64,000 nt of DNA, from contig CAIYZV010000328.1 of NCBI GenBank assembly GCA_903930765.1, positions 1 to 64,000 of the forward strand, read 5' to 3'. A program made the translations under genes and the position numbers. The notes below the pieces were generated by a model. It was given only the letters and a program-made list of their open reading frames with translations. It was not told the DNA's origin and searched no databases. This DNA comes from an uncultured Pirellula sp. (GTDB lineage: Bacteria > Planctomycetota > Planctomycetia > Pirellulales > Pirellulaceae). Below, in pieces: positions 1-64,000 of this stretch. How positions within the stretch are numbered: the first letter of the stretch is position 1; the number at the start of each line of letters is the position of its first letter.

Positions 1-200
1 TCCCTCCGCTCTCACTCTTGATTTTTCCACGAAAACCCCGGGTTCTTCTAAAGGATCTGGGGTTTTTTCGTAGGCCGTGCTAGCACCCCCGCGACCTGTT
101 TCCACAGCACACTTCGGCACCTTTTTACCCCCAAAAGCACCCTGCGCGCTGTAGTTTGCGCTGTAGGCAGGTGGGGTAGAATCCCAGCCCTGTGCAGCCA

Positions 201-1100
201 AAAACCAGCTATCGCAAACCCCTTCACGACAAGGGACTGTCGTGCTACTTTGGGCCCGCAATGTAGAGCAGTTGTCCTCAACTGCTCTCGCCAGGAGCCA
301 AAAACGATTATGACAATCGTCCCACCACTTGGATCCAAGGCTTTCCCTTCGCGGCTTCGCGCCTTCGCGTGAAAATGATCGGAGTACATTGTGGCACGAC
401 GCTCCGCCGTCGTTTACTCCCCAAGACTATTCGCCTAGAAATGATCCAGGGGTTTAGCCCTGAGATCGCAGAACCTTTCACGACAAGGGACTGTCGTACC
501 ACGATGGGTCCGCAATGTAGAGCCGTTGCCCCAACTGCTCATCGCCAGGAGCCGGAACGATTGAGACAATCGTTCTACAATATGTTGTTCGCTGCGCTCG
601 AGCAGGATAGCGGTCAGGATCTTTAGCAAGATCCACTACCATTCTCTTCGCGTTAGCCTTCGCGTCTTCGCGCCTTCGCGTGAGTTTGTTCGAGGGTTAC
701 GGGCCAGCTATCGCGCAGCCTTTCACGACAGAGACTGTCGTACCACAATGGGGCCGCAATGTAGAGCCGTTGTCCCCAACTGCTCTCGCCAGGAGCCGGA
801 ACGATTGAGACAATCGTTCTACAATAGGTTGTTCGCTGCGCTCGAGCAGGCTCGCGGTCGGGATCTTTAGCAAGATCCACCACATACTCTTCCCGTTACT
901 CTTCGCGTCTTCGCGCCTTCGCGTGAGTTTGTTCGAGGGTTATGGGCCAGCTATCGCGCAGCCTTTCACGACAGAGACTGTCGTACCACGATGGGGCCGC
1001 AATGTAGAGCCGTTGTCCCCAACTGCTCTCGCCAGGAGCCAAAAACGATTACGACAATCGTCCACTATCAAGTTGCTCGCTGCGCTCGAGCAACTGCTAC
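201..1100. repeat. Array of four ~245-bp imperfect repeat units made of consecutive hairpins
   Basis: No gene is supported from 1 to 1116. Four related units begin near 205, 463, 704 and 948 (spacings about 250, 244, 244). Each unit holds palindromes in fixed order: ACGACA-loop-TGTCGT, AGAGC(A/C)GTTG-loop-CAACTGCTCT, (A)ACGATT-loop-AATCGT(T), and a stem around GCTGCGCTCGAGCA. Units 2 and 3 add GGATCTT-TAGC-AAGATCC. They are separated by runs of the direct motif CTTCGCG. The first and third palindromes share the loop GAGAC in units 2-3 (or variants ending in GAC) although their stems differ. Small ORFs across the array are shadows of the repeat. Positions 1-200 show nothing recognisable. Function is unknown: a REP-like dispersed element, a structured RNA or a transcription-end region of nrdR are all possible. 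Confidence 0.85.
225..320. repeat. Three consecutive hairpins of repeat unit 1
   Basis: Perfect inverted repeats lie at 225-244 (CACGACA/TGTCGTG, loop AGGGAC), 265-288 (AGAGCAGTTG/CAACTGCTCT, loop TCCT) and 304-320 (ACGATT/AATCGT, loop ATGAC). The middle stem is fully paired only in this unit. In the other three units a single A-to-C change leaves one mismatch. This is the clearest example of the unit's architecture. Confidence 0.8.
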
Positions 1101-1116
1101 ACGGGTACGAGACGAC

Positions 1117-1686
1117 CTAGTCCTTCTTCTTTCTAATCGGCCCTTTGGGTGGATCCTCAGGCGGGTCTTGCGGACGATCTTTGGAACTGTCTTTCGGAAT
1201 GTCCTTCGGCGGAGTTCTCGTAGGAGTTTTCGGCTGCTCAGGAGACAGGATCGGGGTCAATTCTTTAACAAAGTCTTGCGCGTCGCGAAAGCTACGGTAG
1301 ACGCTCGCGAACCGCACGAAGGCGACTTCGTCGAGCTTTCGAAGATACTGCATGCAAAGGTTACCGATGTCCTCGGAATGGACTTCCCGTTCGTAATTAT
1401 CGAGGATGTAGGATTCGATCTCGATCGCAAGACGCTGGATCTCTTCGGCGTTGATTTTGCGTTTCCAACATGCGAGCGCCAAACCGCGTTCAATTTTAGC
1501 GCGACTGAAATCCTGGCATGTTCCGTCCCGCTTGCGAACTTGAAGCAAGCCTTCCACCCGTTCGTAGGTGGTGAATCGGCGTTTGCAGTGATTGCAAAAG
1601 CGACGCCGACGAATTGCCCGGCCATCCTCGACCAATCGAGAATCTCTCACGCCATCGTTATCGTTGCCACAGAATGGGCATCGCAT
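1117..1686 (-). CDS. nrdR: Transcriptional repressor NrdR
   Basis: NrdR is the zinc-finger/ATP-cone repressor of ribonucleotide reductase genes, binding NrdR boxes when loaded with (d)ATP. The start is placed at MRCPFCG because the family begins exactly there; the track ORF adds 61 unrelated residues upstream. The zinc ribbon uses CPFC (residues 3-6) and CNHC (31-34), followed by RRFTTYE and an ATP-cone domain to about residue 140 (VRKRDG, FRDAQDFVKEL). The protein is 189 aa against about 150-160 usual. The excess is a C-terminal tail rich in Pro, Lys and Asp (PPKDIPKDSSKD...). No nrd gene is in the window. The gene reads towards the hairpin array, so the array is its 3' flank. Confidence 0.95.
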   Translation of the reverse strand: MRCPFCGNDNDGVRDSRLVEDGRAIRRRRFCNHCKRRFTTYERVEGLLQVRKRDGTCQDFSRAKIERGLALACWKRKINAEEIQRLAIEIESYILDNYEREVHSEDIGNLCMQYLRKLDEVAFVRFASVYRSFRDAQDFVKELTPILSPEQPKTPTRTPPKDIPKDSSKDRPQDPPEDPPKGPIRKKKD

Positions 1687-1975
1687 GTAACCCGCCGCGT
1701 CCGTTAAGGAGTATCCTGAGGAATTTCGGTTCGCACACTTGGGCGAGATTGTCGCATACCTGAGGCAGGAATCAAGCCACTGCGTGCGCGGTGTTCCACC
1801 TGTGGAATCCAGCAGGTGGCAGCACCGCGATTGGTCGCAACTATCCCAAGGGGAACTGGAATGAACCACGAACTATCCGAAATGCGTACAATGGCGCGGA
1901 AATCGCTATTTTGATTCTCCCCGCAATCAATTTTCTGACAGAACTCGCTTGAATACCAACGATGGAATACCAACG

Positions 1976-2695
1976 ATGGAACCGATGAACCAATCCGAAC
2001 CAATTGCGAATCGAATGGGAGAAGTGCTGGCTACGCCTCATTCGGGTAGCCAATCAAATCTGGGTGCCGAAGGGGGAGCCGGGGTGGAAATTGCCGATGG
2101 GCGAGCGAACCCCAAACCGTCGTACCGCTATCTTATTTTCGCGGGCTTGTTCATGCTCGTCGGCCTGAGTTTTTTGATCTTCCTCGGAAGGGAGAGAACG
2201 AAAATCGCCGGGCAGCCCATCGGTGACTTGGATTTGAAGCCATTGCTCAACGTCGAGAATCGGCTCTCCAACCAAGACTTAATGGGCAAATGGGTTGTGT
2301 TGCATTTTTGGGGGCCGTGGTTCCCTCCGTGCGCCGCTGAGCTAGAGGACATCGCCAAGCTTCAGCAAAAGTATCAAGACAGCACCGAGGTCGCTGTGAT
2401 CAGCGTATCGTGCGGGAGCACGTCGCCGGAGAAACTCGATGACTTGGATTTTGATACCAAACGTGTGATGCAAACGATCGATGGCCGACTCCCTGTCTAC
2501 TGCGACCCGACCGAATACTCGCGGGTCCAAGTCGCCAACTTGCTCGGCCGAAAAGGGTTCTCCTACCCCACGACATTGTTGCTCGATCCGAAGCTTCGAG
2601 TGGTCGACTTTTGGGTTGGGGTATCCGGCGAAGGAGCCATCGATCGCGCATTAACCTCCGCGATGAACAAGCAAGGAGTGAAATCGAACCCATGA
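1976..2695 (+). CDS. Membrane-anchored thioredoxin-fold protein lacking the first active-site cysteine
   Basis: A 239-aa protein with one N-terminal membrane segment (YLIFAGLFMLVGLSFLIFLG) and an outward thioredoxin-like domain of the TlpA/ResA type. The usual active site FWATWCxPC appears here as FWGPWFPPC. Residue 116 is Phe (codon TTC) where the nucleophilic Cys belongs, and only the second Cys (119) remains. The cis-Pro segment (FSYPTTLLLD) is conserved, so the fold looks intact. The track start is a TTG at 1949; ATG 1976 is preferred, though ATG 1985 is possible and no strong SD is visible. Its stop overlaps the pdxA start as ATGA, so the two are probably co-translated. Dithiol oxidoreductase activity is unlikely; a binding, chaperone-like or monothiol role is inferred. 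Confidence 0.8.
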   Translation: MEPMNQSEPIANRMGEVLATPHSGSQSNLGAEGGAGVEIADGRANPKPSYRYLIFAGLFMLVGLSFLIFLGRERTKIAGQPIGDLDLKPLLNVENRLSNQDLMGKWVVLHFWGPWFPPCAAELEDIAKLQQKYQDSTEVAVISVSCGSTSPEKLDDLDFDTKRVMQTIDGRLPVYCDPTEYSRVQVANLLGRKGFSYPTTLLLDPKLRVVDFWVGVSGEGAIDRALTSAMNKQGVKSNP

Positions 2696-3837
2696 CCCAA
2701 GCGGGGATTAGGCCAAAGATCGGCATCACCATGGGAGATCCCACCGGGATCGGGCCGGAGATTCTCGTGGGAGCACTGGCGTCAGGCCAACTGGAACAGG
2801 AGTGCCACCCGATTGCAATCGGTCGCTCGAAGGTTCTTCGAGCAGCCGCCTCAACGATGCGAGCTGAGATCGAGATCCGGTCGTTTGATACATGCCAACA
2901 AGCGATCGATGCTTCGCTGCAGCGAAACGGGAAAAGGGACCGCACTGTTTTTTGTGTTGAGACAGGGCTAGCGGAAGCGGACCGTGCTACGGAGCCAAGA
3001 ATCGACGCACGTGGTGGCCAAGCCGCCTATGATTGCTTGATCGCCGGAACTCAATTGTGTTTGGATGGAACGCTTGATGCCGTAGTAACTGCACCACTCC
3101 ATAAAAAAGCATTGCAGTTGGCGGGTCATGACTGGCCGGGTCACACGGAACTGCTCGCGCATCTTTGTGGTACGCATGAATCGGCGATGATGCTGTACCT
3201 GCCACCGAGCAACCTCAAACCTACAAATACCGAGGAGACAACAAACCAAGCGGAGCCTTCAATGAAGCCACACCGCGGAGGCCCTGCGGGGCTTGGCGTC
3301 GTTCACGTCACTTTGCACATGGCCCTTCGAGACGTATTCGCCAATCTGACGATCCCAGCCATCTCGGAGAAAATCGACTTGGCTCACGCTTACTTTTCGC
3401 GTTTGCGCAAGTCGATGCAGTTGGTCGATGAACATGGCAGCACCAGCCCTCGCATCGCGGTCGCCGCTCTGAATCCGCACGGGGGGGAGCATGGACGATT
3501 CGGAGACGAAGAAATCCGAATCATCGAGCCCGCGGTGCGACTGGCTCAGCAGCGCGGCATCCGGGTCGAAGGTCCATTGCCGGTAGACACGTTGATGCCA
3601 AAAGCGGTACGCGGTGAGTACGATGCCGTGGTGGCGATGTATCACGACCAAGGTCACATTGCGTTGAAGTTGCTCGACATGTTCGAAGCGGTGAATATCA
3701 CCTTGGGATTGCCCATCATCCGTACCAGCGTCGCGCATGGAACCGCCCACGATATCGCGTGGCAGGGTATCGCAAAGCCGGGTGGGATGACTCAAGCCGT
3801 CTTGGCTGCGGCGAGGCTCGCCCGAAGCCGCGAATAG
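2692..3837 (+). CDS. pdxA: 4-hydroxythreonine-4-phosphate dehydrogenase PdxA
   Basis: PdxA oxidises 4-phosphohydroxy-L-threonine with NAD(P) in the DXP-dependent pathway to pyridoxal 5'-phosphate. The 381-aa product starts at ATG 2692, just before GITMGDPTGIGPEI. The 27 upstream track residues are frame overlap with the preceding gene. Family blocks are present: TAPLHKKAL, GHTELLA, ALNPHGGEHG, AMYHDQGHIALK (metal-ligand His) and TSVAHGTAHDIA. An insertion of about 25 residues (around TNTEETTNQAEPSMKPHRGG) sits between the MMLYLP strand and VVHVTLHM. It explains the length beyond the usual ~330 aa. It shares an ATGA overlap with the thioredoxin-like gene. PdxA paralogues can act on other phosphorylated hydroxyacids (PdxA2), so substrate is inferred from the family. 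Confidence 0.93.
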   Translation: MTQAGIRPKIGITMGDPTGIGPEILVGALASGQLEQECHPIAIGRSKVLRAAASTMRAEIEIRSFDTCQQAIDASLQRNGKRDRTVFCVETGLAEADRATEPRIDARGGQAAYDCLIAGTQLCLDGTLDAVVTAPLHKKALQLAGHDWPGHTELLAHLCGTHESAMMLYLPPSNLKPTNTEETTNQAEPSMKPHRGGPAGLGVVHVTLHMALRDVFANLTIPAISEKIDLAHAYFSRLRKSMQLVDEHGSTSPRIAVAALNPHGGEHGRFGDEEIRIIEPAVRLAQQRGIRVEGPLPVDTLMPKAVRGEYDAVVAMYHDQGHIALKLLDMFEAVNITLGLPIIRTSVAHGTAHDIAWQGIAKPGGMTQAVLAAARLARSRE

Positions 3838-3884
3838 CAATCCAGCGCTGCATGCCTAGTGATTGCTGTTTAATTATTACTATT

Positions 3885-3918
3885 TAGTTTTTGCTGGCCC
3901 GTCTAGTTTTTGCTGGCC
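3885..3918. repeat. Direct repeat TAGTTTTTGCTGGCC, two copies
   Basis: The 15-nt sequence TAGTTTTTGCTGGCC occurs at 3885-3899 and 3904-3918. The second copy contains the stop and last codons of the minus-strand gene ending at 3903. It looks like a short tandem duplication across the 3' end of that gene, between convergent pdxA and the secreted protein. Confidence 0.8.
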
Positions 3919-4889
3919 ATACGGGTGTTCTGGATCACATAGAGCTTGGGGTCATCCACGATCCAATCGGTGCTCCAGTCCCGTCCGTTGTCTCCATTGA
4001 CCACGTTGTAGAAGAACGATCGCAGTTCTTCGCAGCGGTATCCATAAGGCATCGCGGTCGCGATGTAGTCTTCGCGAGAAAGCTCTTCGATGCCTTGGCG
4101 AGCGAAGTAATGCACCAATCCATCTGGCGTGAAGGACAATCCGAGCGTCCACCATCCCGTTTCAGTAATCTCGGGGCCCATGAAGTCACCGCCGCTCCGA
4201 TCGGCACGGACGCGGAAGTATGCGTAAGGCACAACTTTACCCTCGACTTGCTTGGTCCCGCGTAGGATGAATAGGCCAGGCCAATAGACCTCGTCCTTCT
4301 CGGCTTTGCTAGAAAACAAGAACTTGGTCTTGTTCTCCATAATGGTCGTCTCGACGGCCGCGCGGAATGCAAAGTGAGGACCGTTGCGGCGCTCCCATTG
4401 ATCCAAGGGTGGGATGAAGACGCGGGTCGTGATGTTTGGGGACTGAGAAACTTTCAAGGTTCCTCCGGTGCGGTACTGGACGTTGCAGATAAAGTCGTCC
4501 TGGTGCATCTTGTGGCTGGGGCGATTCGGGATCCCTGTAAACAGAGACCGCATCAGCATGGAGCCCTCGCTCCCGGCAAGCCCACCCGGCGGGGTCGGCA
4601 CGCGCTTCACAATATCGGGATGCCCTCGTTTCGCCCCTTCGTACCAGCGGCCATTGTGCGTCTTGCCCATCGGCATCCGCTGGTTCTCGTCGATATCCTC
4701 GGTGCTCTTGGGATTGTTGGGGACATACCCCCAGTCTTCATCCTCAAAATCGTCACCGACTTGCTTGAGCTGGACCCCAGTTCCAGGAACCACGATTTCG
4801 CTCCTAGATTGAGCAAATGCATTCAATGCGAATGCCGAGGAGAAAAAAACCGCGGCGGCGGCGAGGACAAGCCGGTAAGACGATCTCAT
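3903..4889 (-). CDS. Secreted protein of unknown function
   Basis: A 328-aa protein with a clear Sec signal peptide (MRSSYRLVLAAAAVFFSSAFALNAFAQ, cleavage after AFAQ). The mature part is rich in aromatic and charged residues (EDEDWGYVPNN, DRSGGDFMGPEITETGWWTLG, YGYRCEELRSFFYNVV). It has two mature-region cysteines, no membrane segment and no catalytic motif I recognise. Residues from about 150 look beta-rich and could form a carbohydrate-binding or jelly-roll type domain, but that is a guess. It is transcribed alone, convergent with pdxA and divergent from the membrane protein at 5126. I do not recognise the family; such orphan exported proteins are common in planctomycetes. Confidence 0.75.
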   Translation of the reverse strand: MRSSYRLVLAAAAVFFSSAFALNAFAQSRSEIVVPGTGVQLKQVGDDFEDEDWGYVPNNPKSTEDIDENQRMPMGKTHNGRWYEGAKRGHPDIVKRVPTPPGGLAGSEGSMLMRSLFTGIPNRPSHKMHQDDFICNVQYRTGGTLKVSQSPNITTRVFIPPLDQWERRNGPHFAFRAAVETTIMENKTKFLFSSKAEKDEVYWPGLFILRGTKQVEGKVVPYAYFRVRADRSGGDFMGPEITETGWWTLGLSFTPDGLVHYFARQGIEELSREDYIATAMPYGYRCEELRSFFYNVVNGDNGRDWSTDWIVDDPKLYVIQNTRMASKN

Positions 4890-5125
4890 AATATCTACAC
4901 CAATAAACCAATGAAAAGAGGTTCATTGGACGTATCGGCAGTCGTCGCCGGAAAAACCGTCATTTCCGTTTGAGCTACCAAAGTGGACGCAAATTGCGTA
5001 AGTTAACGGATTGCGGCACGTCGATTTTCGTTTGGCCAAAGATGGACCGGCCAAAAATTACCGATTGTCGGCGGGCAACGCTCCGGAGCCATTTCTCCGC
5101 GGAACTCACCTATAAAGTAGATTCT

Positions 5126-6238
5126 ATGACCAAGAGCGAATCGGACTCCAAAGAATCAGACTCCATCAAACCGAACGACTCGAACCCGTACCAACCGATC
5201 ACACCGGATGTTACCAGTGGTAGTTACGGACGCACGATCGTCGGGAGGTTAGGAGAATCGGGCAAGATCACCGCTGTGTTCGTGATCATGGCGATCGCCT
5301 TCTGGTTCGTCTCGAAGAAACTCAAAGGGGTAACCTGGGCACAGGTACAGCAAGGCTTCGAGATTTTGCCCACCAGCCACATCATTGTGGCGATCCTACT
5401 CACGGCCGTAAATTACTTGATCTTGACCGGGTACGATTGGATCGCCATTCGATACCTGAAGAAAGACTTGCCATTGAGAAAGATCATGGCGGGAGCGATC
5501 GTCGGATACGCATGCGGGAATGTCTTGGGTTGGCTCTTCGGGGGAAACATTGTTCGCTACCGGATGTATTCCAAGTGGGGCTTCTCCACGTTTGAGATCA
5601 TTGCACTGGTCAGCATTCTCTCGATCACGTTTTGGCTGGGCCTGTTCTTGCTCGCAGGTGTCTCGTTCTTGGCCCTTCCCATCCATTTGCCACCTGATGT
5701 TGTGGAAATGCTCAAGTTCGAATCGAAGCTTTGGGGCGAGATCTCGTTATCGCAGCATTTGCTCGGCGTTATTTTTCTGTCCTGCGTTTTCGCCTACCTC
5801 ATCTCATGCGCTTTCATACGTCGTCCGATCCGCTTCAAAGAATACACCTTGTCCCTACCTCCAGTTCGACTGTCAGCGATGCAGCTGTTGGTATCGGCCG
5901 GAGACTTTCTCCTAGCGACAGCAACCCTGTACGCATTGCTACCACCCGATGTCGTCGGCCCGGACAAAATCAACTTCTCCACGGTCCTAATCGCGTATTT
6001 GACCGCACAGATTTGCGCTGTGCTCACCCACGTTCCTGGCGGATACGGTCTGCTCGAAGCGATCTTACTGACCTTCTTAGAAGGTCCGGAGGCTGACAAC
6101 AAAGGCCCCATTGTTTGCGCGGTGATCTTGTTCCGGATCATCTACTACTTGATTCCATTTGCAATCGCGGCCGTGATCTTCCTCGTCAACGAGGCTCGAT
6201 CCGAAAAGCCAGCGTCGGATGTGGCGGATGGCATCTAG
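5126..6238 (+). CDS. Integral membrane protein, lysylphosphatidylglycerol-synthase/flippase (UPF0104) type
   Basis: About 370 aa with roughly eight hydrophobic segments after a polar N-terminus (MTKSESDSKESDS). It matches the membrane domain found in MprF and in UPF0104/YbhN proteins. Supporting motifs are GNVLGWLFGGNIVRYRMYSKWG, LTHVPGGYGLLEAILL and the terminal FRIIYYLIPFAIAAVIFL; PGGYGxxE is typical. The cytoplasmic aminoacyl-transferase half of MprF is absent, so a lipid-flipping or other membrane-lipid role is more likely than lysyl transfer. ATG 5126 is chosen because the 52 residues upstream in the track ORF are not hydrophobic or conserved-looking. Its 3' end overlaps the epmB frame by about 20 nt, suggesting co-transcription. 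Confidence 0.8.
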   Translation: MTKSESDSKESDSIKPNDSNPYQPITPDVTSGSYGRTIVGRLGESGKITAVFVIMAIAFWFVSKKLKGVTWAQVQQGFEILPTSHIIVAILLTAVNYLILTGYDWIAIRYLKKDLPLRKIMAGAIVGYACGNVLGWLFGGNIVRYRMYSKWGFSTFEIIALVSILSITFWLGLFLLAGVSFLALPIHLPPDVVEMLKFESKLWGEISLSQHLLGVIFLSCVFAYLISCAFIRRPIRFKEYTLSLPPVRLSAMQLLVSAGDFLLATATLYALLPPDVVGPDKINFSTVLIAYLTAQICAVLTHVPGGYGLLEAILLTFLEGPEADNKGPIVCAVILFRIIYYLIPFAIAAVIFLVNEARSEKPASDVADGI

Positions 6239-7250
6239 CGGAATCGGTCTACACCTCATGCGGGACGTAGAAAACTCCGCATGGCAACATTCGATGCAAA
6301 ACGCAGTCCGATCCGTATCGGAATTGCTGGACTGCCTGGGACTTCGCCCTGAAGACTTCCCCAGTCCAATCGATCTTGAGAACCCATTCCCACTATTCGT
6401 CCCTCGCGAGTTCATCGCGAGGATGCAACCCGGGGATCCCACAGATCCCTTGCTGCTGCAAATCCTCCCGACCAGTGATGAGCGTGTTCAAACGCCGGGT
6501 TACGGGCAAGATCCTGTGGGCGATCAACACGTCGAACGCGCTCCCGGATTGCTGCACAAATACACCTCGCGTGTCTTGATGATCGCCTCCGGAGTGTGCG
6601 CCGTTCATTGCCGATACTGCTTTCGCCGTCACTTCCCCTACGAGGAATCCCCGAGAAGCAACGATCAATGGCAACCAGCACTTGATCTCATCGCCAACGA
6701 TCCATCGATCCATGAAGTCATCCTCTCGGGAGGGGACCCTCTTTCGCTCGGCAACCAGCGTCTAAGGGCACTGGGAAACGCTCTCGAAGCGATCGGCCAT
6801 GTGCAGCGGCTACGAATCCACACGCGTTTCCCGGTGATGATCCCAAACCGAATCGATGCCGCGTTCTGCGATTGGATTGCCTCGAGCCGCTTGACCAGTT
6901 GGATCGTGCTCCACATCAACCATGCCAACGAAATCGACCAGGCCTTGATTCAAGCGATTCGAGCAATGAAGAGGACAGGGGCATCAGTGCTGAACCAAGC
7001 GGTCCTGCTGCGCGGTATCAATGACTCGGTTGCCTTGCAGCGAGACCTCTGCGAAAGGCTAGTTGATGTGGGGGTACAACCCTATTACTTGCATCAATTG
7101 GATCGAGTCGATGGTGCGGCGCATTTCGAAACGAACACCCCTGTCGGCGAACAAATCATCGACGAACTCAGGAAACTGCTTCCAGGATACGCTGTTCCTC
7201 GACTGGTTCGAGAGGTTTCAGGGGAACCGCACAAAACCGTGCTTCGTTAG
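6219..7250 (+). CDS. epmB: EF-P (R)-beta-lysylation lysine 2,3-aminomutase EpmB
   Basis: A radical-SAM enzyme that converts L-alpha-lysine to beta-lysine for modification of elongation factor P. The cluster motif is CAVHCRYCFRRHFPY (CxxxCxxC), followed by EVILSGGDPLSL (SAM-binding GGD), RIHTRFPVMIP, HINHANE and the PLP/zinc-region residues near QAVLLRGIND and PYYLHQLDRV. The length of 343 aa matches the short EpmB class rather than clostridial KAM. The N-terminal WQHSMQNAVRSVSELL resembles EpmB starts. The track ATG (6219) overlaps the upstream gene by 20 nt; ATG 6228 or 6258 are alternatives and no SD decides. EF-P and EpmA genes are not in the window. Confidence 0.9.
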   Translation: MWRMASSGIGLHLMRDVENSAWQHSMQNAVRSVSELLDCLGLRPEDFPSPIDLENPFPLFVPREFIARMQPGDPTDPLLLQILPTSDERVQTPGYGQDPVGDQHVERAPGLLHKYTSRVLMIASGVCAVHCRYCFRRHFPYEESPRSNDQWQPALDLIANDPSIHEVILSGGDPLSLGNQRLRALGNALEAIGHVQRLRIHTRFPVMIPNRIDAAFCDWIASSRLTSWIVLHINHANEIDQALIQAIRAMKRTGASVLNQAVLLRGINDSVALQRDLCERLVDVGVQPYYLHQLDRVDGAAHFETNTPVGEQIIDELRKLLPGYAVPRLVREVSGEPHKTVLR

Positions 7251-7504
7251 CGTTAGCAATTGGTTGTAACCGCGTTTACCGAGCCGGCTTAGAATGCCCA
7301 TTGTCTTGGCTCGTATAGCCGGGAGGGGTCCATGCCCCAAAACATCAGGGCTTTGCTATGATAAAGCGGATGATGACCGGACTGTCTCTTTGCTTTTTGT
7401 GGACCCCATGGTTTCTTCGTTCGAGGAATTAATAGAGTCCCCTATGCATTGCATTCGTGTTGAGCCATCCCTTTACGCAACACCATCGATAAGGAAATAA
7501 ATCC

Positions 7505-8500
7505 ATGAAGGCCGCCTACTTCACACAAACTGGTGGTCCAGAGGTAATCCAGGTTGGTGACATTCCTCCTCCGGTGCTTGATAACAATGGTGTATTGGTC
7601 AAAGTGCGGGCGGCATCGGTCAATCCGATCGACACCTACATCCGCGGGGGCGCGAACTACTGGCCGCTTCCGAACCCGTATGTCATCGGATGCGATTTTG
7701 CCGGTGAGGTCGTCGCGACCGGCTCCCATGTGAAGCAATTCCCGATAGGCCAACGCGTGTGGGGTTCGAATCAAGGCTTGCTGGGCCGACAAGGAACCTT
7801 TGCTGAGTTCGCGGTGATTGACCACGAATGGCTCTATCCCTCTCCGGATGCTGTGAGCGACCAACAGTTGGCCGCGGTCGCCTTGGTCGGCATCACCGCG
7901 CATCTCGGCTTGTTCTCGAGAGCGAACCTGCAACCAGGCGAAACCATTTTTGTGCGAGGTGGTACCGGTGGCGTTGGATCAATGGTGGTCCAGATGGCCA
8001 AGATCATCGGTGCGCGGGTTATCACCACCGCCGGAAGCGGAGAGAAAGCGGCCCGATGCCGTGAATTAGGGGCGGACTTGGTCATCGAATACCAGCGGGA
8101 GGATATTGGCGAATCGCTCCGTCGCGCAGCCCCCGATGGCGTCGATGTTTTTTGGGAGACTCTTCGCGAACCAGATTTCGATTTCGCGGTCGGCGCATTG
8201 GCTCCCAATGGACGGATGGTCGTGATGGCAGGTCGCGATGCGAGACCCGCGTTTCCAGTAGGGCCATTCTACGTCAAGGGCTGCTCGCTCCTCGGGTTCG
8301 CAATGTTCAAGGCAACACCGGAGCAGCAAAAACTGGCCGCGGTTGATATCAATCATTGGATGGGTGCTGGAAAATTGCATGCGCAAATCGACCGTGTCAT
8401 GCCTCTTGAGGACGCATCCGAAGCGCATCGATTGCAGGAGTCGAACACGCTTGCGAAAAGCGGTGTGCTCCAGGGCAAAATCGTACTTCAGATCGATTGA
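7505..8500 (+). CDS. Zinc-independent alcohol dehydrogenase-like / NADPH:quinone reductase
   Basis: A 331-aa MDR-superfamily enzyme of the quinone oxidoreductase (Qor) group. It has the GroES-like N-terminal domain (VKVRAASVNPIDTYIRGG, YVIGCDFAGEVVATG) and a Rossmann domain with IFVRGGTGGVGSMVVQMAKIIGA (residues about 150-170). The catalytic-zinc ligands of classical ADHs and the structural-zinc cysteine cluster are absent. The C-terminus (DASEAHRLQESNTLAKSGVLQGKIVL) is typical of Qor. It probably reduces quinones or alpha,beta-unsaturated carbonyls with NADPH in the cytoplasm. ATG 7505 follows AAGGAAATAAATCC, an acceptable SD. It is monocistronic as far as spacing shows. Confidence 0.87.
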   Translation: MKAAYFTQTGGPEVIQVGDIPPPVLDNNGVLVKVRAASVNPIDTYIRGGANYWPLPNPYVIGCDFAGEVVATGSHVKQFPIGQRVWGSNQGLLGRQGTFAEFAVIDHEWLYPSPDAVSDQQLAAVALVGITAHLGLFSRANLQPGETIFVRGGTGGVGSMVVQMAKIIGARVITTAGSGEKAARCRELGADLVIEYQREDIGESLRRAAPDGVDVFWETLREPDFDFAVGALAPNGRMVVMAGRDARPAFPVGPFYVKGCSLLGFAMFKATPEQQKLAAVDINHWMGAGKLHAQIDRVMPLEDASEAHRLQESNTLAKSGVLQGKIVLQID

Positions 8501-8560
8501 TACAGCGACAGCAACTGAAAGACTACAAGAGAATAGGCTAACCCAACACCCAATTCAACG

Positions 8561-9427
8561 ATGGCGATCGCACACCTCTCGAGCATGGTGGACCTCTTTT
8601 TCCCAAGGGCCTGCGCTTTGTGCGTGGAACTTTTGGACGAACACAATCGGGGGTGCTTGTGCTCGCACTGCTTGGATCTCCTCGTTCCACTCGACGACCC
8701 GTGCTGGAAATGCGGTGCACCGCGCAGTGAAGGGCTGAAACTTGGTAACGAGGAAAAGCGCAAGAAGCCCGCGAGATCGTGCCGTTGGTGCAAAAATCGA
8801 CGCTGGCAATTCCAACGCGTTTTCAGTTTCGCGATCTACTCCGGATCGGTAATTCCTGCAGTGCGCAAAATGAAAGAGCCCGCCTATGAAGGCTTGACGC
8901 GCCAACTGGGGGATCGCATCGGCGATTGGCTGACCGGCCAGTTGCTACCCCCTTCGGAGCAACCGATCCTTTTCGCACCCGAGCATTACGATGCCGTGAT
9001 TCCAATCCCGCAGCACTGGTTTCGCAAATTGACGCATCGGTACAACCAAGCGGACGTACTGGCGAGCCGCGTAGGCGCCGCCATCGACCAGCCCGTCCGG
9101 AGCAAGTGGCTGCATCGGAGTCGCTGGACGCAAAAGCAGGGGATGAAAACGGTGGTGGAGCGGGAGTTCAATATGCTTGGGGCGTTCCGAGCCGGCCCCG
9201 CCAAGGCAATTCAGGGAAAGAGACTACTGCTGGTCGATGACGTGATGACCTCGGGGGCGACGCTCCATCAAGCCGCGAGCTCGCTTCGGAGCGCAGGGGC
9301 GATACATGTCGATGCGGTCGTTTTCGCTCGGGGAATCAACGCGTCTCGAGTCACGCCCCGCACCCCTCCGGAAAATAGGCATGGGCCCTCCGGATCCAGC
9401 CCTGATTTCGGTCGAAAAATCCACTGA
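8561..9427 (+). CDS. ComF-family phosphoribosyltransferase-like protein
   Basis: A 288-aa protein of the ComFC/GntX family. The N-terminal zinc-binding region carries paired cysteines (CALC, CLCSHC, CWKC, CRWC). The C-terminal type I PRTase fold has the PRPP loop LLVDDVMTSGATLHQAASSL. Between them are DAVIPIPQHWFRKLTHRYNQADVLA and the RTQKQ-like SRWTQKQGM typical of the family. In transforming bacteria ComFC supports DNA uptake; elsewhere GntX is linked to use of extracellular DNA, and the substrate is not settled. The last ~30 residues (VTPRTPPENRHGPSGSSPDFG) are low-complexity and not part of the family core. Confidence 0.87.
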   Translation: MAIAHLSSMVDLFFPRACALCVELLDEHNRGCLCSHCLDLLVPLDDPCWKCGAPRSEGLKLGNEEKRKKPARSCRWCKNRRWQFQRVFSFAIYSGSVIPAVRKMKEPAYEGLTRQLGDRIGDWLTGQLLPPSEQPILFAPEHYDAVIPIPQHWFRKLTHRYNQADVLASRVGAAIDQPVRSKWLHRSRWTQKQGMKTVVEREFNMLGAFRAGPAKAIQGKRLLLVDDVMTSGATLHQAASSLRSAGAIHVDAVVFARGINASRVTPRTPPENRHGPSGSSPDFGRKIH

Positions 9428-9752
9428 ATTGATGCCATGGCTGGCGAACTTTGAGCGGATTGCGTGCGTACAGCGCTGGCAGCGGGCTCTCCCGGCTGAA
9501 CCAAACGGCAACGTGGTCAGCGGGACCGCAGCAGTGGGCGAGGCGATCAGCCTCGGGTCGGGGTACGTTGTTGAAGTAACCATTCTCGCTATACTGACCC
9601 CGCTCAGGTTGAGAGCGACGGACTGTTCTGGCTGCGGACGCCAGAGACTCCCGCACGAGGCGAGGCTCTTTGGAATCCTCTTCCTGCTCAAACCCACCGT
9701 CCAAACTCGGATTTACGTTTTAGCTCCTTTTTCATTGGAAATACCGAACAAA
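9428..9752. other. Intergenic region before the ABC exporter operon
   Basis: A 325-base stretch without a supported gene. Open frames cross it on both strands (9306 onward, plus; 9224-9697, minus). They show no recognisable family and are extensions of neighbouring frames. It probably carries the promoter of the ABC operon, but no clear -10/-35 pair or terminator was seen. Confidence 0.6.
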
Positions 9753-10496
9753 ATGGCTGAAACCAAAGCAAGCTCTCCGGCGATGATCGAAGCGGTTGGC
9801 CTTTCGAAATTTTACGGCCCCTTTGCAGCAGCCCGAGAGATTTCATTCTCGGTGAACAAAGGTGAATTGGTGGCATTCCTAGGTCCCAATGGGGCCGGAA
9901 AGAGTACCACCATGAAGATGCTCACCGGGTACCTGTCCCCGAGCGAAGGGTCGGCCAGGATCGCCGGCCACGACATGTTCACCGATCGAATCGCTGGCTC
10001 CCGGCATCTCGGGTACCTCCCCGAAAATGGCCCCCTTTATCCGGACATGACTCCTTATAGCCTCCTGAACTTCTTCGGAGACGCGCGCGGGATGGAACCT
10101 GGTTACAAGAAGAATCGGATCGAAGCGGTCGTCGAGTTGTGCGACCTGACCACGGTTCTGCACAAAGCCATCAGCAAACTATCCAAGGGGTTCCGTCAAC
10201 GGGTTGGCATGGCCCAAGCCCTCCTGCACGAACCGGATGTTTTAATCCTGGACGAGCCGACCGCGGGCTTGGACCCAAACCAGATCCGCGAAGTACGGAA
10301 CACGATGAAGAAGCTGGGTGAGACCAAGACTATTCTTTTGTCGACTCACATTTTGCAAGAAGTCGAAGCGATGGCGAGCCGCGTGATCATGATCAATGAA
10401 GGAAGAAAAGTTTTCGAGGGATCCGTGGAGGACTTGAAGAAGGTTCGCGGCGATTTGACGGAAGCGTTCCACAAGCTTACCGGAGCGGCGGTCTAA
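9753..10496 (+). CDS. ABC transporter ATP-binding protein (GldA/CcmA-like)
   Basis: A 247-aa ABC ATPase. Walker A is GPNGAGKSTTMK, the signature is the variant LSKGFRQRVGMAQALL, Walker B is VLILDEPTAGLDP, and the H-loop is LLSTHILQEVEAM. The subfamily is that of GldA, CcmA and drug/Na exporters (YLPENGPLYPDMT). The track ORF runs 149 residues further upstream, but the family starts near MIEAVGLSKFYG, so ATG 9753 is used. With the two following genes it forms an export-type ABC system resembling the Bacteroidetes GldAFG group. In planctomycetes the substrate of this system is unknown. Confidence 0.92.
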   Translation: MAETKASSPAMIEAVGLSKFYGPFAAAREISFSVNKGELVAFLGPNGAGKSTTMKMLTGYLSPSEGSARIAGHDMFTDRIAGSRHLGYLPENGPLYPDMTPYSLLNFFGDARGMEPGYKKNRIEAVVELCDLTTVLHKAISKLSKGFRQRVGMAQALLHEPDVLILDEPTAGLDPNQIREVRNTMKKLGETKTILLSTHILQEVEAMASRVIMINEGRKVFEGSVEDLKKVRGDLTEAFHKLTGAAV

Positions 10497-10646
10497 CCCA
10501 ATCCTGTTGGTAATTCGCCAACGCGTTTCCCTATTCCTCACCTCTGCGGCGACGCGGAGGGAAAATTGCTGAGATTCCAAAACTCTCAGCAACTCAACAA
10601 CTCGATTCAATAATCGTCCACCTGTCTTGATGAAGGATATTCAAAA

Positions 10647-13511
10647 GTGATTGCAAGTGCCTTGATTCGTTTGCTCTTGCTGGACATCGTATTTTTAGGA
10701 GTCATGATGGCAGGACTCCTGCTTTTGGCTCGCGGTCGTCGGGTCGCATACGCAGTCCTCAAGAGAAACTTTTACGGGTATTTCTCAAACCCGACGGGTT
10801 ATGTGTTTCTTTGCTTGTTCGTGCTGCTAACCAGCATGGCCGCATTTTGGCCTCACGAGTTCTTCAGCTCCAACTTGGGCACACTCGCAGAGCTGAACAA
10901 GTGGTTCACCTACATCATGCTGTTCTTCATCCCCGCCATCACGATGAGTATTTGGGCGGAAGAACGCAGGCAAGGCACCGACGAATTGCTTCTGACTCTT
11001 CCTGCTGACGATTTCGATATCGTGATCGGCAAGTACGTCGCAGCGGCGGCTATCTACACGGTCTCGCTCCTGTTTTCCCAGTTCTCGACGTTCATTGTGC
11101 TGGCGTTCTTGACCAACGGCGAAGTCGACACTGGGTTGTTCTTTACCAATTATGTCGGCTATTGGCTGATCGGATTGGCGATGATCGCTTTGGGGATGGT
11201 CGCCTCCTTCTTGACCAATAACCTGACCGTCGGATTCATCCTCGGTGCACTCTTCAATGCCCCGCTCGCATTTGCTGCGAAAGCGGACACGATCACCGGC
11301 ACCAGATTTGCCCGAGACGTAAAAAACTTCAGTCTGTCGGAGCGATTCGATGATTTCGGACGAGGCGTGATCAGTTTGTCCGGCGTCGCGTACTTCTTGC
11401 TCCTGGCCATGTTCGGCTTGTACCTCTGCATGATCTTGATCGGCAAGCGGCATTGGAGCAGCGGCAAGAGCGGCGGTTCGCGATTGGCCCACTACCTGTT
11501 GCGAGCAGGTCTCTTATACGTCACCTTCCTCGCGGGAAGCATCTTCTTCAGGAACCGTGACTTTGTTCGCGTCGATGCGACCGAACTCAAAGTAAGCTCC
11601 CTTTCCCCTGTCACCACCGACTTGATCCGAAACATGGGCAAGGATCGCGATGTGGTGGTCGATGCCTTTATCTCGGCAGATGTTCCAGAGATGTATGCGA
11701 AAACCAAATACGAATTGGTTTCGCTCCTCAAGGAATTCGAGTCGACTGCGACATCCGCCGGTGTCCCCATGTCGGTTCGCATCTACGACTCCATCGTCCC
11801 TTCGAGCGACGAAGAAAAGCAAGCGGAAAAGCAGTACGGTATCGTGCCTCAAACGGTGCGAGTCCGCGAACGTGGGACCCTTTCCGATCAACCGGTAATC
11901 CTCGGGGCCGCTTTCCGAAGCGGCTTGCAGAAGATCGTGATCCCGTTCTTCGAGCAGGGTATTCCCGTCGAGTATGAACTCGCACGTTCTTTGTCGACCG
12001 TTTCCAAACCTTCGAGAAAGAAGCTCGGTGTTCTCAAAACCGATGCGAAGATGATGGGGGGACTCGACATGCGATCCTTCCAGCAGCAGCCCCAGCAACC
12101 GATCGTCGAGGAAATGGGGAAAGAGTTCGAATTGGTCGACATCAATCCTGCATCTCCCATCGATCCTGAACGCATCGACGTTCTGCTCGCGGTGCAACCA
12201 TCTTCCTTGGCCCCGGAAGAAATGACGAACTTCATCGCAGCGGTCAAAGCGGGGATCCCGACGGCGATCTTCGAAGACCCGCAATCGGCCATCGATCAGG
12301 CGATCCCCGGCACCGGTGATCCGAAACCACCGATGGGTGGCGGCATGTTCGGTGGCGGGCAGCCTCAGCCTAAGGGGCAAATACAACCACTTTGGGATTT
12401 GCTCGAAGTCGAAGTCCCCGGCCAACCAACCCCCATGGGCCTGTTTGCACCCGACCTCTGCTGGCAGCAGTACAACCCTTATCCTATCCTCGACGCGATG
12501 GAGCAGTCGACCGACCTCTGGATCTTCGCCCGCGAGGAAGCTCCTGGTGCGCAAGACGCCCTCAGCGAAGAAAGCGAAATCACCAAAGGACTCAAGGAGT
12601 TGATGTTTCTGTTCGCAGGCACCATTAAGCCCAAGAACGGCGCAAAGAACAAATTCACGCCGTTGGTCTCAACGGGCGATTTCTCGGGAACGATTCCTCT
12701 CTCGGAAGTTCGCAACATCCAACGCGGCACCTTGGATCGCAACACCGAGATCCGCTCTCGCCGAAGCAAACCGACGGGACTGCCGCAAGTGATCGCGGCG
12801 CTCGTCGAAGGCAATGCAGCAGCGAACGACGGGGAAACGGGCACCGCAAACAAACCGCTGAAGGTCGTGTATGTATCGGACCTTGATTGCATGTCGAGCG
12901 TGTTTGTTGACATTCGTAAAAACCCCAGCCAACTCGAAGAGATTCGCTTTCAATTCCAAAACATCACTTTCGTTTTGAACGTCGTTGATGTTCTGTCTGG
13001 CGAGACCAAGTACCCTGCTATCCGACGCCACGTGCCGACCTACAGCACGTTGAAACTGGTCGAAGCGCAAGCCGAAGAAGCGCGTAAAGAAGAAGCTCTC
13101 GAGCGAAGCGGAGTCGTTGACAAGTTCAACGAGAAAGTCGCTGAAGCAGAAGAGGCAAGTTCAAAAGCCGAGCGACAATTCAAGGAAGCCGTTGACAAAC
13201 TGCAGTCCGAAGGTGCTATCGACGCTTCGAAACAGCAGGAATTGCTGCAACGGATGACCGAGTACCAGATGAAGCAAGCGCAGCTCGGGAAGAAACTGGA
13301 AGTTGAGCGCGAAAAACTTCAGCGTGAACGAGACACCAACATTCGCGATGCGAGACGCAAAGCGGACGAATCGATTCGGGAAATCCAAAACAAATACAAG
13401 TGGTTAGCCGTCTTCATCCCACCGATCCCACCTTTGTTGGTCGGTATCGTGGTGATAGTCTCGCGTCGATTGCGCGAGCGAGAAGGCATTTCCAAGAACC
13501 GCCTCCGATAG
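10647..13511 (+). CDS. Fused ABC-2 permease (GldF-like) and auxiliary domain (GldG-like)
   Basis: A 954-aa protein. Residues about 1-270 form an ABC-2 permease with six or so membrane segments (FLCLFVLLTSMAAFWPHEFF, MSIWAEERRQGTDELLLTLP, typical of GldF). A further membrane segment near 290 is followed by a large extracytoplasmic region of the ABC_transp_aux/GldG type (VDATELKVSSLSPVTTDLIRN, PSRKKLGVLKTDAKMMGG). It has a Gly/Pro-rich insert (MGGGMFGGGQPQPKG), a long Glu/Lys/Arg coiled coil (about 810-910) and a terminal membrane helix (FIPPIPPLLVGIVVIV). GldF and GldG are separate proteins in Bacteroidetes. The start is GTG 10647; a more internal ATG (MMAGLLLLARG) is possible. A 9-bp inverted repeat (TTGCTGAGA) lies in the upstream gap. 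Confidence 0.85.
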   Translation: MIASALIRLLLLDIVFLGVMMAGLLLLARGRRVAYAVLKRNFYGYFSNPTGYVFLCLFVLLTSMAAFWPHEFFSSNLGTLAELNKWFTYIMLFFIPAITMSIWAEERRQGTDELLLTLPADDFDIVIGKYVAAAAIYTVSLLFSQFSTFIVLAFLTNGEVDTGLFFTNYVGYWLIGLAMIALGMVASFLTNNLTVGFILGALFNAPLAFAAKADTITGTRFARDVKNFSLSERFDDFGRGVISLSGVAYFLLLAMFGLYLCMILIGKRHWSSGKSGGSRLAHYLLRAGLLYVTFLAGSIFFRNRDFVRVDATELKVSSLSPVTTDLIRNMGKDRDVVVDAFISADVPEMYAKTKYELVSLLKEFESTATSAGVPMSVRIYDSIVPSSDEEKQAEKQYGIVPQTVRVRERGTLSDQPVILGAAFRSGLQKIVIPFFEQGIPVEYELARSLSTVSKPSRKKLGVLKTDAKMMGGLDMRSFQQQPQQPIVEEMGKEFELVDINPASPIDPERIDVLLAVQPSSLAPEEMTNFIAAVKAGIPTAIFEDPQSAIDQAIPGTGDPKPPMGGGMFGGGQPQPKGQIQPLWDLLEVEVPGQPTPMGLFAPDLCWQQYNPYPILDAMEQSTDLWIFAREEAPGAQDALSEESEITKGLKELMFLFAGTIKPKNGAKNKFTPLVSTGDFSGTIPLSEVRNIQRGTLDRNTEIRSRRSKPTGLPQVIAALVEGNAAANDGETGTANKPLKVVYVSDLDCMSSVFVDIRKNPSQLEEIRFQFQNITFVLNVVDVLSGETKYPAIRRHVPTYSTLKLVEAQAEEARKEEALERSGVVDKFNEKVAEAEEASSKAERQFKEAVDKLQSEGAIDASKQQELLQRMTEYQMKQAQLGKKLEVEREKLQRERDTNIRDARRKADESIREIQNKYKWLAVFIPPIPPLLVGIVVIVSRRLREREGISKNRLR

Positions 13512-13658
13512 AACCATACCGTTAAGACAAATCCGTTAAAACCTCAACCGCTCGGCATCAAAGCCACGATGGTTGGTCCTTGCAAAGTGCCAATGTGCAC
13601 ATTGCAAAAAATAACACGATCAATACACGACACGTTTGTTGGATGGAGATAGATACCT

Positions 13659-15494
13659 GTGACAGAGTCTAGCAAAACTGGAATCATGGCCGCCATTGCG
13701 GCTGTATCGATGTTTCTCGCTTGGTCGACAACCACCCGGAACTACTCCACGGGAATATCGACCGCAGCGGCTCGTATCAAACTGCCGCTTTTCGAAAAGT
13801 TCGCGGATCCGCTCACCGCCGCGTCTCTGAAGATCATGAAATACGATTCGGATGCCGAGCAGTATGAGGAGTTCGAAGTTGCCAAGGACCGAAATGGGGT
13901 CTGGACCATTCCTTCGCACGAGAATTACCCCGCAGATGCGAACAAACAGATGAGCGAAGCAGCAAACTTGTTTGTTGGACTCAAAGCGCTCAACATCGCA
14001 AGTGAAAAGCGTGAGGAACATAAGATGTTTGGTGTCCTCGAGCCCGATAAGAAGAAGGAAGCCGAAGGCGGTGATGGGGTCGGCGAATTGGTTCAATTCC
14101 GGGACGACAAAGGGGATATCCTCGCCGATCTGATCATTGGTAAAGTCGACGCAACCGACACCAAGAAACGCTTTGTTCGTATCCCAGCCGAAGATGTCAT
14201 CTATGTCGTCGAATTAAATACCAATCCACTGTCAACCGATTTCAAACAATGGATCGAATCGGATTTGCTCAAGCTGAGCAGCAACGACATTGAAGGCATC
14301 GGCATCAGGAACTACTCCCTCGTGAAGACGGGCCAAGGAACCCTGGGTCTGAGCCAGAATTATGACGCCGACCTAAGCTTCAATGTCCGCGACGGAAAAT
14401 GGCAACCAACCAACCTTGTGGTGTACGATGGTCGCGTCGCCAAGCCGCGAGAGATCGAACCGACCGAGGAAGTCAATGCGACCAAACTCAACGATATGAA
14501 GGGCGCACTGGACAATCTTCGGATCGTTAACGTCGCAAAGAAGCCAGCCGGTGTAGCCGCAGATTTACGCGGTGAAAAACTTCAAGAATCCACGCTACAA
14601 GCACTACAGCGACGAGGCTTCTTTGCCTCGCAAACCTCCGGCACGGACTCGTACGAGCTGTACGCCATGAACGGCGACCTCCAAGTTACCTTGAAGGATG
14701 GCGTCCAATACCTTCTCCGCTTTGGAAACGGCGCCGGAGCTAGCTTCGAACCTGTCGAAACTGAAGAGACGAAGGAAGGCGAAGCACCGAAAGAGGTATC
14801 CATCAACCGATTCTTGCTGGTCACCACGCGACTCGATGAGTCGAAGTTCCCACCACCGGATCTTGAACGCGTTCCAGAAACTGTCGAAGAGCTCAAGGCG
14901 ATGGAAGCGGCGAAGAAAGCAGCATCGCAACCTGCAGTCCCAGTTGAACCCATGCCTACAGAACCACCCGCCGCCGAACCAGCTGCGACCGAGCCAGCGA
15001 ATGCAGATCCGGCGAAGCCCGCTGGGGACACGCCCGCTGGGGACACGCCGGCTGAGGAAAAGCCCGCTGAAGAAAAGCCCGCTGAAGAAAAGCCCGCCGG
15101 GGATGAGCCAACCAAAGATCCAGTAGCACGATCCCAGGACGCCAAGGGCTCTGCCCGTTTGGTTTCGTTCCAGGACCCCGCCCCACCCGCAGAGCTTTCC
15201 GACGAAGAATGGAAGGAACGATTGGAAGCGGAACGCGAACGGATCACTAAGGAGAATCAACGCAAAATTGACCAACGCAACGATCGTATGGCGGTTGGAA
15301 AGAAGCGGGTCGCAGAACTAAACGCTCGTTTCGCCGACTGGTACTACATCGTCAGCGACTCCGAGTTCAAGCGATTGAAAATCGAATTAGCGGATCTGAT
15401 CACGAAGAAGGGGGTTGGGCTTCCCGCACCGCCATCTTCGGGTTTGCCAGGATCGCTTCCAGGGCTTAACATTCCAGGATTGTCCGATCAGTGA
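13659..15494 (+). CDS. DUF4340-type membrane-anchored protein
   Basis: A 611-aa protein with an N-terminal anchor (TGIMAAIAAVSMFLAWST) and a DUF4340-like extracytoplasmic region (VWTIPSHENYPADANKQMSEAANLFVGLKAL, LIIGKVDATDTKKRFVRIP, IESDLLKLSSNDIEGI). DUF4340 proteins usually follow GldG-like genes, as here, and are thought to work with the exporter. About residues 420-500 are Pro/Ala/Glu-rich, with six 15-bp tandem copies coding PAEEK/PAGDT. A Glu/Arg-rich helix (EEWKERLEAERERITKENQRK) follows. The start is GTG 13659 after GGAG; no nearer ATG fits. It is probably the last gene of the exporter operon. Confidence 0.8.
   Translation: MTESSKTGIMAAIAAVSMFLAWSTTTRNYSTGISTAAARIKLPLFEKFADPLTAASLKIMKYDSDAEQYEEFEVAKDRNGVWTIPSHENYPADANKQMSEAANLFVGLKALNIASEKREEHKMFGVLEPDKKKEAEGGDGVGELVQFRDDKGDILADLIIGKVDATDTKKRFVRIPAEDVIYVVELNTNPLSTDFKQWIESDLLKLSSNDIEGIGIRNYSLVKTGQGTLGLSQNYDADLSFNVRDGKWQPTNLVVYDGRVAKPREIEPTEEVNATKLNDMKGALDNLRIVNVAKKPAGVAADLRGEKLQESTLQALQRRGFFASQTSGTDSYELYAMNGDLQVTLKDGVQYLLRFGNGAGASFEPVETEETKEGEAPKEVSINRFLLVTTRLDESKFPPPDLERVPETVEELKAMEAAKKAASQPAVPVEPMPTEPPAAEPAATEPANADPAKPAGDTPAGDTPAEEKPAEEKPAEEKPAGDEPTKDPVARSQDAKGSARLVSFQDPAPPAELSDEEWKERLEAERERITKENQRKIDQRNDRMAVGKKRVAELNARFADWYYIVSDSEFKRLKIELADLITKKGVGLPAPPSSGLPGSLPGLNIPGLSDQ
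15018..15107 (+). repeat. Six tandem 15-bp coding repeats in the DUF4340 gene
   Basis: Consecutive 15-bp units start at 15018, 15033, 15048, 15063, 15078 and 15093 (CCCGCTGGGGACACG, CCCGCTGAAGAAAAG and variants). They encode PAGDT and PAEEK pentapeptides in a flexible linker. Confidence 0.9.
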
Positions 15495-15523
15495 TCCAAC
15501 CTCTCCCTGGCAATTGATCCTCC

Positions 15524-16801
15524 ATGTTAGAAGCCAAAAATACCCAGCGCGCGGTGGTGCGCATTGGGTATGACGGTCGTGTCCACAAACAGTTTCTCGG
15601 TCCTAATGCGAAAGAACGTTTTGAAAACGAGTGCCGCGTCCTGAAGCACTTGGAACAAAAGCGTTGTTCGTTCGTACCGAGACTATTGGCGGCCGACGTA
15701 AAGACTCTCGAAATCGTTACCAGCAACTGCGGAGCCCGCGTTGAGCACTTGGGTGATGCCAAGATCAAAGAACTCTTTGGCGAGCTCGAGCAGTACGGCG
15801 TACTCCATGAAGATGCGTTCCTGAGAAACATCACCTACCGTTCGACGGACGGCAGGTTCTGCATCATCGATTTCGAGTTCTCGAAAATCCTCGATACGAT
15901 TCCAGAAACGGCAACTTCCACTGATGCATCTGGGATTGCCGCAGACCCGTTGGTCGCCGCGGCGGCTAAACCGATTGAGGTCCAATGGTCGGCGATGACA
16001 CATGCTGGCAATTTCAGGACCAACAACGAAGACCGTTTCCTTGCGGTGCTGGCGGACTCGCACGGGGTGCGCTATCTCGGCAAGACCGGTAATGCTTCGA
16101 CCGGGGATGGGGATGTCCTCTTCGCAGTGGCTGACGGGATGGGAGGTGAGCGGTCTGGCGAGCTCGCTGGCAAGATCGCCATCGATCAAATCACCCGCAT
16201 GCTACCCAAAGCGTACATGCTCAACGATCAGCACTTGATCGATTCCTCCCCCGCCATGCTCCAAGGGCTTTTTCAGTCGATCCACAAGGAGTTGGATCGA
16301 TTGGGGGTCGACGCGTTGTGCACCAACATGGGATCAACATTGACCCTGGTTTGGATTCACCGCAGCATTGCAATGTATGCACATATCGGTGACACTCGGC
16401 TCTATCGAATTGCCGCTAACGCATCGGATTCCAACCGCGGACCAGAGTTGATTCAGGTGACCGAAGATCACACGTTTGTGGGATGGCTGCGGCGCACAGG
16501 GCAAATCAACGAACGGCAAGCTCGATTTCATCCGAGAAAGAACGTGTTGTCGCGAGCCCTGGGGGCAGGTCACCAGTTTGTGGATCCGCAAGTCGGCGCG
16601 TTTGAACTGAAGAGTGGCGACCGATTATTGCTCTGCTCCGATGGGGTCATCGATGGGCTCTGGGATCATGCCTTGCTCGATCTGATCACGTCACCGGATT
16701 CGACCCAAGCCTCGATGAGTGCAGCGCAAAGACTGGTGCTGAGCGCGGTCTCGGAATCAGGACGAGATAATTCGACCGCGATCGTGGTCGAAGCCAAGTA
16801 G
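15524..16801 (+). CDS. Minimal protein-kinase-like domain fused to a PP2C-type phosphatase
   Basis: A 425-aa cytoplasmic protein. Residues 1-125 look like a compact kinase or RIO/Bud32-like fold. Visible features are HKQF (K22, ATP lysine), FENECRVL (E36), HEDAFLRN (H95, D97, N102 with the canonical D+5=N spacing) and IIDFEFSK (D116 in place of DFG). The usual alpha-helical C-lobe is missing. After a short Ala-rich linker (130-150), residues 155-425 form a PP2C domain: THAGNFRTNNEDRF, VADGMGGERSGELAG, CTNMGSTLTLV, YAHIGDTRLYRI, LLCSDGVIDGLW and GRDNSTAIVV, with the metal-binding aspartates present. It lies 30 nt after the DUF4340 gene and may be co-transcribed. Opposing activities, or a pseudokinase sensor controlling the phosphatase, are possible. 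Confidence 0.82.
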   Translation: MLEAKNTQRAVVRIGYDGRVHKQFLGPNAKERFENECRVLKHLEQKRCSFVPRLLAADVKTLEIVTSNCGARVEHLGDAKIKELFGELEQYGVLHEDAFLRNITYRSTDGRFCIIDFEFSKILDTIPETATSTDASGIAADPLVAAAAKPIEVQWSAMTHAGNFRTNNEDRFLAVLADSHGVRYLGKTGNASTGDGDVLFAVADGMGGERSGELAGKIAIDQITRMLPKAYMLNDQHLIDSSPAMLQGLFQSIHKELDRLGVDALCTNMGSTLTLVWIHRSIAMYAHIGDTRLYRIAANASDSNRGPELIQVTEDHTFVGWLRRTGQINERQARFHPRKNVLSRALGAGHQFVDPQVGAFELKSGDRLLLCSDGVIDGLWDHALLDLITSPDSTQASMSAAQRLVLSAVSESGRDNSTAIVVEAK

Positions 16802-16835
16802 CGTTTTACCGACAAGCTAAATTGCTCGATGCATC

Positions 16836-17303
16836 TTAAAACCGACGGATGTAATGATCATCTCCAAGGTTTTCAGCGTGCCGCTGATACCCCCAGCGGT
16901 TCATCATTCTTTCGGTCAGCCGGTCGTTGGTCGCTTGGCAAACGATCGCATGTGCCTTTTTAAGACTTGCGATGCGGTCCAAGGTTTCAATCCCACGATG
17001 AAAGGTCGCATACGTGGTCTGAGGACCCGCGTGGGTGTACAAAAGGGACATGAAACGCGGCGAGCTCCGAGGGAATGCATAATAGAATCGGCATTCATCA
17101 GCCGGCAGTGAGCGACTGATGCGATCCGTCCACATGCCCAACACCGTCCCCCACCGCGGCCACCAGCGGGCTTGGATCGAACGGACTTGAGCCCCGGCGA
17201 TCGCAATCTCTCCGTAGCGCCACGATGCAACGATGACTTCATACCCATCGATGCAAGGGACGCGCGGCAAGAACTGGGTGGACAACTTCTGCAGCCCATT
17301 CAT
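16836..17303 (-). CDS. Hypothetical protein, possibly GNAT-related
   Basis: A 155-aa protein with no signal peptide or membrane segment. The C-terminus (IVCQATNDRLTERMMNRWGYQRHAENL, HYIRRF) resembles the end of GNAT acetyltransferases, but no clear acetyl-CoA P-loop (Q/RxxGxG/A) is visible. The assignment is therefore weak. It converges on the kinase/PP2C gene and is preceded by a four-copy 15-bp tandem repeat in its leader. The gene order gives no further clue. Confidence 0.6.
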   Translation of the reverse strand: MNGLQKLSTQFLPRVPCIDGYEVIVASWRYGEIAIAGAQVRSIQARWWPRWGTVLGMWTDRISRSLPADECRFYYAFPRSSPRFMSLLYTHAGPQTTYATFHRGIETLDRIASLKKAHAIVCQATNDRLTERMMNRWGYQRHAENLGDDHYIRRF

Positions 17304-17305
17304 TT

Positions 17306-17365
17306 GATACCACCGATCTTGTTACCACCGATCTTGATACCACCGATCTTGATACCACCGACCTT
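17306..17365. repeat. Four tandem 15-bp repeats (GATACCACCGATCTT)
   Basis: Units lie at 17306-17320, 17321-17335 (one change), 17336-17350 and 17351-17365 (one change). They sit just upstream of the minus-strand ATG at 17303, between it and the metF stop. They would be in the leader of that mRNA if it starts further upstream. Confidence 0.92.
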
Positions 17366-17396
17366 AATTCGCGGATCTTGATCCTGCCGGTTTGGT

Positions 17397-18275
17397 TTAT
17401 CGAGCCGGGGAAACAAAGCGAAGCGCTCTCAAAACTTCCGATGTTGCCTGAGATTTGTTTAACACATAGAAGTGGACACCGGGGACCCCCGAATCGAGCA
17501 ACTCTGCGACTTGTTGGGTCGCAAACTCAACCCCGACTCGGAACTGCCATTCCGCAGACTCCTGTTCCGACAATCGGCTCACAAATGCATCGGGGAGCTT
17601 TGCTTTGCAAAGCGCTGTAATCCGCTGAATCTGGGCCAGATTCGTCACTGGCAAGATTCCCGGAACGATCGGGATGGTGATCCCTGCAGCGTGGCACTTG
17701 TCCACAAAACGGAAAAAATCCTCGTTGATGTAGAACAATTGCGTAACGATGATATCGGCGCCGCTGTCGACCTTGCGCTTCAAATTCTCGAGATCGACCT
17801 CCGCGGATGGAGCTTCTTGGTGAACTTCAGGGTAACCCGCAACCGCGATGCCGAAGTGAGGAAACTCACTTCGGAGGAGATCCACCAATTCGTTCGCGTA
17901 GCGAAGACCGCCGACCGTTTGCTGAAACTCGGTCTGGCCCTTTGGGGGATCGCCACGCAATGCGACGATGTAGTCGGTACCAACGTCAGCTGCCGTTCGC
18001 AAGTAATCTCGCAACTGGTCGACGGTGGAGCCAACACAAGTCAAGTGAGTAGCGACGCGCTGCCCAAACCGCTGCTTCACCGCGGTGATGATTTCCAGCG
18101 TTCGATCGCGAGTGGATCCGCCAGCACCATACGTGCACGTATAAAAATCGGGAGTGAAATCGTTCAATTCACTGACCGTATTCATCAGGTTCTGAACTTG
18201 CTCATCCGATTTGGGTGGAAAGAGTTCAAACGACAGGCCGCGTCTGTCGCCACGAAAAAAATCACCTAACTGCAT
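17397..18275 (-). CDS. metF: Methylenetetrahydrofolate reductase (MetF)
   Basis: A 292-aa flavoprotein that reduces 5,10-methylene-THF to 5-methyl-THF for methionine synthesis. Family blocks are seen throughout: LSFELFPPKSDEQ (catalytic Glu), FYTCTYGAGGSTRDRT, ATHLTCVGST, IVALRGDPPKG, IAVAGYPEVHQEAP, DSGADIIVTQLFYINEDFFRFVD, PIVPGILPV, and GVPGVHFYVLNKS at the end. The length is that of the bacterial catalytic domain without the eukaryotic regulatory half. It is divergent from the DJ-1 gene across about 210 bp; I saw no SAM or SAH riboswitch fold in that leader. Confidence 0.96.
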   Translation of the reverse strand: MQLGDFFRGDRRGLSFELFPPKSDEQVQNLMNTVSELNDFTPDFYTCTYGAGGSTRDRTLEIITAVKQRFGQRVATHLTCVGSTVDQLRDYLRTAADVGTDYIVALRGDPPKGQTEFQQTVGGLRYANELVDLLRSEFPHFGIAVAGYPEVHQEAPSAEVDLENLKRKVDSGADIIVTQLFYINEDFFRFVDKCHAAGITIPIVPGILPVTNLAQIQRITALCKAKLPDAFVSRLSEQESAEWQFRVGVEFATQQVAELLDSGVPGVHFYVLNKSQATSEVLRALRFVSPAR

Positions 18276-18485
18276 CGATGCATCATTTCCTGCAATAGTT
18301 ACCCGAAGAGCTAGCCGTGCATGTCACGCGATAGCCTGCTGCTTTTTCCGTCGCAGCGAACCTATACAATACTTTGTTTTCCAGGAATTTCATGGGGGAC
18401 CGCAAGGGCGACGTTTCAAAAAGCACTTTTTTGGTACGATTACTCCGGTCAACCTGTCCCAGTCAACTCGAATCAACGCACCCCT

Positions 18486-19025
18486 ATGACCGCAAAGCCG
18501 CTTCAAGGAAAACGGGTTTTATCCTTCGTCGGAGACATTTATGAGGACTTGGAGCTTTGGTACCCAAAGCTTCGCCTGATCGAAGCCGGTGCGGAGTTCG
18601 TCATCGCGGGCGAAGAGGCCAAACGCGTTTATGCTGGAAAGAACGGGTATCCGTGTGCCTCGGACATCGCGATTGCCGACGCCAAATCTTCCGATTTCGA
18701 TGCGGTATTGCTGCCCGGTGGGTTCATGCCCGACCGTTTGCGAAGGCTGGATCGCGTCAAGCAGTTGATTTCGGAGTTCGCCAGGGACGGCAAATGCGTG
18801 GCGGCAATTTGCCATGGAGGTTGGCTGGCCATCTCCGCTGGCGTATACCGGGGCGTCCGAACGACAGGCTCGCCAGGTATCAAAGATGACTTGGTGAACG
18901 CGGGAGCGATCTGGGAGGATGCGCCGGTGGTGGTCGATCGACACTTTGTATCGAGCCGCAAGCCGGATGATCTGCCATGGTTTGCGGCAGCAATGATCGA
19001 TGTCATGGTGAAGAAAGACGCATGA
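18486..19025 (+). CDS. DJ-1/PfpI family protein
   Basis: A 179-aa protein of the DJ-1/PfpI (class I glutamine amidotransferase-like) superfamily. The glutamate strand FVGDIYEDLELWYPKLRL is near the N-terminus. The nucleophile elbow AAICHGGWLAISAG contains the conserved Cys. DAVLLPGGFMPDRLRR and TGSPGIKDDLVNAGA are also typical. Candidate activities in the family are deglycase, glyoxalase III-like or protease-like; none can be chosen here. ATG 18486 is used because the 55 upstream track residues look non-coding. The stop overlaps the next ATG (ATGA), so the pair is translationally coupled to the phosphoesterase. Confidence 0.88.
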   Translation: MTAKPLQGKRVLSFVGDIYEDLELWYPKLRLIEAGAEFVIAGEEAKRVYAGKNGYPCASDIAIADAKSSDFDAVLLPGGFMPDRLRRLDRVKQLISEFARDGKCVAAICHGGWLAISAGVYRGVRTTGSPGIKDDLVNAGAIWEDAPVVVDRHFVSSRKPDDLPWFAAAMIDVMVKKDA

Positions 19026-19828
19026 CGGTTCGATTCCTTCAAGTCAGCGACACCCATTGGAACACGACGCCCGTCACCCCCGGTGTCGAATCGGCTCGCC
19101 GATCGAACCTCCTGTGCGACTGGATTCGCGGCCTAAACGCACCGATCGATTTTGTCGTTCATACGGGTGACTTGGTGCATCGCGGTCATATCCCCGAGGA
19201 TGATGGCGAATCGACTCGGGCTGCACTCGTTCCCTTTCAAGCACTGCCTCAGCCCTGCCACTTCGTGATCGGAAACCATGACAATCGAACCGCCTTGCGG
19301 AACGCTCTAGGGGATTGTCCAGGCCAACCGCTGGTGGAATCTTCGGAACGATGGTGCTATCGCTTCACCGTCCGAGGGGAGCAATTTTTGATCCTTGATG
19401 CTCGAGACACCACTGAAATTGATCCTCATGGTCGGTTGGATGAAAAACAACTCGATAGCATCCAAAAAGTTCTTCGCGACACTCAGCAGCCGACGACATT
19501 GTTTGTCCACTACGCACCATTAGCGATGGATTGCGATTGGATCGACCGGACCATGCTCCTCACCAACGGCGAAGCGTTGCATCGGACGCTCGCAACGCAC
19601 TCCGAGCGCATTCGCGGGGTTTTCTTCGGCCACATCCATCGGCCAACCTGTTTCTCACGGGATGGTATCCTTTACGCTTCCTGCGGCAGTGCCGCGATGC
19701 ATCTGTCCCATTGGCCCAGTGATACCACCCCGACCGTGCACCCGGATCCGATCGCTTTTGCCAACTACGTTTCGATCGGCCACCACGGCGCACTCGTCAA
19801 AACGCACTGGATCCCTATTCCTTCCTAA
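19022..19828 (+). CDS. Calcineurin-like metallophosphoesterase (CpdA-like)
   Basis: A 268-aa metallophosphoesterase with all binuclear-metal motifs: QVSDTHW (D-x-H), VVHTGDLVHRG (GDxxxxG), VIGNHDNR (GNHD), FVHYAP and FFGHIHRP (GHxH). The length and DTHW-type start resemble class III cyclic nucleotide phosphodiesterases (CpdA), but the same fold hydrolyses many phosphoesters. No signal peptide is seen, so it should be cytoplasmic. It begins inside the stop codon of the DJ-1 gene and ends 28 nt before the UbiA-type gene, forming a three-gene unit. Confidence 0.88.
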   Translation: MTVRFLQVSDTHWNTTPVTPGVESARRSNLLCDWIRGLNAPIDFVVHTGDLVHRGHIPEDDGESTRAALVPFQALPQPCHFVIGNHDNRTALRNALGDCPGQPLVESSERWCYRFTVRGEQFLILDARDTTEIDPHGRLDEKQLDSIQKVLRDTQQPTTLFVHYAPLAMDCDWIDRTMLLTNGEALHRTLATHSERIRGVFFGHIHRPTCFSRDGILYASCGSAAMHLSHWPSDTTPTVHPDPIAFANYVSIGHHGALVKTHWIPIPS

Positions 19829-19856
19829 CCAATCCATCCTTGAAAGAAGTGCATTC

Positions 19857-20843
19857 GTGTCGACTCTGAAAGACTGGGCTCAATTGGTTCGTATCCCCAA
19901 CACGCTGACCAGCTGCGCCGATGTTTTGGCTGGAATGTGCATCGCGGGCGGGACCGCTCACTCCTTTGTTCAACATCCATTGGCGGCCATCGTCGGAGCC
20001 TCCGCATCGATCATGCTCTACTGGTCCGGGATGGCGCTCAACGATGTCTTTGATATCGAAGAGGACCGTCAATCTGACCGGCCCGGCCCGATCGTGAGTG
20101 GACGCATCGATTGGCGAACCGCAAGAAATGCCGGTATCGCCTTGATGTTCCTCGGCGTACTCGCCTCGGTGATCGCTTATGCCTGCATGCCACCCGTTGC
20201 ATGGCAACAAGCTCTCATGCCACTTGCTGTCGCTATCCTGCTGGCATTTTCGATTCTCGCGTATGATGGGCCGCTCAAGAAAACCATCCTTGCTCCTGCG
20301 GTGATGGGATTATGCCGCGCATTGAATATGGGACTCGGTGTGGTGATCGTCATGTCTGCGCTGGGAACGCGCATCGAACCCACGGCCCTATGGCCTCTGC
20401 TGGGCCATGGAGTTTACGTCACCGGCTTTACGATCGCTGCCAGAAAGGAATCCGATGCAAAGCAGATGCGATGGCGATTGATCCTGGGCTGGCTCGTCGC
20501 GGCGGCGGGGATTTCGATTTTCGCGTTGGGGAGTTACTCTTATCCAGGCCGAGCGTTTGGATTGGGAGTTGCCGACGATTCTCGCAGTTCCCTGGATAGC
20601 TCTCGTTATACGTACGCGATTCTCTTCGGATTGCTGAGTTTGCCACTGGCTCGCCGAGCGTACGAATCGATCGCAACCCTTGAACCACGGCGGTTGGGAC
20701 TAGCGATCAAACAAGCGATCGTAACAATTCTATTTTTTGACGGGGTGATCGCATTGCACTATTCAGGAAGCCTACCTGGGATATTGATCTGCTTATTGGT
20801 GATCCCGAGCACCCTATTAGGTCGTTTTTTCCGATCCACTTAA
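19857..20843 (+). CDS. UbiA-type prenyltransferase
   Basis: A 328-aa polytopic membrane protein. The first prenyl-diphosphate motif is MALNDVFDIEEDRQSDRPGP (NDxxDxxxD). The second Asp-rich loop is degenerate (ILAYDGPLKKT, then RALNMGLGVV, as in UbiA-like proteins that join polar heads to isoprenoids). About eight hydrophobic segments are present. The start is GTG 19857 (MSTLKDWAQLVRIPNTLTS), typical of the family. The track start lies inside the phosphoesterase gene. The acceptor could be a quinone ring, a glycerol phosphate or another aromatic; planctomycete and cyanobacterial EboC proteins look similar but no ebo neighbours are here. Confidence 0.85.
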   Translation: MSTLKDWAQLVRIPNTLTSCADVLAGMCIAGGTAHSFVQHPLAAIVGASASIMLYWSGMALNDVFDIEEDRQSDRPGPIVSGRIDWRTARNAGIALMFLGVLASVIAYACMPPVAWQQALMPLAVAILLAFSILAYDGPLKKTILAPAVMGLCRALNMGLGVVIVMSALGTRIEPTALWPLLGHGVYVTGFTIAARKESDAKQMRWRLILGWLVAAAGISIFALGSYSYPGRAFGLGVADDSRSSLDSSRYTYAILFGLLSLPLARRAYESIATLEPRRLGLAIKQAIVTILFFDGVIALHYSGSLPGILICLLVIPSTLLGRFFRST

Positions 20844-20967
20844 AACGCTCCCTTCGATCACGATCCACTCCGTCCATTGGCCCGGCACCGGGCATGCTTT
20901 CGTAACAGACCGGCAGCGTCGTTGGATCGATTATTGGATCGATTAGCGGGAGAATAATGCACGGCAA

Positions 20968-21627
20968 TCACTCGGCGAGCATGAGCCGATTCAGTTGGAG
21001 CGAGGTTTGCAATTGAGATTTGATTTGGTCCAATCGAATCCGGCCAGGGTAGGCGATCATGATCGTTTTGCCGGCAAACGAGACGTTTTCAATGGGTGGA
21101 ATCACGTTGGCCAGCGACGCTCGCCGCCGCTCATTGAGGAATCCACGAATCTCCAACTCTGGGCGACCACGCACCGCGAAGCGGGCCTGAAACTCAGGAT
21201 CGGCTGGGAATTGGATCGGCTTTACACCGATGAGCCCCGTTAACTTGGTGCTCCAGGAAGCGCGATGCAATTGCACGGGAGGAGCCGCCAATCTCGAATC
21301 GTAGCTCATTGCGATCGTGTGGCTATGCGTGTTTTTACCGTTGGTGATCAGACGTTCGAACAGAACGATTCGCGTTGTCCCATCGTCCGCGATGAGGGCG
21401 AGCTTCGTTTTCTGTTGCTGTCCACGTTTCGCCAGATCGAACGCGAAGAAACGAGACTCATCGGCCGAAGGTAGTTTCGGTGAAACCTCGATTCCCAAAG
21501 AGTCGGCGAACTCAGTGATCGCTTTGCGGCGTCGCGACTCCAACCAAACTGTGGCACCAGCAATCGCAGCAAATGCTGCTAGACCGCCAACAACAACGAG
21601 GAACTCCACCACGAATTGGCCCTCCAA
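20968..21627 (-). CDS. Single-pass membrane protein of unknown function
   Basis: A 219-aa protein with an N-terminal helix (FLVVVGGLAAFAAIAGATVWL) followed by basic residues (ESRRRK), so the bulk is probably cytoplasmic. The soluble part contains mixed beta strands (KLALIADDGTTRIVLFERLIT, FAGKTIMIAYPGRIRLDQIKSQLQ) but no motif I recognise. It starts 14 nt after the TlpA lipoprotein gene on the same strand, so the two probably share a transcript. It converges on the UbiA-type gene. Possible relation to DUF-type membrane sensors cannot be judged. Confidence 0.72.
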   Translation of the reverse strand: MEGQFVVEFLVVVGGLAAFAAIAGATVWLESRRRKAITEFADSLGIEVSPKLPSADESRFFAFDLAKRGQQQKTKLALIADDGTTRIVLFERLITNGKNTHSHTIAMSYDSRLAAPPVQLHRASWSTKLTGLIGVKPIQFPADPEFQARFAVRGRPELEIRGFLNERRRASLANVIPPIENVSFAGKTIMIAYPGRIRLDQIKSQLQTSLQLNRLMLAE

Positions 21628-21641
21628 CTCGAATGGTATTC

Positions 21642-23501
21642 TTAAGGAGCGGACTTGGCCTCGAGGAGTTCTTCAACCTTAGTATCGAGTGCCGCGCCAC
21701 GGACATGGACAGCAGCCACGTTGCCATCCCTCCCGATCAAGATCGTGAAAGGAATCGCTGTGATCGCAAGGGACTGAGCGAGAGGCGATTCCATTCCGGA
21801 CTTGTTAGGGTCAGCGCTTACGAAAACAGACCATGGGGTCTTTTGCTGAGAAAGGAACACGTCCAGGTCGGATCGTTTGTCATCGAGGTTGACCGCGATC
21901 ACGTCGAATCCTTGTTCGTGCTTTGCTTCGTAAACCTTCATGATGTTAGGAATCTCAGCGATGCATGGTCCGCACCATGTCGCCCAAAAATCGACCAAGA
22001 CAACTTTCCCTTTGTACTTTTCAGAATCCAACGGCTTGCCATCGGTATCGACAAGCGCATCGAGGGCCAGAGGTTTACCAATAATACCAGTCCTCGCTTC
22101 GAACCCTTTTAGAGAGACTTCGATTTGCTCGCGGAGTTCCGGGGTCTTTGTTGTTTCCAATTGAGTCGCAGCGATATCGAGCAGGCTTTTCGCGACGGCG
22201 ACATTTCCTGAGTATTCAAACTGGGTTGCGCACTGAACGAGTGCGATCGCGGTCCATGGGGAAGGCATCTTCTCCATCAAACTCTTCGCGCCGGCAGTGA
22301 CCGCTTCGGGGCTAGCCGACATCGCTTGACGGGTATCAAGGATCTGTAGGTAGGATTCGAAGTCGGGCAGCCGTTGAATCTTCATTTGCCAAGCCCCCAT
22401 GCCCATTTGCATGTTAGGGATGTCGCGGTATTTGGCCTCGAGAAGATTCACAAGCGTGTCGCACGCTACGAGCTTGGGATCATCCGCAGCAGGTTTCGCA
22501 CCTTCCTGCACATCACGAGCGACAGAAGCGTCGAGCACTTGGGCGGCCTGGGCGACAGCCATGAAGACCGATGCATCCGGCGTGTCGACTTTGGAAAGTA
22601 AATCGGATGCAATTTCGACGATGTTCTCAGTGGTCTCGGATTGATTTTGGAAATCATTGAGGGCGGTGACGAGCTGCATTCGGCGAGCTTGTCGAGCCAC
22701 TCGCGGGTCTTCGCTCTTTGCGAGTTCCTTGGCGACGATTCGGAGTTCGTCAGCGGATGGTACGTCCTTGAACTGCGCCATCTGCCCGAGTGCTTCCAGT
22801 TTGCCGATGAGCGCCTTGCTCGATTCATCCGCGTTCTTACCGACTTTTCCCAATCGCTCGGACGCGGTCAATTTCATCCGAGCCAATGCCATCCCTCGAT
22901 CGAGCACGAGGTCCGAGTTCACCATGCGTCGAGCTGCATCCTGCTGCAGTTCCTGGAGGGAGCGGTCGATGGCACCGATGAACCGAAGGATCTCGGTCGG
23001 ATCCTGAGACTGCGTCATCTCTAGTCTCATGTACGACTTCGCAGCGATGCTCGGATCCACTTGACCGGGATTGAAAGTGGGCAGTGCTGGTACAGATGGC
23101 GGGTTGTTGGTTTTCTCAGGTGCGGCAGTCCCTGGAGCGTTGGTGGCGTTGCTGGCGGGTGCACCACCCGACTTTCCGCCTAAGGAGCCGGGAGTATTGG
23201 ATGTTGATGATGCCTTTGAAGCGCCGCTATCTGCCAACGTCGTCGCGTTAGGGGCCGAACTATCAGCACCTGTCGCTGCGGTATCCTTGCCGGCATTGCC
23301 CTTAGGAGCAGTACCCTTAGGAGCAGTGCCCTTAGGAGCATCGACGGGCCGGTATCCGCTCGAGGATGCCGAGACTTCACTGGAAGGCTTTTCTGAGGAA
23401 CATCCAATGGGGGCGACGCACGCCGCGAGGATAGACAAGGCCAACCAACGACGAGCAGCCATTTTCGAGGACGAGGCGACAGAACGGAAAGAACGGCTCA
23501 C
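21642..23501 (-). CDS. Lipoprotein with C-terminal TlpA/ResA-type thioredoxin domain
   Basis: A 619-aa exported lipoprotein. The signal and lipobox are WLALSILAACVAPIGC. A Pro/Gly/Ala/Thr/Ser-rich linker follows, with a PKGTA repeat and SSAPNATT-like low complexity. A helical region of about 300 residues comes next (EILRFIGAIDRSLQELQQDAARR). The C-terminal thioredoxin domain has VVLVDFWATWCGPC (C510, C513), IAVNLDDKRSDLDVFLSQQ and AIPFTILIGRDG. The intact CGPC contrasts with the WFPPC of the gene at 1976. GTG 23501 is chosen because AGGAG sits 7 nt upstream; the ATG at 23462 has no SD. Likely role is thiol redox at the outer face of the cytoplasmic membrane, for example haem or cytochrome maturation. 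Confidence 0.87.
   Translation of the reverse strand: MSRSFRSVASSSKMAARRWLALSILAACVAPIGCSSEKPSSEVSASSSGYRPVDAPKGTAPKGTAPKGNAGKDTAATGADSSAPNATTLADSGASKASSTSNTPGSLGGKSGGAPASNATNAPGTAAPEKTNNPPSVPALPTFNPGQVDPSIAAKSYMRLEMTQSQDPTEILRFIGAIDRSLQELQQDAARRMVNSDLVLDRGMALARMKLTASERLGKVGKNADESSKALIGKLEALGQMAQFKDVPSADELRIVAKELAKSEDPRVARQARRMQLVTALNDFQNQSETTENIVEIASDLLSKVDTPDASVFMAVAQAAQVLDASVARDVQEGAKPAADDPKLVACDTLVNLLEAKYRDIPNMQMGMGAWQMKIQRLPDFESYLQILDTRQAMSASPEAVTAGAKSLMEKMPSPWTAIALVQCATQFEYSGNVAVAKSLLDIAATQLETTKTPELREQIEVSLKGFEARTGIIGKPLALDALVDTDGKPLDSEKYKGKVVLVDFWATWCGPCIAEIPNIMKVYEAKHEQGFDVIAVNLDDKRSDLDVFLSQQKTPWSVFVSADPNKSGMESPLAQSLAITAIPFTILIGRDGNVAAVHVRGAALDTKVEELLEAKSAP
23298..23340 (-). repeat. 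Three 15-bp coding repeats (PKGTA)
   Basis: CCCTTAGGAGCAGT-type units repeat three times on the plus strand inside the lipoprotein linker. They encode PKGTA, PKGTA and PKGNA. It is one of several 15-bp tandem duplications in this window. Confidence 0.85.
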
Positions 23502-23610
23502 AGGATTCTCCTGAAAAATAGAAATAGCAATCGATAGTAGCTTGTACGATCCAGCCCTCCCTGGCAATACTGCTTGCTCTGTATCCCTACCCATTCATAG
23601 AGAAATCCCA

Positions 23611-24588
23611 ATGAAAGCCATCAACGTCGAAAAAAACCAGCAACTTCCAAGCGTCGGATTAGGATTTTGGAAGATCGACAACTCGGTGGCTGCGGAGGTG
23701 ACAACCGAAGCGATCCGGGTCGGCTACCGGCACCTTGATTGTGCGTCCGACTACGGGAATGAGGCTTTCGTCGGCTTGGGGATTGAAAAAGCCTTTAGCC
23801 TAGGGATTTGCCGCCGCGAAGATTTATGGGTGACCAGCAAGCTCTGGAATACGTACCATCGCCCGGAACACGTGGAGCTCGCATGCCGAAAGAGCCTGCA
23901 GGATTTGCGAGTGGACTATCTCGATCTGTACTTGATCCACTTCCCGATCGCCCTGGCCTATGTCCCATTCGAGCAGCGGTATCCGGCCGGTTGGTTTTTC
24001 GATCCATCCTCTCCGACGCGCGCGATGAAACCATCCCCGGTACCGATCTCGGAAACATGGGGCGCGATGGAGCGACTCGTTGAGAAAGGCTTGGTGAAGA
24101 ATATCGGCATCAGCAACTTTGGCACGTCGCTGGTCCGGGACTTATTGAGTTACGCCGCCATCAGACCGGCGGTCTTGCAAGTCGAATCGCATCCTTATCT
24201 AGTCCAGCCGAAGCTATTGCGTTATTGCCAGAACGAGGGAATAGCCTTCACCGCTTTTTCACCGCTGGGCGCTCCATCGTACATCCCAATCGGAATGGCT
24301 ACAGAAAAAGACTCTGCTATGAACGAGCCCGTCGTACGGTCGATTGCGGAGAGCCACAAGAAGTCCCCTGCTCAAATCCTTTTGCGATGGGGCGTTCAGC
24401 GGGGTACCGCGGTGATCCCCAAAACCAGCAACCCAGCACGGCTCGCCGAAAATTTAAGCATCTTCGATTTCGAGCTTACGGAAGATCAAATGCGGTCGAT
24501 CGCGGCCATGGATCGAAATCAACGCTTCAATGACCCAGGTGCTTTTTGCGAATCGGCCTTCGGATGCTTCTACCCGATTTACGAGTAG
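23611..24588 (+). CDS. Aldo-keto reductase
   Basis: A 325-aa AKR with the (beta/alpha)8 signature. LDCASDYGNE carries the catalytic Asp and Tyr, VTSKLWNTYH the Lys, and YLDLYLIHFP the His. The cofactor region is KNIGISNFGTSLVRDLL with the late IPKTSNPARLAENLSIFDFELT, typical of NADPH-preferring AKR1-like enzymes (xylose or aldose reductase-like). Loops are about the length of eukaryotic xylose reductases (FEQRYPAGWFFDP). ATG 23611 follows AGAAATCCC; the track start at 23542 precedes the likely promoter shared with the divergent TlpA gene. Likely substrate is an aldehyde or aldose. Confidence 0.93.
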   Translation: MKAINVEKNQQLPSVGLGFWKIDNSVAAEVTTEAIRVGYRHLDCASDYGNEAFVGLGIEKAFSLGICRREDLWVTSKLWNTYHRPEHVELACRKSLQDLRVDYLDLYLIHFPIALAYVPFEQRYPAGWFFDPSSPTRAMKPSPVPISETWGAMERLVEKGLVKNIGISNFGTSLVRDLLSYAAIRPAVLQVESHPYLVQPKLLRYCQNEGIAFTAFSPLGAPSYIPIGMATEKDSAMNEPVVRSIAESHKKSPAQILLRWGVQRGTAVIPKTSNPARLAENLSIFDFELTEDQMRSIAAMDRNQRFNDPGAFCESAFGCFYPIYE

Positions 24589-24681
24589 CCTGACGCTATT
24601 CGACAACCAGCGTGCATCGCTCGGTTTGGCCCTCGTCCGCTAGGCTCAATACGAGTCAACATCTACTGCGATTGGTTCGTT

Positions 24682-26979
24682 TTACCGCGCCGTGCGGCTC
24701 GCTTTTCTCGCTTCATCCGCGGCAGCCTTGATGGCTTTCGCCCGGTTCGGATTGTCGGCTTGGTCGGTCAACTCGTACAGAAAGCGGCTTGGGTAAGTCG
24801 GCCGAGGTTTTCCCCACTTGAATCGGCTCAAGGGCAACGTCAGCGCTAATTCGTCTTGAGCCCGAGTGACACCGACATAACAAAGGCGACGTTCTTCATC
24901 AACGCTATCGCCTTCCTCAGTGATTGAGCGGCGGTGAGGCAGTACGCCTTCCTCCATACCCACCATGTAGACGATCGGAAACTCAAGCCCTTTCGCGCTG
25001 TGATAGGTCATCAGCGAAACTGCGTTCATGCCTGCGTTCTTGTCCTTGGAACTTCCGTACTCGCGTCCTGACAGCGTTACGCTCGCCAAAAAATCGCCCA
25101 AGTTAGGCTCGGTCGCATCTTGTTCGTACTGCGCGACGGCGTTGAGCACCGCCTCCAGCGAACCGATCCGCATGACAGCTTCATCGGCATCCGTATAAAG
25201 ACGCTCAATCTCCTGCCGGTACTTGAGATGCTCAATCAAATGATGGACCGCATCGGTCATGCAGCCCGATTCCTCCTCCAGTTCCATTTCCTCGTCGCTC
25301 AGTTTTTCAGAGATATCATTTTCCAAGATGGCATCGACCACATCGATGCCATCCTCTCCTTCGGCAGCCTGTTCTAAGTCTGCTACATCGTCTACATCGT
25401 CTACATCGTCTACATCGTCTACATCGTCTACATCGTCTACATCGTCGTTATCGTCGCTAGCCAGTAATGGCAGGATTTTGCTGTCACCGAAATCCGATTG
25501 AGCCGCAAGTCCTTGCGTTGGCTCGCGAGCGTCGTCGCCGCCGGAGCCAAAGAGTTTTTCAAATTTTCGATTCAACGCGATCAAACTAGCAACGCCGCGC
25601 TCGGCAGCAGGAGAGAGTGTCGCAATGAACGCTGAATCGTGCATGATTTGCCAGATCGATTTCGATGTCGACACGGCTTGCTTGAGCAGTTTATCAACGC
25701 TGCTTGCTCCCATGCCACGCGGTGGAACATTGATGACTCGCAGCAGCGCAAGCTCATCGTTTGGCTGATCGATCCAGCGCAGGTAGGCGAGAATATCTCG
25801 TACTTCTTTCCGATCAAAGAAGGATTGAGTGCCGGTGATCTTGTAGGGGACGTTGAGCCGACGAAGCTCAAGCTCAAAGGGTCTGGGCTGCTCGTTGGTT
25901 CGAAACAGGATCGCGAAATCCCCAGGAGCAACACCGCGATCTCGCTGTAGGCGCTGCGAGATCTCCTCGACAACTCCTTTGGCTTCCTCATTTTCACCAG
26001 GGAACTGCAGGACACGTGGAGGAGTGCCATTGCGACGCGCGGGCCGTAGGGTTTTTCCGTGGCGATTCTGGTTGAACGCGATCAGCCGATTGGCCATGGT
26101 CAGAATGGCGTCGGTCGAACGGTAATTCTCTTCAAGGCGAACCACCTTGGCTTCAGGCCAGTCATTCTTGAAGTTCAAAATGTGGCGTACCTCGGCGCCT
26201 CGCCATCCGTAAATGGATTGGTCATCGTCACCGACCACGCAAAGATTTCGATGGTCCTGCGCGAGAGTCTTGATAATTTTGTACTGAGTCCCGTTGGTGT
26301 CTTGGTACTCATCGACAAGCACATGGTCGTAACGCCCCGCCTCCACACGCCGGACATCTTCGTTTTCGGTCAAGAGTTGTTCGGCACAGACGAGCAAATC
26401 ATCGAAATCAAACGCTGCCTGTAGCTTGAGCGCTCTCTGATAACGCCTGAACGCGCTCGCTGCCACATGCTCCTTGTCATTGACCGCTTCGCCTTCCGCA
26501 CGCTCAGGACGCACCCCAGCGTTCTTCCATCGGCTAACAATGTTGAGAAAATCGGGTGGGGCCAACATGTCCTCGTGAACACGGATTTCACGGAGCACCG
26601 TCCGCGCCACACTCTCGGCGTCACTTCGATCGTAGATGGTGAACTTTTCTGGATACCCGAGAATGGAAGCATGCCGTTTTAGAATCTGCACGCAATGCGA
26701 GTGGAAGGTGCCGATCTGCGGACGCAGTGGAGCGGGTTGGCCACGGCGAACCCGCTTGGGAAGCTTCAACTGGTGCGAAATCCGCTCCTGCATTTCCATG
26801 GATGCTTTGTTGGTAAACGTCACCGCCAAGATTCGGTCCGGACGGGTACCATGCTTGATCAAATTCGCCACTCGGAACGTGACCACCCGAGTCTTACCCG
26901 TCCCCGCTCCTGCGAGGACCAGAAGGGGACCGGCCAAGGTATTGACTGCATCGTGTTGGGCTGGGTTCAAGTCTGCCAT
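24682..26979 (-). CDS. UvrD/PcrA-type superfamily 1A DNA helicase with acidic repeat insert
   Basis: A 765-aa 3'-5' helicase. Motifs in order: Q-motif LNPAQHDAV, Walker A VLAGAGTGKTR (24-30), Ia FTNKASMEMQERI, II VDEYQDTN, III VVGDDDQSIYGWRGA, IV ENYRST, and V/VI MTYHSAKGLEFPIVYMVG and YVGVTRAQDEL. Between the 2A/2B parts is a 60-residue acidic, repeat-rich insert (seven DDV copies, then EGEDG) not found in Rep, UvrD or PcrA. The C-terminus lacks the long UvrD tail. ATG 26979 is used since the family starts at LNPAQ. The start lies about 370 bp from rplU on the other strand. Confidence 0.94.
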   Translation of the reverse strand: MADLNPAQHDAVNTLAGPLLVLAGAGTGKTRVVTFRVANLIKHGTRPDRILAVTFTNKASMEMQERISHQLKLPKRVRRGQPAPLRPQIGTFHSHCVQILKRHASILGYPEKFTIYDRSDAESVARTVLREIRVHEDMLAPPDFLNIVSRWKNAGVRPERAEGEAVNDKEHVAASAFRRYQRALKLQAAFDFDDLLVCAEQLLTENEDVRRVEAGRYDHVLVDEYQDTNGTQYKIIKTLAQDHRNLCVVGDDDQSIYGWRGAEVRHILNFKNDWPEAKVVRLEENYRSTDAILTMANRLIAFNQNRHGKTLRPARRNGTPPRVLQFPGENEEAKGVVEEISQRLQRDRGVAPGDFAILFRTNEQPRPFELELRRLNVPYKITGTQSFFDRKEVRDILAYLRWIDQPNDELALLRVINVPPRGMGASSVDKLLKQAVSTSKSIWQIMHDSAFIATLSPAAERGVASLIALNRKFEKLFGSGGDDAREPTQGLAAQSDFGDSKILPLLASDDNDDVDDVDDVDDVDDVDDVDDVADLEQAAEGEDGIDVVDAILENDISEKLSDEEMELEEESGCMTDAVHHLIEHLKYRQEIERLYTDADEAVMRIGSLEAVLNAVAQYEQDATEPNLGDFLASVTLSGREYGSSKDKNAGMNAVSLMTYHSAKGLEFPIVYMVGMEEGVLPHRRSITEEGDSVDEERRLCYVGVTRAQDELALTLPLSRFKWGKPRPTYPSRFLYELTDQADNPNRAKAIKAAADEARKASRTAR
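25382..25444 (-). repeat. Seven tandem 9-bp coding repeats (DDV) in the helicase gene
   Basis: GCTACATCG followed by six exact TCTACATCG units on the plus strand encode (DDV)7 on the minus strand. Units are phase-neutral, so copy-number change keeps the frame. Confidence 0.95.
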
Positions 26980-27347
26980 GCCAAAAATGTAGCGAGAGTG
27001 CCGCAGGAGGGTAGTCGCGTGCAAAACCACCTCATCCCCTTTTTCGCTCCACCGCAACCTTTGTGGCCACCCGTCGGCGCCAAACTCACGAAGATTCAAG
27101 CACCACGAAAAAACCACAAACCTTTACCCAGAAGACACTTAAAGAACCGAAAAACGGGATTCTAGGCGGGTTTGAAGGGGGGATTCCATGCCTTCAATCC
27201 AGGCATCTGGCCAGCGTTGAGGCAGATTCTTTATAGATTCCGCGAAGCGGACGCCCTAAATGGACTCGACGATCGCCCGGATGGCAGCTAAACTCTTCAC
27301 CCCTATACAGTTCTGAGCCCCTACGGATTAATTGACGAACTTTCGAA
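26980..27347. other. Divergent intergenic region between the helicase gene and rplU
   Basis: A 368-base stretch with no supported gene. It should hold the promoters of both neighbours. No typical r-protein leader structure, tRNA or terminator is evident. The rplU ATG is preceded by GAACTTTCGAA, without a clear SD. Confidence 0.6.
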
Positions 27348-27662
27348 ATGTACGCGATCATTTGTGACGGCGGACGCCAATACAAAGTAACTGAAGGCCT
27401 TCTTTTGGACATCGACTATCGTGAAACGGTGGAATCCGGCGACGCGATTGAGTTCGACCGTGTTCTCGCGATCGGTGGTGACGCCGGTCTGAAACTTGGT
27501 CAACCTACGGTCCATGGTGCCAAGGTTCAAGCAGAAGTTGTTGGGCTTGAGCAAGCCAAAAAGGTCTTCATTCAGAAGTTCAGCCGTCGCAAGAACTTCG
27601 ATGTCCGTACTGGTCACCGCCAGAAGTACACACGGGTGATGATCAAAGCGATTCAGGGCTAA
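27348..27662 (+). CDS. rplU: 50S ribosomal protein L21
   Basis: A 104-aa L21. MYAIICDGGRQYKVTEG at the start, VQAEVVGLEQAKKVFIQKF and NFDVRTGHRQKYTRVMIKAI are typical of the family. L21 binds 23S rRNA domain II. The partner gene rpmA (L27), which follows rplU in most bacteria, does not follow here; the next gene is aroK after 109 nt. Confidence 0.96.
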   Translation: MYAIICDGGRQYKVTEGLLLDIDYRETVESGDAIEFDRVLAIGGDAGLKLGQPTVHGAKVQAEVVGLEQAKKVFIQKFSRRKNFDVRTGHRQKYTRVMIKAIQG

Positions 27663-27771
27663 TCCCCCCGGTTTCGCTCCGCCGCAATTGAGATTCTGAT
27701 ATCGAAGTTGATATCCTTTACCGCAGCGGCCTGAAAACGAGTTGTTCACCTATTTCTAACATTGCCGCTCC

Positions 27772-28323
27772 ATGGCCCGGAACCATTTGTATTTGGTCGG
27801 TTACCGGGGTTCTGGCAAGACCACGATTGGTCGCTTCTTAGCGGAAGAGTTGATGCTTCCATTCGTCGATACCGACGAAGCAGTCGAGAATCAGTCTGGC
27901 CGAGCGATTCCTGAACTCTTCACAAGTCTCGGCGAAAAAGGTTTTCGCGATCTGGAAACTTTCGCCATCCGTTCGGTTTCAGTGCAATCGCCCAGCGTGA
28001 TCTCTCTGGGTGGTGGCGCGGTTCTGCGTCCCGAAAACCGCGAAATCCTGAAAGCGACGGGTTTTACCGTTTGGCTCCAAGCTTCTGCAGAGCAACTGGC
28101 GGCGAGACTCTCCGAGGATGAAGCCCAAGGAAAGCGCCGTCCTAGCTTGACCTCTCTCGGGACACTTGGTGAGATCGCAACCGTGCTGAAACAGCGAGAG
28201 CCACTCTACCGAGAATCATCCGACTTAATTCTCCAATCGGCGACCTCTTCACCCATCGAATTGGCAAAACAAATCGCAGTGTGGTTTCAAATCCAGCGAG
28301 GACAAGAAACCCTTCCCACCTAA
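27772..28323 (+). CDS. aroK: Shikimate kinase
   Basis: A 183-aa P-loop kinase that phosphorylates shikimate at O3 in the chorismate pathway. Walker A is VGYRGSGKTTIGRFLAEEL. The shikimate-binding parts are PFVDTDEAVE, FRDLETFAI (the RxxE arginine) and VISLGGGAVLR (the GGG motif). The lid (EAQGKRRPSL) and adenine region (REPLYRESSDLIL) are present. The length is standard. It lies on the same strand as rplU, 109 nt downstream. The preceding gap shows no terminator, so linkage is possible but not shown. Confidence 0.95.
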   Translation: MARNHLYLVGYRGSGKTTIGRFLAEELMLPFVDTDEAVENQSGRAIPELFTSLGEKGFRDLETFAIRSVSVQSPSVISLGGGAVLRPENREILKATGFTVWLQASAEQLAARLSEDEAQGKRRPSLTSLGTLGEIATVLKQREPLYRESSDLILQSATSSPIELAKQIAVWFQIQRGQETLPT

Positions 28324-28401
28324 CCCCAAAGCTGGGATAGAATACGAAAAGCCGCGACTGCTGCGAATACGCGACTCAATCGCCAGGGATGAGACGACTA
28401 G

Positions 28402-29733
28402 TTGCGAGGAACCGCCTCACCAAACGCGGAACCGCTTAGGAAAAGAAAGAGTAGTAGGGTGGGAAGCTTCGGTACCGTAGAGACATGCTTAATCTTGGCT
28501 GGGCTAGTATTGGGGCCGCTGATCAATCTTTGGATCTACTCGATATGTTTCTTCCCTTCACCGGTGAGCCCTTGGCAGAAACGTCCCACCGAATGGTCCT
28601 CCCTCTCGGCTATCTGCAAACTGCCAATCGTCGGTTGGTTGTTTCGCGGCGCTGACAAAGAGCTCTTGGGCAAGTTCTTTTGGTTGAGGCCATTCCTGAT
28701 CGAACTGGCAACGCCCATCCTCTGGGTACTTTTGTATCGGATGGTGATGTCGGGCTATTGCATCCCGATAGCGATCCAACCCGCCTCTGCGCAACAATGG
28801 GCGATGCACGTGCAATTCGTGACGTACAGCATCTTGATTGTCCTGCTAGCGGTAGCGACATTCATCGATTTCGACGAGCTGACCATCCCTGATATGATTA
28901 CTGTCCCGGGCACCCTGATCGGGTTGCTAGGATCGGCACTGATACCCAGCTGGCCGCTTTGGGAGCCCGAAACGGTCGGAACCTCTATCCCGTTGAATCA
29001 AGAAAGCGTATCGATTCACGCTGGCTCTCCGAGCGCATGGATCATGGAATGGGGACAGACGGGCGGGTGGTCCAGCGGTCTCACCATCGCGATTTTGATT
29101 TGGCTTGCATGGTGCTGCGCGTTTGGAAATTTGAGGTGGATTTCTCGCCGCGGTTTTTCCAAAGGGGTGCAATATGCGATCGTCAGTTTTCTGCGCAGCT
29201 TTAACTTGCCGTTGATATTGCTGATGAGTGCTGTAGGCAGCGTTTTAATCATCGCATCTTACGTTTGGCTACCTCCTGGACAGTGGCGAGCTTTGCTTTC
29301 CTCGTTGATCGGAATTGGATTAGGGGGCGCATTGGTGTGGGGCATGCGATTGGTGGCTAGGATTGCGATAGGGCGCGAGGCGCTTGGTTTCGGAGACGTC
29401 ACACTCATGGCGATGGTAGGCGCATTCTTCGGATGGCAATTCGTATGGATCGCTGTATTTCTCGGACCTTGTCTTGGCGTTCCCTTGATTGTGATCCGGT
29501 TTGTATTGACAGGAAATGAAGAGACCCCGTTTGGTCCTTACCTTTCGATCGCAACGGTTTATCTCATGCTCGACTGGGTACGCTTTTGGGGGTATTTTTC
29601 GGAAATTTGGTACTTGATTCCGGTGACACAAGCGTACCTCGTACTGCTCGGGCTGATAGGTGTCTTGGGATCTATGCTATGGGTCGTCCATTCGGTTAAA
29701 CTCGCTCTTTCGGGCGGAACGAACGGCCGTTAG
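28402..29733 (+). CDS. Prepilin-peptidase-like (A24 family) membrane protein
   Basis: A 443-aa polytopic protein with the aspartyl-protease signatures of type IV prepilin peptidases: FIDFDELTIPDMITVPG (first Asp) and GREALGFGDVTLMAMVGAFFGW (GxGD). The N-terminal domain of PilD (Cys-rich zinc site CxxC...CxxC and N-methylase region) is not recognisable; only an IYSICFFP-type segment remains. An extra membrane loop of about 100 residues lies between the Asp sites. Start is uncertain: the track uses TTG 28402, while GTG 28459 is an alternative. It ends 26 nt before the transglutaminase gene. DUF1559-type pseudopilins such as that at 39626 are plausible substrates. Confidence 0.8.
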   Translation: MRGTASPNAEPLRKRKSSRVGSFGTVETCLILAGLVLGPLINLWIYSICFFPSPVSPWQKRPTEWSSLSAICKLPIVGWLFRGADKELLGKFFWLRPFLIELATPILWVLLYRMVMSGYCIPIAIQPASAQQWAMHVQFVTYSILIVLLAVATFIDFDELTIPDMITVPGTLIGLLGSALIPSWPLWEPETVGTSIPLNQESVSIHAGSPSAWIMEWGQTGGWSSGLTIAILIWLAWCCAFGNLRWISRRGFSKGVQYAIVSFLRSFNLPLILLMSAVGSVLIIASYVWLPPGQWRALLSSLIGIGLGGALVWGMRLVARIAIGREALGFGDVTLMAMVGAFFGWQFVWIAVFLGPCLGVPLIVIRFVLTGNEETPFGPYLSIATVYLMLDWVRFWGYFSEIWYLIPVTQAYLVLLGLIGVLGSMLWVVHSVKLALSGGTNGR

Positions 29734-29759
29734 CGGGAATCAATGAGGTTGACGCAACC

Positions 29760-32231
29760 ATGAAAGAACTGGATCGAAGTGTCAGGCAGCTAACGATATG
29801 CTTTGCGATTTTCGCATTCATCGCAGCGGGTCTGATCGGCTTGGGTCAAGATTCTTGGAACCTACCACTCTTGGTAGCGGTCGCCTCGTTGCTGGCCTTC
29901 ATCTATACAGACACGTTGGGTTGGTTTTCATTGCATAGGTTTTTGGTCTATGGATTGATGATTTTGGGTGCGATGATCGCGATCCGGGACTTTGTGCTGA
30001 ATGAATCCGGCAACAAGTTGCTCGCAGTGGGCAACCTTCTGGTCTACGTACAGATCCCCCTAATGTTCCAAAAGAAGTCAAAGCGTGTCTTTGAGCAACT
30101 AGGCGTTTTCTTGTTGCTCGAATTGGTGGTAGCAGCTTTGGTGAACGACAGTGTTCTCTATGGCGTTATCATGCTGCCACTACTGATTATCGGCTGTGCA
30201 GCCTTGATTTCGCTAGCGCAGTACAGCTCTTTGATCCGTCATAGTGAATCCGTGTCCGAATCCACCGGGTACTGGGCCAGCTTTCTCCACTGGCTGGGAA
30301 AAGAGCAGTTAGTGACTCGCCGAAGTTCGGGTGTCACTCTGACGGCAGCGTCGGATCAAAAAGCGTCCTCCATCGGTCGGGCGAGTGGGGCCATTCGTTG
30401 GCGTGCAGGAGTTTTGCCGATGGCGATCGCGACGCTCCTGTTCTCCGTCGCCTTTTTCTACATGCTACCTCGACTACACAGCGATTCATTTGACAGGGCA
30501 TCGCTAGGTTGGGGAGACGACAGCATCGGTTTCAGCGATCAGATTACCTTGCAGTTTATTGGCGAACTGCTCAAAAGCGACAAACCTGCGCTGCGATTGT
30601 CAATGATCAACGAAAAAACAGGCGCTAACTACCGTCCTAGCCAACCGCCCTACATTCGCATGAGCGTAGTCCATCGTTACATCGATGGACCAGGGCAAGG
30701 TTATTGGATTCCGGCAGAGCGCGGTGTCGCATTAGCAAACAGTTCCAACGCTCGTGAAATCCCGAGCCCGTCGGAACTCGACAGCGATTTATTAGCTATT
30801 TCTGATCGTGTTTTGGTTACGGTGATCGAGAAGTCACCCTTCGGGGATGTTGTGGCAAGCCTACCTCCGTTCGCTCAGCTTGAAAAATCGAACTTCAAAA
30901 CCGTTCGCCGTGATTGGCGAATGATCGATCCAAAAGAGCAAAAAGAAGATCAGCGTGGTGTAAAACGCCGTTACTCGTTCATGACGCTGGCACTCGCTTC
31001 TGGAACCGACTCTGCGATCCTCCCTGATTTCTCCGATTGTTTAGAAGACAAGCAGCCGAGTACATTCTCACTCTACCGCGGTGAACTGACCCGATTCCCC
31101 GCGAGCATGGACGAGGCGCTGCCGGAACTCGAGAGAATCTTGGCCTTGAGCAGGGAACCTCTGCAAAGCAAATTATCAAAAGCTTTCTACTTGGAAGATT
31201 ATTTGGCCAACAGTGGGGATTTCAACTATACGCTTTCGCTCACGGGACCAAAGGATCGCAATCTCGACCCGATTACAGATTTCCTTATCAACAAGAAACG
31301 TGGGCATTGCCAGTACTTTGCCAGCTCACTGGCTTTGATGCTGAGGTCCTATTCCATCCCAACCCGTTTGGTAATCGGCTTTAGACCCAACGAGTACAAC
31401 GATGTCGGTGGCTACTTCCCGGTACTCCAACAACATGCCCATACTTGGGTGGAGGCCTATTTCACACTCGATGAGATCGCAAAGAGCGAGGAAATCGTAC
31501 GCGACAACGTCATTATCCCACCATGGGCCACCAAAGGTGTTTGGATTCGGCTGGACCCAACTCCATCCGGCGAAGGATCCAATGCCGGGGGAACGTTTCG
31601 TATTTCGAGAACACAAACCTTGGATGCAATGCAGGATTTGTGGACCGAAATGGTGATGAACATGGATAAATCCAAACAAGGTTCAATCTTTTCACTGTTC
31701 GGCGAGTCCTCTGGAAGCTCTTACTCGAACGTCTGGCTACAGATTCAGTCGGCTCTCTATCGCATGCAATCTAGCCGCTTTATCGGTGGTCTTTTCTCCC
31801 CAGATCGCTGGTTCTCATGGCGCGTTGCTGTAGCCATTTTCGGAATAGGTGGATTGCTGGTGGCGTTGTACCGATTTGTACCGCAGCTCTTTCCGAATCT
31901 AATGCCAACCACACGACGACGAAAGAACGCATTGCGTCGTGATGTTTCACGGATCGAATTCTACGAGCGGGTTTCAAAACTGCTGCGCAAACTGGGCCTT
32001 CGTCGAGCGGATTCACAAACACAACGTGAGTTTTTGAATTTCGCCGCCACCGAGTTGTCATCCTACGGAGTGAATCTCGATGCTGGGGACTTGTCAGATG
32101 CGTTTTATGAACAGCGGTTCGGCGACGCGATACCGCTGGACGCGAGGCAGAAGGATCGGATTCAAGTCGCGATCTCACAACTCGAGTCCGCCCTAAGAAC
32201 GGGAGTTCGGCGTAAAAAACACCGAGCATGA
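29760..32231 (+). CDS. TgpA-like transmembrane transglutaminase-family protein
   Basis: An 823-aa protein. Five or six N-terminal membrane segments (residues 1-160 and near 225) are followed by an extracytoplasmic part (DUF3488-like) and a transglutaminase core. That core has KKRGHCQYFASSLALMLRSYSIPTR (C517), QHAHTWVEAYF (His) and WIRLDPTPSG (Asp), giving a complete Cys-His-Asp triad. A late membrane helix (VAVAIFGIGGLLVALYRFVP) leads to a cytoplasmic tail (DUF4129-like). In Pseudomonas TgpA is essential and works on the cell envelope. It is 26 nt after the prepilin-peptidase-like gene. Planctomycetes usually keep TgpA near MoxR/DUF58 genes; none is within this window. Confidence 0.88.
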   Translation: MKELDRSVRQLTICFAIFAFIAAGLIGLGQDSWNLPLLVAVASLLAFIYTDTLGWFSLHRFLVYGLMILGAMIAIRDFVLNESGNKLLAVGNLLVYVQIPLMFQKKSKRVFEQLGVFLLLELVVAALVNDSVLYGVIMLPLLIIGCAALISLAQYSSLIRHSESVSESTGYWASFLHWLGKEQLVTRRSSGVTLTAASDQKASSIGRASGAIRWRAGVLPMAIATLLFSVAFFYMLPRLHSDSFDRASLGWGDDSIGFSDQITLQFIGELLKSDKPALRLSMINEKTGANYRPSQPPYIRMSVVHRYIDGPGQGYWIPAERGVALANSSNAREIPSPSELDSDLLAISDRVLVTVIEKSPFGDVVASLPPFAQLEKSNFKTVRRDWRMIDPKEQKEDQRGVKRRYSFMTLALASGTDSAILPDFSDCLEDKQPSTFSLYRGELTRFPASMDEALPELERILALSREPLQSKLSKAFYLEDYLANSGDFNYTLSLTGPKDRNLDPITDFLINKKRGHCQYFASSLALMLRSYSIPTRLVIGFRPNEYNDVGGYFPVLQQHAHTWVEAYFTLDEIAKSEEIVRDNVIIPPWATKGVWIRLDPTPSGEGSNAGGTFRISRTQTLDAMQDLWTEMVMNMDKSKQGSIFSLFGESSGSSYSNVWLQIQSALYRMQSSRFIGGLFSPDRWFSWRVAVAIFGIGGLLVALYRFVPQLFPNLMPTTRRRKNALRRDVSRIEFYERVSKLLRKLGLRRADSQTQREFLNFAATELSSYGVNLDAGDLSDAFYEQRFGDAIPLDARQKDRIQVAISQLESALRTGVRRKKHRA

Positions 32232-32320
32232 CGTATGGACTCCGACAATCCGTTTCGTCAGGGTGTTCTATCCATTCCATCAGCACTCAATCCTCTTAAC
32301 TCATACCCCTCTAAAACAAC

Positions 32321-33823
32321 ATGGATCATCCGGATATTTCGCTTGCGATCGATTTAGGAGCTTCCAGCGGACGCGTCATCGCCGCAGAGTTGCGCGGTGA
32401 CCAAATCGTCCTGCACGAAGTCCATCGTTTTGAAAACGCCCCGCTCCCGATCGGCAATCGACTCCATTGGAATGTACTGAATCTATGGCAGGAAATCGAA
32501 CGCGGCATTGGCTTGGCCGCAGACCAATATCGAGACCAAATCGTCAGCCTAGGCGTCGACACGTGGGGGGTGGACTACGTCCTGTTAGATCGGAATGACG
32601 ATCTGGTCGGCCCCGCATTCTGCTATCGGGATTCTCGCACCAGGGGAATGATGCCCAAAGCATTCGAACAGGTTTCTCGTGCAGATATTTTCGCCGAGAC
32701 CGGGGTCCAGTTCATGGAAATCAACACCTTGTACCAACTCTACAGCATGCGGGAAGAGAACTCCCCGCTGCTGGACATCGCAGAGCGATTTTTGATGATC
32801 CCCGACTTTTTTCACTGGGCTTTAACCGGTGAGAAAGTCAACGAATTCACCAATGCGAGCACGACTCAGATGCTGCGCCCGGGGAACAGCGGATGGTCGA
32901 CGAAGGTCTTGGAAGGCCTGAACATTCCAACCAAATTGTTCTCCACACCTGTTCAACCTGGAACCGATCTCGGATCCGTTCGCCCAAGCGTTCGAAACCG
33001 TACCGGTTTGTCGCCTCGCGCCAAAACGATTGTTCCCGCAACGCACGATACTGGTTCTGCTGTTCTCGCGGTTCCCGCCGATGGCTTCGCTCACGAAAGG
33101 CCTAATTGGTGCTACATCAGCAGTGGAACCTGGTCCTTGATGGGTGTTGAACTAGACCGACCAATGCTCAATGCGCGCTGTGCCGAATTGAACTTTACGA
33201 ACGAAGGTGGCGCCAACGGTAGCGTTCGACTCCTCAAGAACATCGCAGGTCTATGGCCATTCCAGCAATGCCGCGTTTCGTGGCAACGACGAGGTAAACC
33301 GTACGACTGGACGACGTTGACCACCCTCGCCGCCGAAGCAACACCGCTGCAGCACTGGGTCGATCTGGAACACCCTATGTTCGTTTCGCCGGAGGACATG
33401 GTCGAAGCCATTCTCGACTATCTCCGAAAAACGGGACAATCAACACCCGCAAGCGATGGAGCTCTCGCCCGCGCCGCCTTGGAAAGCTTGGCGCTCCGCT
33501 ACCGAATTTGCCTTGAGTATCTCGAAAGCCTCCTCGGCTACTCGCTTGAAACGATCCATATCGTCGGCGGCGGTGTCAAAAACCAACTCTTATGCCAGAT
33601 GACCGCCGACGCATGCAATCGAACCGTGGTCGCAGGCCCTGTCGAAGCAACCGCGCTTGGAAATGTAAGTTCTCAACTGCTCGCCTTGGGCAAATTCCAC
33701 TCCATCGCAGAGTTCCGTTCATGGATGCGATCGCTGAGCGACATCCAAGTCTACCACCCGAAGAACACGAGTCCGTGGAACGATGCGTTGGCACGCCTCC
33801 AACAAGGGGCCTTGCCGTATTAG
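32321..33823 (+). CDS. rhaB: Rhamnulokinase
   Basis: A 500-aa FGGY-type sugar kinase that phosphorylates L-rhamnulose. Visible parts are LAIDLGASSGRVIAAELRG (ATP phosphate-1 loop), LGVDTWGVDYVLLD (the GxDTWGVD of RhaB), CYRDSRT, and LMIPDFFHWALTGEK. The rest is TLYQLYSM, VPATHDTGSAVLAVP, YISSGTWSLMGVE, FTNEGGANGSVRLLKNIAGLW and the adenosine motif IHIVGGGVKNQLLCQMTADAC. The length is that of RhaB. It lies alone on the plus strand and its stop codon overlaps the stop of the converging SDR gene. rhaA and rhaD are not in the window. Confidence 0.94.
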   Translation: MDHPDISLAIDLGASSGRVIAAELRGDQIVLHEVHRFENAPLPIGNRLHWNVLNLWQEIERGIGLAADQYRDQIVSLGVDTWGVDYVLLDRNDDLVGPAFCYRDSRTRGMMPKAFEQVSRADIFAETGVQFMEINTLYQLYSMREENSPLLDIAERFLMIPDFFHWALTGEKVNEFTNASTTQMLRPGNSGWSTKVLEGLNIPTKLFSTPVQPGTDLGSVRPSVRNRTGLSPRAKTIVPATHDTGSAVLAVPADGFAHERPNWCYISSGTWSLMGVELDRPMLNARCAELNFTNEGGANGSVRLLKNIAGLWPFQQCRVSWQRRGKPYDWTTLTTLAAEATPLQHWVDLEHPMFVSPEDMVEAILDYLRKTGQSTPASDGALARAALESLALRYRICLEYLESLLGYSLETIHIVGGGVKNQLLCQMTADACNRTVVAGPVEATALGNVSSQLLALGKFHSIAEFRSWMRSLSDIQVYHPKNTSPWNDALARLQQGALPY

Positions 33824-34620
33824 CGCAACGTGAGCACGCCTCCATCCACTGGATAACCTGAACCGGTGATGAAACCTGCATCGTCGCTGCATAAGAAATG
33901 AGCCGCAGCGGCGACCTCCTCGGGGGTCCCCATCCTCCCGATCGGTTGTTCCTTGCTCAGTTTGTCAAACATCTCGGCTTCATGTCCAGCGTAGTTTTTG
34001 GCAATAAATGCATCCACCAACGGAGTGTGAATCCTTCCGGGAAGTAGAGCGTTGCAACGAATGCCGTGGGGCAAGAAATCCTTGGCGATGGAATAAGTCA
34101 TTGCGAGCACGGCCCCTTTGCTCGCAGTGTAAGCGAATCGATTCGCTAGACCAAAATGGGATACCGTCGACGCCAGGTTCAATATCGCCCCGCCTTGCTG
34201 ATCCACCATGTACCGCAACGCTGCTTGCGAGCAATTCGCGACACCTTGGACATTGACGCGTTGGACTCGCTCGAAATCCTCCGGCAGAGTATTGAGCGCA
34301 TTTCCGATATGCACCACGCCAGCGCAATTGACGAGGATATCGATGCGGCGTCGCCGTTGATGGATACGCTCAAATAGCCCGTTCACCGAACGGGAATCCC
34401 CGACATCGCACACTTCGCCAAAGGCATCTCCATCCAATCCCCGAATCGCCTCGACAGCGGCGTCGATCTTATCAGGTTCAATATCCACCACTTCAATCAA
34501 TGCGCCATGACATCCGAACCGTTTAGCGATCGCCAGACCGATACCGGATGCTCCACCTGTGATCACTGCCGTCTTCCCTCTCAGAGAAAAGATCTCTTTT
34601 GCCGCCGTTGACTGGCTCAT
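33820..34620 (-). CDS. SDR-family oxidoreductase
   Basis: A 266-aa classical short-chain dehydrogenase. The cofactor motif is TGGASGIGLAIAKRF, D of VVDIEPDK suggests NAD(H), then NCAG, and the catalytic Ser, Tyr and Lys are in STVSHFGLANRFAYTASKGA. HGIRCNALLPGRIHTPL and the C-terminal DDAGFITGSGYPVDGG are typical. HGIRCN...TPLVDAFI resembles 2-keto-3-deoxy-L-fuconate/rhamnonate dehydrogenases and human BDH2-like enzymes, so a hydroxy acid substrate is suggested, not shown. It starts 12 nt after the aldehyde dehydrogenase stop, so they form an operon. Confidence 0.88.
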   Translation of the reverse strand: MSQSTAAKEIFSLRGKTAVITGGASGIGLAIAKRFGCHGALIEVVDIEPDKIDAAVEAIRGLDGDAFGEVCDVGDSRSVNGLFERIHQRRRRIDILVNCAGVVHIGNALNTLPEDFERVQRVNVQGVANCSQAALRYMVDQQGGAILNLASTVSHFGLANRFAYTASKGAVLAMTYSIAKDFLPHGIRCNALLPGRIHTPLVDAFIAKNYAGHEAEMFDKLSKEQPIGRMGTPEEVAAAAHFLCSDDAGFITGSGYPVDGGVLTLR

Positions 34621-34632
34621 AGCCTGACTCTC

Positions 34633-36105
34633 CTAACGCTCCAAAATGGGCTTGGGCATCGATATGACTTGTGTGCAAAGGAACTCACGCATTCCTTCTT
34701 CGCCACCCTCTGCACCGATCCCACTTTGCTTGATTCCGCCAAAGGGTATTTCGGCCTTGAGTGGACGCCATTCATTGACACCAACGATTCCAACTTCTAA
34801 TTCACGCGCCACGGCACGGCAGCTAGTCATGTCATGACCGTAAACGTATCCCGCGAGGCCATAGGGTGTTTCGTTGGCCCTTCGGATCGCCTCAGCTACC
34901 GTTTTGTACCGAAGGACAGGAATGACGGGACCAAATATCTCGTGGCTCGCGATATGCATCGAATCCTGCACGTCCGAAAGCAGGGTAGGGGGATAGAAAC
35001 TCCCCTCCTTGAGACTCGGATCCCGTTCAAATGATGCATTTCTGCAAACCAACTTGGCCCCCGCGGTAAGCGCTTGGGTCACCAACGCATCCACATCCTG
35101 GCATGCTTGTCGATGGATCAGCGGACCGGCATCGACATGATCCGAAAGACCATTTCCGACGACCGCTCGTTCCAATTTCTGTGAAAGTATATCCAGAAAC
35201 TCGCGCTCGATCGATTCATGCACAAAGACCCGATTCGCCGTCACACACACCTGTCCTGAAACAAACAACTTCAAGCGTAAAACATGCTCGGCGGTGAACT
35301 CAAGGTCAGCATCTGGCAAAACGACGAACGGTGCATTGCCACCGAGTTCCAGCGATACACGTTTGATTTGACGCGCAGCATCCGCCATTAAAGCGCTCCC
35401 GGTCGCCGTGGAACCGGTAAGACTCAAAACGCGTACGGCAGGATGCTCCGCAAAGATTTTACCAACGACGGCGCCTCGCCCCGGTACGATTTGCAATACG
35501 CCCTGAGGAAGCCCAGCCTCCGCAAGGATTGGGGCCATGGCCAACGCGATAAGAGGTGTTCGCTCGGCGGGCTTCCAAACAGCGGTGCATCCGGCGGCCA
35601 ACGCAGCAGCGATCTTTTTGGCGCCTTGGGCGAGCGGGAAATTCCATGGCGTGATCAGCCCCGCGACTCCAATCGGTTTGTGCTCCACAAAGAACTCTCG
35701 CTCCGCCTCTGGGTGCGCCGCGATCCTCCCGTACGAGCGTCTTGCCTCTTCACCAAACCACTGAAAAAAACTTGCCGCGTAGTCGACTTCGCCCAAGCCC
35801 TGCGCGTAGGGTTTGCCTTGTTCAGCGCTCAGCAACACGGCCAAGTCCTCTCTCTTCGCGATCATCAGCGCCGCCGTCCGTTTGAGGATGACGCCTCGTT
35901 CGATCGGCGATCGACTTCTCCAATCCGTCCAGGCCTTCTCCGCCCCTTCGATCGCTTGCGCTACCAAACCTGCGTCTGCACGGCTCACCGAGGCCAACGC
36001 TGCGTTGGTGGCGGGATTGGGAACCGATATTTCTTCGGTTCCGCGGCGCCATTTACCATCTACCCATGGGGCTGGCTCAAACCAAAAATCGGGAACGGCC
36101 TTCAT
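34633..36105 (-). CDS. NAD(P)-dependent aldehyde dehydrogenase (SSADH/lactaldehyde type)
   Basis: A 490-aa ALDH. Key features are ITPWNFPLAQGAKKIAAALAAGCTAVWKPAERTPL (cofactor), FTGST-like LSLTGSTATGSALM, the general base region VSLELGGNAP, and the nucleophile in FVSGQVCVTANRVFV. The rest is EIFGPVIPVLRY, NETPYGLAGYVYG and PFGGIKQSGIG. GabD-type succinate-semialdehyde and lactaldehyde dehydrogenases are the closest by appearance. ATG 36105 has AGAGGA eight nt upstream; the track start adds 77 residues of non-coding look. It lies between the iron alcohol dehydrogenase and the SDR gene in the same direction. Confidence 0.92.
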   Translation of the reverse strand: MKAVPDFWFEPAPWVDGKWRRGTEEISVPNPATNAALASVSRADAGLVAQAIEGAEKAWTDWRSRSPIERGVILKRTAALMIAKREDLAVLLSAEQGKPYAQGLGEVDYAASFFQWFGEEARRSYGRIAAHPEAEREFFVEHKPIGVAGLITPWNFPLAQGAKKIAAALAAGCTAVWKPAERTPLIALAMAPILAEAGLPQGVLQIVPGRGAVVGKIFAEHPAVRVLSLTGSTATGSALMADAARQIKRVSLELGGNAPFVVLPDADLEFTAEHVLRLKLFVSGQVCVTANRVFVHESIEREFLDILSQKLERAVVGNGLSDHVDAGPLIHRQACQDVDALVTQALTAGAKLVCRNASFERDPSLKEGSFYPPTLLSDVQDSMHIASHEIFGPVIPVLRYKTVAEAIRRANETPYGLAGYVYGHDMTSCRAVARELEVGIVGVNEWRPLKAEIPFGGIKQSGIGAEGGEEGMREFLCTQVISMPKPILER

Positions 36106-36302
36106 GATCGCATCCTCTGAAAAAGATTGTTCGTTCTTAGACTCGGTCAGTGCTGTTGTCGGGTTAGAGGAGCCTATTGGGATCTTCGGGGCGGAAACCT
36201 CAAGCGGGGATCGTTGGCGTCGCAGCTTCGACGGAGAGAGCACGGGCACAACCGAGATAGTAACAAGCCCACTGCTCGAAGGCGACGGCATCGAGAACCA
36301 AC

Positions 36303-37469
36303 TCAAATGCCTTCCTCGATGCGCAGCACGGACCAATAAATCCGCTCCGCGTCCGACTCGGTGACTTCGTTAGGATTGGGCCCCATCAAACGTCGGTTGG
36401 CAACAGCATCTTTTGCCATCGCCGGAATCACCGAGCTAGGGATCGCATGCGTCTTAATGGCATCGAAGAGCCCGAGACTTTCAGCCACGGAATCGAGGTG
36501 CCGAGAGAATGCTTCGGCGTGGGTATCTCCCCACCCAAACGCCATTCCCAGTTCACGAAAATCAGCTTCACACGCTACCGCGTTATGCCGCATCATCTCG
36601 CCGACAAAGCAACCGGTAATGACCCCATGAGGAATCGAATAACGCCCACCTAGCGGCAGTGCGAGTGCATGGACCGCGCAGCATGAGGAATTAGCAAAGG
36701 CCATGCCGGCTAGATGAGAGCCGATCGCCATTCGATCGCGGGCGCTTTGATTTTTCGGATTTTGGTAAACAGCAATTAAGGATGGCCCCAAGAATTTTGC
36801 AGCCTCGAGCGCCAATCCGCGAGCGATTGGGGTGGCACAGGTTGCGATGAAAGCCTCGATCGCGTGGACGATTGCGTCCATGCCAGTTGCGGCTGTGATC
36901 GACGGAGGTAAACCATCGGTCAAAGAGGGATCCACAACCGCGATGTCCGTTAACAGAGCCGGGTCGACGACACCTACCTTGTTGCCGGAGTGGGTGTCGG
37001 TGAGGATTGCAACGAAAGTAGCCTCCGAGCCTGTTCCCGCTGTTGTCGGGACAAGGACGGTCGGCAATCCGCGGCGTTCGACTTTACCGATCCCCACAAA
37101 CGACTTGGCTTCGCAATTTCGATCGGCAACCACCGCAGCAACCTTGGTCGCATCCATCACGCTCCCACCCCCGAGTCCGATAACCACATCGGCCCCGCAA
37201 TCGCGAATCTGCCTCGCGATCCAATCGACGGTTTCAATCGGTGGTTCTGCCGGAACAGCAAGGAACGAACCGGCGGAACGGCCTTGCTGAACCAAAGGTG
37301 TGTGCACCAAGTCCACTATCCCTGCCCGATCCAGCCCTTCGTCGCTTACCAGGAAAACACGCTTCCATCCCATCGACTCGCACAGATGCAGCAACTTCAA
37401 GGACTCGCCTCTGCCTGTAATTACACGACGAGGGAGATGATTTTGGAACGAAGAGTTGGATTGCCGCAT
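36303..37469 (-). CDS. Iron-containing alcohol dehydrogenase
   Basis: A 388-aa Fe-ADH. The nucleotide motif GLGGGSVMDATKVAA and PTTAGTGSEAT are followed by metal ligands in GMDAIVHAIEAF (Asp and His) and in CCAVHALALPLGGRYSIPHG (two His). It belongs to the group of lactaldehyde reductase (FucO) and 4-hydroxybutyrate dehydrogenases. Its ATG overlaps the stop of the PqaA-like gene (TAATG), showing translational coupling. A 197-bp gap separates it from the aldehyde dehydrogenase; the gap holds no convincing gene. With its neighbours it should convert a short-chain alcohol/aldehyde. Confidence 0.92.
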   Translation of the reverse strand: MRQSNSSFQNHLPRRVITGRGESLKLLHLCESMGWKRVFLVSDEGLDRAGIVDLVHTPLVQQGRSAGSFLAVPAEPPIETVDWIARQIRDCGADVVIGLGGGSVMDATKVAAVVADRNCEAKSFVGIGKVERRGLPTVLVPTTAGTGSEATFVAILTDTHSGNKVGVVDPALLTDIAVVDPSLTDGLPPSITAATGMDAIVHAIEAFIATCATPIARGLALEAAKFLGPSLIAVYQNPKNQSARDRMAIGSHLAGMAFANSSCCAVHALALPLGGRYSIPHGVITGCFVGEMMRHNAVACEADFRELGMAFGWGDTHAEAFSRHLDSVAESLGLFDAIKTHAIPSSVIPAMAKDAVANRRLMGPNPNEVTESDAERIYWSVLRIEEGI

Positions 37470-38926
37470 TATTTCCCTGTCTGGGTCTTTTGGCCGGCGA
37501 CCTCACGCTCGTATTTCACTTCCGTCAGTTCAATATCCTTGAAAGGAAGAACATCCGGGGTGATCTTGACCGCCGTGGTAACCTTCAACGGAAATGGAGC
37601 GCCGACATCGTAGGTCAGCTCGACGAAACTCGCGGTCCATCCAGGTTGCTCAGGGGCTGGAGGCGCCACGAAATTCCCATCGGCATCCGGCTTAAGCTCC
37701 GTGCTCGCAAAGGCTGGGCCAATGGTCTGCAATCGGAAGTCCCTCGCGTTGGGATTGTTGGCTCGCCACACTACAACTTGCGATGGCTTGGTCGTTGGAT
37801 GCACATGAATGGCACCCTCCCCACTGAACTTCCACGAGTACACGGGGCTTTTCTTACCTTGACACACCATGTGGTAGAACGCGGCAATGCTCTGGACGGC
37901 GTCGGAGTTTTTTAAACCGTGATCCGCGTTAGGAACATAGCGCAATAACTTTTCTCCTTGCAATTCATCGTAGTAAAACTGCGATGAATCTGGGACAAAG
38001 AACTGATCTCCGCTCGCATTGACAATGTACTTGGGAAGCTTTAACCGATCGCGGTAGTAGTAAGGGTCGACGATCTCATAGAGGGTCTGCATCCTGGGGT
38101 GATCGAAGCGCTGCAAGACGCGATGCTGGTAATAGTTACCAATCGCATCCGCCCAGAAGCCGTAGGTCTCCGCATGGTTCTTCAGCGAGTCCCGACAATT
38201 GGCGACATCGATCACGATCGGCACAATGGCTTCAATTCGCTTGTCGGCAGCTCCCGCCATCCACGTTGTCCAGCCACGTTTCGAACCACCCGCAACCACA
38301 AATTTCTCAACCTTGCGTTGGCCCCCTGCCTCCGATGCCTCGAACTCCGTGATGCAATCCATCGCCCGCACCACACTTTTCACCATCGGCAATCGCGGCA
38401 GCCACGTGGGGTCACCTGTCTCGAGGAATTGGGCCCAAGCGTACCCGATCAAGTCATCCTCCGATCGAGCTTCACCGTCGTTATGAAAGACGAGGGGCTG
38501 ATTGGGGATGTTCTTCAATTCAGCTACGACACTCCCTGTTGCGGCAGCGATCGCAGCTACGATCGGATCGGGAGATTTGGGTTGGGCACTGGTGTGGCTT
38601 CCGCCCCCGATGAACAAGAAAACCCGATCGGTTTGCACTTTGTCAGGAACTGTAACGGCGAGCCAATGCTCCCAAAGTGGCCGATCCACGTCATCCTCGG
38701 TGCGCCATCGCTGCGACGTCAAACGAATCGCGTGCGTTTTGAATCCGGGAGCCTCAATCGTCTCTCGTAATTCCCATCGGTAGGCGTCGTCCGGCTTGGC
38801 GACATAATGATCGAGAGGCGTCAGTTTGCTCCCGACAGGAGGCTCCGCATGAACCATTGGACTCGCCAATGCAGTACTGACAAAGGCGAACAAGCCAACA
38901 ACGAATCGGTATCGGTTCTTTTTCAT
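37469..38926 (-). CDS. PqaA-like (PhoPQ-activated pathogenicity-related) secreted protein
   Basis: A 485-aa exported protein with signal peptide YRFVVGLFAFVSTALASPMVHA. It matches the PqaA family, an alpha/beta-hydrolase-like group: LTSQRWRTEDDVDRPLWEHWLAV, LFIGGGSH, VVAGGSKRGWTTWM (nucleophile-like Ser), YYYRDRLKLPKYIVNASGDQFFVPD (Asp) and VPNADHGLKNS (His). The Ser/Asp/His spacing fits a hydrolase. The length is close to the family. The activity is not established in the literature I know. It starts 41 nt after the lipoprotein gene and overlaps the Fe-ADH start by TAATG. Confidence 0.9.
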   Translation of the reverse strand: MKKNRYRFVVGLFAFVSTALASPMVHAEPPVGSKLTPLDHYVAKPDDAYRWELRETIEAPGFKTHAIRLTSQRWRTEDDVDRPLWEHWLAVTVPDKVQTDRVFLFIGGGSHTSAQPKSPDPIVAAIAAATGSVVAELKNIPNQPLVFHNDGEARSEDDLIGYAWAQFLETGDPTWLPRLPMVKSVVRAMDCITEFEASEAGGQRKVEKFVVAGGSKRGWTTWMAGAADKRIEAIVPIVIDVANCRDSLKNHAETYGFWADAIGNYYQHRVLQRFDHPRMQTLYEIVDPYYYRDRLKLPKYIVNASGDQFFVPDSSQFYYDELQGEKLLRYVPNADHGLKNSDAVQSIAAFYHMVCQGKKSPVYSWKFSGEGAIHVHPTTKPSQVVVWRANNPNARDFRLQTIGPAFASTELKPDADGNFVAPPAPEQPGWTASFVELTYDVGAPFPLKVTTAVKITPDVLPFKDIELTEVKYEREVAGQKTQTGK

Positions 38927-38967
38927 GGTCAATGTTTTATGGAAGACAAAGTTGAATAGTGGCGTTA

Positions 38968-39441
38968 TCATTCAGCGCTCAACTCAATAGGTGGCAGATC
39001 CTTGCTCGATGCGGTGACCTCTTGGACCAATCCAGATTTCCCAAGCATCGAATACTTTCCTTTGAGAAGGTCAGGGCCACCATCAAAGAGGCCTTGCATG
39101 CGCTGCGACTCGGTTGGCTTCACCGAGGGATCTGGCCATGTCACGGTGACATCGTAGCTCCCAACAGGAATGCCTGGACGCAGGTCACTCATGAATTTGA
39201 ACTTGCCATCGGCCCCTGTAGCCGCCGATGCAACAATGCCATTCTTCACGTTCTTCGGATGAAACAGCAGCGTCGCACCATCGGCTGGCTTTCCATCAAC
39301 CATCAACGTTCCTGTCACATCGATCAATTTCGGCCCACTATCGCAACCTACCATGGACAGCAGTCCAACAAGCATGGAAGCAGCGACTACGAACGAACGA
39401 TTCCTCGAAGCACTCGAACAGATACTCATTTTTGTAGACAT
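38968..39441 (-). CDS. Lipoprotein with carboxypeptidase-regulatory-like (beta-sandwich) fold
   Basis: A 157-aa lipoprotein with lipobox LLSMVGC. The body (VTGTLMVDGKPADGATLLFHPKN, ATGADGKFKFMSDLRPGIPVGSYDVTVTWP) has the beta-sandwich pattern found in many small planctomycete lipoproteins beside DUF1559 genes. The track ATG 39441 has no clear SD; ATG 39429 is an alternative. It is 41 nt before the PqaA gene and downstream of a DUF1559 gene, from which a strong terminator separates it. Confidence 0.82.
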   Translation of the reverse strand: MSTKMSICSSASRNRSFVVAASMLVGLLSMVGCDSGPKLIDVTGTLMVDGKPADGATLLFHPKNVKNGIVASAATGADGKFKFMSDLRPGIPVGSYDVTVTWPDPSVKPTESQRMQGLFDGGPDLLKGKYSMLGKSGLVQEVTASSKDLPPIELSAE

Positions 39442-39519
39442 CCTTACTCAAGCAAAACCGCGGATGGGCTGGAAAGAAGTGACGGCAGATTCACCTTAAG
39501 AAACTAAGTTTCAGAATAC

Positions 39520-39554
39520 CAAAAAAGAACGAGCAAGCCACAGGGCTTGCTCGT
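39520..39554 (-). terminator. Intrinsic terminator after the DUF1559 gene
   Basis: An 11-bp perfect stem (ACGAGCAAGCC / GGCTTGCTCGT) with a 4-nt loop, followed on the minus strand by TCTTTTTTGG. It lies 72 nt past the DUF1559 stop and stands before the lipoprotein gene. Confidence 0.9.
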
Positions 39555-39625
39555 CACTCAGAATTTCATCGCTCCGAACCAGAGCCTAGCAACCGAAGCT
39601 AGCACCCTGTCGAACCGTTTTCCAT

Positions 39626-40684
39626 CTACTCAGGCTGTTCAACCGTCTCGCCACCATCTCGGGTGACCAAGGCAGCGAAGACGCGTGGGTCAGTCGCTGC
39701 AGCGAGGAAGACAACGGATGCGTCTCCTCGAACCGTTTGAACACCGCTACCATGAAAGGAATACGGGTTGTCTTGATTGAAGATATTGAACACGGAACAA
39801 CCTGCAAGGTTGGGATTGTTCCTGTCAGCACCGCTCAAGCCGCGTGGGAAACGCGCCGTGTTCCAGTCACCATAGAACGAGTTCAACGTGAACGCAGGTA
39901 CTGGGGTTGTTGTCCATGTTCCTGGGTACGCTTGGCCTCGGAAATAGAGCTTCTGTTTACCAGCGATTTCGATGAAGCAGATCGTGTTGGAGAGACCATC
40001 CGTCACCGCGGCGAACTTGCGCCGAGGATTGGTGATGATTTCCTGATCGGTTGCACCGAGCATCGAATTGTGAACGGTTGTGTTCGGTTGCCCAACACAC
40101 GTTTGCAACGTACCGTGAAGGCCTCGCAACGTCACATAGTCCGTTCGTGGCAAGTTGTACACGGTTCCCGATGGCAGAATACCGCCTGCGGAAAGGTACG
40201 GACCGTAATCCGATGGGGATTCAGGTGTGGATGGGCATTGAAACAGCGGCAACGGAGTCATCGCCGAAACAGGAACTTGTCCACCCGGGAAGGGTGGTGG
40301 CATGTTGCGCGGATCGATCAATGGTTTCTTCAGATCGAAATAGTTAAAGATCGTGTTCCCTTCGATGAAAGGAAGCAACTGACCAAGAACGCCGAATGGC
40401 TTGCGAGCATCGCCAGTCACAGCAAAAAATGGATTACCTTGGCTTGCATAGGTGTCATTCATGGGAAACTCTTTGCCCCACGTCGGAACCCACTTGTACG
40501 CGGATTCGTGATTGTGCAGAGCTAAGCCCAACTGACGAATGTTATTGCTGCAGCTCATCCGTCGAGCTGCTTCCCGAGCAGCTTGCACCGCCGGCAACAA
40601 CAATCCCACCAAAATTCCAATAATTGCAATGACCACTAGCAACTCGACAAGCGTGAATGCTGTTCGCCGAGACGCTTTCTTCAT
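39626..40684 (-). CDS. DUF1559 protein with type IV pilin-like N-terminus
   Basis: A 352-aa protein starting with the prepilin signature [35 protein letters not shown] long extracytoplasmic DUF1559 domain follows with [50 protein letters not shown] (the TDGxSNT motif) and a C-terminal [18 protein letters not shown] (variant H-x9-DG motif). The family is amplified in planctomycetes, with unknown function. It should be processed by a prepilin peptidase. The start at 40684 is fixed by a strong SD (GGAGGT, 40689-40694) and by the prepilin motif. The track ORF runs far beyond the true start. A terminator follows it at 39554. Confidence 0.96.
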
Positions 40685-40914
40685 GGGCACCTCCGTAAGT
40701 GCAAAAAAACAACGCAAAGATGAGACAAGGACGGGAATCTTCCCGCAACTCTCCTTCAATTTACGAAAACCTGAAACCAGAGTCCAGCATATTGGGGAAA
40801 AAAACCCCTTTCGAACCGAACTAGGTGTAAATACTCTGCCGTGGGGGGTGTCGCATTGATGCCGAAAAGAGATGACCAGACCGCCTTGCACACGCCAAAA
40901 ACACGAGAAATTGG

Positions 40915-41883
40915 CTACTGGCCGAGCACGTACGCAAAAATAAGAGGCGCCACGATGGTGGCATCGCTCGCAATCATGAACTTGGGGCTTTCCGGATCGA
41001 GCTTGTTCCAAGTGATTTTCTCGTTCGGCACCGCACCGCTGTACCCACCGTAGCTGGTGTCCGCATCGCTTATCTGTGCAAAGTACGCCCAACGGCGTAT
41101 GTTCTCCTCGCCCAGGTCTTGAATCCACATGGGTACTGCACAGATCGCAAAGTCTCCGGCAATACCTCCGCCGATCTGGAAAAAACCCACGGGACGTTTG
41201 GCAGCAACCGACCGGTACCATTCCGCCAGATGCTGCATTTGCTGCGTGCCACTTTTCAGCGCCGAATGGGACTTGACGGTGCCGTCCATCACCCGAGCCG
41301 CGAACATGTTGCCCAGCGTACTATCCTCGATCCCGGGTGAGTAAATCGGTATCCCAGCCTCCTTGGCAGCGATCATCCACGAGTTCTCACGAGGAACTTG
41401 ATAATGCTGCTTGAGATCTTCCTCCTCCAAGATCCTGAACATGTACTCGTACGGAAAATACTGCTTGCCACTATCTGCTGCATCTTTCCAGTATTTCACC
41501 AAGCGATCCTGCATGTGCATCATCACCGTTTCGGGAATACAGGTATCGGTGACGCGATTGAAACCCGCATCGCGCAGCTCTATCTCATCCTCCGTGCTCA
41601 AGGCCCTCCAGTTTGCGATCGTCTTGTACTCGTTGTGAGCGAACAAGTTGAACAGATCCTCTTCGAGATTTGCGGCCGTGCAGGAGATCGCATGCACCTT
41701 TCCTTTGCGGATCATTTCAGCCAACGAGATTCCGATTTCGGCGGTGCTCATTGCTCCTGCCAAGGACACCAGCATCATGCCGTTATCATTCTCGATGAAC
41801 GTTTTGTAGGCTTTCGCCGCAGACACGGTCTCACGCGCATTGTAATGACGAAAATGCTTGTCCATGAACGCGGTGATGCTCAT
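40915..41883 (-). CDS. Deoxyhypusine-synthase-family protein
   Basis: A 322-aa homologue of deoxyhypusine synthase, which in eukaryotes and archaea transfers aminobutyl from spermidine to eIF5A. Family features: [43 protein letters not shown] (NAD part), [43 protein letters not shown], and [14 protein letters not shown], where the Lys aligns with the catalytic lysine of DHS. Bacterial members may act as homospermidine synthases or have unknown targets. ATG 41883 is chosen; the track uses an upstream TTG. It lies 96 nt after the dnaN stop. Confidence 0.9.
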
Positions 41884-41979
41884 CGCTTGGCCCAATCTCT
41901 AACTCAAAAACCGAATGGAAATGCACGGGTTGCCAACAACACCGAGGTCGCAAAACAAACGAATCCTCGGGAAAACCAT

Positions 41980-43092
41980 TTACTGCCGAGACATCGGCAT
42001 CACGACGTACGAGTACTCGTCATCGGTATGAAACAAAGCAGGTTCCGTATTGCTTCGCACTTCCAAGTAAAACACCTTGTCCATGTCCAACACCTTGAAA
42101 AACTCGCTCACAAAGCGATAGTCCATGGTGATATTGATAGTCTCACCGGTGTAGGCGATTGGGATTTCAATCCGGGATTGACCGACGTCAGCGGTCTTTG
42201 CCGCCACGACCAACGTTCCGTTCCCGAACGCGAACTCGACCCCGCGACTCTCAGGATCCGCAACAATGGATGCTTGTCGGATCGCCGAGAAGAAAGGACC
42301 GACGATCCCTTCGATACGTGTTCGCCCCTCGGTACTGGGCATCACCATCCTCCAATTCGGATAGCGTCCTTCAATCAATCGCGAGTATATCGTGCAGCGA
42401 TTCGTTCGCAGTAGGATGTCATTACTGCGGGCAGCGATCTGAACCAATTCATCCTTATCAGTGATCGACCGTTCGATCAGTTGCAACGTTTTTGTCGGAA
42501 CGATCGTCGACATGCCCGAGTTCTTGTAACCATTGATGGCTGTCCCTTTGCCTTTCATGCAAGCCAACCGGCGCCCGTCGGTTGCGACCGCCACAATCGT
42601 ATCCCCTTCGATCTCAAACAGGACGCCACCCAATTGGTAGCGAGTGCTTTCATTGTCGGTTGCGAAGACCGTTCTGCGTACCAGCTCTCGAAACAAACCT
42701 GAAGGAAGTTCGAAGTAACTATCTTCGTTGAACTTCGCAACGCTCGGAAACTCATCCGCGTTCGTGAGAGGCAAATGAAACTCGGAATTCTGGCCTGAGA
42801 TATCGAGAGAATTTCCGGTCGTCTCAATCGTCAATTGCTCATCGCTCGTCTCGCGAAGGATGTTCCCAACCCGCCCGACACTCAACAAGGCTTTCCCAGG
42901 CGTTTGGATTTCCACGTCCTCCACCTCGAGCCGAACTCCAGCTTCTTGGTCGGTTGCCATCAAAATAACGCGGTCTTCCTCCGCCTCCACCTTGACGTTC
43001 ATCAGAACATCTTTCGGGCTTCGCGTGGGGACGAGTGCAGATGCGATTTGGAACGCTCCGAGAAACTTATCTCGCTTGCAAACGATTTTCAT
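41980..43092 (-). CDS. dnaN: DNA polymerase III subunit beta (sliding clamp)
   Basis: A 370-aa clamp with three repeated domains. Visible family parts: FLGAFQIASALVPTRSPKDVLMNVKVEA, VRLEVEDVEIQTPGKALLSVGRVGNILRE, FPSVAKF, RTVFATDNESTRYQLGGVLFEI, VATDGRRLACMKG, LRTNRCTIYSRLIEGRYPNW, FSAIRQASIVADPESRGVEFAF and the C-terminal DDEYSYVVMPMSRQ (the peptide-binding site end MxL/MxR type). ATG 43092 gives the family length. Neither dnaA, recF nor gyrB is next to it: malQ lies upstream and the DHS-like gene downstream. No DnaA-box cluster was recognised in the flanks. Confidence 0.96.
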   Translation of the reverse strand: MKIVCKRDKFLGAFQIASALVPTRSPKDVLMNVKVEAEEDRVILMATDQEAGVRLEVEDVEIQTPGKALLSVGRVGNILRETSDEQLTIETTGNSLDISGQNSEFHLPLTNADEFPSVAKFNEDSYFELPSGLFRELVRRTVFATDNESTRYQLGGVLFEIEGDTIVAVATDGRRLACMKGKGTAINGYKNSGMSTIVPTKTLQLIERSITDKDELVQIAARSNDILLRTNRCTIYSRLIEGRYPNWRMVMPSTEGRTRIEGIVGPFFSAIRQASIVADPESRGVEFAFGNGTLVVAAKTADVGQSRIEIPIAYTGETINITMDYRFVSEFFKVLDMDKVFYLEVRSNTEPALFHTDDEYSYVVMPMSRQ

Positions 43093-43256
43093 AAACCAAA
43101 GCCCTCGGATGTTGAAACCGCAAAGAATGCCGACCCGTCGATGGCGAGAGCGCCTCAACTCGTTCTTCGCCTAGCCCCTTGTTTTACCGTCGAATCCCCG
43201 TTTCTAGAAGTGGGGCGGCCCGCGTTGGGCCGACCGCCTAACGGGCCACCAACGGC

Positions 43257-44894
43257 CTAATGGGCGCGTCCATAAGTGTAGGTGAACTCGCCCAACCAAT
43301 CTGCCTGAGCCACATCCAACCGCCCGGGAGGACACCGCCATGTCCAGTTTCCGGTCGAAGTTCCCGGGGTGTTCATTCTCGCGTCGGCGGGCAAGCCCAA
43401 CAAATCCTGGATTGGGGAAATAGCGATCGCCGCCACCGAACTCCAAATCGCACGCATCATTCCTCGATGAATCTCGCTCGGCGCACATCCCAAATATTGC
43501 AAGGCGAATCTTTTTTCCGCATCGATCTCCGCTTGAGTTCTGGTGCTTCCTTCCCCCGCGACGCTTTGGTACCAACCTACCACGGTGTCATTATCGTGCG
43601 TACCGGTGTAAGCGATGCAGTGGACGGGATAGTTGTGCGGCAAGTCGAGCGATGTTGCAACGCCTCCTCCAAAACCAAATTGAACAATGCGCATTCCTGG
43701 AAAATGGAACGCATCGCGAAGCGCGTGCACCTCGGGGGTAATGAACCCCAGATCCTCCGCAATCACCGGTAGTTCTCCCTGTTGAGCATGGCCCAGCCCA
43801 TGCCGAATCGCATGAAAAAACTCGTGCCTTGGACCAGGCTTCCACTCGCCGATCCTCGCATCCGGGTGGTTCGCTGGTATCTCCCAGTACGATTCAAATC
43901 CTCGGAAATGGTCGATACGAATCAAATCGCACAACTGAAGGATCCGCTTGAATCTTCGAATCCACCAATCGTATTGGCTTTGTCGATGTGCATCCCAAAG
44001 GTAAAGAGGATTCCCCCAACGCTGCCCTGTCACCGAAAAATAGTCCGGTGGAACCCCTGCAACCACAGTCGGCCGCCCATTCGAATCGAGCTCGAACAAA
44101 TGTTGTCCGGACCACACATCCGAGCTATCCATCGAAACAAAGATCGGGATATCACCGATAATTCCCACTCCCAACTCGGCAGCGTAGCGACGCAACTCAG
44201 CCCATTGGCGTTCGAAGAGGAACTGGATAAAGGCCTCGAAATCACAAGCAATCCGCAACTTGTCGTACCAATGGGCAAGCGCGCTGGGCTCGCGCCGCGC
44301 CAACGACGGTTCCCACTCATACCAAGCTTTGTCCGAGTGATAGGACTTGCTCGCAGTGAACAAACAGTGCTCGTCCAACCAATGCGACTGGTCATGCCGA
44401 AATTGCTCGAAGGCGCTATTCAGTTCGCTACCATGGAGTTCGTGTCGGGATTGCTGAAATCGGCGAAACGCCATGCGCAGCAACTCCATTCGCTGGCTCG
44501 AGCTCTTTTCAAAGTGAACCTTGTGAGCGTCATTTTCGTGAAAATGAGAAACAGCAGCGTCCCAATCTTCTTGCTTGAGCAAACCATCGCGCACCAAGAG
44601 TGCAGGGCTGATGAGCAAGGCGTTTCCGGCAAAGGAAGATGGTGACTGGTACGGCGAGAAGCCATAGCCCACAGGCCCCGTTGGTAGGATTTGCCACCAA
44701 CGCTGCTTGCTCTGGTGCAGAAAACGTACAAATTCATAGGCGGAAGGGCCTATATCCCCGGCTCCTAAATCGCCGATGCTCCATGGTCCATCGGTCCCCG
44801 GCATGTGGTCTGCATGGGAATGACCTCGCAATCGCGCTGGCAACGAGGTGACATGAAGCAACTGACCACTAGCGCGACGAAAAAGGGAATCCAT
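43257..44894 (-). CDS. malQ: 4-alpha-glucanotransferase (amylomaltase)
   Basis: A 545-aa GH77 enzyme transferring alpha-1,4-glucan chains. Motifs include WSIGDLG, WWQILPTGPVGYGFSPYQSPSSFAGN, IIGDIPIFVSMDSSDVWSGQHLF, RWGNPLYLW, LCDLIRIDHFRGFESYWEIPA (nucleophile Asp), VIAEDLGFITPEV (acid Glu) and CIAYTGTHDNDTVVGW (stabilising Asp). The length is normal for bacterial amylomaltase. It probably works with glycogen or maltodextrin turnover; no other glycogen gene lies within the window. It is separated from dnaN by 164 nt and from asnS by 148 nt. Confidence 0.95.
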   Translation of the reverse strand: MDSLFRRASGQLLHVTSLPARLRGHSHADHMPGTDGPWSIGDLGAGDIGPSAYEFVRFLHQSKQRWWQILPTGPVGYGFSPYQSPSSFAGNALLISPALLVRDGLLKQEDWDAAVSHFHENDAHKVHFEKSSSQRMELLRMAFRRFQQSRHELHGSELNSAFEQFRHDQSHWLDEHCLFTASKSYHSDKAWYEWEPSLARREPSALAHWYDKLRIACDFEAFIQFLFERQWAELRRYAAELGVGIIGDIPIFVSMDSSDVWSGQHLFELDSNGRPTVVAGVPPDYFSVTGQRWGNPLYLWDAHRQSQYDWWIRRFKRILQLCDLIRIDHFRGFESYWEIPANHPDARIGEWKPGPRHEFFHAIRHGLGHAQQGELPVIAEDLGFITPEVHALRDAFHFPGMRIVQFGFGGGVATSLDLPHNYPVHCIAYTGTHDNDTVVGWYQSVAGEGSTRTQAEIDAEKRFALQYLGCAPSEIHRGMMRAIWSSVAAIAISPIQDLLGLPADARMNTPGTSTGNWTWRCPPGRLDVAQADWLGEFTYTYGRAH

Positions 44895-45042
44895 AAAATG
44901 TCTGCTGGTTCGTTAATGTCCGGCGGTCGAACCATTCGGTACGCATCGATGCGCGCCTAGTAAATAGTTCGACGATAAAACGTTGTTGGCTGAATCGGTT
45001 GCGGCTGAATCGATCAGGGGGACGCAGCGTGGAACTGAGTTA

Positions 45043-46440
45043 TTAAAAATCGCAGTTCCCTGGAGTGCGGGGGAACGGTATCACATCGCGGATATTCGCC
45101 ATGCCTGTCGTGTACTGGACCATTCGCTCCAGCCCCAGTCCGAACCCGGCATGCGGCACCGAGCCGAAGCGTCGAAGATCTAAATACCACCAATAATCCT
45201 CGGGTTTGAGCCCGACCGCTTCCATTCGACTGATCAAAATGTCGAGCCGCTCCTCACGCTGGCTACCGCCGATGATCTCACCGACCCCAGGCACCAATAC
45301 GTCCATCGCGGCCACGGTCTTCCCGTCATCATTAAGCCGCATGTAAAAAGACTTGATGTCCTTCGGGTAGTTGTAAAGGATCACGGGGCCTTGGACATGC
45401 TTTTCGGTCAAGTAACGCTCGTGCTCCGATTGCAAGTCGACACCCCAAGCAACTGGATAGTCGAATTTTTCGCCACTCTTTTGCAAGATCTCGACCGCCT
45501 CGGTGTACGACATGTGCACAAATGGCTTATCGAGCACCAATTGCAAGGATGCCAACAAACCGGGCTGGATTCTCTTCTCAAAGAAATCCATATCCTCAGC
45601 ACAGTGCTTCAGCGTCTCGGAGATCATGAACTTGAGATAGCGCTCGGCGAGTTGCATGTTGTCGATAAGTTCAAAAAACGCAGCCTCTGGCTCGATCATC
45701 CAAAACTCAGACAAGTGCCTCGAAGTATTCGAGTTTTCCGCGCGGAACGTCGGCCCAAAAGTATAGATTTTTCCGAGCGCGCACGCATACGCTTCGCCTT
45801 CCAGTTGGCCGCTGACGGTCAAGTACGATGACTTGCCAAAAAAATCCTTGCTGACATCCGGCTTGCCTTCCACCATCGGGATTTTGTCCAAGGGCAACGT
45901 TGTCACGCGGAACATCTGCCCAGCACCTTCGCAATCGCTGGCAGTGATCAGCGGGGTGTGGACAATCACAAACCCCTCTCCTTGGAAGAACTGATGGGTT
46001 GCGTAACTGAGCCGATCCCGGACCCGGGTAACGGCTCCGAATGTATTGGTACGCGGACGCAGATGCGCCCATTCACGTAACTTCTCAAACGTATGCTGCT
46101 TCTTTTGCAGTGGGTAGTCGGTCGCACTGGCGAGTCCCATAACCCGAAGCGATTTCGCAGCCATCTCGGTCACCTGACCTTGGCCTGTACTCCCCTTGAT
46201 CTCTCCCTCGACAACCACGCTGCTACCCACGGTCAACGTCAGCACATCCGCCTCGTAATTCGCGAGTTGGCCATCGGCGATGACCTGTAGGTTCCCGAAA
46301 GAACTGCCATCGTTGACCTCAATAAAGCTGAATCCACCTTTACTGTCCCGCCGAGTGCGCACCCAACCACGCACTTGGACCGTCCGTCCGATCGAGTCTG
46401 TTTTCCGAGCTTCTGTTACTGAAATCCACTGAGTTGTCAT
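45043..46440 (-). CDS. asnS: Asparaginyl-tRNA synthetase
   Basis: A 465-aa class IIb synthetase. The N-terminal OB fold ([29 protein letters not shown]) precedes motif 1 and motif 2 ([30 protein letters not shown]) and motif 3 ([31 protein letters not shown]). [26 protein letters not shown] is typical of AsnRS and [12 protein letters not shown] is near the end. The ATG 46440 ([11 protein letters not shown]) is chosen since AsnRS starts near here and a GGCGGCGGA stretch lies upstream; 46485 is possible. Both asparaginyl-tRNA synthesis and asparagine supply fit the usual planctomycete set. Confidence 0.97.
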
Positions 46441-46639
46441 AAAATCCGCCGCCAGGAATTGTTGCAAAGTCAAAGAAGTAGTCATCGCTGAACCAGATGA
46501 CCGCTATTTTCAGCATTCGCGGCAAAATTCCAAGCCGTATCGGAAGATTAAACGAGTGGCACGGGTCGCACCGCGACGGAGTTTGCGACGACGTTACCAG
46601 CTAGGTTGACTTTGCAAGGCAAAAAAGAACGTACCACGC

Positions 46640-46659
46640 CCTGGGGAGGCCTCCCCAGG
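46640..46659. repeat. 20-bp perfect palindrome, terminator-like
   Basis: CCTGGGGAGGCCTCCCCAGG lies just past the end of the minus-strand membrane-protein gene (stop at 46679). Downstream on the minus strand a T-rich run (TTCTTTTTT) follows about 10 nt later, so it may end that operon; the gap to the T-run is longer than usual. Confidence 0.6.
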
Positions 46660-46678
46660 CATCCAGCCTACGGATCGA

Positions 46679-48433
46679 TCACTGATACGTTGCGGGATAC
46701 ATCCACATCAGCAAACGATAAGGCCATGGATGAGACCATGGGTTCGGCCAAGGCAACGTTGCTGAAAGTACGCTTATCCCTAAAGCGACATAAACCAGAC
46801 TCCGCAGAGCCCTCGATTTTGCGCTCCCCTCAATGGCCGGGACCGCAAGCCATAGCCACGCGGGAATCAACCAAAACAACCATCGGAAACCGCTGCAGAC
46901 GCCTGCATAATTCCGATCCACCACATCTCGGGATGTGTAAAACGCGACACAAACCAACGTTACCGCCATAAGTGCCGCTGCAATTCCTTGCTCGCTAAGC
47001 ACCCACCCCCGAAACGACTTAGCCGCCGACGGCGCATCCGCAACATGCTTGGCCAACGCCCTGCTGCCGCTCCGAACCCACATGACTCCCCCGATCATGC
47101 TCCACAGCCATAGTGGGGTCAACGAAAAGACACCGTGATGACCGATGGTGAAATGCATCAAGTACGACCATCGGTTGGGCTCGCCACGATCCACTCCCTT
47201 TTTGTTTTCCGGAAGCCAGTACGACTTTGGGTAATCGTACCAGTCGTCCCACGCATAGATGTTCCAACCGTCCGGTGTTTGAGTCGCAGCAACCCGAACC
47301 CCAGTCGCTTCATCGAGAATCTGCTTGACACCATCAATCCGCGCCGAGGTCACAATCGATTTTTCACCGAGTTTTAGATTGGGATGCACCGTCGTATCAA
47401 TCGCTGCAATCACATCGGCAACCGCTGGCACCTCCACAGCTGGCATCTCCGATGAGCCGTTTGCCCCTGATTGAGGACTGGTCCGAACATTCGCGATCAA
47501 CGGGCCGAGTCCCCGGTGTGAGTAAGGAGGCCTCCAATCGCCGTGCGCCCAAACGTTGGTTCCCAGAAATGCCAATGCCACCGCGGCGGAACCGATCCCA
47601 AAACCGATTAGCATTCGCTTCCAATCGGCGAATAGCAAAATTCCACCTAACGCGGCTGCCCATGCCAAGGCAGGCAGTTCACATGCAACCGTCAACGCGG
47701 CGCTGATCCCAACGCTCAACCAAACCGACCACGAGGTTGTCCGTCCCCGTTGCGAGTTCTGGATTATTTCCCATGCCAGCGCCAGGCTGATCGTGAACAA
47801 AATCGCCCCATGAAGATGGTTGTTGAGGGTCGCCACAAACGACGTCAGAAACGTCCCCCACAGGGCCATATTCAACACGATCCAGCGCACCCATGCATCC
47901 ACAACATTCCGCTCGATCCATCGCTGCAGCCATAACCACCACAAGACTAATGGAACTAGGTTTGCGACGATCATCGTCAATCTGCCGATGAGGAACGGAT
48001 CGTCGGTGAGTGTCTTTCCGCAAACGATCGTGATCGGTTTGCAGATGGCCGCATACATCAGTGTCAACAACGGCGGTTTGCTGGAATAACTATGCTCAAC
48101 ACCATCTTCTCCTCGATGACGAACCATATCGATGGTATTCCAAATTTTTGACTTCCCTTTGCTATCGAGGATTTCTAGATACTTATCGATCTCCCATCGG
48201 CCCTCTTGCGTGAGCGCAGCGATCGCACACCACCGTGAACGATCATTCGCGCTCAAAAACGGCAATTCGCCATGCGGTGCTGTAACGCTGACAATGCGAG
48301 ACAACTGCATGATCGTCGCTAAGGCGATCATAAACCAACCGAGAAAACGTGAGTCGATCGCAACCGATCCACTCGAACCTTCACCCGCAGGAGCTTGAAC
48401 CCCAGCTCGATACGATTCAGTTTGATGTCTCAT
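46679..48433 (-). CDS. Polytopic membrane protein, glycosyltransferase-like (GT-C candidate)
   Basis: A 584-aa integral membrane protein with at least ten hydrophobic segments (FLGWFMIALATIMQLSRIVSV, LTMIVANLVPLVLWWLWLQ, MALWGTFLTSFVATLNNHLHGAI, AWAAALGGILLFADWKRMLIGFGIG, GIAAALMAVTLVCVAFYTSRDVV). A hydrophilic loop of about 150 residues lies between segments. FLSANDRSRWCAIAAL near the first loop has the acidic residue often seen in GT-C families, but this is not decisive. It overlaps the preceding glycosyltransferase gene by 17 nt, so the two are coupled. A role in transfer of a sugar from a lipid-linked donor is inferred from that pairing only. Confidence 0.75.
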   Translation of the reverse strand: MRHQTESYRAGVQAPAGEGSSGSVAIDSRFLGWFMIALATIMQLSRIVSVTAPHGELPFLSANDRSRWCAIAALTQEGRWEIDKYLEILDSKGKSKIWNTIDMVRHRGEDGVEHSYSSKPPLLTLMYAAICKPITIVCGKTLTDDPFLIGRLTMIVANLVPLVLWWLWLQRWIERNVVDAWVRWIVLNMALWGTFLTSFVATLNNHLHGAILFTISLALAWEIIQNSQRGRTTSWSVWLSVGISAALTVACELPALAWAAALGGILLFADWKRMLIGFGIGSAAVALAFLGTNVWAHGDWRPPYSHRGLGPLIANVRTSPQSGANGSSEMPAVEVPAVADVIAAIDTTVHPNLKLGEKSIVTSARIDGVKQILDEATGVRVAATQTPDGWNIYAWDDWYDYPKSYWLPENKKGVDRGEPNRWSYLMHFTIGHHGVFSLTPLWLWSMIGGVMWVRSGSRALAKHVADAPSAAKSFRGWVLSEQGIAAALMAVTLVCVAFYTSRDVVDRNYAGVCSGFRWLFWLIPAWLWLAVPAIEGSAKSRALRSLVYVALGISVLSATLPWPNPWSHPWPYRLLMWMYPATYQ

Positions 48434-49487
48434 CAGCAGATCCTCGCGTGGGATGATGGTTCCTGTACTTTTCCGTATGGAAGTGTTGTTCCGCAATGGA
48501 GACTTCGCTCCCGATCCGACTTTCCTCAAGCCGTGATGTTGTTCCTGCTAACGAGTAGGGTGGGCGACGCATTGTCGAATTAGCAACAACCAATTCTGCG
48601 AGCAACCCAACCCCCATGAGTTGCAGCCCAACGAGCAGCAGCAAAATGGCAAAGTAAAAAAGCGCGCGTTCATGAAGGTGGATGGGCTGCTCGTACTGAA
48701 GCAAGCGAGTCCATACCCAAGCTGCACTCAATAGGACCAGCAGCACCGCGCCGATGGCACACGCAGCTCCTCCCAATCCTCCGAGCAAATGCTGTGGTCG
48801 ATACCGAAACCTCGTTAAAAAAACCACAGTGATCAGATCCATGAACCCCTTCGGGATTCGAGACCAGCCGTATTTGGAAGACCCGTGCACCCTCGCATGA
48901 TGCTGCACCGGGAGCTCAGCAACCCGAAACCCCCGAGCCGCTGCAAGGACCGGTATGAAGCGGTGCATTTCCCCAAACAAATCGATCTCCTCAACCACCT
49001 CACGCCGGTACGCTTTCAGCCCGCAGTTGAAATCGTGGAGTTCCAGTTTGGTGAAGGATCTCAGAATTGCATTGAAGACGAGCGAAGGCCAACGCTTGTG
49101 CCATGGATCGTATCGCGTCTGCTTCCATCCACTAACCACATCGAATCCCTCGTCCAGCTTGCCCAACAACCGAGGAATCTCATTCGGATCGTCTTGCAAA
49201 TCCGCGTCCATCGTAACCAAAAGCTCTCCTCGTGCATTGCCAAAACCAGCCGAAAGCGCGGCGGCCTTGCCAAAATTGCGACGGAAACGAAGCCCCATGA
49301 CCTCCGGATACTTGCCCGCCAAAGACTCAATAACTTCCCAACTTCCATCGCTCGACCCATCATCGATCAAGAGGATTTCGACGGGAGCGCGATTCCGGTG
49401 CAATCGATTGACTTCGAGGATTTTTGAAACCAACTCCTCCAACGATTCCCTTTCGTTGAGGAGAGGTATGACAACCGATAGCATCAT
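48417..49487 (-). CDS. GT2 glycosyltransferase, dolichol-phosphate/undecaprenyl-phosphate sugar synthase type
   Basis: A 356-aa GT2 enzyme. The catalytic part is SVVIPLLNERESLEELV, IDDGSSDGSWEVI, RFRRNFGKAAALSAGF and TMDADLQDDPNEIP (DxD), with DFNCGLKAYRREVV and VQHHARVHGSSKYGWSRIPKGFMDL, as in DPM1/ArnC/GtrB-like enzymes. Two C-terminal membrane helices follow (CAIGAVLLVLLSAAWVW, FYFAILLLLVGLQLMGVGLLAELVV). The C-terminal tail of about 60 residues is polar. It should load a sugar on a polyprenyl phosphate for the membrane protein encoded next. It ends just after that gene's start and begins 3 nt after the VanZ-like gene. Confidence 0.9.
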   Translation of the reverse strand: MMLSVVIPLLNERESLEELVSKILEVNRLHRNRAPVEILLIDDGSSDGSWEVIESLAGKYPEVMGLRFRRNFGKAAALSAGFGNARGELLVTMDADLQDDPNEIPRLLGKLDEGFDVVSGWKQTRYDPWHKRWPSLVFNAILRSFTKLELHDFNCGLKAYRREVVEEIDLFGEMHRFIPVLAAARGFRVAELPVQHHARVHGSSKYGWSRIPKGFMDLITVVFLTRFRYRPQHLLGGLGGAACAIGAVLLVLLSAAWVWTRLLQYEQPIHLHERALFYFAILLLLVGLQLMGVGLLAELVVANSTMRRPPYSLAGTTSRLEESRIGSEVSIAEQHFHTEKYRNHHPTRGSADETSN

Positions 49488-49490
49488 AGG

Positions 49491-49883
49491 TCAGGCTTCG
49501 AGTCGGAACGGAGTTTTGAGAATGATGCCACGCATCACCACGTAAACGATTATTCCGATCAAGATACCAAACAAATCTGCAGAGAAGTCCCCCCAGTCCG
49601 CCGTTCTGCCGACGGGAATCTGCGTTAATTCATCCACCCCTGCGTAGACAGTACCGACCACGGTCGCGATCACCACGTTCTGGCTAAGCCGTTTCGGATT
49701 GGTTGGGATCGCCCAAGCCAATAGAAATGCGAGCCCCGAATACGCGATGTTATGTGCAACTTTGTCGTTTACCTTTACCTGCTGGATCGCTTGGGCAGGC
49801 ACATGCGTTGCGACAACCAGTGCTAGCCAATACAAGCCCAGAACGAGCAACGCGATTCGAACCCCACGGATAGTTGCCCGCAT
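49491..49883 (-). CDS. VanZ-family membrane protein
   Basis: A 130-aa protein with about four membrane segments. VNDKVAHNIAYSGLAFLLAWA and VYAGVDELTQIPVGRTADWGDFSADLFGILIGIIV are typical of VanZ/EpsX-type proteins. The track ORF starts at a TTG (49961) lying in the terminator of the upstream gene and reads its T-run as codons, so ATG 49883 is preferred; GGGAG lies upstream. It is 3 nt before the GT2 gene and so part of the same operon. VanZ gives teicoplanin resistance in enterococci, but most members have unknown roles. Confidence 0.85.
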   Translation of the reverse strand: MRATIRGVRIALLVLGLYWLALVVATHVPAQAIQQVKVNDKVAHNIAYSGLAFLLAWAIPTNPKRLSQNVVIATVVGTVYAGVDELTQIPVGRTADWGDFSADLFGILIGIIVYVVMRGIILKTPFRLEA

Positions 49884-49943
49884 AAAACCTAATGCACTCC
49901 CGGAAAACCTAGTTGCGATGAAACGGATCGCGAAAATTAGGGC

Positions 49944-49981
49944 CCCAAAAAACGAAAGCAACCGCGTGATAGCGGTTGCTT
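49944..49981 (-). terminator. Intrinsic terminator after the DUF1598-like gene
   Basis: A 10-bp perfect stem (AAGCAACCGC / GCGGTTGCTT) with loop GTGATA on the plus strand. On the minus strand it is followed by TCGTTTTTTGGGG. It lies 65 nt past the stop at 50046 and overlaps the false TTG start of the VanZ-like ORF. Confidence 0.92.
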
Positions 49982-50045
49982 AACATTTTCAAGGGGAGCG
50001 CCGCAACCCGAGACTGCAGTGGGTGCCCGCTCAATGGTATCCAGA

Positions 50046-51479
50046 TCAATCCCACCACCATTGGCCTTGGCGAAGATCGGCGGGTGCTGCTAGTTTTTCT
50101 TTTTCATAATCGATTTTTCGATCGACCGATACATTTTCGTCCGAGATCAGTTTTCGTGCGGCGATATGAACACCACCCCCGATCGGGGTGACCAGTTGCC
50201 CATCCTTCCAAACGGCGTTCACTGCGGATTCCACTTGGGTGATGGTCGGGTTCGAGCTGACACTCAACTTCGATTCGTCCGCAAAAACCCCCAGGTTCCA
50301 GCCTGACTTGTCGTAGAACTCGTTTTCCTGGATGAACGCGGCAGCGATGCTCATATCGAAGAGGCTTCGAAGTTCGCTAAAAACGGGAATGGCCTCACCG
50401 AGGGCTTCAAACTTCTCGGTGAACTCTTGGGTGAAACCGCGGCTCGCAGCATCACCAGCGCCTGCTCCCCGGCTTCGCTTACCATTCTTTGCCACAAACT
50501 CCTTCTCGCCGGTCAGCTTAACGCCGCGACCTTGCAATCGAAGTGCGGTCTTGTCTTCGTTGGTAGCAACGGAACTGTAATCGGCTTCGAAGTACCAACG
50601 TTGGAGAGCGTTGGCATTGGCACCTGGTTGGGTACGTGCAATCCATGGAGTCATTTCGATCATCGGGTTCTCCAAACCGATTCCGATCAACTTCATCCGG
50701 TAATCTGCCTCAACGAGAACTTGAGCGAAGTGCGTGTCGCGCGGAACTCCTCGAATCGAAACCGTTTGGTATCCGAGGGCTTGTTTCATGCCGACCATCA
50801 GTTGCTGAATATTGACGCGGTCGGCTTGGCCTTGGAATTGCGAATGGTACTGATTCATCCGCTTGATACCTTCCTGAGTTGGATCGATCGAACAACCGAT
50901 CGATGCCGTTGCGCCTTGGCCTGGTGCGAACGCGCGGAGTGCAACTACCAAATCGGTCAATCGCAACACCGACTTACCTGACTTTAAACCTACCCAACGG
51001 TTGTCGGAAGTGACGTGAATTTTTTCCGCCGGTCCAGCGACGACAATGTCATTGGAATCGGGCAAGAAGAACACGTATTCGATGCGAGTCAATCCGGCCA
51101 AACCGAGCGCTTCATCGTCCACTTGTTGGTCTTGATCGACACACTGTGCTACGTATTTTTCCAGTCGATTCAGCGAGATTTTTCGCATGGGTGAAACGAC
51201 GGAAACACCCGATCGCTCCGACTGCAACGTCGCGAGCCGTTGCTCCATGGCCACGCTGGCGTCGATTTCCGAAACTCGCAAGACACCTTGTGCGTCGATA
51301 TCGATACCAGCCACCCCGGTGTTGATGTTGACGTTGTTCCCACCACCTCCGTTGTTCCCGCCTCCGTTGTTACCACCCCCATTGTTCCCTTGGGAGAAGC
51401 CCTGGGAAGCGAAGGCCAAGACGGCCGCGCTGGCGACAAAGCCTCGAGTCAAACTGCGAAGAAGATTCATGGAATGCAT
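50046..51479 (-). CDS. Secreted DUF1598-like protein
   Basis: A 477-aa exported protein. The signal peptide (LTRGFVASAAVLAFASQGFSQ) is followed by an Asn/Gly-rich linker (GNNGGGNNGGG). The body has IDAQGVLRVSEIDASVAMEQRLATLQS, IEYVFFLPDSNDIVVAGPAEK, ADRVNIQQLMVGMKQALGYQTVSIRGVP and RDTHFAQVLVEADYRMKLIGIGLE, which I associate with the planctomycete DUF1598 family, moderately sure. No catalytic motif is seen. Start at 51479 (MHSMNLL) is chosen because GAGGCG lies upstream; 51470 is possible. It ends with a strong terminator and is divergent from the beta-barrel gene at 51903. Confidence 0.8.
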   Translation of the reverse strand: MHSMNLLRSLTRGFVASAAVLAFASQGFSQGNNGGGNNGGGNNGGGGNNVNINTGVAGIDIDAQGVLRVSEIDASVAMEQRLATLQSERSGVSVVSPMRKISLNRLEKYVAQCVDQDQQVDDEALGLAGLTRIEYVFFLPDSNDIVVAGPAEKIHVTSDNRWVGLKSGKSVLRLTDLVVALRAFAPGQGATASIGCSIDPTQEGIKRMNQYHSQFQGQADRVNIQQLMVGMKQALGYQTVSIRGVPRDTHFAQVLVEADYRMKLIGIGLENPMIEMTPWIARTQPGANANALQRWYFEADYSSVATNEDKTALRLQGRGVKLTGEKEFVAKNGKRSRGAGAGDAASRGFTQEFTEKFEALGEAIPVFSELRSLFDMSIAAAFIQENEFYDKSGWNLGVFADESKLSVSSNPTITQVESAVNAVWKDGQLVTPIGGGVHIAARKLISDENVSVDRKIDYEKEKLAAPADLRQGQWWWD

Positions 51480-51902
51480 TAGGGAACGCCTCGAAAATGA
51501 CATCGAAGGGAAATCCGACGAAAAGGATGCAACTTGGCTGAAAGGCCATCTCGATCGCCAGGAAGTTCGGTCCACCCCGGCTCTCGATCTCCTTCAAGGA
51601 TAGTTGCTGGGACGAGCGATATCAACAACTTGCGAAAAATGGAGAAAATAGCTTATTTGGTTTAGGAGGAAAATTACGGAAAAAGGGGCCAATTCGCCAG
51701 ATTGACTCAAGATAACTTGACGGCGAACCAGCGTGGACAGTATTCCCCATGGACGGAGAAGGTGCGGACGAATGTCGAAGGGATCAAAAATCCAGGTTGA
51801 TTTTTGGAGCCCCTCGGCCCTTGGCAGAGTCTTTTCCCTCCGGGTCGACTTTGTCTCGGCCCGCAATTACCGCAGTCACGATCACGCAACGTCAGAGCCA
51901 GG
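51480..51902. other. Divergent intergenic region, partly AT-rich
   Basis: No supported gene. The part around 51625-51720 is AT-rich compared with the rest of the window and probably holds the two divergent promoters. Open frames across it are extensions of neighbouring frames. Confidence 0.55.
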
Positions 51903-53588
51903 ATGCCCTACTTGTTTCGTCCGGTACTAACCCAATCGGCACTCGCCGCCTACGCCATTGTTTGGTTTTGCGTAGTTTTGTGCCACTCGGTAATCGCCCA
52001 ACCGGTCGTGCAGTTTCCATCGACCAGTCCGACGTACTCGTCACCAACCCCAGGCTATCCCCCGACTGGAACGGCGGTCCCCAGTTCGAGCGTTCCAGGC
52101 TCCAACCCGTGGGCAACCTCTCCCGCTCCAACTTCCAGCGTTCTTCCACCAACGACCTCCTACCCGAGTGGCAGTACCTACAACCCATACGCACCCACGT
52201 TTCGCCCGAGCACCGCGCCGACAACAGGGACGAATTATCTCAACTCGTGGATCAATTGGCTTTCCGGCAATCCTCCCCCCTCGACTTCTTTTGGCCAACC
52301 ACCTGCGATGCCCACCGGCTTCGGCCAACCTACCGGAGCCATGCCGGCAGGGGCTGTGCCTATGGGGACTGTTCCTATGGGGACTGTGCCAACCGGTGCC
52401 CCGGCGTATCCGAGTTACCCGGCGGGGAGTATTCCGACCAGTTCGTTCCCAACGATGGGTTATCCAACGGCCCCTCCGACAGCCACCTTTGGTGCGCCGG
52501 TTGCACCCGGCACATACCCACCGGGCACATACCCACCGGGCACATACCCACCAGGAGCCCTTCCGCCGAGCACCTTTTCATCTCCGGCATACCCGTCTTC
52601 ATCTCCGGCATACCCGTCGAGCGTTTACCCCAACCAGCAACCTCCCGTGGTGTTCCCGGGCTACGGTCCCAATCCTTATGGCAGTTACCCGCCAGGAATG
52701 TATCCGAACAGTGGATCGAACAGTTGGTGGACAGGCACAACCACCGCAGTCCAAACACAAACAGCGCAAACGATGCGACTGTGCCAAGGCGTTCGGTTGC
52801 GCTACACCTACATGCCAGGCAACACCGACTTTAGTACTCTTGAACCCAACGCGCTCGAAAGTAACGATGGAGAAATCTCCATGGTCTTTGCGATCCCCAA
52901 GTTTTTTGGGCACTCACAACCCTGGTACTTGATGCCATCGTACGCGCAACACGTTTGGGAAGGCCCATCCACGCCGGGCTACGATATGCCCGGCGCTGCA
53001 TTCAGCGCTTTCCTAGATAGTTCTTGGGAATCGGACCCATTGCAAACAATCGGCGCTGAGTTAGGTTGGCGAGTCGGGGTCTTCTCCGCATTCGATGCTG
53101 TGAGTTCGAATAGTGTTCGCCTCCAAAGTAAGGCCTTGGCGAGGTTGCGTTGTACCCCCAACTCGACGCTACGTGCAGGTGTCTATTACATCGACCGCGT
53201 GAAAATCAAACTGCTCCCTGCGTTCGGCGTGCTTTGGGTCCCGAATCAAGACACGCGTTGGGATATCTTCTTTCCGGAACCAAAATTCTCCCACTACCTG
53301 ACCACCTGCGGAAATACCGACATTTGGTGGTACATCACCGGCTATTACGGTGGCGGCACGTGGACGGTCAAAGATGCAAATGACGCAACTGACGAAGTTG
53401 ATATCGACGACCTGCGGGCCTTAGTCGGCTTCGAGTTTGGACGGTCGGACTTGCTCCGCCAGGGATTCAGAAGCTTCTTTGGAGAGATCGGATACGCTTG
53501 GGATCGGCAGTTGGTCTACCGAAATCTACCCGATGGGACTTTGGACATGACCGACAGCCTCGTATTCCGACTCGGTGTTGGATACTGA
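51903..53588 (+). CDS. Exported protein with Pro-rich head and beta-barrel-like C-terminus
   Basis: A 561-aa protein. Signal peptide SALAAYAIVWFCVVLCHSVIAQ is followed by about 270 residues very rich in Pro, Ser, Thr, Gly and Tyr, with repeats VPMGT and GTYPP. The C-terminal half has alternating strands and aromatic ends (VRLRYTYMPGNTDF, LGWRVGVFSAFDAVS, VGFEFGRSDLLRQGFRSFFGEIGYAWDRQLVY) and ends SLVFRLGVGY, with a final aromatic as in outer-membrane barrels. It resembles DUF6268-like planctomycete barrels, not certain. ATG 51903 is chosen because the signal peptide follows directly. It is monocistronic. Confidence 0.8.
   Translation: MPYLFRPVLTQSALAAYAIVWFCVVLCHSVIAQPVVQFPSTSPTYSSPTPGYPPTGTAVPSSSVPGSNPWATSPAPTSSVLPPTTSYPSGSTYNPYAPTFRPSTAPTTGTNYLNSWINWLSGNPPPSTSFGQPPAMPTGFGQPTGAMPAGAVPMGTVPMGTVPTGAPAYPSYPAGSIPTSSFPTMGYPTAPPTATFGAPVAPGTYPPGTYPPGTYPPGALPPSTFSSPAYPSSSPAYPSSVYPNQQPPVVFPGYGPNPYGSYPPGMYPNSGSNSWWTGTTTAVQTQTAQTMRLCQGVRLRYTYMPGNTDFSTLEPNALESNDGEISMVFAIPKFFGHSQPWYLMPSYAQHVWEGPSTPGYDMPGAAFSAFLDSSWESDPLQTIGAELGWRVGVFSAFDAVSSNSVRLQSKALARLRCTPNSTLRAGVYYIDRVKIKLLPAFGVLWVPNQDTRWDIFFPEPKFSHYLTTCGNTDIWWYITGYYGGGTWTVKDANDATDEVDIDDLRALVGFEFGRSDLLRQGFRSFFGEIGYAWDRQLVYRNLPDGTLDMTDSLVFRLGVGY
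52353..52397 (+). repeat. Degenerate 15-bp coding repeats (VPMGT)
   Basis: GCTGTGCCTATGGGG, ACTGTTCCTATGGGG and a diverged third copy lie end to end. They encode VPMGTVPMGTVPTG in the Pro-rich head. Confidence 0.8.
52506..52550 (+). repeat. Three tandem 15-bp coding repeats (GTYPP)
   Basis: CCGGGCACATACCCA occurs three times (first copy with one change) at 52506, 52521 and 52536. It encodes GTYPP in the same Pro-rich head. Confidence 0.92.
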
Positions 53589-53700
53589 TTGGGATACGGA
53601 TCGGATCGGTTTCTCGCAATCCTAACCGAGAAGCGCTCCTTGTCGCCGCGCAGCACGCGAAAGCATAGTCAGCACCATAGACTGTAACAATCGCGATGCT

Positions 53701-54189
53701 TCAGCCTCGGAACAGGGCCCGAATAGTTCGGAAGCAGTCTTCTACCCACTGCACAATTATATTTGAGGTTCCCCATCGCCCGCCAAATCCAGGCATCACT
53801 AAAAACGTGATGAAGATCCCGAAGAAGATTACCAGTGGGAGCAGTGGATCGCCTTGCATCAAATTCCGTTCACGGCTTTTGGTGAGCAAGGACGCTTTTT
53901 CAACCTGCTGCTTGATGAGTTCTTCAACAAGTTGCAATTCCAGCTCGATCAAGCCGTCCTCGCGGACCCACTTGCTGATTATGGAAACCCGCCAATCGGC
54001 ATCCTGAAAGCGAAGAAGCCCAACTTTCGATACTTGAAACTTCGCCGCGATCTTCGGCTCGATTTGTGCCGTGAACGAAACGCTGTTCATCTGAGTGATA
54101 CGCACCGAATACCAGCCCCACCCTAGCTTAAAGGAACCGCGCTGATAGCCTTCGACTACAGCAATACGGGCAAGGTTTGTTGAACTCAT
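53701..54189 (-). CDS. Hypothetical protein with a C-terminal membrane segment
   Basis: A 162-aa protein. The first two-thirds look soluble and strand-rich (GWYSVRITQMNSVSFTAQIEPK, VGLLRFQDADWRVSIISKW), with a helix (LVEELIKQQVEKASLLTK). One C-terminal hydrophobic segment follows (LLPLVIFFGIFITFLVMPGF). No signal peptide and no motif I recognise, so it may be tail-anchored facing the cytoplasm. It converges on the beta-barrel gene and stands alone. Function is unknown. Confidence 0.65.
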   Translation of the reverse strand: MSSTNLARIAVVEGYQRGSFKLGWGWYSVRITQMNSVSFTAQIEPKIAAKFQVSKVGLLRFQDADWRVSIISKWVREDGLIELELQLVEELIKQQVEKASLLTKSRERNLMQGDPLLPLVIFFGIFITFLVMPGFGGRWGTSNIIVQWVEDCFRTIRALFRG

Positions 54190-54661
54190 GGTAAGACGCT
54201 CAGTTTTCGATGGTCAATCTCGAATCGTTTCTCCGGGCGGGCGCTCCTCGGGTTCCTTTGTTGAGTGCAACGTAGGGCGGAATCGTCGGGTTTGCTGGAT
54301 CACGGACCGTTTTTTCTACCTGCTGGACAGACTGTTGGGTTAACCCGTAACGATTAAATCGATGATGCCAATTGCGTAGAAGTCCCCGGTTTCATGAGCG
54401 TTAACGAAGCCGAAAGCTTTTTCAATTTCGGGCCAACGTAGCGGTCGATCCTCTCGAAGGAATAGTTACGCTTGTCCGGGATGCGCAAATGACAGCAATT
54501 GACTCGGCAATTCCTACGAACCCAATCGTGCGTGCTCGTTGGTTTCCATCACACCAATCCTACACCCGCGAGCGATCCAGTCCCATCGGTTTCCCGAACG
54601 ACCCATTCGCATGCGACGTGCCCAAGTGATCGGTTACCTTCATTGCGGAAAGACTCTTGAA
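54190..54661. other. Intergenic region before the cytochrome gene
   Basis: A stretch of 472 bases with no supported gene, tRNA, terminator or repeat. The track frame from 54539 is an upstream extension of the cytochrome gene without signal-peptide character. Confidence 0.6.
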
Positions 54662-57100
54662 ATGTCATGTCGCTTGCGATTTCCCGCGCTCTCGATCCGC
54701 AACATGGTCCTCGCGGTCGTAATGGCTATTTCTGCGAGTCCTGGGGTGGTTGATGCTCAAGTACCAGGGGTTTGCATTCAGGGGGAAGGGACTGCATGGC
54801 CCATGGACGTCGTTCGAGACAGCGAGCGATTTAGTCCCGAAAGACCGCTGCTTTTATCCGCGCAGCAAATCGAAGCTATTCTCGAGTGGGAGAGAAAGAT
54901 ACAAGCCGAGGAAGCCGCACAGAAGACTGCACAGCAGACTGCTCAGCAGCAGGCGTTATCGCAATCGCAGGCACAAGGCGGCTTTGTCCGAAATCCACAG
55001 CCAAGTTCCAACGCGATTACCAAACGCCCTCCAACAGTTTCGAAAAGCGTAAATCGTTACGCTCCTCATTCGGTAGCCGACACCCCCACCCCGTCCACAG
55101 TCCCACCGCGGTCGGTGATCTCGCCACCAACCGCTTTAAGAACGGCAAGCAATGCTCGATCAACTCCGTCGCTTCGGTCCCTGAATCGACTTCAGGATGA
55201 CGACCTGCTCCTGGCACCTGCAAGCCCTAGCGATACTCTTCTGGCTCCACGAGCACAGACTCCGATCAGCAACGGCGGAGACGATGACTTATTAGGGGCC
55301 CCAAATGCCAACCCACCAAACACCCCTCTCCATCAAATCGATCCAAGTCAAAACGACCCGCTCTCCTCCATGGGCCCGGAAGCAGCTCGCGAAAAACAAC
55401 GCGATGAACGCCGACTCGACCCGCAGCAATCACAACCAGCCGCGATCGATCCGCATCTAGAAGTCTACGCAAACGAAAAGTATCCGAGCGCACTCACCTG
55501 CGCCAAATGCCACCAGAAAATCTACGATGAATGGCGAGTCAGCGGTCACGCGTATTCGGCAATCTCACCGATGTTTCAACGCTTCGAACAAGCAGTCTTT
55601 GAGCTGACACGAGGAACTTCAGGCACGTTCTGCGTGCGATGCCATGCTCCTGTCGCTACCCAAACCGATCACCCCCGAAATGCCCCTATCTTTCAAGGCC
55701 CCGTCGTATTCCGCGAAGGGATCACATGCATCGCGTGCCACCGAGTGGTTGAACGCTACGGTCGGGTCAACGGTGAACGCCGCATCGAACCAGGCAGTGT
55801 CTACGACCCCGTCGTTGGGAATATCGGTGGGGACGGTATCGCCGCTGCTATCGCTGATGCAGATAACTACAAGGTCAAAATCGATCCCAACGACAAACGC
55901 CCCCATCAATCCATTCACCAAGCGGCTATCAAGTTTGAACAACTTTCGGATAGCTCGTTCTGCGCAGGTTGCCACCAAGTCCTCGTGCAACCAGGTATCG
56001 CTCTAGAAATCGTCTACCAGCAATACCGATCCGGGCCCGCATGCAAGAAGGGAATCTCTTGCCAAGACTGCCACATGGGCATAGAGCCTGGTAAACCATT
56101 GGGGTACCCGGTCGGAGCCGCAGCGGAGATATCCGGAAAATCGGTGAACACAAATCGCAAGCACTCCAACCACATCTTCTGGGGACCGAGCGTACCTCTC
56201 GCCCACCCCGGCCTATTTCCTCACAACGAAAAATCCTTGCGTTGGACCATCGAGCAATGGTTGCAATTCGATCATCGCGCCGGATGGGGCGAAGAAACAT
56301 TCGAAGCCTCGGTCGCTCGCAACCCTCAAGGATTCGTATTTCCACCCGCATGGAGTTCCGCGCAAGAACGCCGCGATGCCCGAAAGGTCATTCAGGAAAA
56401 CCAAGGTCTCGTTGCGGTGAAACGAGGATCCGCAGTCCGAGTCCTCGAAAACGGTAGCCGCATCGATGGCCCGTTCTTCGATAACTCACCTCACGTTGGT
56501 GAAGACCTAAAGCTTCACTATGTCGTTTCGAATACAAGCGAAGGGCACAATATGCCCAGCGGCTCCCTCGGCGCCCAACCGCAGCTTTGGCTTAACGCCG
56601 CACTGGTCGGACCCGACGGCCAACGGCTTTGGGAATCAGGGCATCTCGACAGCAACGGCGATCTCCGCGATTGGCACTCACTCGATGTACGAGCCGGCAA
56701 AATACCTCGAGATACCCAGCTGGTAAATTTCCAAACCAAGTTCCTAATTACCAATGTCAAAGGAACGGAACGTGAGATGTATCTGCCTGTCAATGTAGAC
56801 ATCGATCCACTCCCTTTCTTCCGACCTGGTACTGTCCCATATACGGTTCTCAACCACCCACCCTTTGTGCGCATGGAAGCTCATAGCATTCCACCGCTCG
56901 ACTCCAGAACGGCGCACTACAAAATCCCAGGCGAACTGCTCTGCAAGCCTGGAAAGTACCGATTGAGCGTACGCATGCGCAGCCGAGTGGAACCCCCGTA
57001 CTTCATGATATTTTGCCAAGGCACTCCGGAGATGCTTCAGAATCTGAATGAATCGATTCTCGATGTGCATCCTTACTCCGTGGAGTTCGTGGTGAAATAA
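54662..57100 (+). CDS. Exported multiheme cytochrome c (five CxxCH), c554-like
   Basis: An 812-aa exported cytochrome. Signal peptide (SIRNMVLAVVMAISASPGVVDAQ), then a long Gln/Pro/Ser-rich region to about 270. Five haem motifs follow: CAKCH (280), CVRCH (324), CIACH (356), CAGCH (434) and CQDCH (467). Their context (IYDEWRVSGHAYSAISPMF, ITCIACHRV, SFCAGCHQVL) resembles cytochrome c554-type domains. The rest, about 490-812, is beta-rich without haem sites (KLHYVVSNTSEGHNMPSG, MLQNLNESILDVHPYSVEFVVK). ATG 54662 precedes the signal. The stop overlaps the next gene's ATG (TAATG). An electron-transfer role is inferred from haems; the partner is unknown. Confidence 0.9.
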   Translation: MSCRLRFPALSIRNMVLAVVMAISASPGVVDAQVPGVCIQGEGTAWPMDVVRDSERFSPERPLLLSAQQIEAILEWERKIQAEEAAQKTAQQTAQQQALSQSQAQGGFVRNPQPSSNAITKRPPTVSKSVNRYAPHSVADTPTPSTVPPRSVISPPTALRTASNARSTPSLRSLNRLQDDDLLLAPASPSDTLLAPRAQTPISNGGDDDLLGAPNANPPNTPLHQIDPSQNDPLSSMGPEAAREKQRDERRLDPQQSQPAAIDPHLEVYANEKYPSALTCAKCHQKIYDEWRVSGHAYSAISPMFQRFEQAVFELTRGTSGTFCVRCHAPVATQTDHPRNAPIFQGPVVFREGITCIACHRVVERYGRVNGERRIEPGSVYDPVVGNIGGDGIAAAIADADNYKVKIDPNDKRPHQSIHQAAIKFEQLSDSSFCAGCHQVLVQPGIALEIVYQQYRSGPACKKGISCQDCHMGIEPGKPLGYPVGAAAEISGKSVNTNRKHSNHIFWGPSVPLAHPGLFPHNEKSLRWTIEQWLQFDHRAGWGEETFEASVARNPQGFVFPPAWSSAQERRDARKVIQENQGLVAVKRGSAVRVLENGSRIDGPFFDNSPHVGEDLKLHYVVSNTSEGHNMPSGSLGAQPQLWLNAALVGPDGQRLWESGHLDSNGDLRDWHSLDVRAGKIPRDTQLVNFQTKFLITNVKGTEREMYLPVNVDIDPLPFFRPGTVPYTVLNHPPFVRMEAHSIPPLDSRTAHYKIPGELLCKPGKYRLSVRMRSRVEPPYFMIFCQGTPEMLQNLNESILDVHPYSVEFVVK

Positions 57101-59019
57101 TGAGATCATCAAACCCACCATCAACCAATAACCAGCGACAACTGGCGCGCGAAAAAAAGTGCCTCCGCGTCGATCGCCGATCCATCCGCAATGGTCGCAG
57201 GAGGCAAACCCAACTCCTGCTCGCGGCCTTGTTCGCAGGCAACCTCGCATTGGGGAGTGTCGAAGCGCAAAGCCCCTACATCCCACCCCTGCCCGCACCA
57301 TCGCTTGCAGGCGAACCAGTTCCGCCAATGGTACTATCAAACGGCTCGGTACCGCACACCAATCTACCGCCGCAACTCAATCCTCCGACCCTCAATCCTC
57401 TGAACCTCAATCCTCTGAACTTGCAAGATGGGCCGTACCAGCCCGGTCAAACTAACTTGCCAGCCACCTCGGCCGTAGAGCAGTTCCTCTTGCCCCCTTC
57501 CGCGTTCGATGGATTCTCGTCCAACCCATATGCCATGGCGCCCGTCGACAACGGACTTGGATTGCCGGGAAGTTATCACACTCGCATCGGTCAGAACCTG
57601 AGCAACTGGTCCGCAGTGGGAGGTGAATCGCTTCGGGATGGTTGCGCAACGAGCGTGCCATTCCAAAACTCCGACTTTCTACCCGAACCTGTTACTCTCA
57701 AGCCTTTAGATCCATGCAATGAGATCGCTACTTACAACGGCAAGACCTCAATGCCGGTGCAAAGGCCTTGGGTGGAATGGTGGCGTCCGTTTTATACAGG
57801 AGGCATGTACGCACCAGGCATCCCGGTCTTCAGCGATGTGAATCTGTTGCAACCTTCGTTCTTGATCTACGGGGACTTTCGAAGCGCGATTGGCATCAAC
57901 CGTGTTGGAGGAAAGCCCGCCCGTTCCTGGGCGAACCGGCTCAATCTCGATATGGACATGCGGTTCACCGCGACCGAACGCTTCCACATGTTCACCGGAC
58001 CACTCGACAACAATGGGCAATTCACCCGAGTTGATTTTAGTGATGGTACGGCGAGGTTTGAAGATGAACTTGATTTCCAACCCGACACTGCGTTCTTTGA
58101 AGGGGACCTCGGTGCGATGACCGGTGGCTGGATCGGTGATGACGCTCCGTTCGATCTACCGTTCACCTGCGGGCTGGTGCCACTCCTATATCAAAATGGT
58201 ATTTGGATGGAAGATGCCGTCGCGGGCTTTGCATTTGGCGCACCATGGCGACAACAACGTCAACTGAACTGGGCCAACTACGAAGCGTCCTTCTTCGCCG
58301 GTTTCAACCAAGTCACCAGCCCTGCATTCCTCAACAACAATAACGCCGCCCAAGTCTACGGCACCGCGTGGTTCATCGAAGCCTACAACGGCTACATCGA
58401 AGCGGACTACGCCTACCTAAACGACATCGACAACTCCAATTTTTCCTACCACAATGCTGCGATCGCCTACACGCGAAGGTACTTTGGACGCGTCTCCAAT
58501 TCCGTAAGGCTCATCGGTAACAGCGGCCAAAATTTCGCCAGACGAGACCGCACTGCCGATGGTGCTTTGCTCCTTTTTGAAAACAGCTGGATCAGCTCCC
58601 ACCCATCGACCTTCGTCCCCTACTGGAATTTATTTGCTGGCTCCGGCAGCCCCCAAAGCGTCGCACGCGCCGCAGGCGCCGGCGGAATCCTTCGGAACAC
58701 AGGGATCAACTTCGAAACCGACGGGCTGACCAACTACCCGACTCTCAACGCCACCGGCGCTAACGCCTATGGCGGTGCGACCGGGATCAACATGCTTTCA
58801 GCAGATTTCCGAAAACAACTCGTCCTCGAGTTCGCAGCCCTCGATCCGTATGGCGGGAATACCTTTGGACGCGCTGCCGGACCTCAATATGCCGTTGGTG
58901 CCCGCTACCAAAAAGCCCTAAACAACTGGACCATCCTCCGATTGGATGCCATGAACGGATGGCTCGATGACGCTCCCGATATCTACGGAATGCGATCCGA
59001 ACTACGCTGGAAGTTCTAA
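57100..59019 (+). CDS. Outer-membrane beta-barrel-like protein coupled to the cytochrome
   Basis: A 639-aa protein. A positively charged N-terminus precedes a signal-type segment (QLLLAALFAGNLALGSVEAQ). A Pro/Asn-rich region to about 160 contains NPLNL repeats. The remainder is rich in aromatics, Asn and Gly with strand-like alternation (ARSWANRLNLDMDMRFTATERFHMF, YIEADYAYLNDIDNSNFSYHNAAIAYTRRYFG, GPQYAVGARYQKALNNWTILRLDAMNGW). It ends with SELRWKF, the aromatic end typical of barrels. Its ATG overlaps the cytochrome stop by one base. The family is planctomycete-type, and I cannot name it. A porin-like or electron-conduit role is inferred only from coupling. Confidence 0.82.
   Translation: MRSSNPPSTNNQRQLAREKKCLRVDRRSIRNGRRRQTQLLLAALFAGNLALGSVEAQSPYIPPLPAPSLAGEPVPPMVLSNGSVPHTNLPPQLNPPTLNPLNLNPLNLQDGPYQPGQTNLPATSAVEQFLLPPSAFDGFSSNPYAMAPVDNGLGLPGSYHTRIGQNLSNWSAVGGESLRDGCATSVPFQNSDFLPEPVTLKPLDPCNEIATYNGKTSMPVQRPWVEWWRPFYTGGMYAPGIPVFSDVNLLQPSFLIYGDFRSAIGINRVGGKPARSWANRLNLDMDMRFTATERFHMFTGPLDNNGQFTRVDFSDGTARFEDELDFQPDTAFFEGDLGAMTGGWIGDDAPFDLPFTCGLVPLLYQNGIWMEDAVAGFAFGAPWRQQRQLNWANYEASFFAGFNQVTSPAFLNNNNAAQVYGTAWFIEAYNGYIEADYAYLNDIDNSNFSYHNAAIAYTRRYFGRVSNSVRLIGNSGQNFARRDRTADGALLLFENSWISSHPSTFVPYWNLFAGSGSPQSVARAAGAGGILRNTGINFETDGLTNYPTLNATGANAYGGATGINMLSADFRKQLVLEFAALDPYGGNTFGRAAGPQYAVGARYQKALNNWTILRLDAMNGWLDDAPDIYGMRSELRWKF
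57376..57420 (+). repeat. Three tandem 15-bp coding repeats (NPLNL)
   Basis: CTCAATCCTCCGACC, CTCAATCCTCTGAAC and CTCAATCCTCTGAAC lie at 57376, 57391 and 57406. They encode the LNPPT/LNPLN run in the Pro/Asn-rich head. Confidence 0.9.
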
Positions 59020-59534
59020 GCCCCATCGCGCACTGTCCCGCAATCGCATCGAGCCCTTATCCCCCACGCGCTCAGATCCGTCAGCCAGTGCACCTAGAGC
59101 GATTGGCTCGGCATTTGCTATCTCCCAGTCGTCCCATTCGGGGGGGCCTTTCCTATCGGCTGACTGTCCGAGTTCCCCGGTAATTTGCAAGGAAACCATT
59201 GCCGCTTGCTTGATGGGATGCCCGCGTTTAGTGCATCAAGCGTCCCAGGGTAGCCTTGATTTTCAGCATTTCCCCCCCACCAACAACAAGCACGTAAACA
59301 ATTCCACTGGATTCTGAAGCTTGTCCGCAGGTACAAATAAGACCCACCGAGTCCCACCCACCGTCAGGTTTTTCCTAATCACGCTTCCCCGCATCCCAGC
59401 GATACAGTATCCCAGCGATACAGTATCCCAGCGATTCAGCATCCAGCGATTCAGCATCCAGCGATTCAGTGCGAACGATGAAAAGCCAGTGCGAACCATG
59501 ACTAGCAACCGTCAATCCCACGGACCTCTCCGCG
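59020..59534. other. Intergenic region with a tandem repeat
   Basis: A 515-base gene-free stretch. It contains the tandem repeat at 59397-59473 and nothing else I recognise. Promoters of the ATP-grasp gene should lie near its right end. Confidence 0.6.
59397..59473. repeat. Five tandem copies of a 15-16-bp unit (CAGCGAT[A/T]CAG...)
   Basis: Two 16-bp units CAGCGATACAGTATCC (59397 and 59413) are followed by 15-bp units CAGCGATTCAGCATC at 59429 and 59444 and a diverged fifth. They lie in a non-coding region about 60 nt before the ATP-grasp start. Confidence 0.92.
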
Positions 59535-61031
59535 ATGAGTAGCGAACAAGTATCCATCCGCACCTCCAACGCCTTTTCGAATGGCGACCCTCTTTCGATT
59601 GGATCGTACGACACCAAAGGGTTTTTCGATGAGATGTTCACCGCAAGTGGGCAACCAAGACCCGGCGTTGAGTTCCTCGTGGACCGACTGGAAAGCTTGC
59701 CCCTGGGGGAATTGCAACGCCGCCAACGAGCCGCCGACCACGAACTGCTCAACATGGGCATCACCTTCAATGTCTACGGCCATGCTGCCGGAACCGAAAA
59801 GATTTGGCCATTCGACCTAATCCCCCGTGTGCTGTTAGAGAAAGAATGGCGATACGTCGAAGCTGGGCTCAAGCAACGGATCCGAGCGCTGAACATGTTC
59901 ATCGATGACATGTACCATGACCAACGGATCATTCGCGATAAAGTCCTTCCAGAGTACATGATCGCAACGAGCAAAGGCTACCTGAAGCAACTTCAAGGTA
60001 TGAATCCCTCGCGAGGAATCTGGTGCCACATCACAGGTACCGATTTGGTGCGTGGAGACGACGGGCAAATTTATGTGCTCGAGGACAACCTGCGATGCCC
60101 TTCAGGTGTCTCCTACGTGATCGAGAATAGGGAAGTGATGAAACGGACCTTCCCCCAACTCTTCGAAGGTCACAACATCCTGCCCGTCGAAACATACCCT
60201 GAGCAGCTTCTTAAGATGCTGCAGTACGTCGCTCCGGCATCCTCTCGCGATCCCAATGTCGTCGTGCTGACCCCGGGGATCTATAACTCGGCCTATTTCG
60301 AGCACTGTTTCCTCGCCCAGCAAATGGGAGTGGAACTCGTTCAAGGCTCCGATTTGGTCGTCAGCGATGGCTACATCTGCATGCGTACCACCCGAGGACT
60401 CAAACGGGTCGATGTTATCTATCGCCGCATCGACGACGATTTCCTCGACCCAGATGTCTTACGCCCCGACTCAACCCTCGGCGTTCGCGGCTTGATGGAT
60501 GTCTACCGCGCAGGCAAAGTCGCACTGGTCAACGCGCCGGGAACAGGGGTCGCCGACGACAAAGCGGTCTACGCCTATGTCCCAAAGATGATTCAGTACT
60601 ACCTTGCGGAAGAAATGATCTTGCCCAACGTTCCAACCTACTTGTGCGCGGACGATCAAGATCGCAAGTACGTGCTCGAACACATCCATGAACTGGTGAT
60701 CAAACCGGCTAATGAGTCGGGAGGATACGGCATCATGCTGGGGCCTCGCGCCACCAAGGACCAACACGAAAAGTATCGACAACTCATCGAGTCGAATCCG
60801 CGAAACTATGTGGCTCAACCGATGCTCGCTCTATCGACCGTCCCAACCCTTTGCGGTGACTCGCTGGAAGGGCGACACGTTGATTTGCGACCTTACATCC
60901 TGTACGGCGAAGACATCTATATCGTTCCAGGCGGATTGACCCGAGTGGCTCTCGTCAAAGGCTCACTCGTTGTGAACTCCTCCCAAGGGGGCGGCAGTAA
61001 GGACACTTGGGTACTGCGAGACGAAAACTAA
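59535..61031 (+). CDS. Circularly permuted ATP-grasp protein
   Basis: A 498-aa protein of the circularly permuted ATP-grasp type 2 group (DUF404/DUF407). Visible parts are [55 protein letters not shown] (ATP/metal), [44 protein letters not shown] and [26 protein letters not shown]. Members probably form amide or peptide bonds on small molecules, and usually travel with alpha-E and transglutaminase genes. It is 28 nt before the alpha-E gene on the same strand. Confidence 0.93.
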
Positions 61032-61059
61032 AAACGATTCCAACGAATACTTTGTAACC

Positions 61060-62010
61060 ATGCTATCGAGAGTTGCCGATTCTATTTTTTGGATGCGTCG
61101 ATACACCGAGCGCGCGGAAAACGTCGCGCGATTCATCGATGTTACCCTCAATTTGACGTTAGGGCTGGGAGACCACCTCGAACACCAATGGGAAGCCCTC
61201 GTCTACACCACAGGCGACCAACTCCTGTTTTCGGAATCGTACAAGCACGTATCGCAAGAAAATGTGATCCGCTTCCTCACCTTCGACGAGAGCAATCCCA
61301 ACTCGATCCTGTCATGCTTGCAATACGCTCGCGAAAATGCGAGACAGAGCCGCGAGATGCTCAGCAGCCAAATGTGGGAGGAACTGAACAAGTTCTATCT
61401 CTTCGTCCGAGACAGCCGCAACGATCCGCGAGCGATCGATTCGCCGTTCGATTTCTTTACCCGAGTTCGACAATTCGGGTTCCTGATCGATGGTGTTGTT
61501 TCGGGAACCATGTCGCACGGCGAAGCCTGGAATTTTGGCCGGCTAGGAGCCATGCTCGAGCGCGCCGATAAAACCTCACGGATCCTCGACGTGAAGTACT
61601 TTTTGCTCCTACCCAACATCGCTGACGTTGGTACATCGATCGATATCAGCCAATGGGGGATGCTTCTTAAAAGCGCCAGCGCCTTGGAAATGTACCGCCG
61701 ACGGTTCGGTCGACTCTCCCCCAAACTCGTCGCCGCCTTCCTCCTCCTCGATCGGGACTTCCCGCGCGCCGTCCGCTTCTGTGTCTCGTTGGCCGAACGT
61801 TCATTGCTATCGATCACCGGCGGTTCGTCCGGAAACTTCAGCAATCGCCCCGAACAACTCCTCGGCCGACTGCGGGCCGAATTCGAGTTTCTGGACATCG
61901 AAGAGGTTATGAACGAAGGCCTTCACGGCTTCATCGACTCCTTCCAAGGCAAACTCAATGACATCGGGGACTCGGTTCACCAGATGTTCTTCCAAAACCA
62001 AGCCGCTTAG
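61060..62010 (+). CDS. Alpha-E domain protein
   Basis: A 316-aa helical protein of the alpha-E (DUF403) family: LSRVADSIFWMRRYTERAENVARFIDVTLNLTLGLG at the start is the family signature. NARQSREMLSSQMWEELNKFYLFV and SHGEAWNFGRLGAMLERADKTSRILDVKYF follow. The role is tied to the ATP-grasp partner, whose product and substrate are unknown. It starts 28 nt after that gene. The third usual member, a small transglutaminase-like gene, does not follow here; a myo-inositol oxygenase gene does. Confidence 0.93.
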   Translation: MLSRVADSIFWMRRYTERAENVARFIDVTLNLTLGLGDHLEHQWEALVYTTGDQLLFSESYKHVSQENVIRFLTFDESNPNSILSCLQYARENARQSREMLSSQMWEELNKFYLFVRDSRNDPRAIDSPFDFFTRVRQFGFLIDGVVSGTMSHGEAWNFGRLGAMLERADKTSRILDVKYFLLLPNIADVGTSIDISQWGMLLKSASALEMYRRRFGRLSPKLVAAFLLLDRDFPRAVRFCVSLAERSLLSITGGSSGNFSNRPEQLLGRLRAEFEFLDIEEVMNEGLHGFIDSFQGKLNDIGDSVHQMFFQNQAA

Positions 62011-62132
62011 CCTCCGTGTGCTATTCCGTTGCCAATGATTTTGCTTGTAAAATGCTCTCGCGGATCTAGTTGTATCGCTGCCGCGTTATGAATGCAGCGG
62101 TTGGGTTGAGGAAAACTGCGGAGTGTTAGAGC

Positions 62133-62969
62133 ATGAACGATATAGATGCGGTCGAGGATTTCATCGAGAAACAGGTGTACCCGCAACCAGGCCAAAAAGC
62201 GCAAAACGATTACCGCAATTATGACAATCCTGGACGGGAAACCGTCCGCGAGTTCTATCGGGAAAACCACAAGCATCAGACGCTTGCTTTCGTACGCGCG
62301 AAGCGGGCTGAGTTCCTGGAACTGAATCGCCAACGGATGAGCCCCTTCGCAGCCCTCGATTTTCTCAATACGCTCATCGACGATTCCGATCCGGATATAG
62401 AACTAGATCAGTTGCAGCACTTGCTCCAATGCGCCGAGGCGATCCGCGCCGATGGGCATGAAGACTGGTTCGTGCTCACGGGGCTGCTGCATGACCTGGG
62501 CAAAGTACTTTGCTTGTGGGGGCAACCCCAATGGGCCGTCGTCGGAGATACCTTTCCCGTAGGCTGCCGGTTTAGCGAGCGGATTGTGTACAGCGAGTTC
62601 TTCGCCGAAAACCCAGATATCCATGACCCTGGACTCAACAGCGGACCTGGCATCTATCGCCCCGGATGCGGATTGCGCAACGTCTTGATGTCGTGGGGAC
62701 ATGACGAATATCTCTTTCACGTGATGAAACCGTATCTGCCAGAGCCAGCGTTGTACATGATTCGGTACCATTCATTCTACGCATGGCATCGCGAGGAACA
62801 GTACGACTGGCTATGCGATGACCACGACCGAGCGATGCTTCCCTGGGTACGCAAATTCAATCCGTACGATTTGTATTCCAAATCCCCCACACCACCTGAC
62901 TGGAAGCAGCTACGTCCGTATTACGAGGATTTGATTGCCAAGTATCTTCCGGAAGAACTGGCGTTTTAG
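62133..62969 (+). CDS. myo-Inositol oxygenase
   Basis: A 278-aa di-iron enzyme that cleaves myo-inositol to D-glucuronate with O2. It aligns by eye to the human enzyme almost end to end. Expected iron ligands are present: H96 (LQHLLQCAEAIR), H120/D121 (GLLHDLGKVL), H190 (LMSWGHDEY), H213 (YMIRYHSFYAWH) and D246 (FNPYDLYSK). VVGDTFPVGCRFSERIVY and RPYYEDLIAKYLPEELAF complete the fold. The length is normal. GGAG lies 12 nt before ATG 62133. It is 122 nt after the alpha-E gene on the same strand. Bacterial cases are rather few. Confidence 0.95.
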   Translation: MNDIDAVEDFIEKQVYPQPGQKAQNDYRNYDNPGRETVREFYRENHKHQTLAFVRAKRAEFLELNRQRMSPFAALDFLNTLIDDSDPDIELDQLQHLLQCAEAIRADGHEDWFVLTGLLHDLGKVLCLWGQPQWAVVGDTFPVGCRFSERIVYSEFFAENPDIHDPGLNSGPGIYRPGCGLRNVLMSWGHDEYLFHVMKPYLPEPALYMIRYHSFYAWHREEQYDWLCDDHDRAMLPWVRKFNPYDLYSKSPTPPDWKQLRPYYEDLIAKYLPEELAF

Positions 62970-63000
62970 GCTCTTCGATCTCAAGTCGTCACGCATTGGA

Positions 63001-64000
63001 TCACGGCAGAGGGATACCGCCGAGTGTGTACTCCACCGTTTGCTGCATGATCGACTGCGGCGCCACGAAAACAAATCGGTACCCCTCGAGCGATTCCTCC
63101 ACCTCGAATAGGAACGACAACCCGATGTCTCGCCCGGTGAGTCGCGTCGTCGACCATCCAGCATGCTCCATGCGATTCCCGTCGGAATCCTCAAGGTAGG
63201 CGTCGAGCATCGATGTCCAGCCTTGGATCGAGTCTGTGTTTTTGTCACCTTGGATCGAGATCCCTAACAGGACTTCGTGCAGATCGCGATTCTTTCGAGT
63301 TCGCTCGAGAGTAACCTTGAGATCCCCGTTGCTGGCAGTGTTATTGCGAGCGTTTTCAAGGTCCTTGAAGCTAACAGCGACAGGTTTTCCCGGGATAGCA
63401 CAGAAGAAGCTTCCCTTCCATTCGACAATCTCTCTCGCAGCGCGGGTGGGGCGATCAAACTCGATGGTGGAAAGGAGATGAGAGCCGCTCGGGGTGAAAT
63501 CCATCCCCTGATTGGGCTTGGGCCGCAGGACTTCACCGTTGTCGCACTTGAGCTCCAACCCCTCCAATTCATAGCGGACAAAGACCGGATTGAGCCGCGG
63601 CTCCCAGGAGAGCGCCAACTCAATGCTGGTCGCATTCATCTCGGGTTCATACAGTGATTGCGTTTTCGTGATAGCAACCGGTTCGATCCGAAAGCTACCG
63701 GAATAACCCGCATTCGCAAAACGTTGCGGCATGAACTCGCTTCGCGAAACGATTTGCAATCCTTCGCTCTCGTCGGGCTTGATCGTCATCCTGAGCTTAT
63801 CAAGCAGTTCATCCAAGGTCTCCCAGAACAACGACTCTTTGATGTCGACATCGATCTTTTGGTTGATGCCATCCAAATGGTTGAGAGGTATCTGGTTTCC
63901 TGATTGCTCCGCGAGAGACTCGAGGGCTTGGCGTCCAGACATGGGACCACTCAACGTCACACGCGATGGCGTTGAGAGTTTCTCCTCATCCCTATCGAGC
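63001..64000 (-). CDS. STN-like domain protein, 3' part only
   Basis: The frame is open past the window end (codons upstream of the track's GTG 63960 have no stop), so the gene is cut. Visible are about 333 residues. The first part (MSGRQALESLAEQSGNQIPLNHLDGINQKIDVDIKESLFWETLDELLDKLRMTIK) looks like the short STN/secretin-type fold found in planctomycete exported proteins. The rest is beta-rich (LNPVFVRYELEGLELKCDNGEVL, LKVTLERTRKNRDLHEVLLGISI) with no motif I can name. It converges on the myo-inositol oxygenase gene. Confidence 0.7.
   Translation of the reverse strand, partial: LDRDEEKLSTPSRVTLSGPMSGRQALESLAEQSGNQIPLNHLDGINQKIDVDIKESLFWETLDELLDKLRMTIKPDESEGLQIVSRSEFMPQRFANAGYSGSFRIEPVAITKTQSLYEPEMNATSIELALSWEPRLNPVFVRYELEGLELKCDNGEVLRPKPNQGMDFTPSGSHLLSTIEFDRPTRAAREIVEWKGSFFCAIPGKPVAVSFKDLENARNNTASNGDLKVTLERTRKNRDLHEVLLGISIQGDKNTDSIQGWTSMLDAYLEDSDGNRMEHAGWSTTRLTGRDIGLSFLFEVEESLEGYRFVFVAPQSIMQQTVEYTLGGIPLP

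Follow-up and report, generated by a model that had tools for sequence, protein, structure and literature searches.

A mosaic cluster of GTAG-tagged REP hairpins from several RAYT-linked families in a Pirellula-like planctomycete

Results

Tagged hairpins in tandem units downstream of nrdR

Positions 201–1100 of the window (the whole 64,000-nucleotide stretch of Pirellula DNA analysed here) are occupied by four units of ~245 bp, which start at 205, 459, 704 and 947 and are spaced by 254, 245 and 243 bp. The units lie just past the 3′ end of nrdR (1117–1869, minus strand), the gene for a repressor with an ATP-cone and a zinc-ribbon. Across the units the hairpin types follow a fixed order, A (minus strand), B (plus), C (minus) and E (minus), which is then repeated. 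A preliminary description of this DNA had recognized the four units and their common hairpin order, as we do, but had described the palindromes as perfect; for the GAGCMGTTG...CAACTGCTC hairpin this holds in unit 1 only.

REP elements were recognized as palindromes whose stem pairs fully or almost fully over 6–13 bp and encloses a short loop, with GTAG or GTGG at a distance of 0–1 nt from the 5′ foot. The hairpins of the window have stems of 6–9 bp, loops of 3–6 nt and GTAG or GTGG at 0–1 nt from the 5′ foot, and the tag is present at every main hairpin when it is read on the correct strand. Positions 201–1100 contain 12 tagged hairpins, versus a mean of 0.03 and a maximum of 1 in 300 dinucleotide shuffles; the other 62.9 kb of the window contain three.

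Type A, in this array always on the minus strand (consensus GTRG-(C)ACGACA-GTCYC(T)), is found at 225–248 in unit 1 (GTAG-CACGACA-GTCCCT-TGTCGTG), at 480–502 in unit 2 (GTGG-t-ACGACA-GTCCCT-TGTCGT), and as GTGG-t-ACGACA-GTCTC-TGTCGT at 725–746 and 968–989 in units 3 and 4. Type B, on the plus strand (consensus GTAG-AGCMGTT-GTCCYC), occupies 263–288 in unit 1 (GTAG-AGCAGTT-GTCCTC-AACTGCT(CT)), is degenerate at 517–541 in unit 2 (GTAGAGCCGTTGCCCCAACTGCTCA), and recurs with one stem mismatch at 761–786 and 1004–1029 in units 3 and 4 (both GTAG-AGCCGTT-GTCCCC-AACTGCT). Type C, again on the minus strand (consensus GTAG-AACGATT-GTCTC), reads GTGG-g-ACGATT-GTCAT-AATCGT at 304–325 in unit 1, GTAG-AACGATT-GTCTC-AATCGTT at 555–578 and 799–822 in units 2 and 3, and GTGG-ACGATT-GTCGT-AATCGT at 1044–1065 in unit 4. 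Minus-strand copies of type E (consensus GTRG-T-GGATCTT-GCTA) are located at 617–639 in unit 2 (GTAG-t-GGATCTT-GCTA-AAGATCC) and 861–883 in unit 3 (GTGG-t-GGATCTT-GCTA-AAGATCC). The plus-strand hairpin at 391–413 (GTGG-CACGACG-CTCCGC-CGTCGT; consensus GTGG-CACGACG-CTCCGC) is a REP of a second RAYT family. A further tagged hairpin, type D, at 1071–1100 on the minus strand (GTAG-c-AGTTGCTCG-AGCGCAG-CGAGCAACT), is of uncertain membership; degenerate relatives of it are located at 585–604 and 829–848.

The feature that had first drawn attention to the array was a GAGAC loop shared by two unrelated stems. Perfect hairpins of this kind do exist: ACGACA-GAGAC-TGTCGT at 725–741 and 968–984, and GAACGATT-GAGAC-AATCGTTC at 555–575 and 799–819. 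Both stems carry GAGAC together in unit 3 only, and the remaining copies have AGGGAC (units 1 and 2), ATGAC (unit 1) or ACGAC (unit 4). The sharing of the loop thus stands, but a strictly fixed pentamer does not. What was called a GAGAC/GTCTC loop consists of TCT closed by a G-C pair, and the middle palindrome at 263–288 has the common loop too, as GTCCTC on the plus strand. The loops of types A, B and C all start with GTC and continue mostly in pyrimidines; the actual form is GTC-Y-C, decaying to GTCAT, GTCGT and GTCTT. That first reading overlooked the GTAG foot, as well as the strand on which the hairpins are to be read and the link to RAYT genes.

The unit also contains a triple CTTCGCG motif (CTTCGCGTCTTCGCGCCTTCGCGTGA; window 646–682 and 901–925), which is dispersed on its own elsewhere in the genome. 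On contig C74 (L283, 1–650) the same motif forms a separate tandem array of ~208 bp with an inverse form, and the 6 kb read around that array contain no GTAG-tagged hairpin and no RAYT. Unrelated short tandem repeats occur in the window at 17304–17365 (period of 15 bp), 25383–25446 (9 bp) and 59391–59469 (16 bp). A CRISPR array was considered and rejected: the repeats form a mosaic of palindromes with a spacing of ~245 bp.

RAYT genes flanked by the same hairpins

Three genes for REP-associated tyrosine transposases (RAYTs) are present in the genome, each flanked by one REP family of the window. The gene at C347:1067–1768 (233 aa) lies between groups of four and three REPs, belonging to type B and to a stem variant, AACAGCT, with the loop GTCCTC in all but one; the palindrome of 263–288 recurs there in identical form. 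The gene at C269:2299–2967 is flanked by CACGACG-CTCCGC REPs, including a palindrome identical to that of 391–413, and the gene at C168:8830–9399 by GGATCTT-GCTA REPs of type E, with a palindrome identical to that of 617–639. The window cluster therefore consists of the REPs of three RAYT families together with types A and C.

Profile matches, similarity to a known structure, active-site residues and the fold of a homologue identify the three proteins as RAYT/TnpA-REP. Their sole NCBIfam match is REP_Tyr_transpos (NF047646), at 65.7, 50.1 and 39.6 bits against a curated cut-off of 80 bits, and two of the three exceed the cut-off of Pfam Y1_Tnp. A sequence match links them to PDB 4er8 (1.9e-5), the structure of E. 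coli TnpA-REP bound to a REP hairpin. The fold comparison used the predicted structure of a homologue from L109 (~72% identical), and its first match was again 4er8 (E 4.4e-6). In an alignment that includes the C347 and C269 proteins, without the C168 protein, H152, H154, Y212 and N216 are invariant, and the HUH motif, the catalytic tyrosine and an N four residues on are present. An IS200/IS605 element was rejected as an identity for these loci: N216 is invariant, with no Q after the tyrosine, and on either side lie dispersed clusters of REPs instead of the two ends of a single element.

L106 and L107 (on contigs C227 and C368), which are nearly identical to each other, represent another type of Y1 transposase; they lie near contig edges and score weakly against REP_Tyr_transpos. 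In the pieces read, neither is accompanied by GTAG hairpins, and both were set aside as partners of the hairpins.

For types A and C this genome, 96% complete as assembled, contains no matching RAYT, and their mover is therefore putative. The stem of type C does flank a RAYT in a congener (L077, genome G016), and a close variant, AGCGATT, is found at two further congener RAYTs (L076 and L078).

Foot and loop are retained while stems change

To place the hairpins in a wider setting, we used a comparative set of 108 RAYT loci, mostly from Planctomycetota and Verrucomicrobiota. Among perfect stems of at least 8 bp at these loci, GTAG precedes 107, versus a mean of 3.8 per tetranucleotide; the next feet are GTCG (38), GTGG (33) and GGAG (32). 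The enrichment of GTCG and GGAG near RAYT genes (L073–L187; 38 and 32 versus 3.8) suggests that they are alternative feet in some RAYT lineages. The collected hairpins were selected for perfect pairing, which would make a covariation test on them circular; the tests of foot and loop are free of this problem.

Loops composed entirely of pyrimidines are found in 76% of the tagged hairpins versus 9% of background hairpins, the background being 100 hairpins from 269 kb of the same genome in stretches not picked for repeats. Untagged hairpins near RAYT genes are unsuitable as a loop control, as they are mixed with REPs that have GGAG and GTCG feet. Across the 108 loci the tagged loops are mostly TCC, TCT, TCCT, TCCC and TTC, and a minority of loci have others (GCC, TGT, TGC). 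Six loci (L096, L130, L150, L154, L163 and L176) have TTC, TTT, TGC or TGT in place of TCC or TCT, and are possibly separate recognition classes.

The stems behave differently from the loops. Partner stems at one RAYT can differ and have one loop per pair, as in TCCGCCGC/TCCGCCAC, ATCGATTG/AGCTATTG and AACAGCTG/AGCAGTTG; at 15 loci an identical loop sits on stems that differ in at least two pairs. Loops are shared by 78% of pairs of loci at RAYT identity of 60% or more (a bin of 9 pairs only), by 44% at 45–60%, and by 22–25% below. Identity of the stem drops faster, from 89% in the same 9-pair bin to 1% at 45–60% and 0% below. An enzyme that recognizes both loop and foot would be expected to leave this pattern, in which they are retained under changing stems. 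The sharing of a loop by unrelated stems is thus no peculiarity of this array: short pyrimidine loops recur around RAYT genes in planctomycetes and verrucomicrobia. This supports the suggestion that a protein recognizes the loop or that the hairpins arise by a common mechanism: the hairpins are REPs, and the protein would be the RAYT.

Dispersal in the genome and in related species

Searches of the genome that allowed few mismatches gave 18 matches of type B, 15 of type C and 9 of type A, and none for reversed-pattern controls. These counts are modest for REPs and were perhaps lowered by assembly breaks. The composite unit or its parts are found beside different neighbouring genes on contigs C371, C147, C485, C117, C303, C160, C156 and C179. 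Many copies of the unit are located at contig ends (C328:1, C371, the end of C147, C485, C160, C179, C152 and C318); REP clusters are probably where the assembly broke, which makes the copy numbers underestimates.

Of 27 genomes of the genus, 14 have type C matches (reversed-pattern control, 0), and the composite unit or parts of it are also present in the congeners G018 and G024. In the 27 genomes, 62 of 90 one-mismatch copies of type C have the change GTCTC to GTCCC, so the loop does not vary freely outside this locus. G018, with an NrdR that is 97.6% identical, has about three units at the orthologous site beside nrdR, versus four in the window. REP bases at that site have changed at about the same rate as the spacers (27/259 versus 45/352), with no clear sign of purifying selection on these REP copies.

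The four units are clearly duplicates, and a sister species has a different number of them at the orthologous site. One might accordingly suppose that a single ancestral segment was simply duplicated in tandem, and that the hairpins have their loop in common by chance or by descent from one hairpin. We consider this very improbable. Tandem duplication accounts for the four copies, but not for different stems that share a loop and a GTAG foot; the same pattern surrounds RAYT genes with unrelated stems in other genera, and copies on at least eight contigs, in many genomes and in RAYT flanks contradict it. The dispersed copies, in this genome and in the 14 genomes of the genus, show that the array is not a recent local duplication, the outcome that the preliminary description had named as fatal to the shared-loop idea.

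The position just past the 3′ end of nrdR and the strong fold of one unit (z −5.6 relative to shuffles, computed as DNA) could also point to RNA: transcript-end stabilizers or small-RNA structures, recognized at the loop by an RNA-binding protein. For REPs in other systems an effect on the ends of mRNAs has been proposed (PMC3733652). This alternative appears unlikely. A search of Rfam with positions 1–3000 gave no match up to E = 1 and thus no support for RNA as the reader of the loop, which had been proposed as one option. An RNA element leaves the unpaired GTAG foot, the strongest common feature, without a role; units are found beside other genes on other contigs, and a single hairpin type occurs in both orientations across the genome.

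Discussion

We conclude with high confidence that the array is a mosaic, BIME-like cluster of GTAG-tagged REPs from at least three RAYT-linked families of a Pirellula-like planctomycete. The hairpins are a planctomycete example of known REP elements and not a new kind of element. In the most likely mechanism, a REP that becomes single-stranded at the replication fork would fold into a hairpin. The cognate RAYT, an HUH/tyrosine single-strand transposase, would read the GTAG/GTGG foot and the short pyrimidine loop, cut near the REP, and then move or copy the element. Only pairing would be required of the stem, whose sequence could drift through compensating substitutions, with foot and loop retained. 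The composite A-B-C-D-E unit would have been multiplied in tandem and then spread to several intergenic sites.

The presence of types A and C can be understood in two ways within the REP reading. They may be relics of lost RAYTs, their common loop reflecting the ancestry of RAYT lineages and involving no cross-use by one enzyme; we give this variant of the main explanation even chances. It is favoured by the type C stem and its AGCGATT variant beside congener RAYTs, by G018 and G024, which keep arrays of A, B, C and E elements although the RAYT loci read there carry other REP types, and by the similar rates of change of REP bases and spacers at the nrdR site. Perfect, uniform copies of A and C persist in several genomes, however, which speaks against it; the identity of the hairpins as REPs is compatible with either outcome. 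A bolder proposition, which we advance tentatively and think rather doubtful, is that the RAYTs of planctomycetes and verrucomicrobia (PVC) use a common code, which consists of a GTAG foot and a pyrimidine loop and leaves the stem free, such that the C347 enzyme mobilizes A, B and C, and composite units arise from cross-use. Types A, B and C, three stems of a single genome whose loops are very similar, provide natural substrates for a direct test of RAYT recognition.

A striking repeat is thereby explained as a known domesticated-transposase system, extended in Planctomycetota. Much of this system has been described: GTAG REPs together with many RAYTs in Rhodopirellula baltica, hybrid dimers in Stenotrophomonas, and recognition of the loop for two RAYTs. 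Added here are a composite unit built from the REPs of several RAYT families and a PVC data set for comparing loops with stems.

The closest counterpart of the array is the GTAG REP super-family (Di Nocera et al. 2013, PMC3733652), which includes the REPs of R. baltica, where several REP families coexist with many RAYTs, and in which S. maltophilia has hybrid REP dimers of different families. The window shares with it the GTAG/GTGG foot, stems of 6–9 bp, short loops, dimers in opposite orientation, intergenic clusters downstream of genes, and a RAYT flanked by the same repeats, an arrangement known as a REPtron (PMC3733652, PMC6006769, PMC2817692). Unlike in that super-family, the REPs of at least three RAYT families are joined here with an unrelated dispersed repeat in one ~245-bp unit that is present four times.

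In relation to IS200/IS605 elements (IS608, ISDra2), the HUH/Y1 transposase is related and there are likewise subterminal hairpins with a guide tetranucleotide, but no two fixed ends surround the transposase here. Four positions past the tyrosine these proteins have N, like E. coli TnpA-REP, where IS608 has Q. The E. coli REP/BIME system with TnpA-REP (4er8) resembles the present one in the RAYT fold, the GTAG foot, the alternating orientation and the mosaic units. It differs in that stems are perfect and the loop is conserved here, whereas in E. coli REPs a bulge is required and the enzyme does not read the loop (PMC8266576).

TnpA-REP cuts single-stranded REPs and requires the GTAG foot, and group 3 enzymes need particular loop bases of REPs that are perfect palindromes (Corneloup et al. 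2021, PMC8266576). The group 3 pairs of Stenotrophomonas and Marinomonas share with our hairpins the perfect palindrome without a bulge and the GTAG foot; in those pairs the loop bases decide recognition and the stem sequence matters less (PMC8266576). That biochemistry comes from gammaproteobacteria only, and we found none for planctomycete RAYTs in the literature consulted; the planctomycete case is comparative and belongs to another phylum. The loops differ as well, being TCC, TCT, TCCT and TCCC here versus GCT and TTTA there. The set of 108 loci nevertheless agrees with the in vitro results from two gammaproteobacteria and broadens them.
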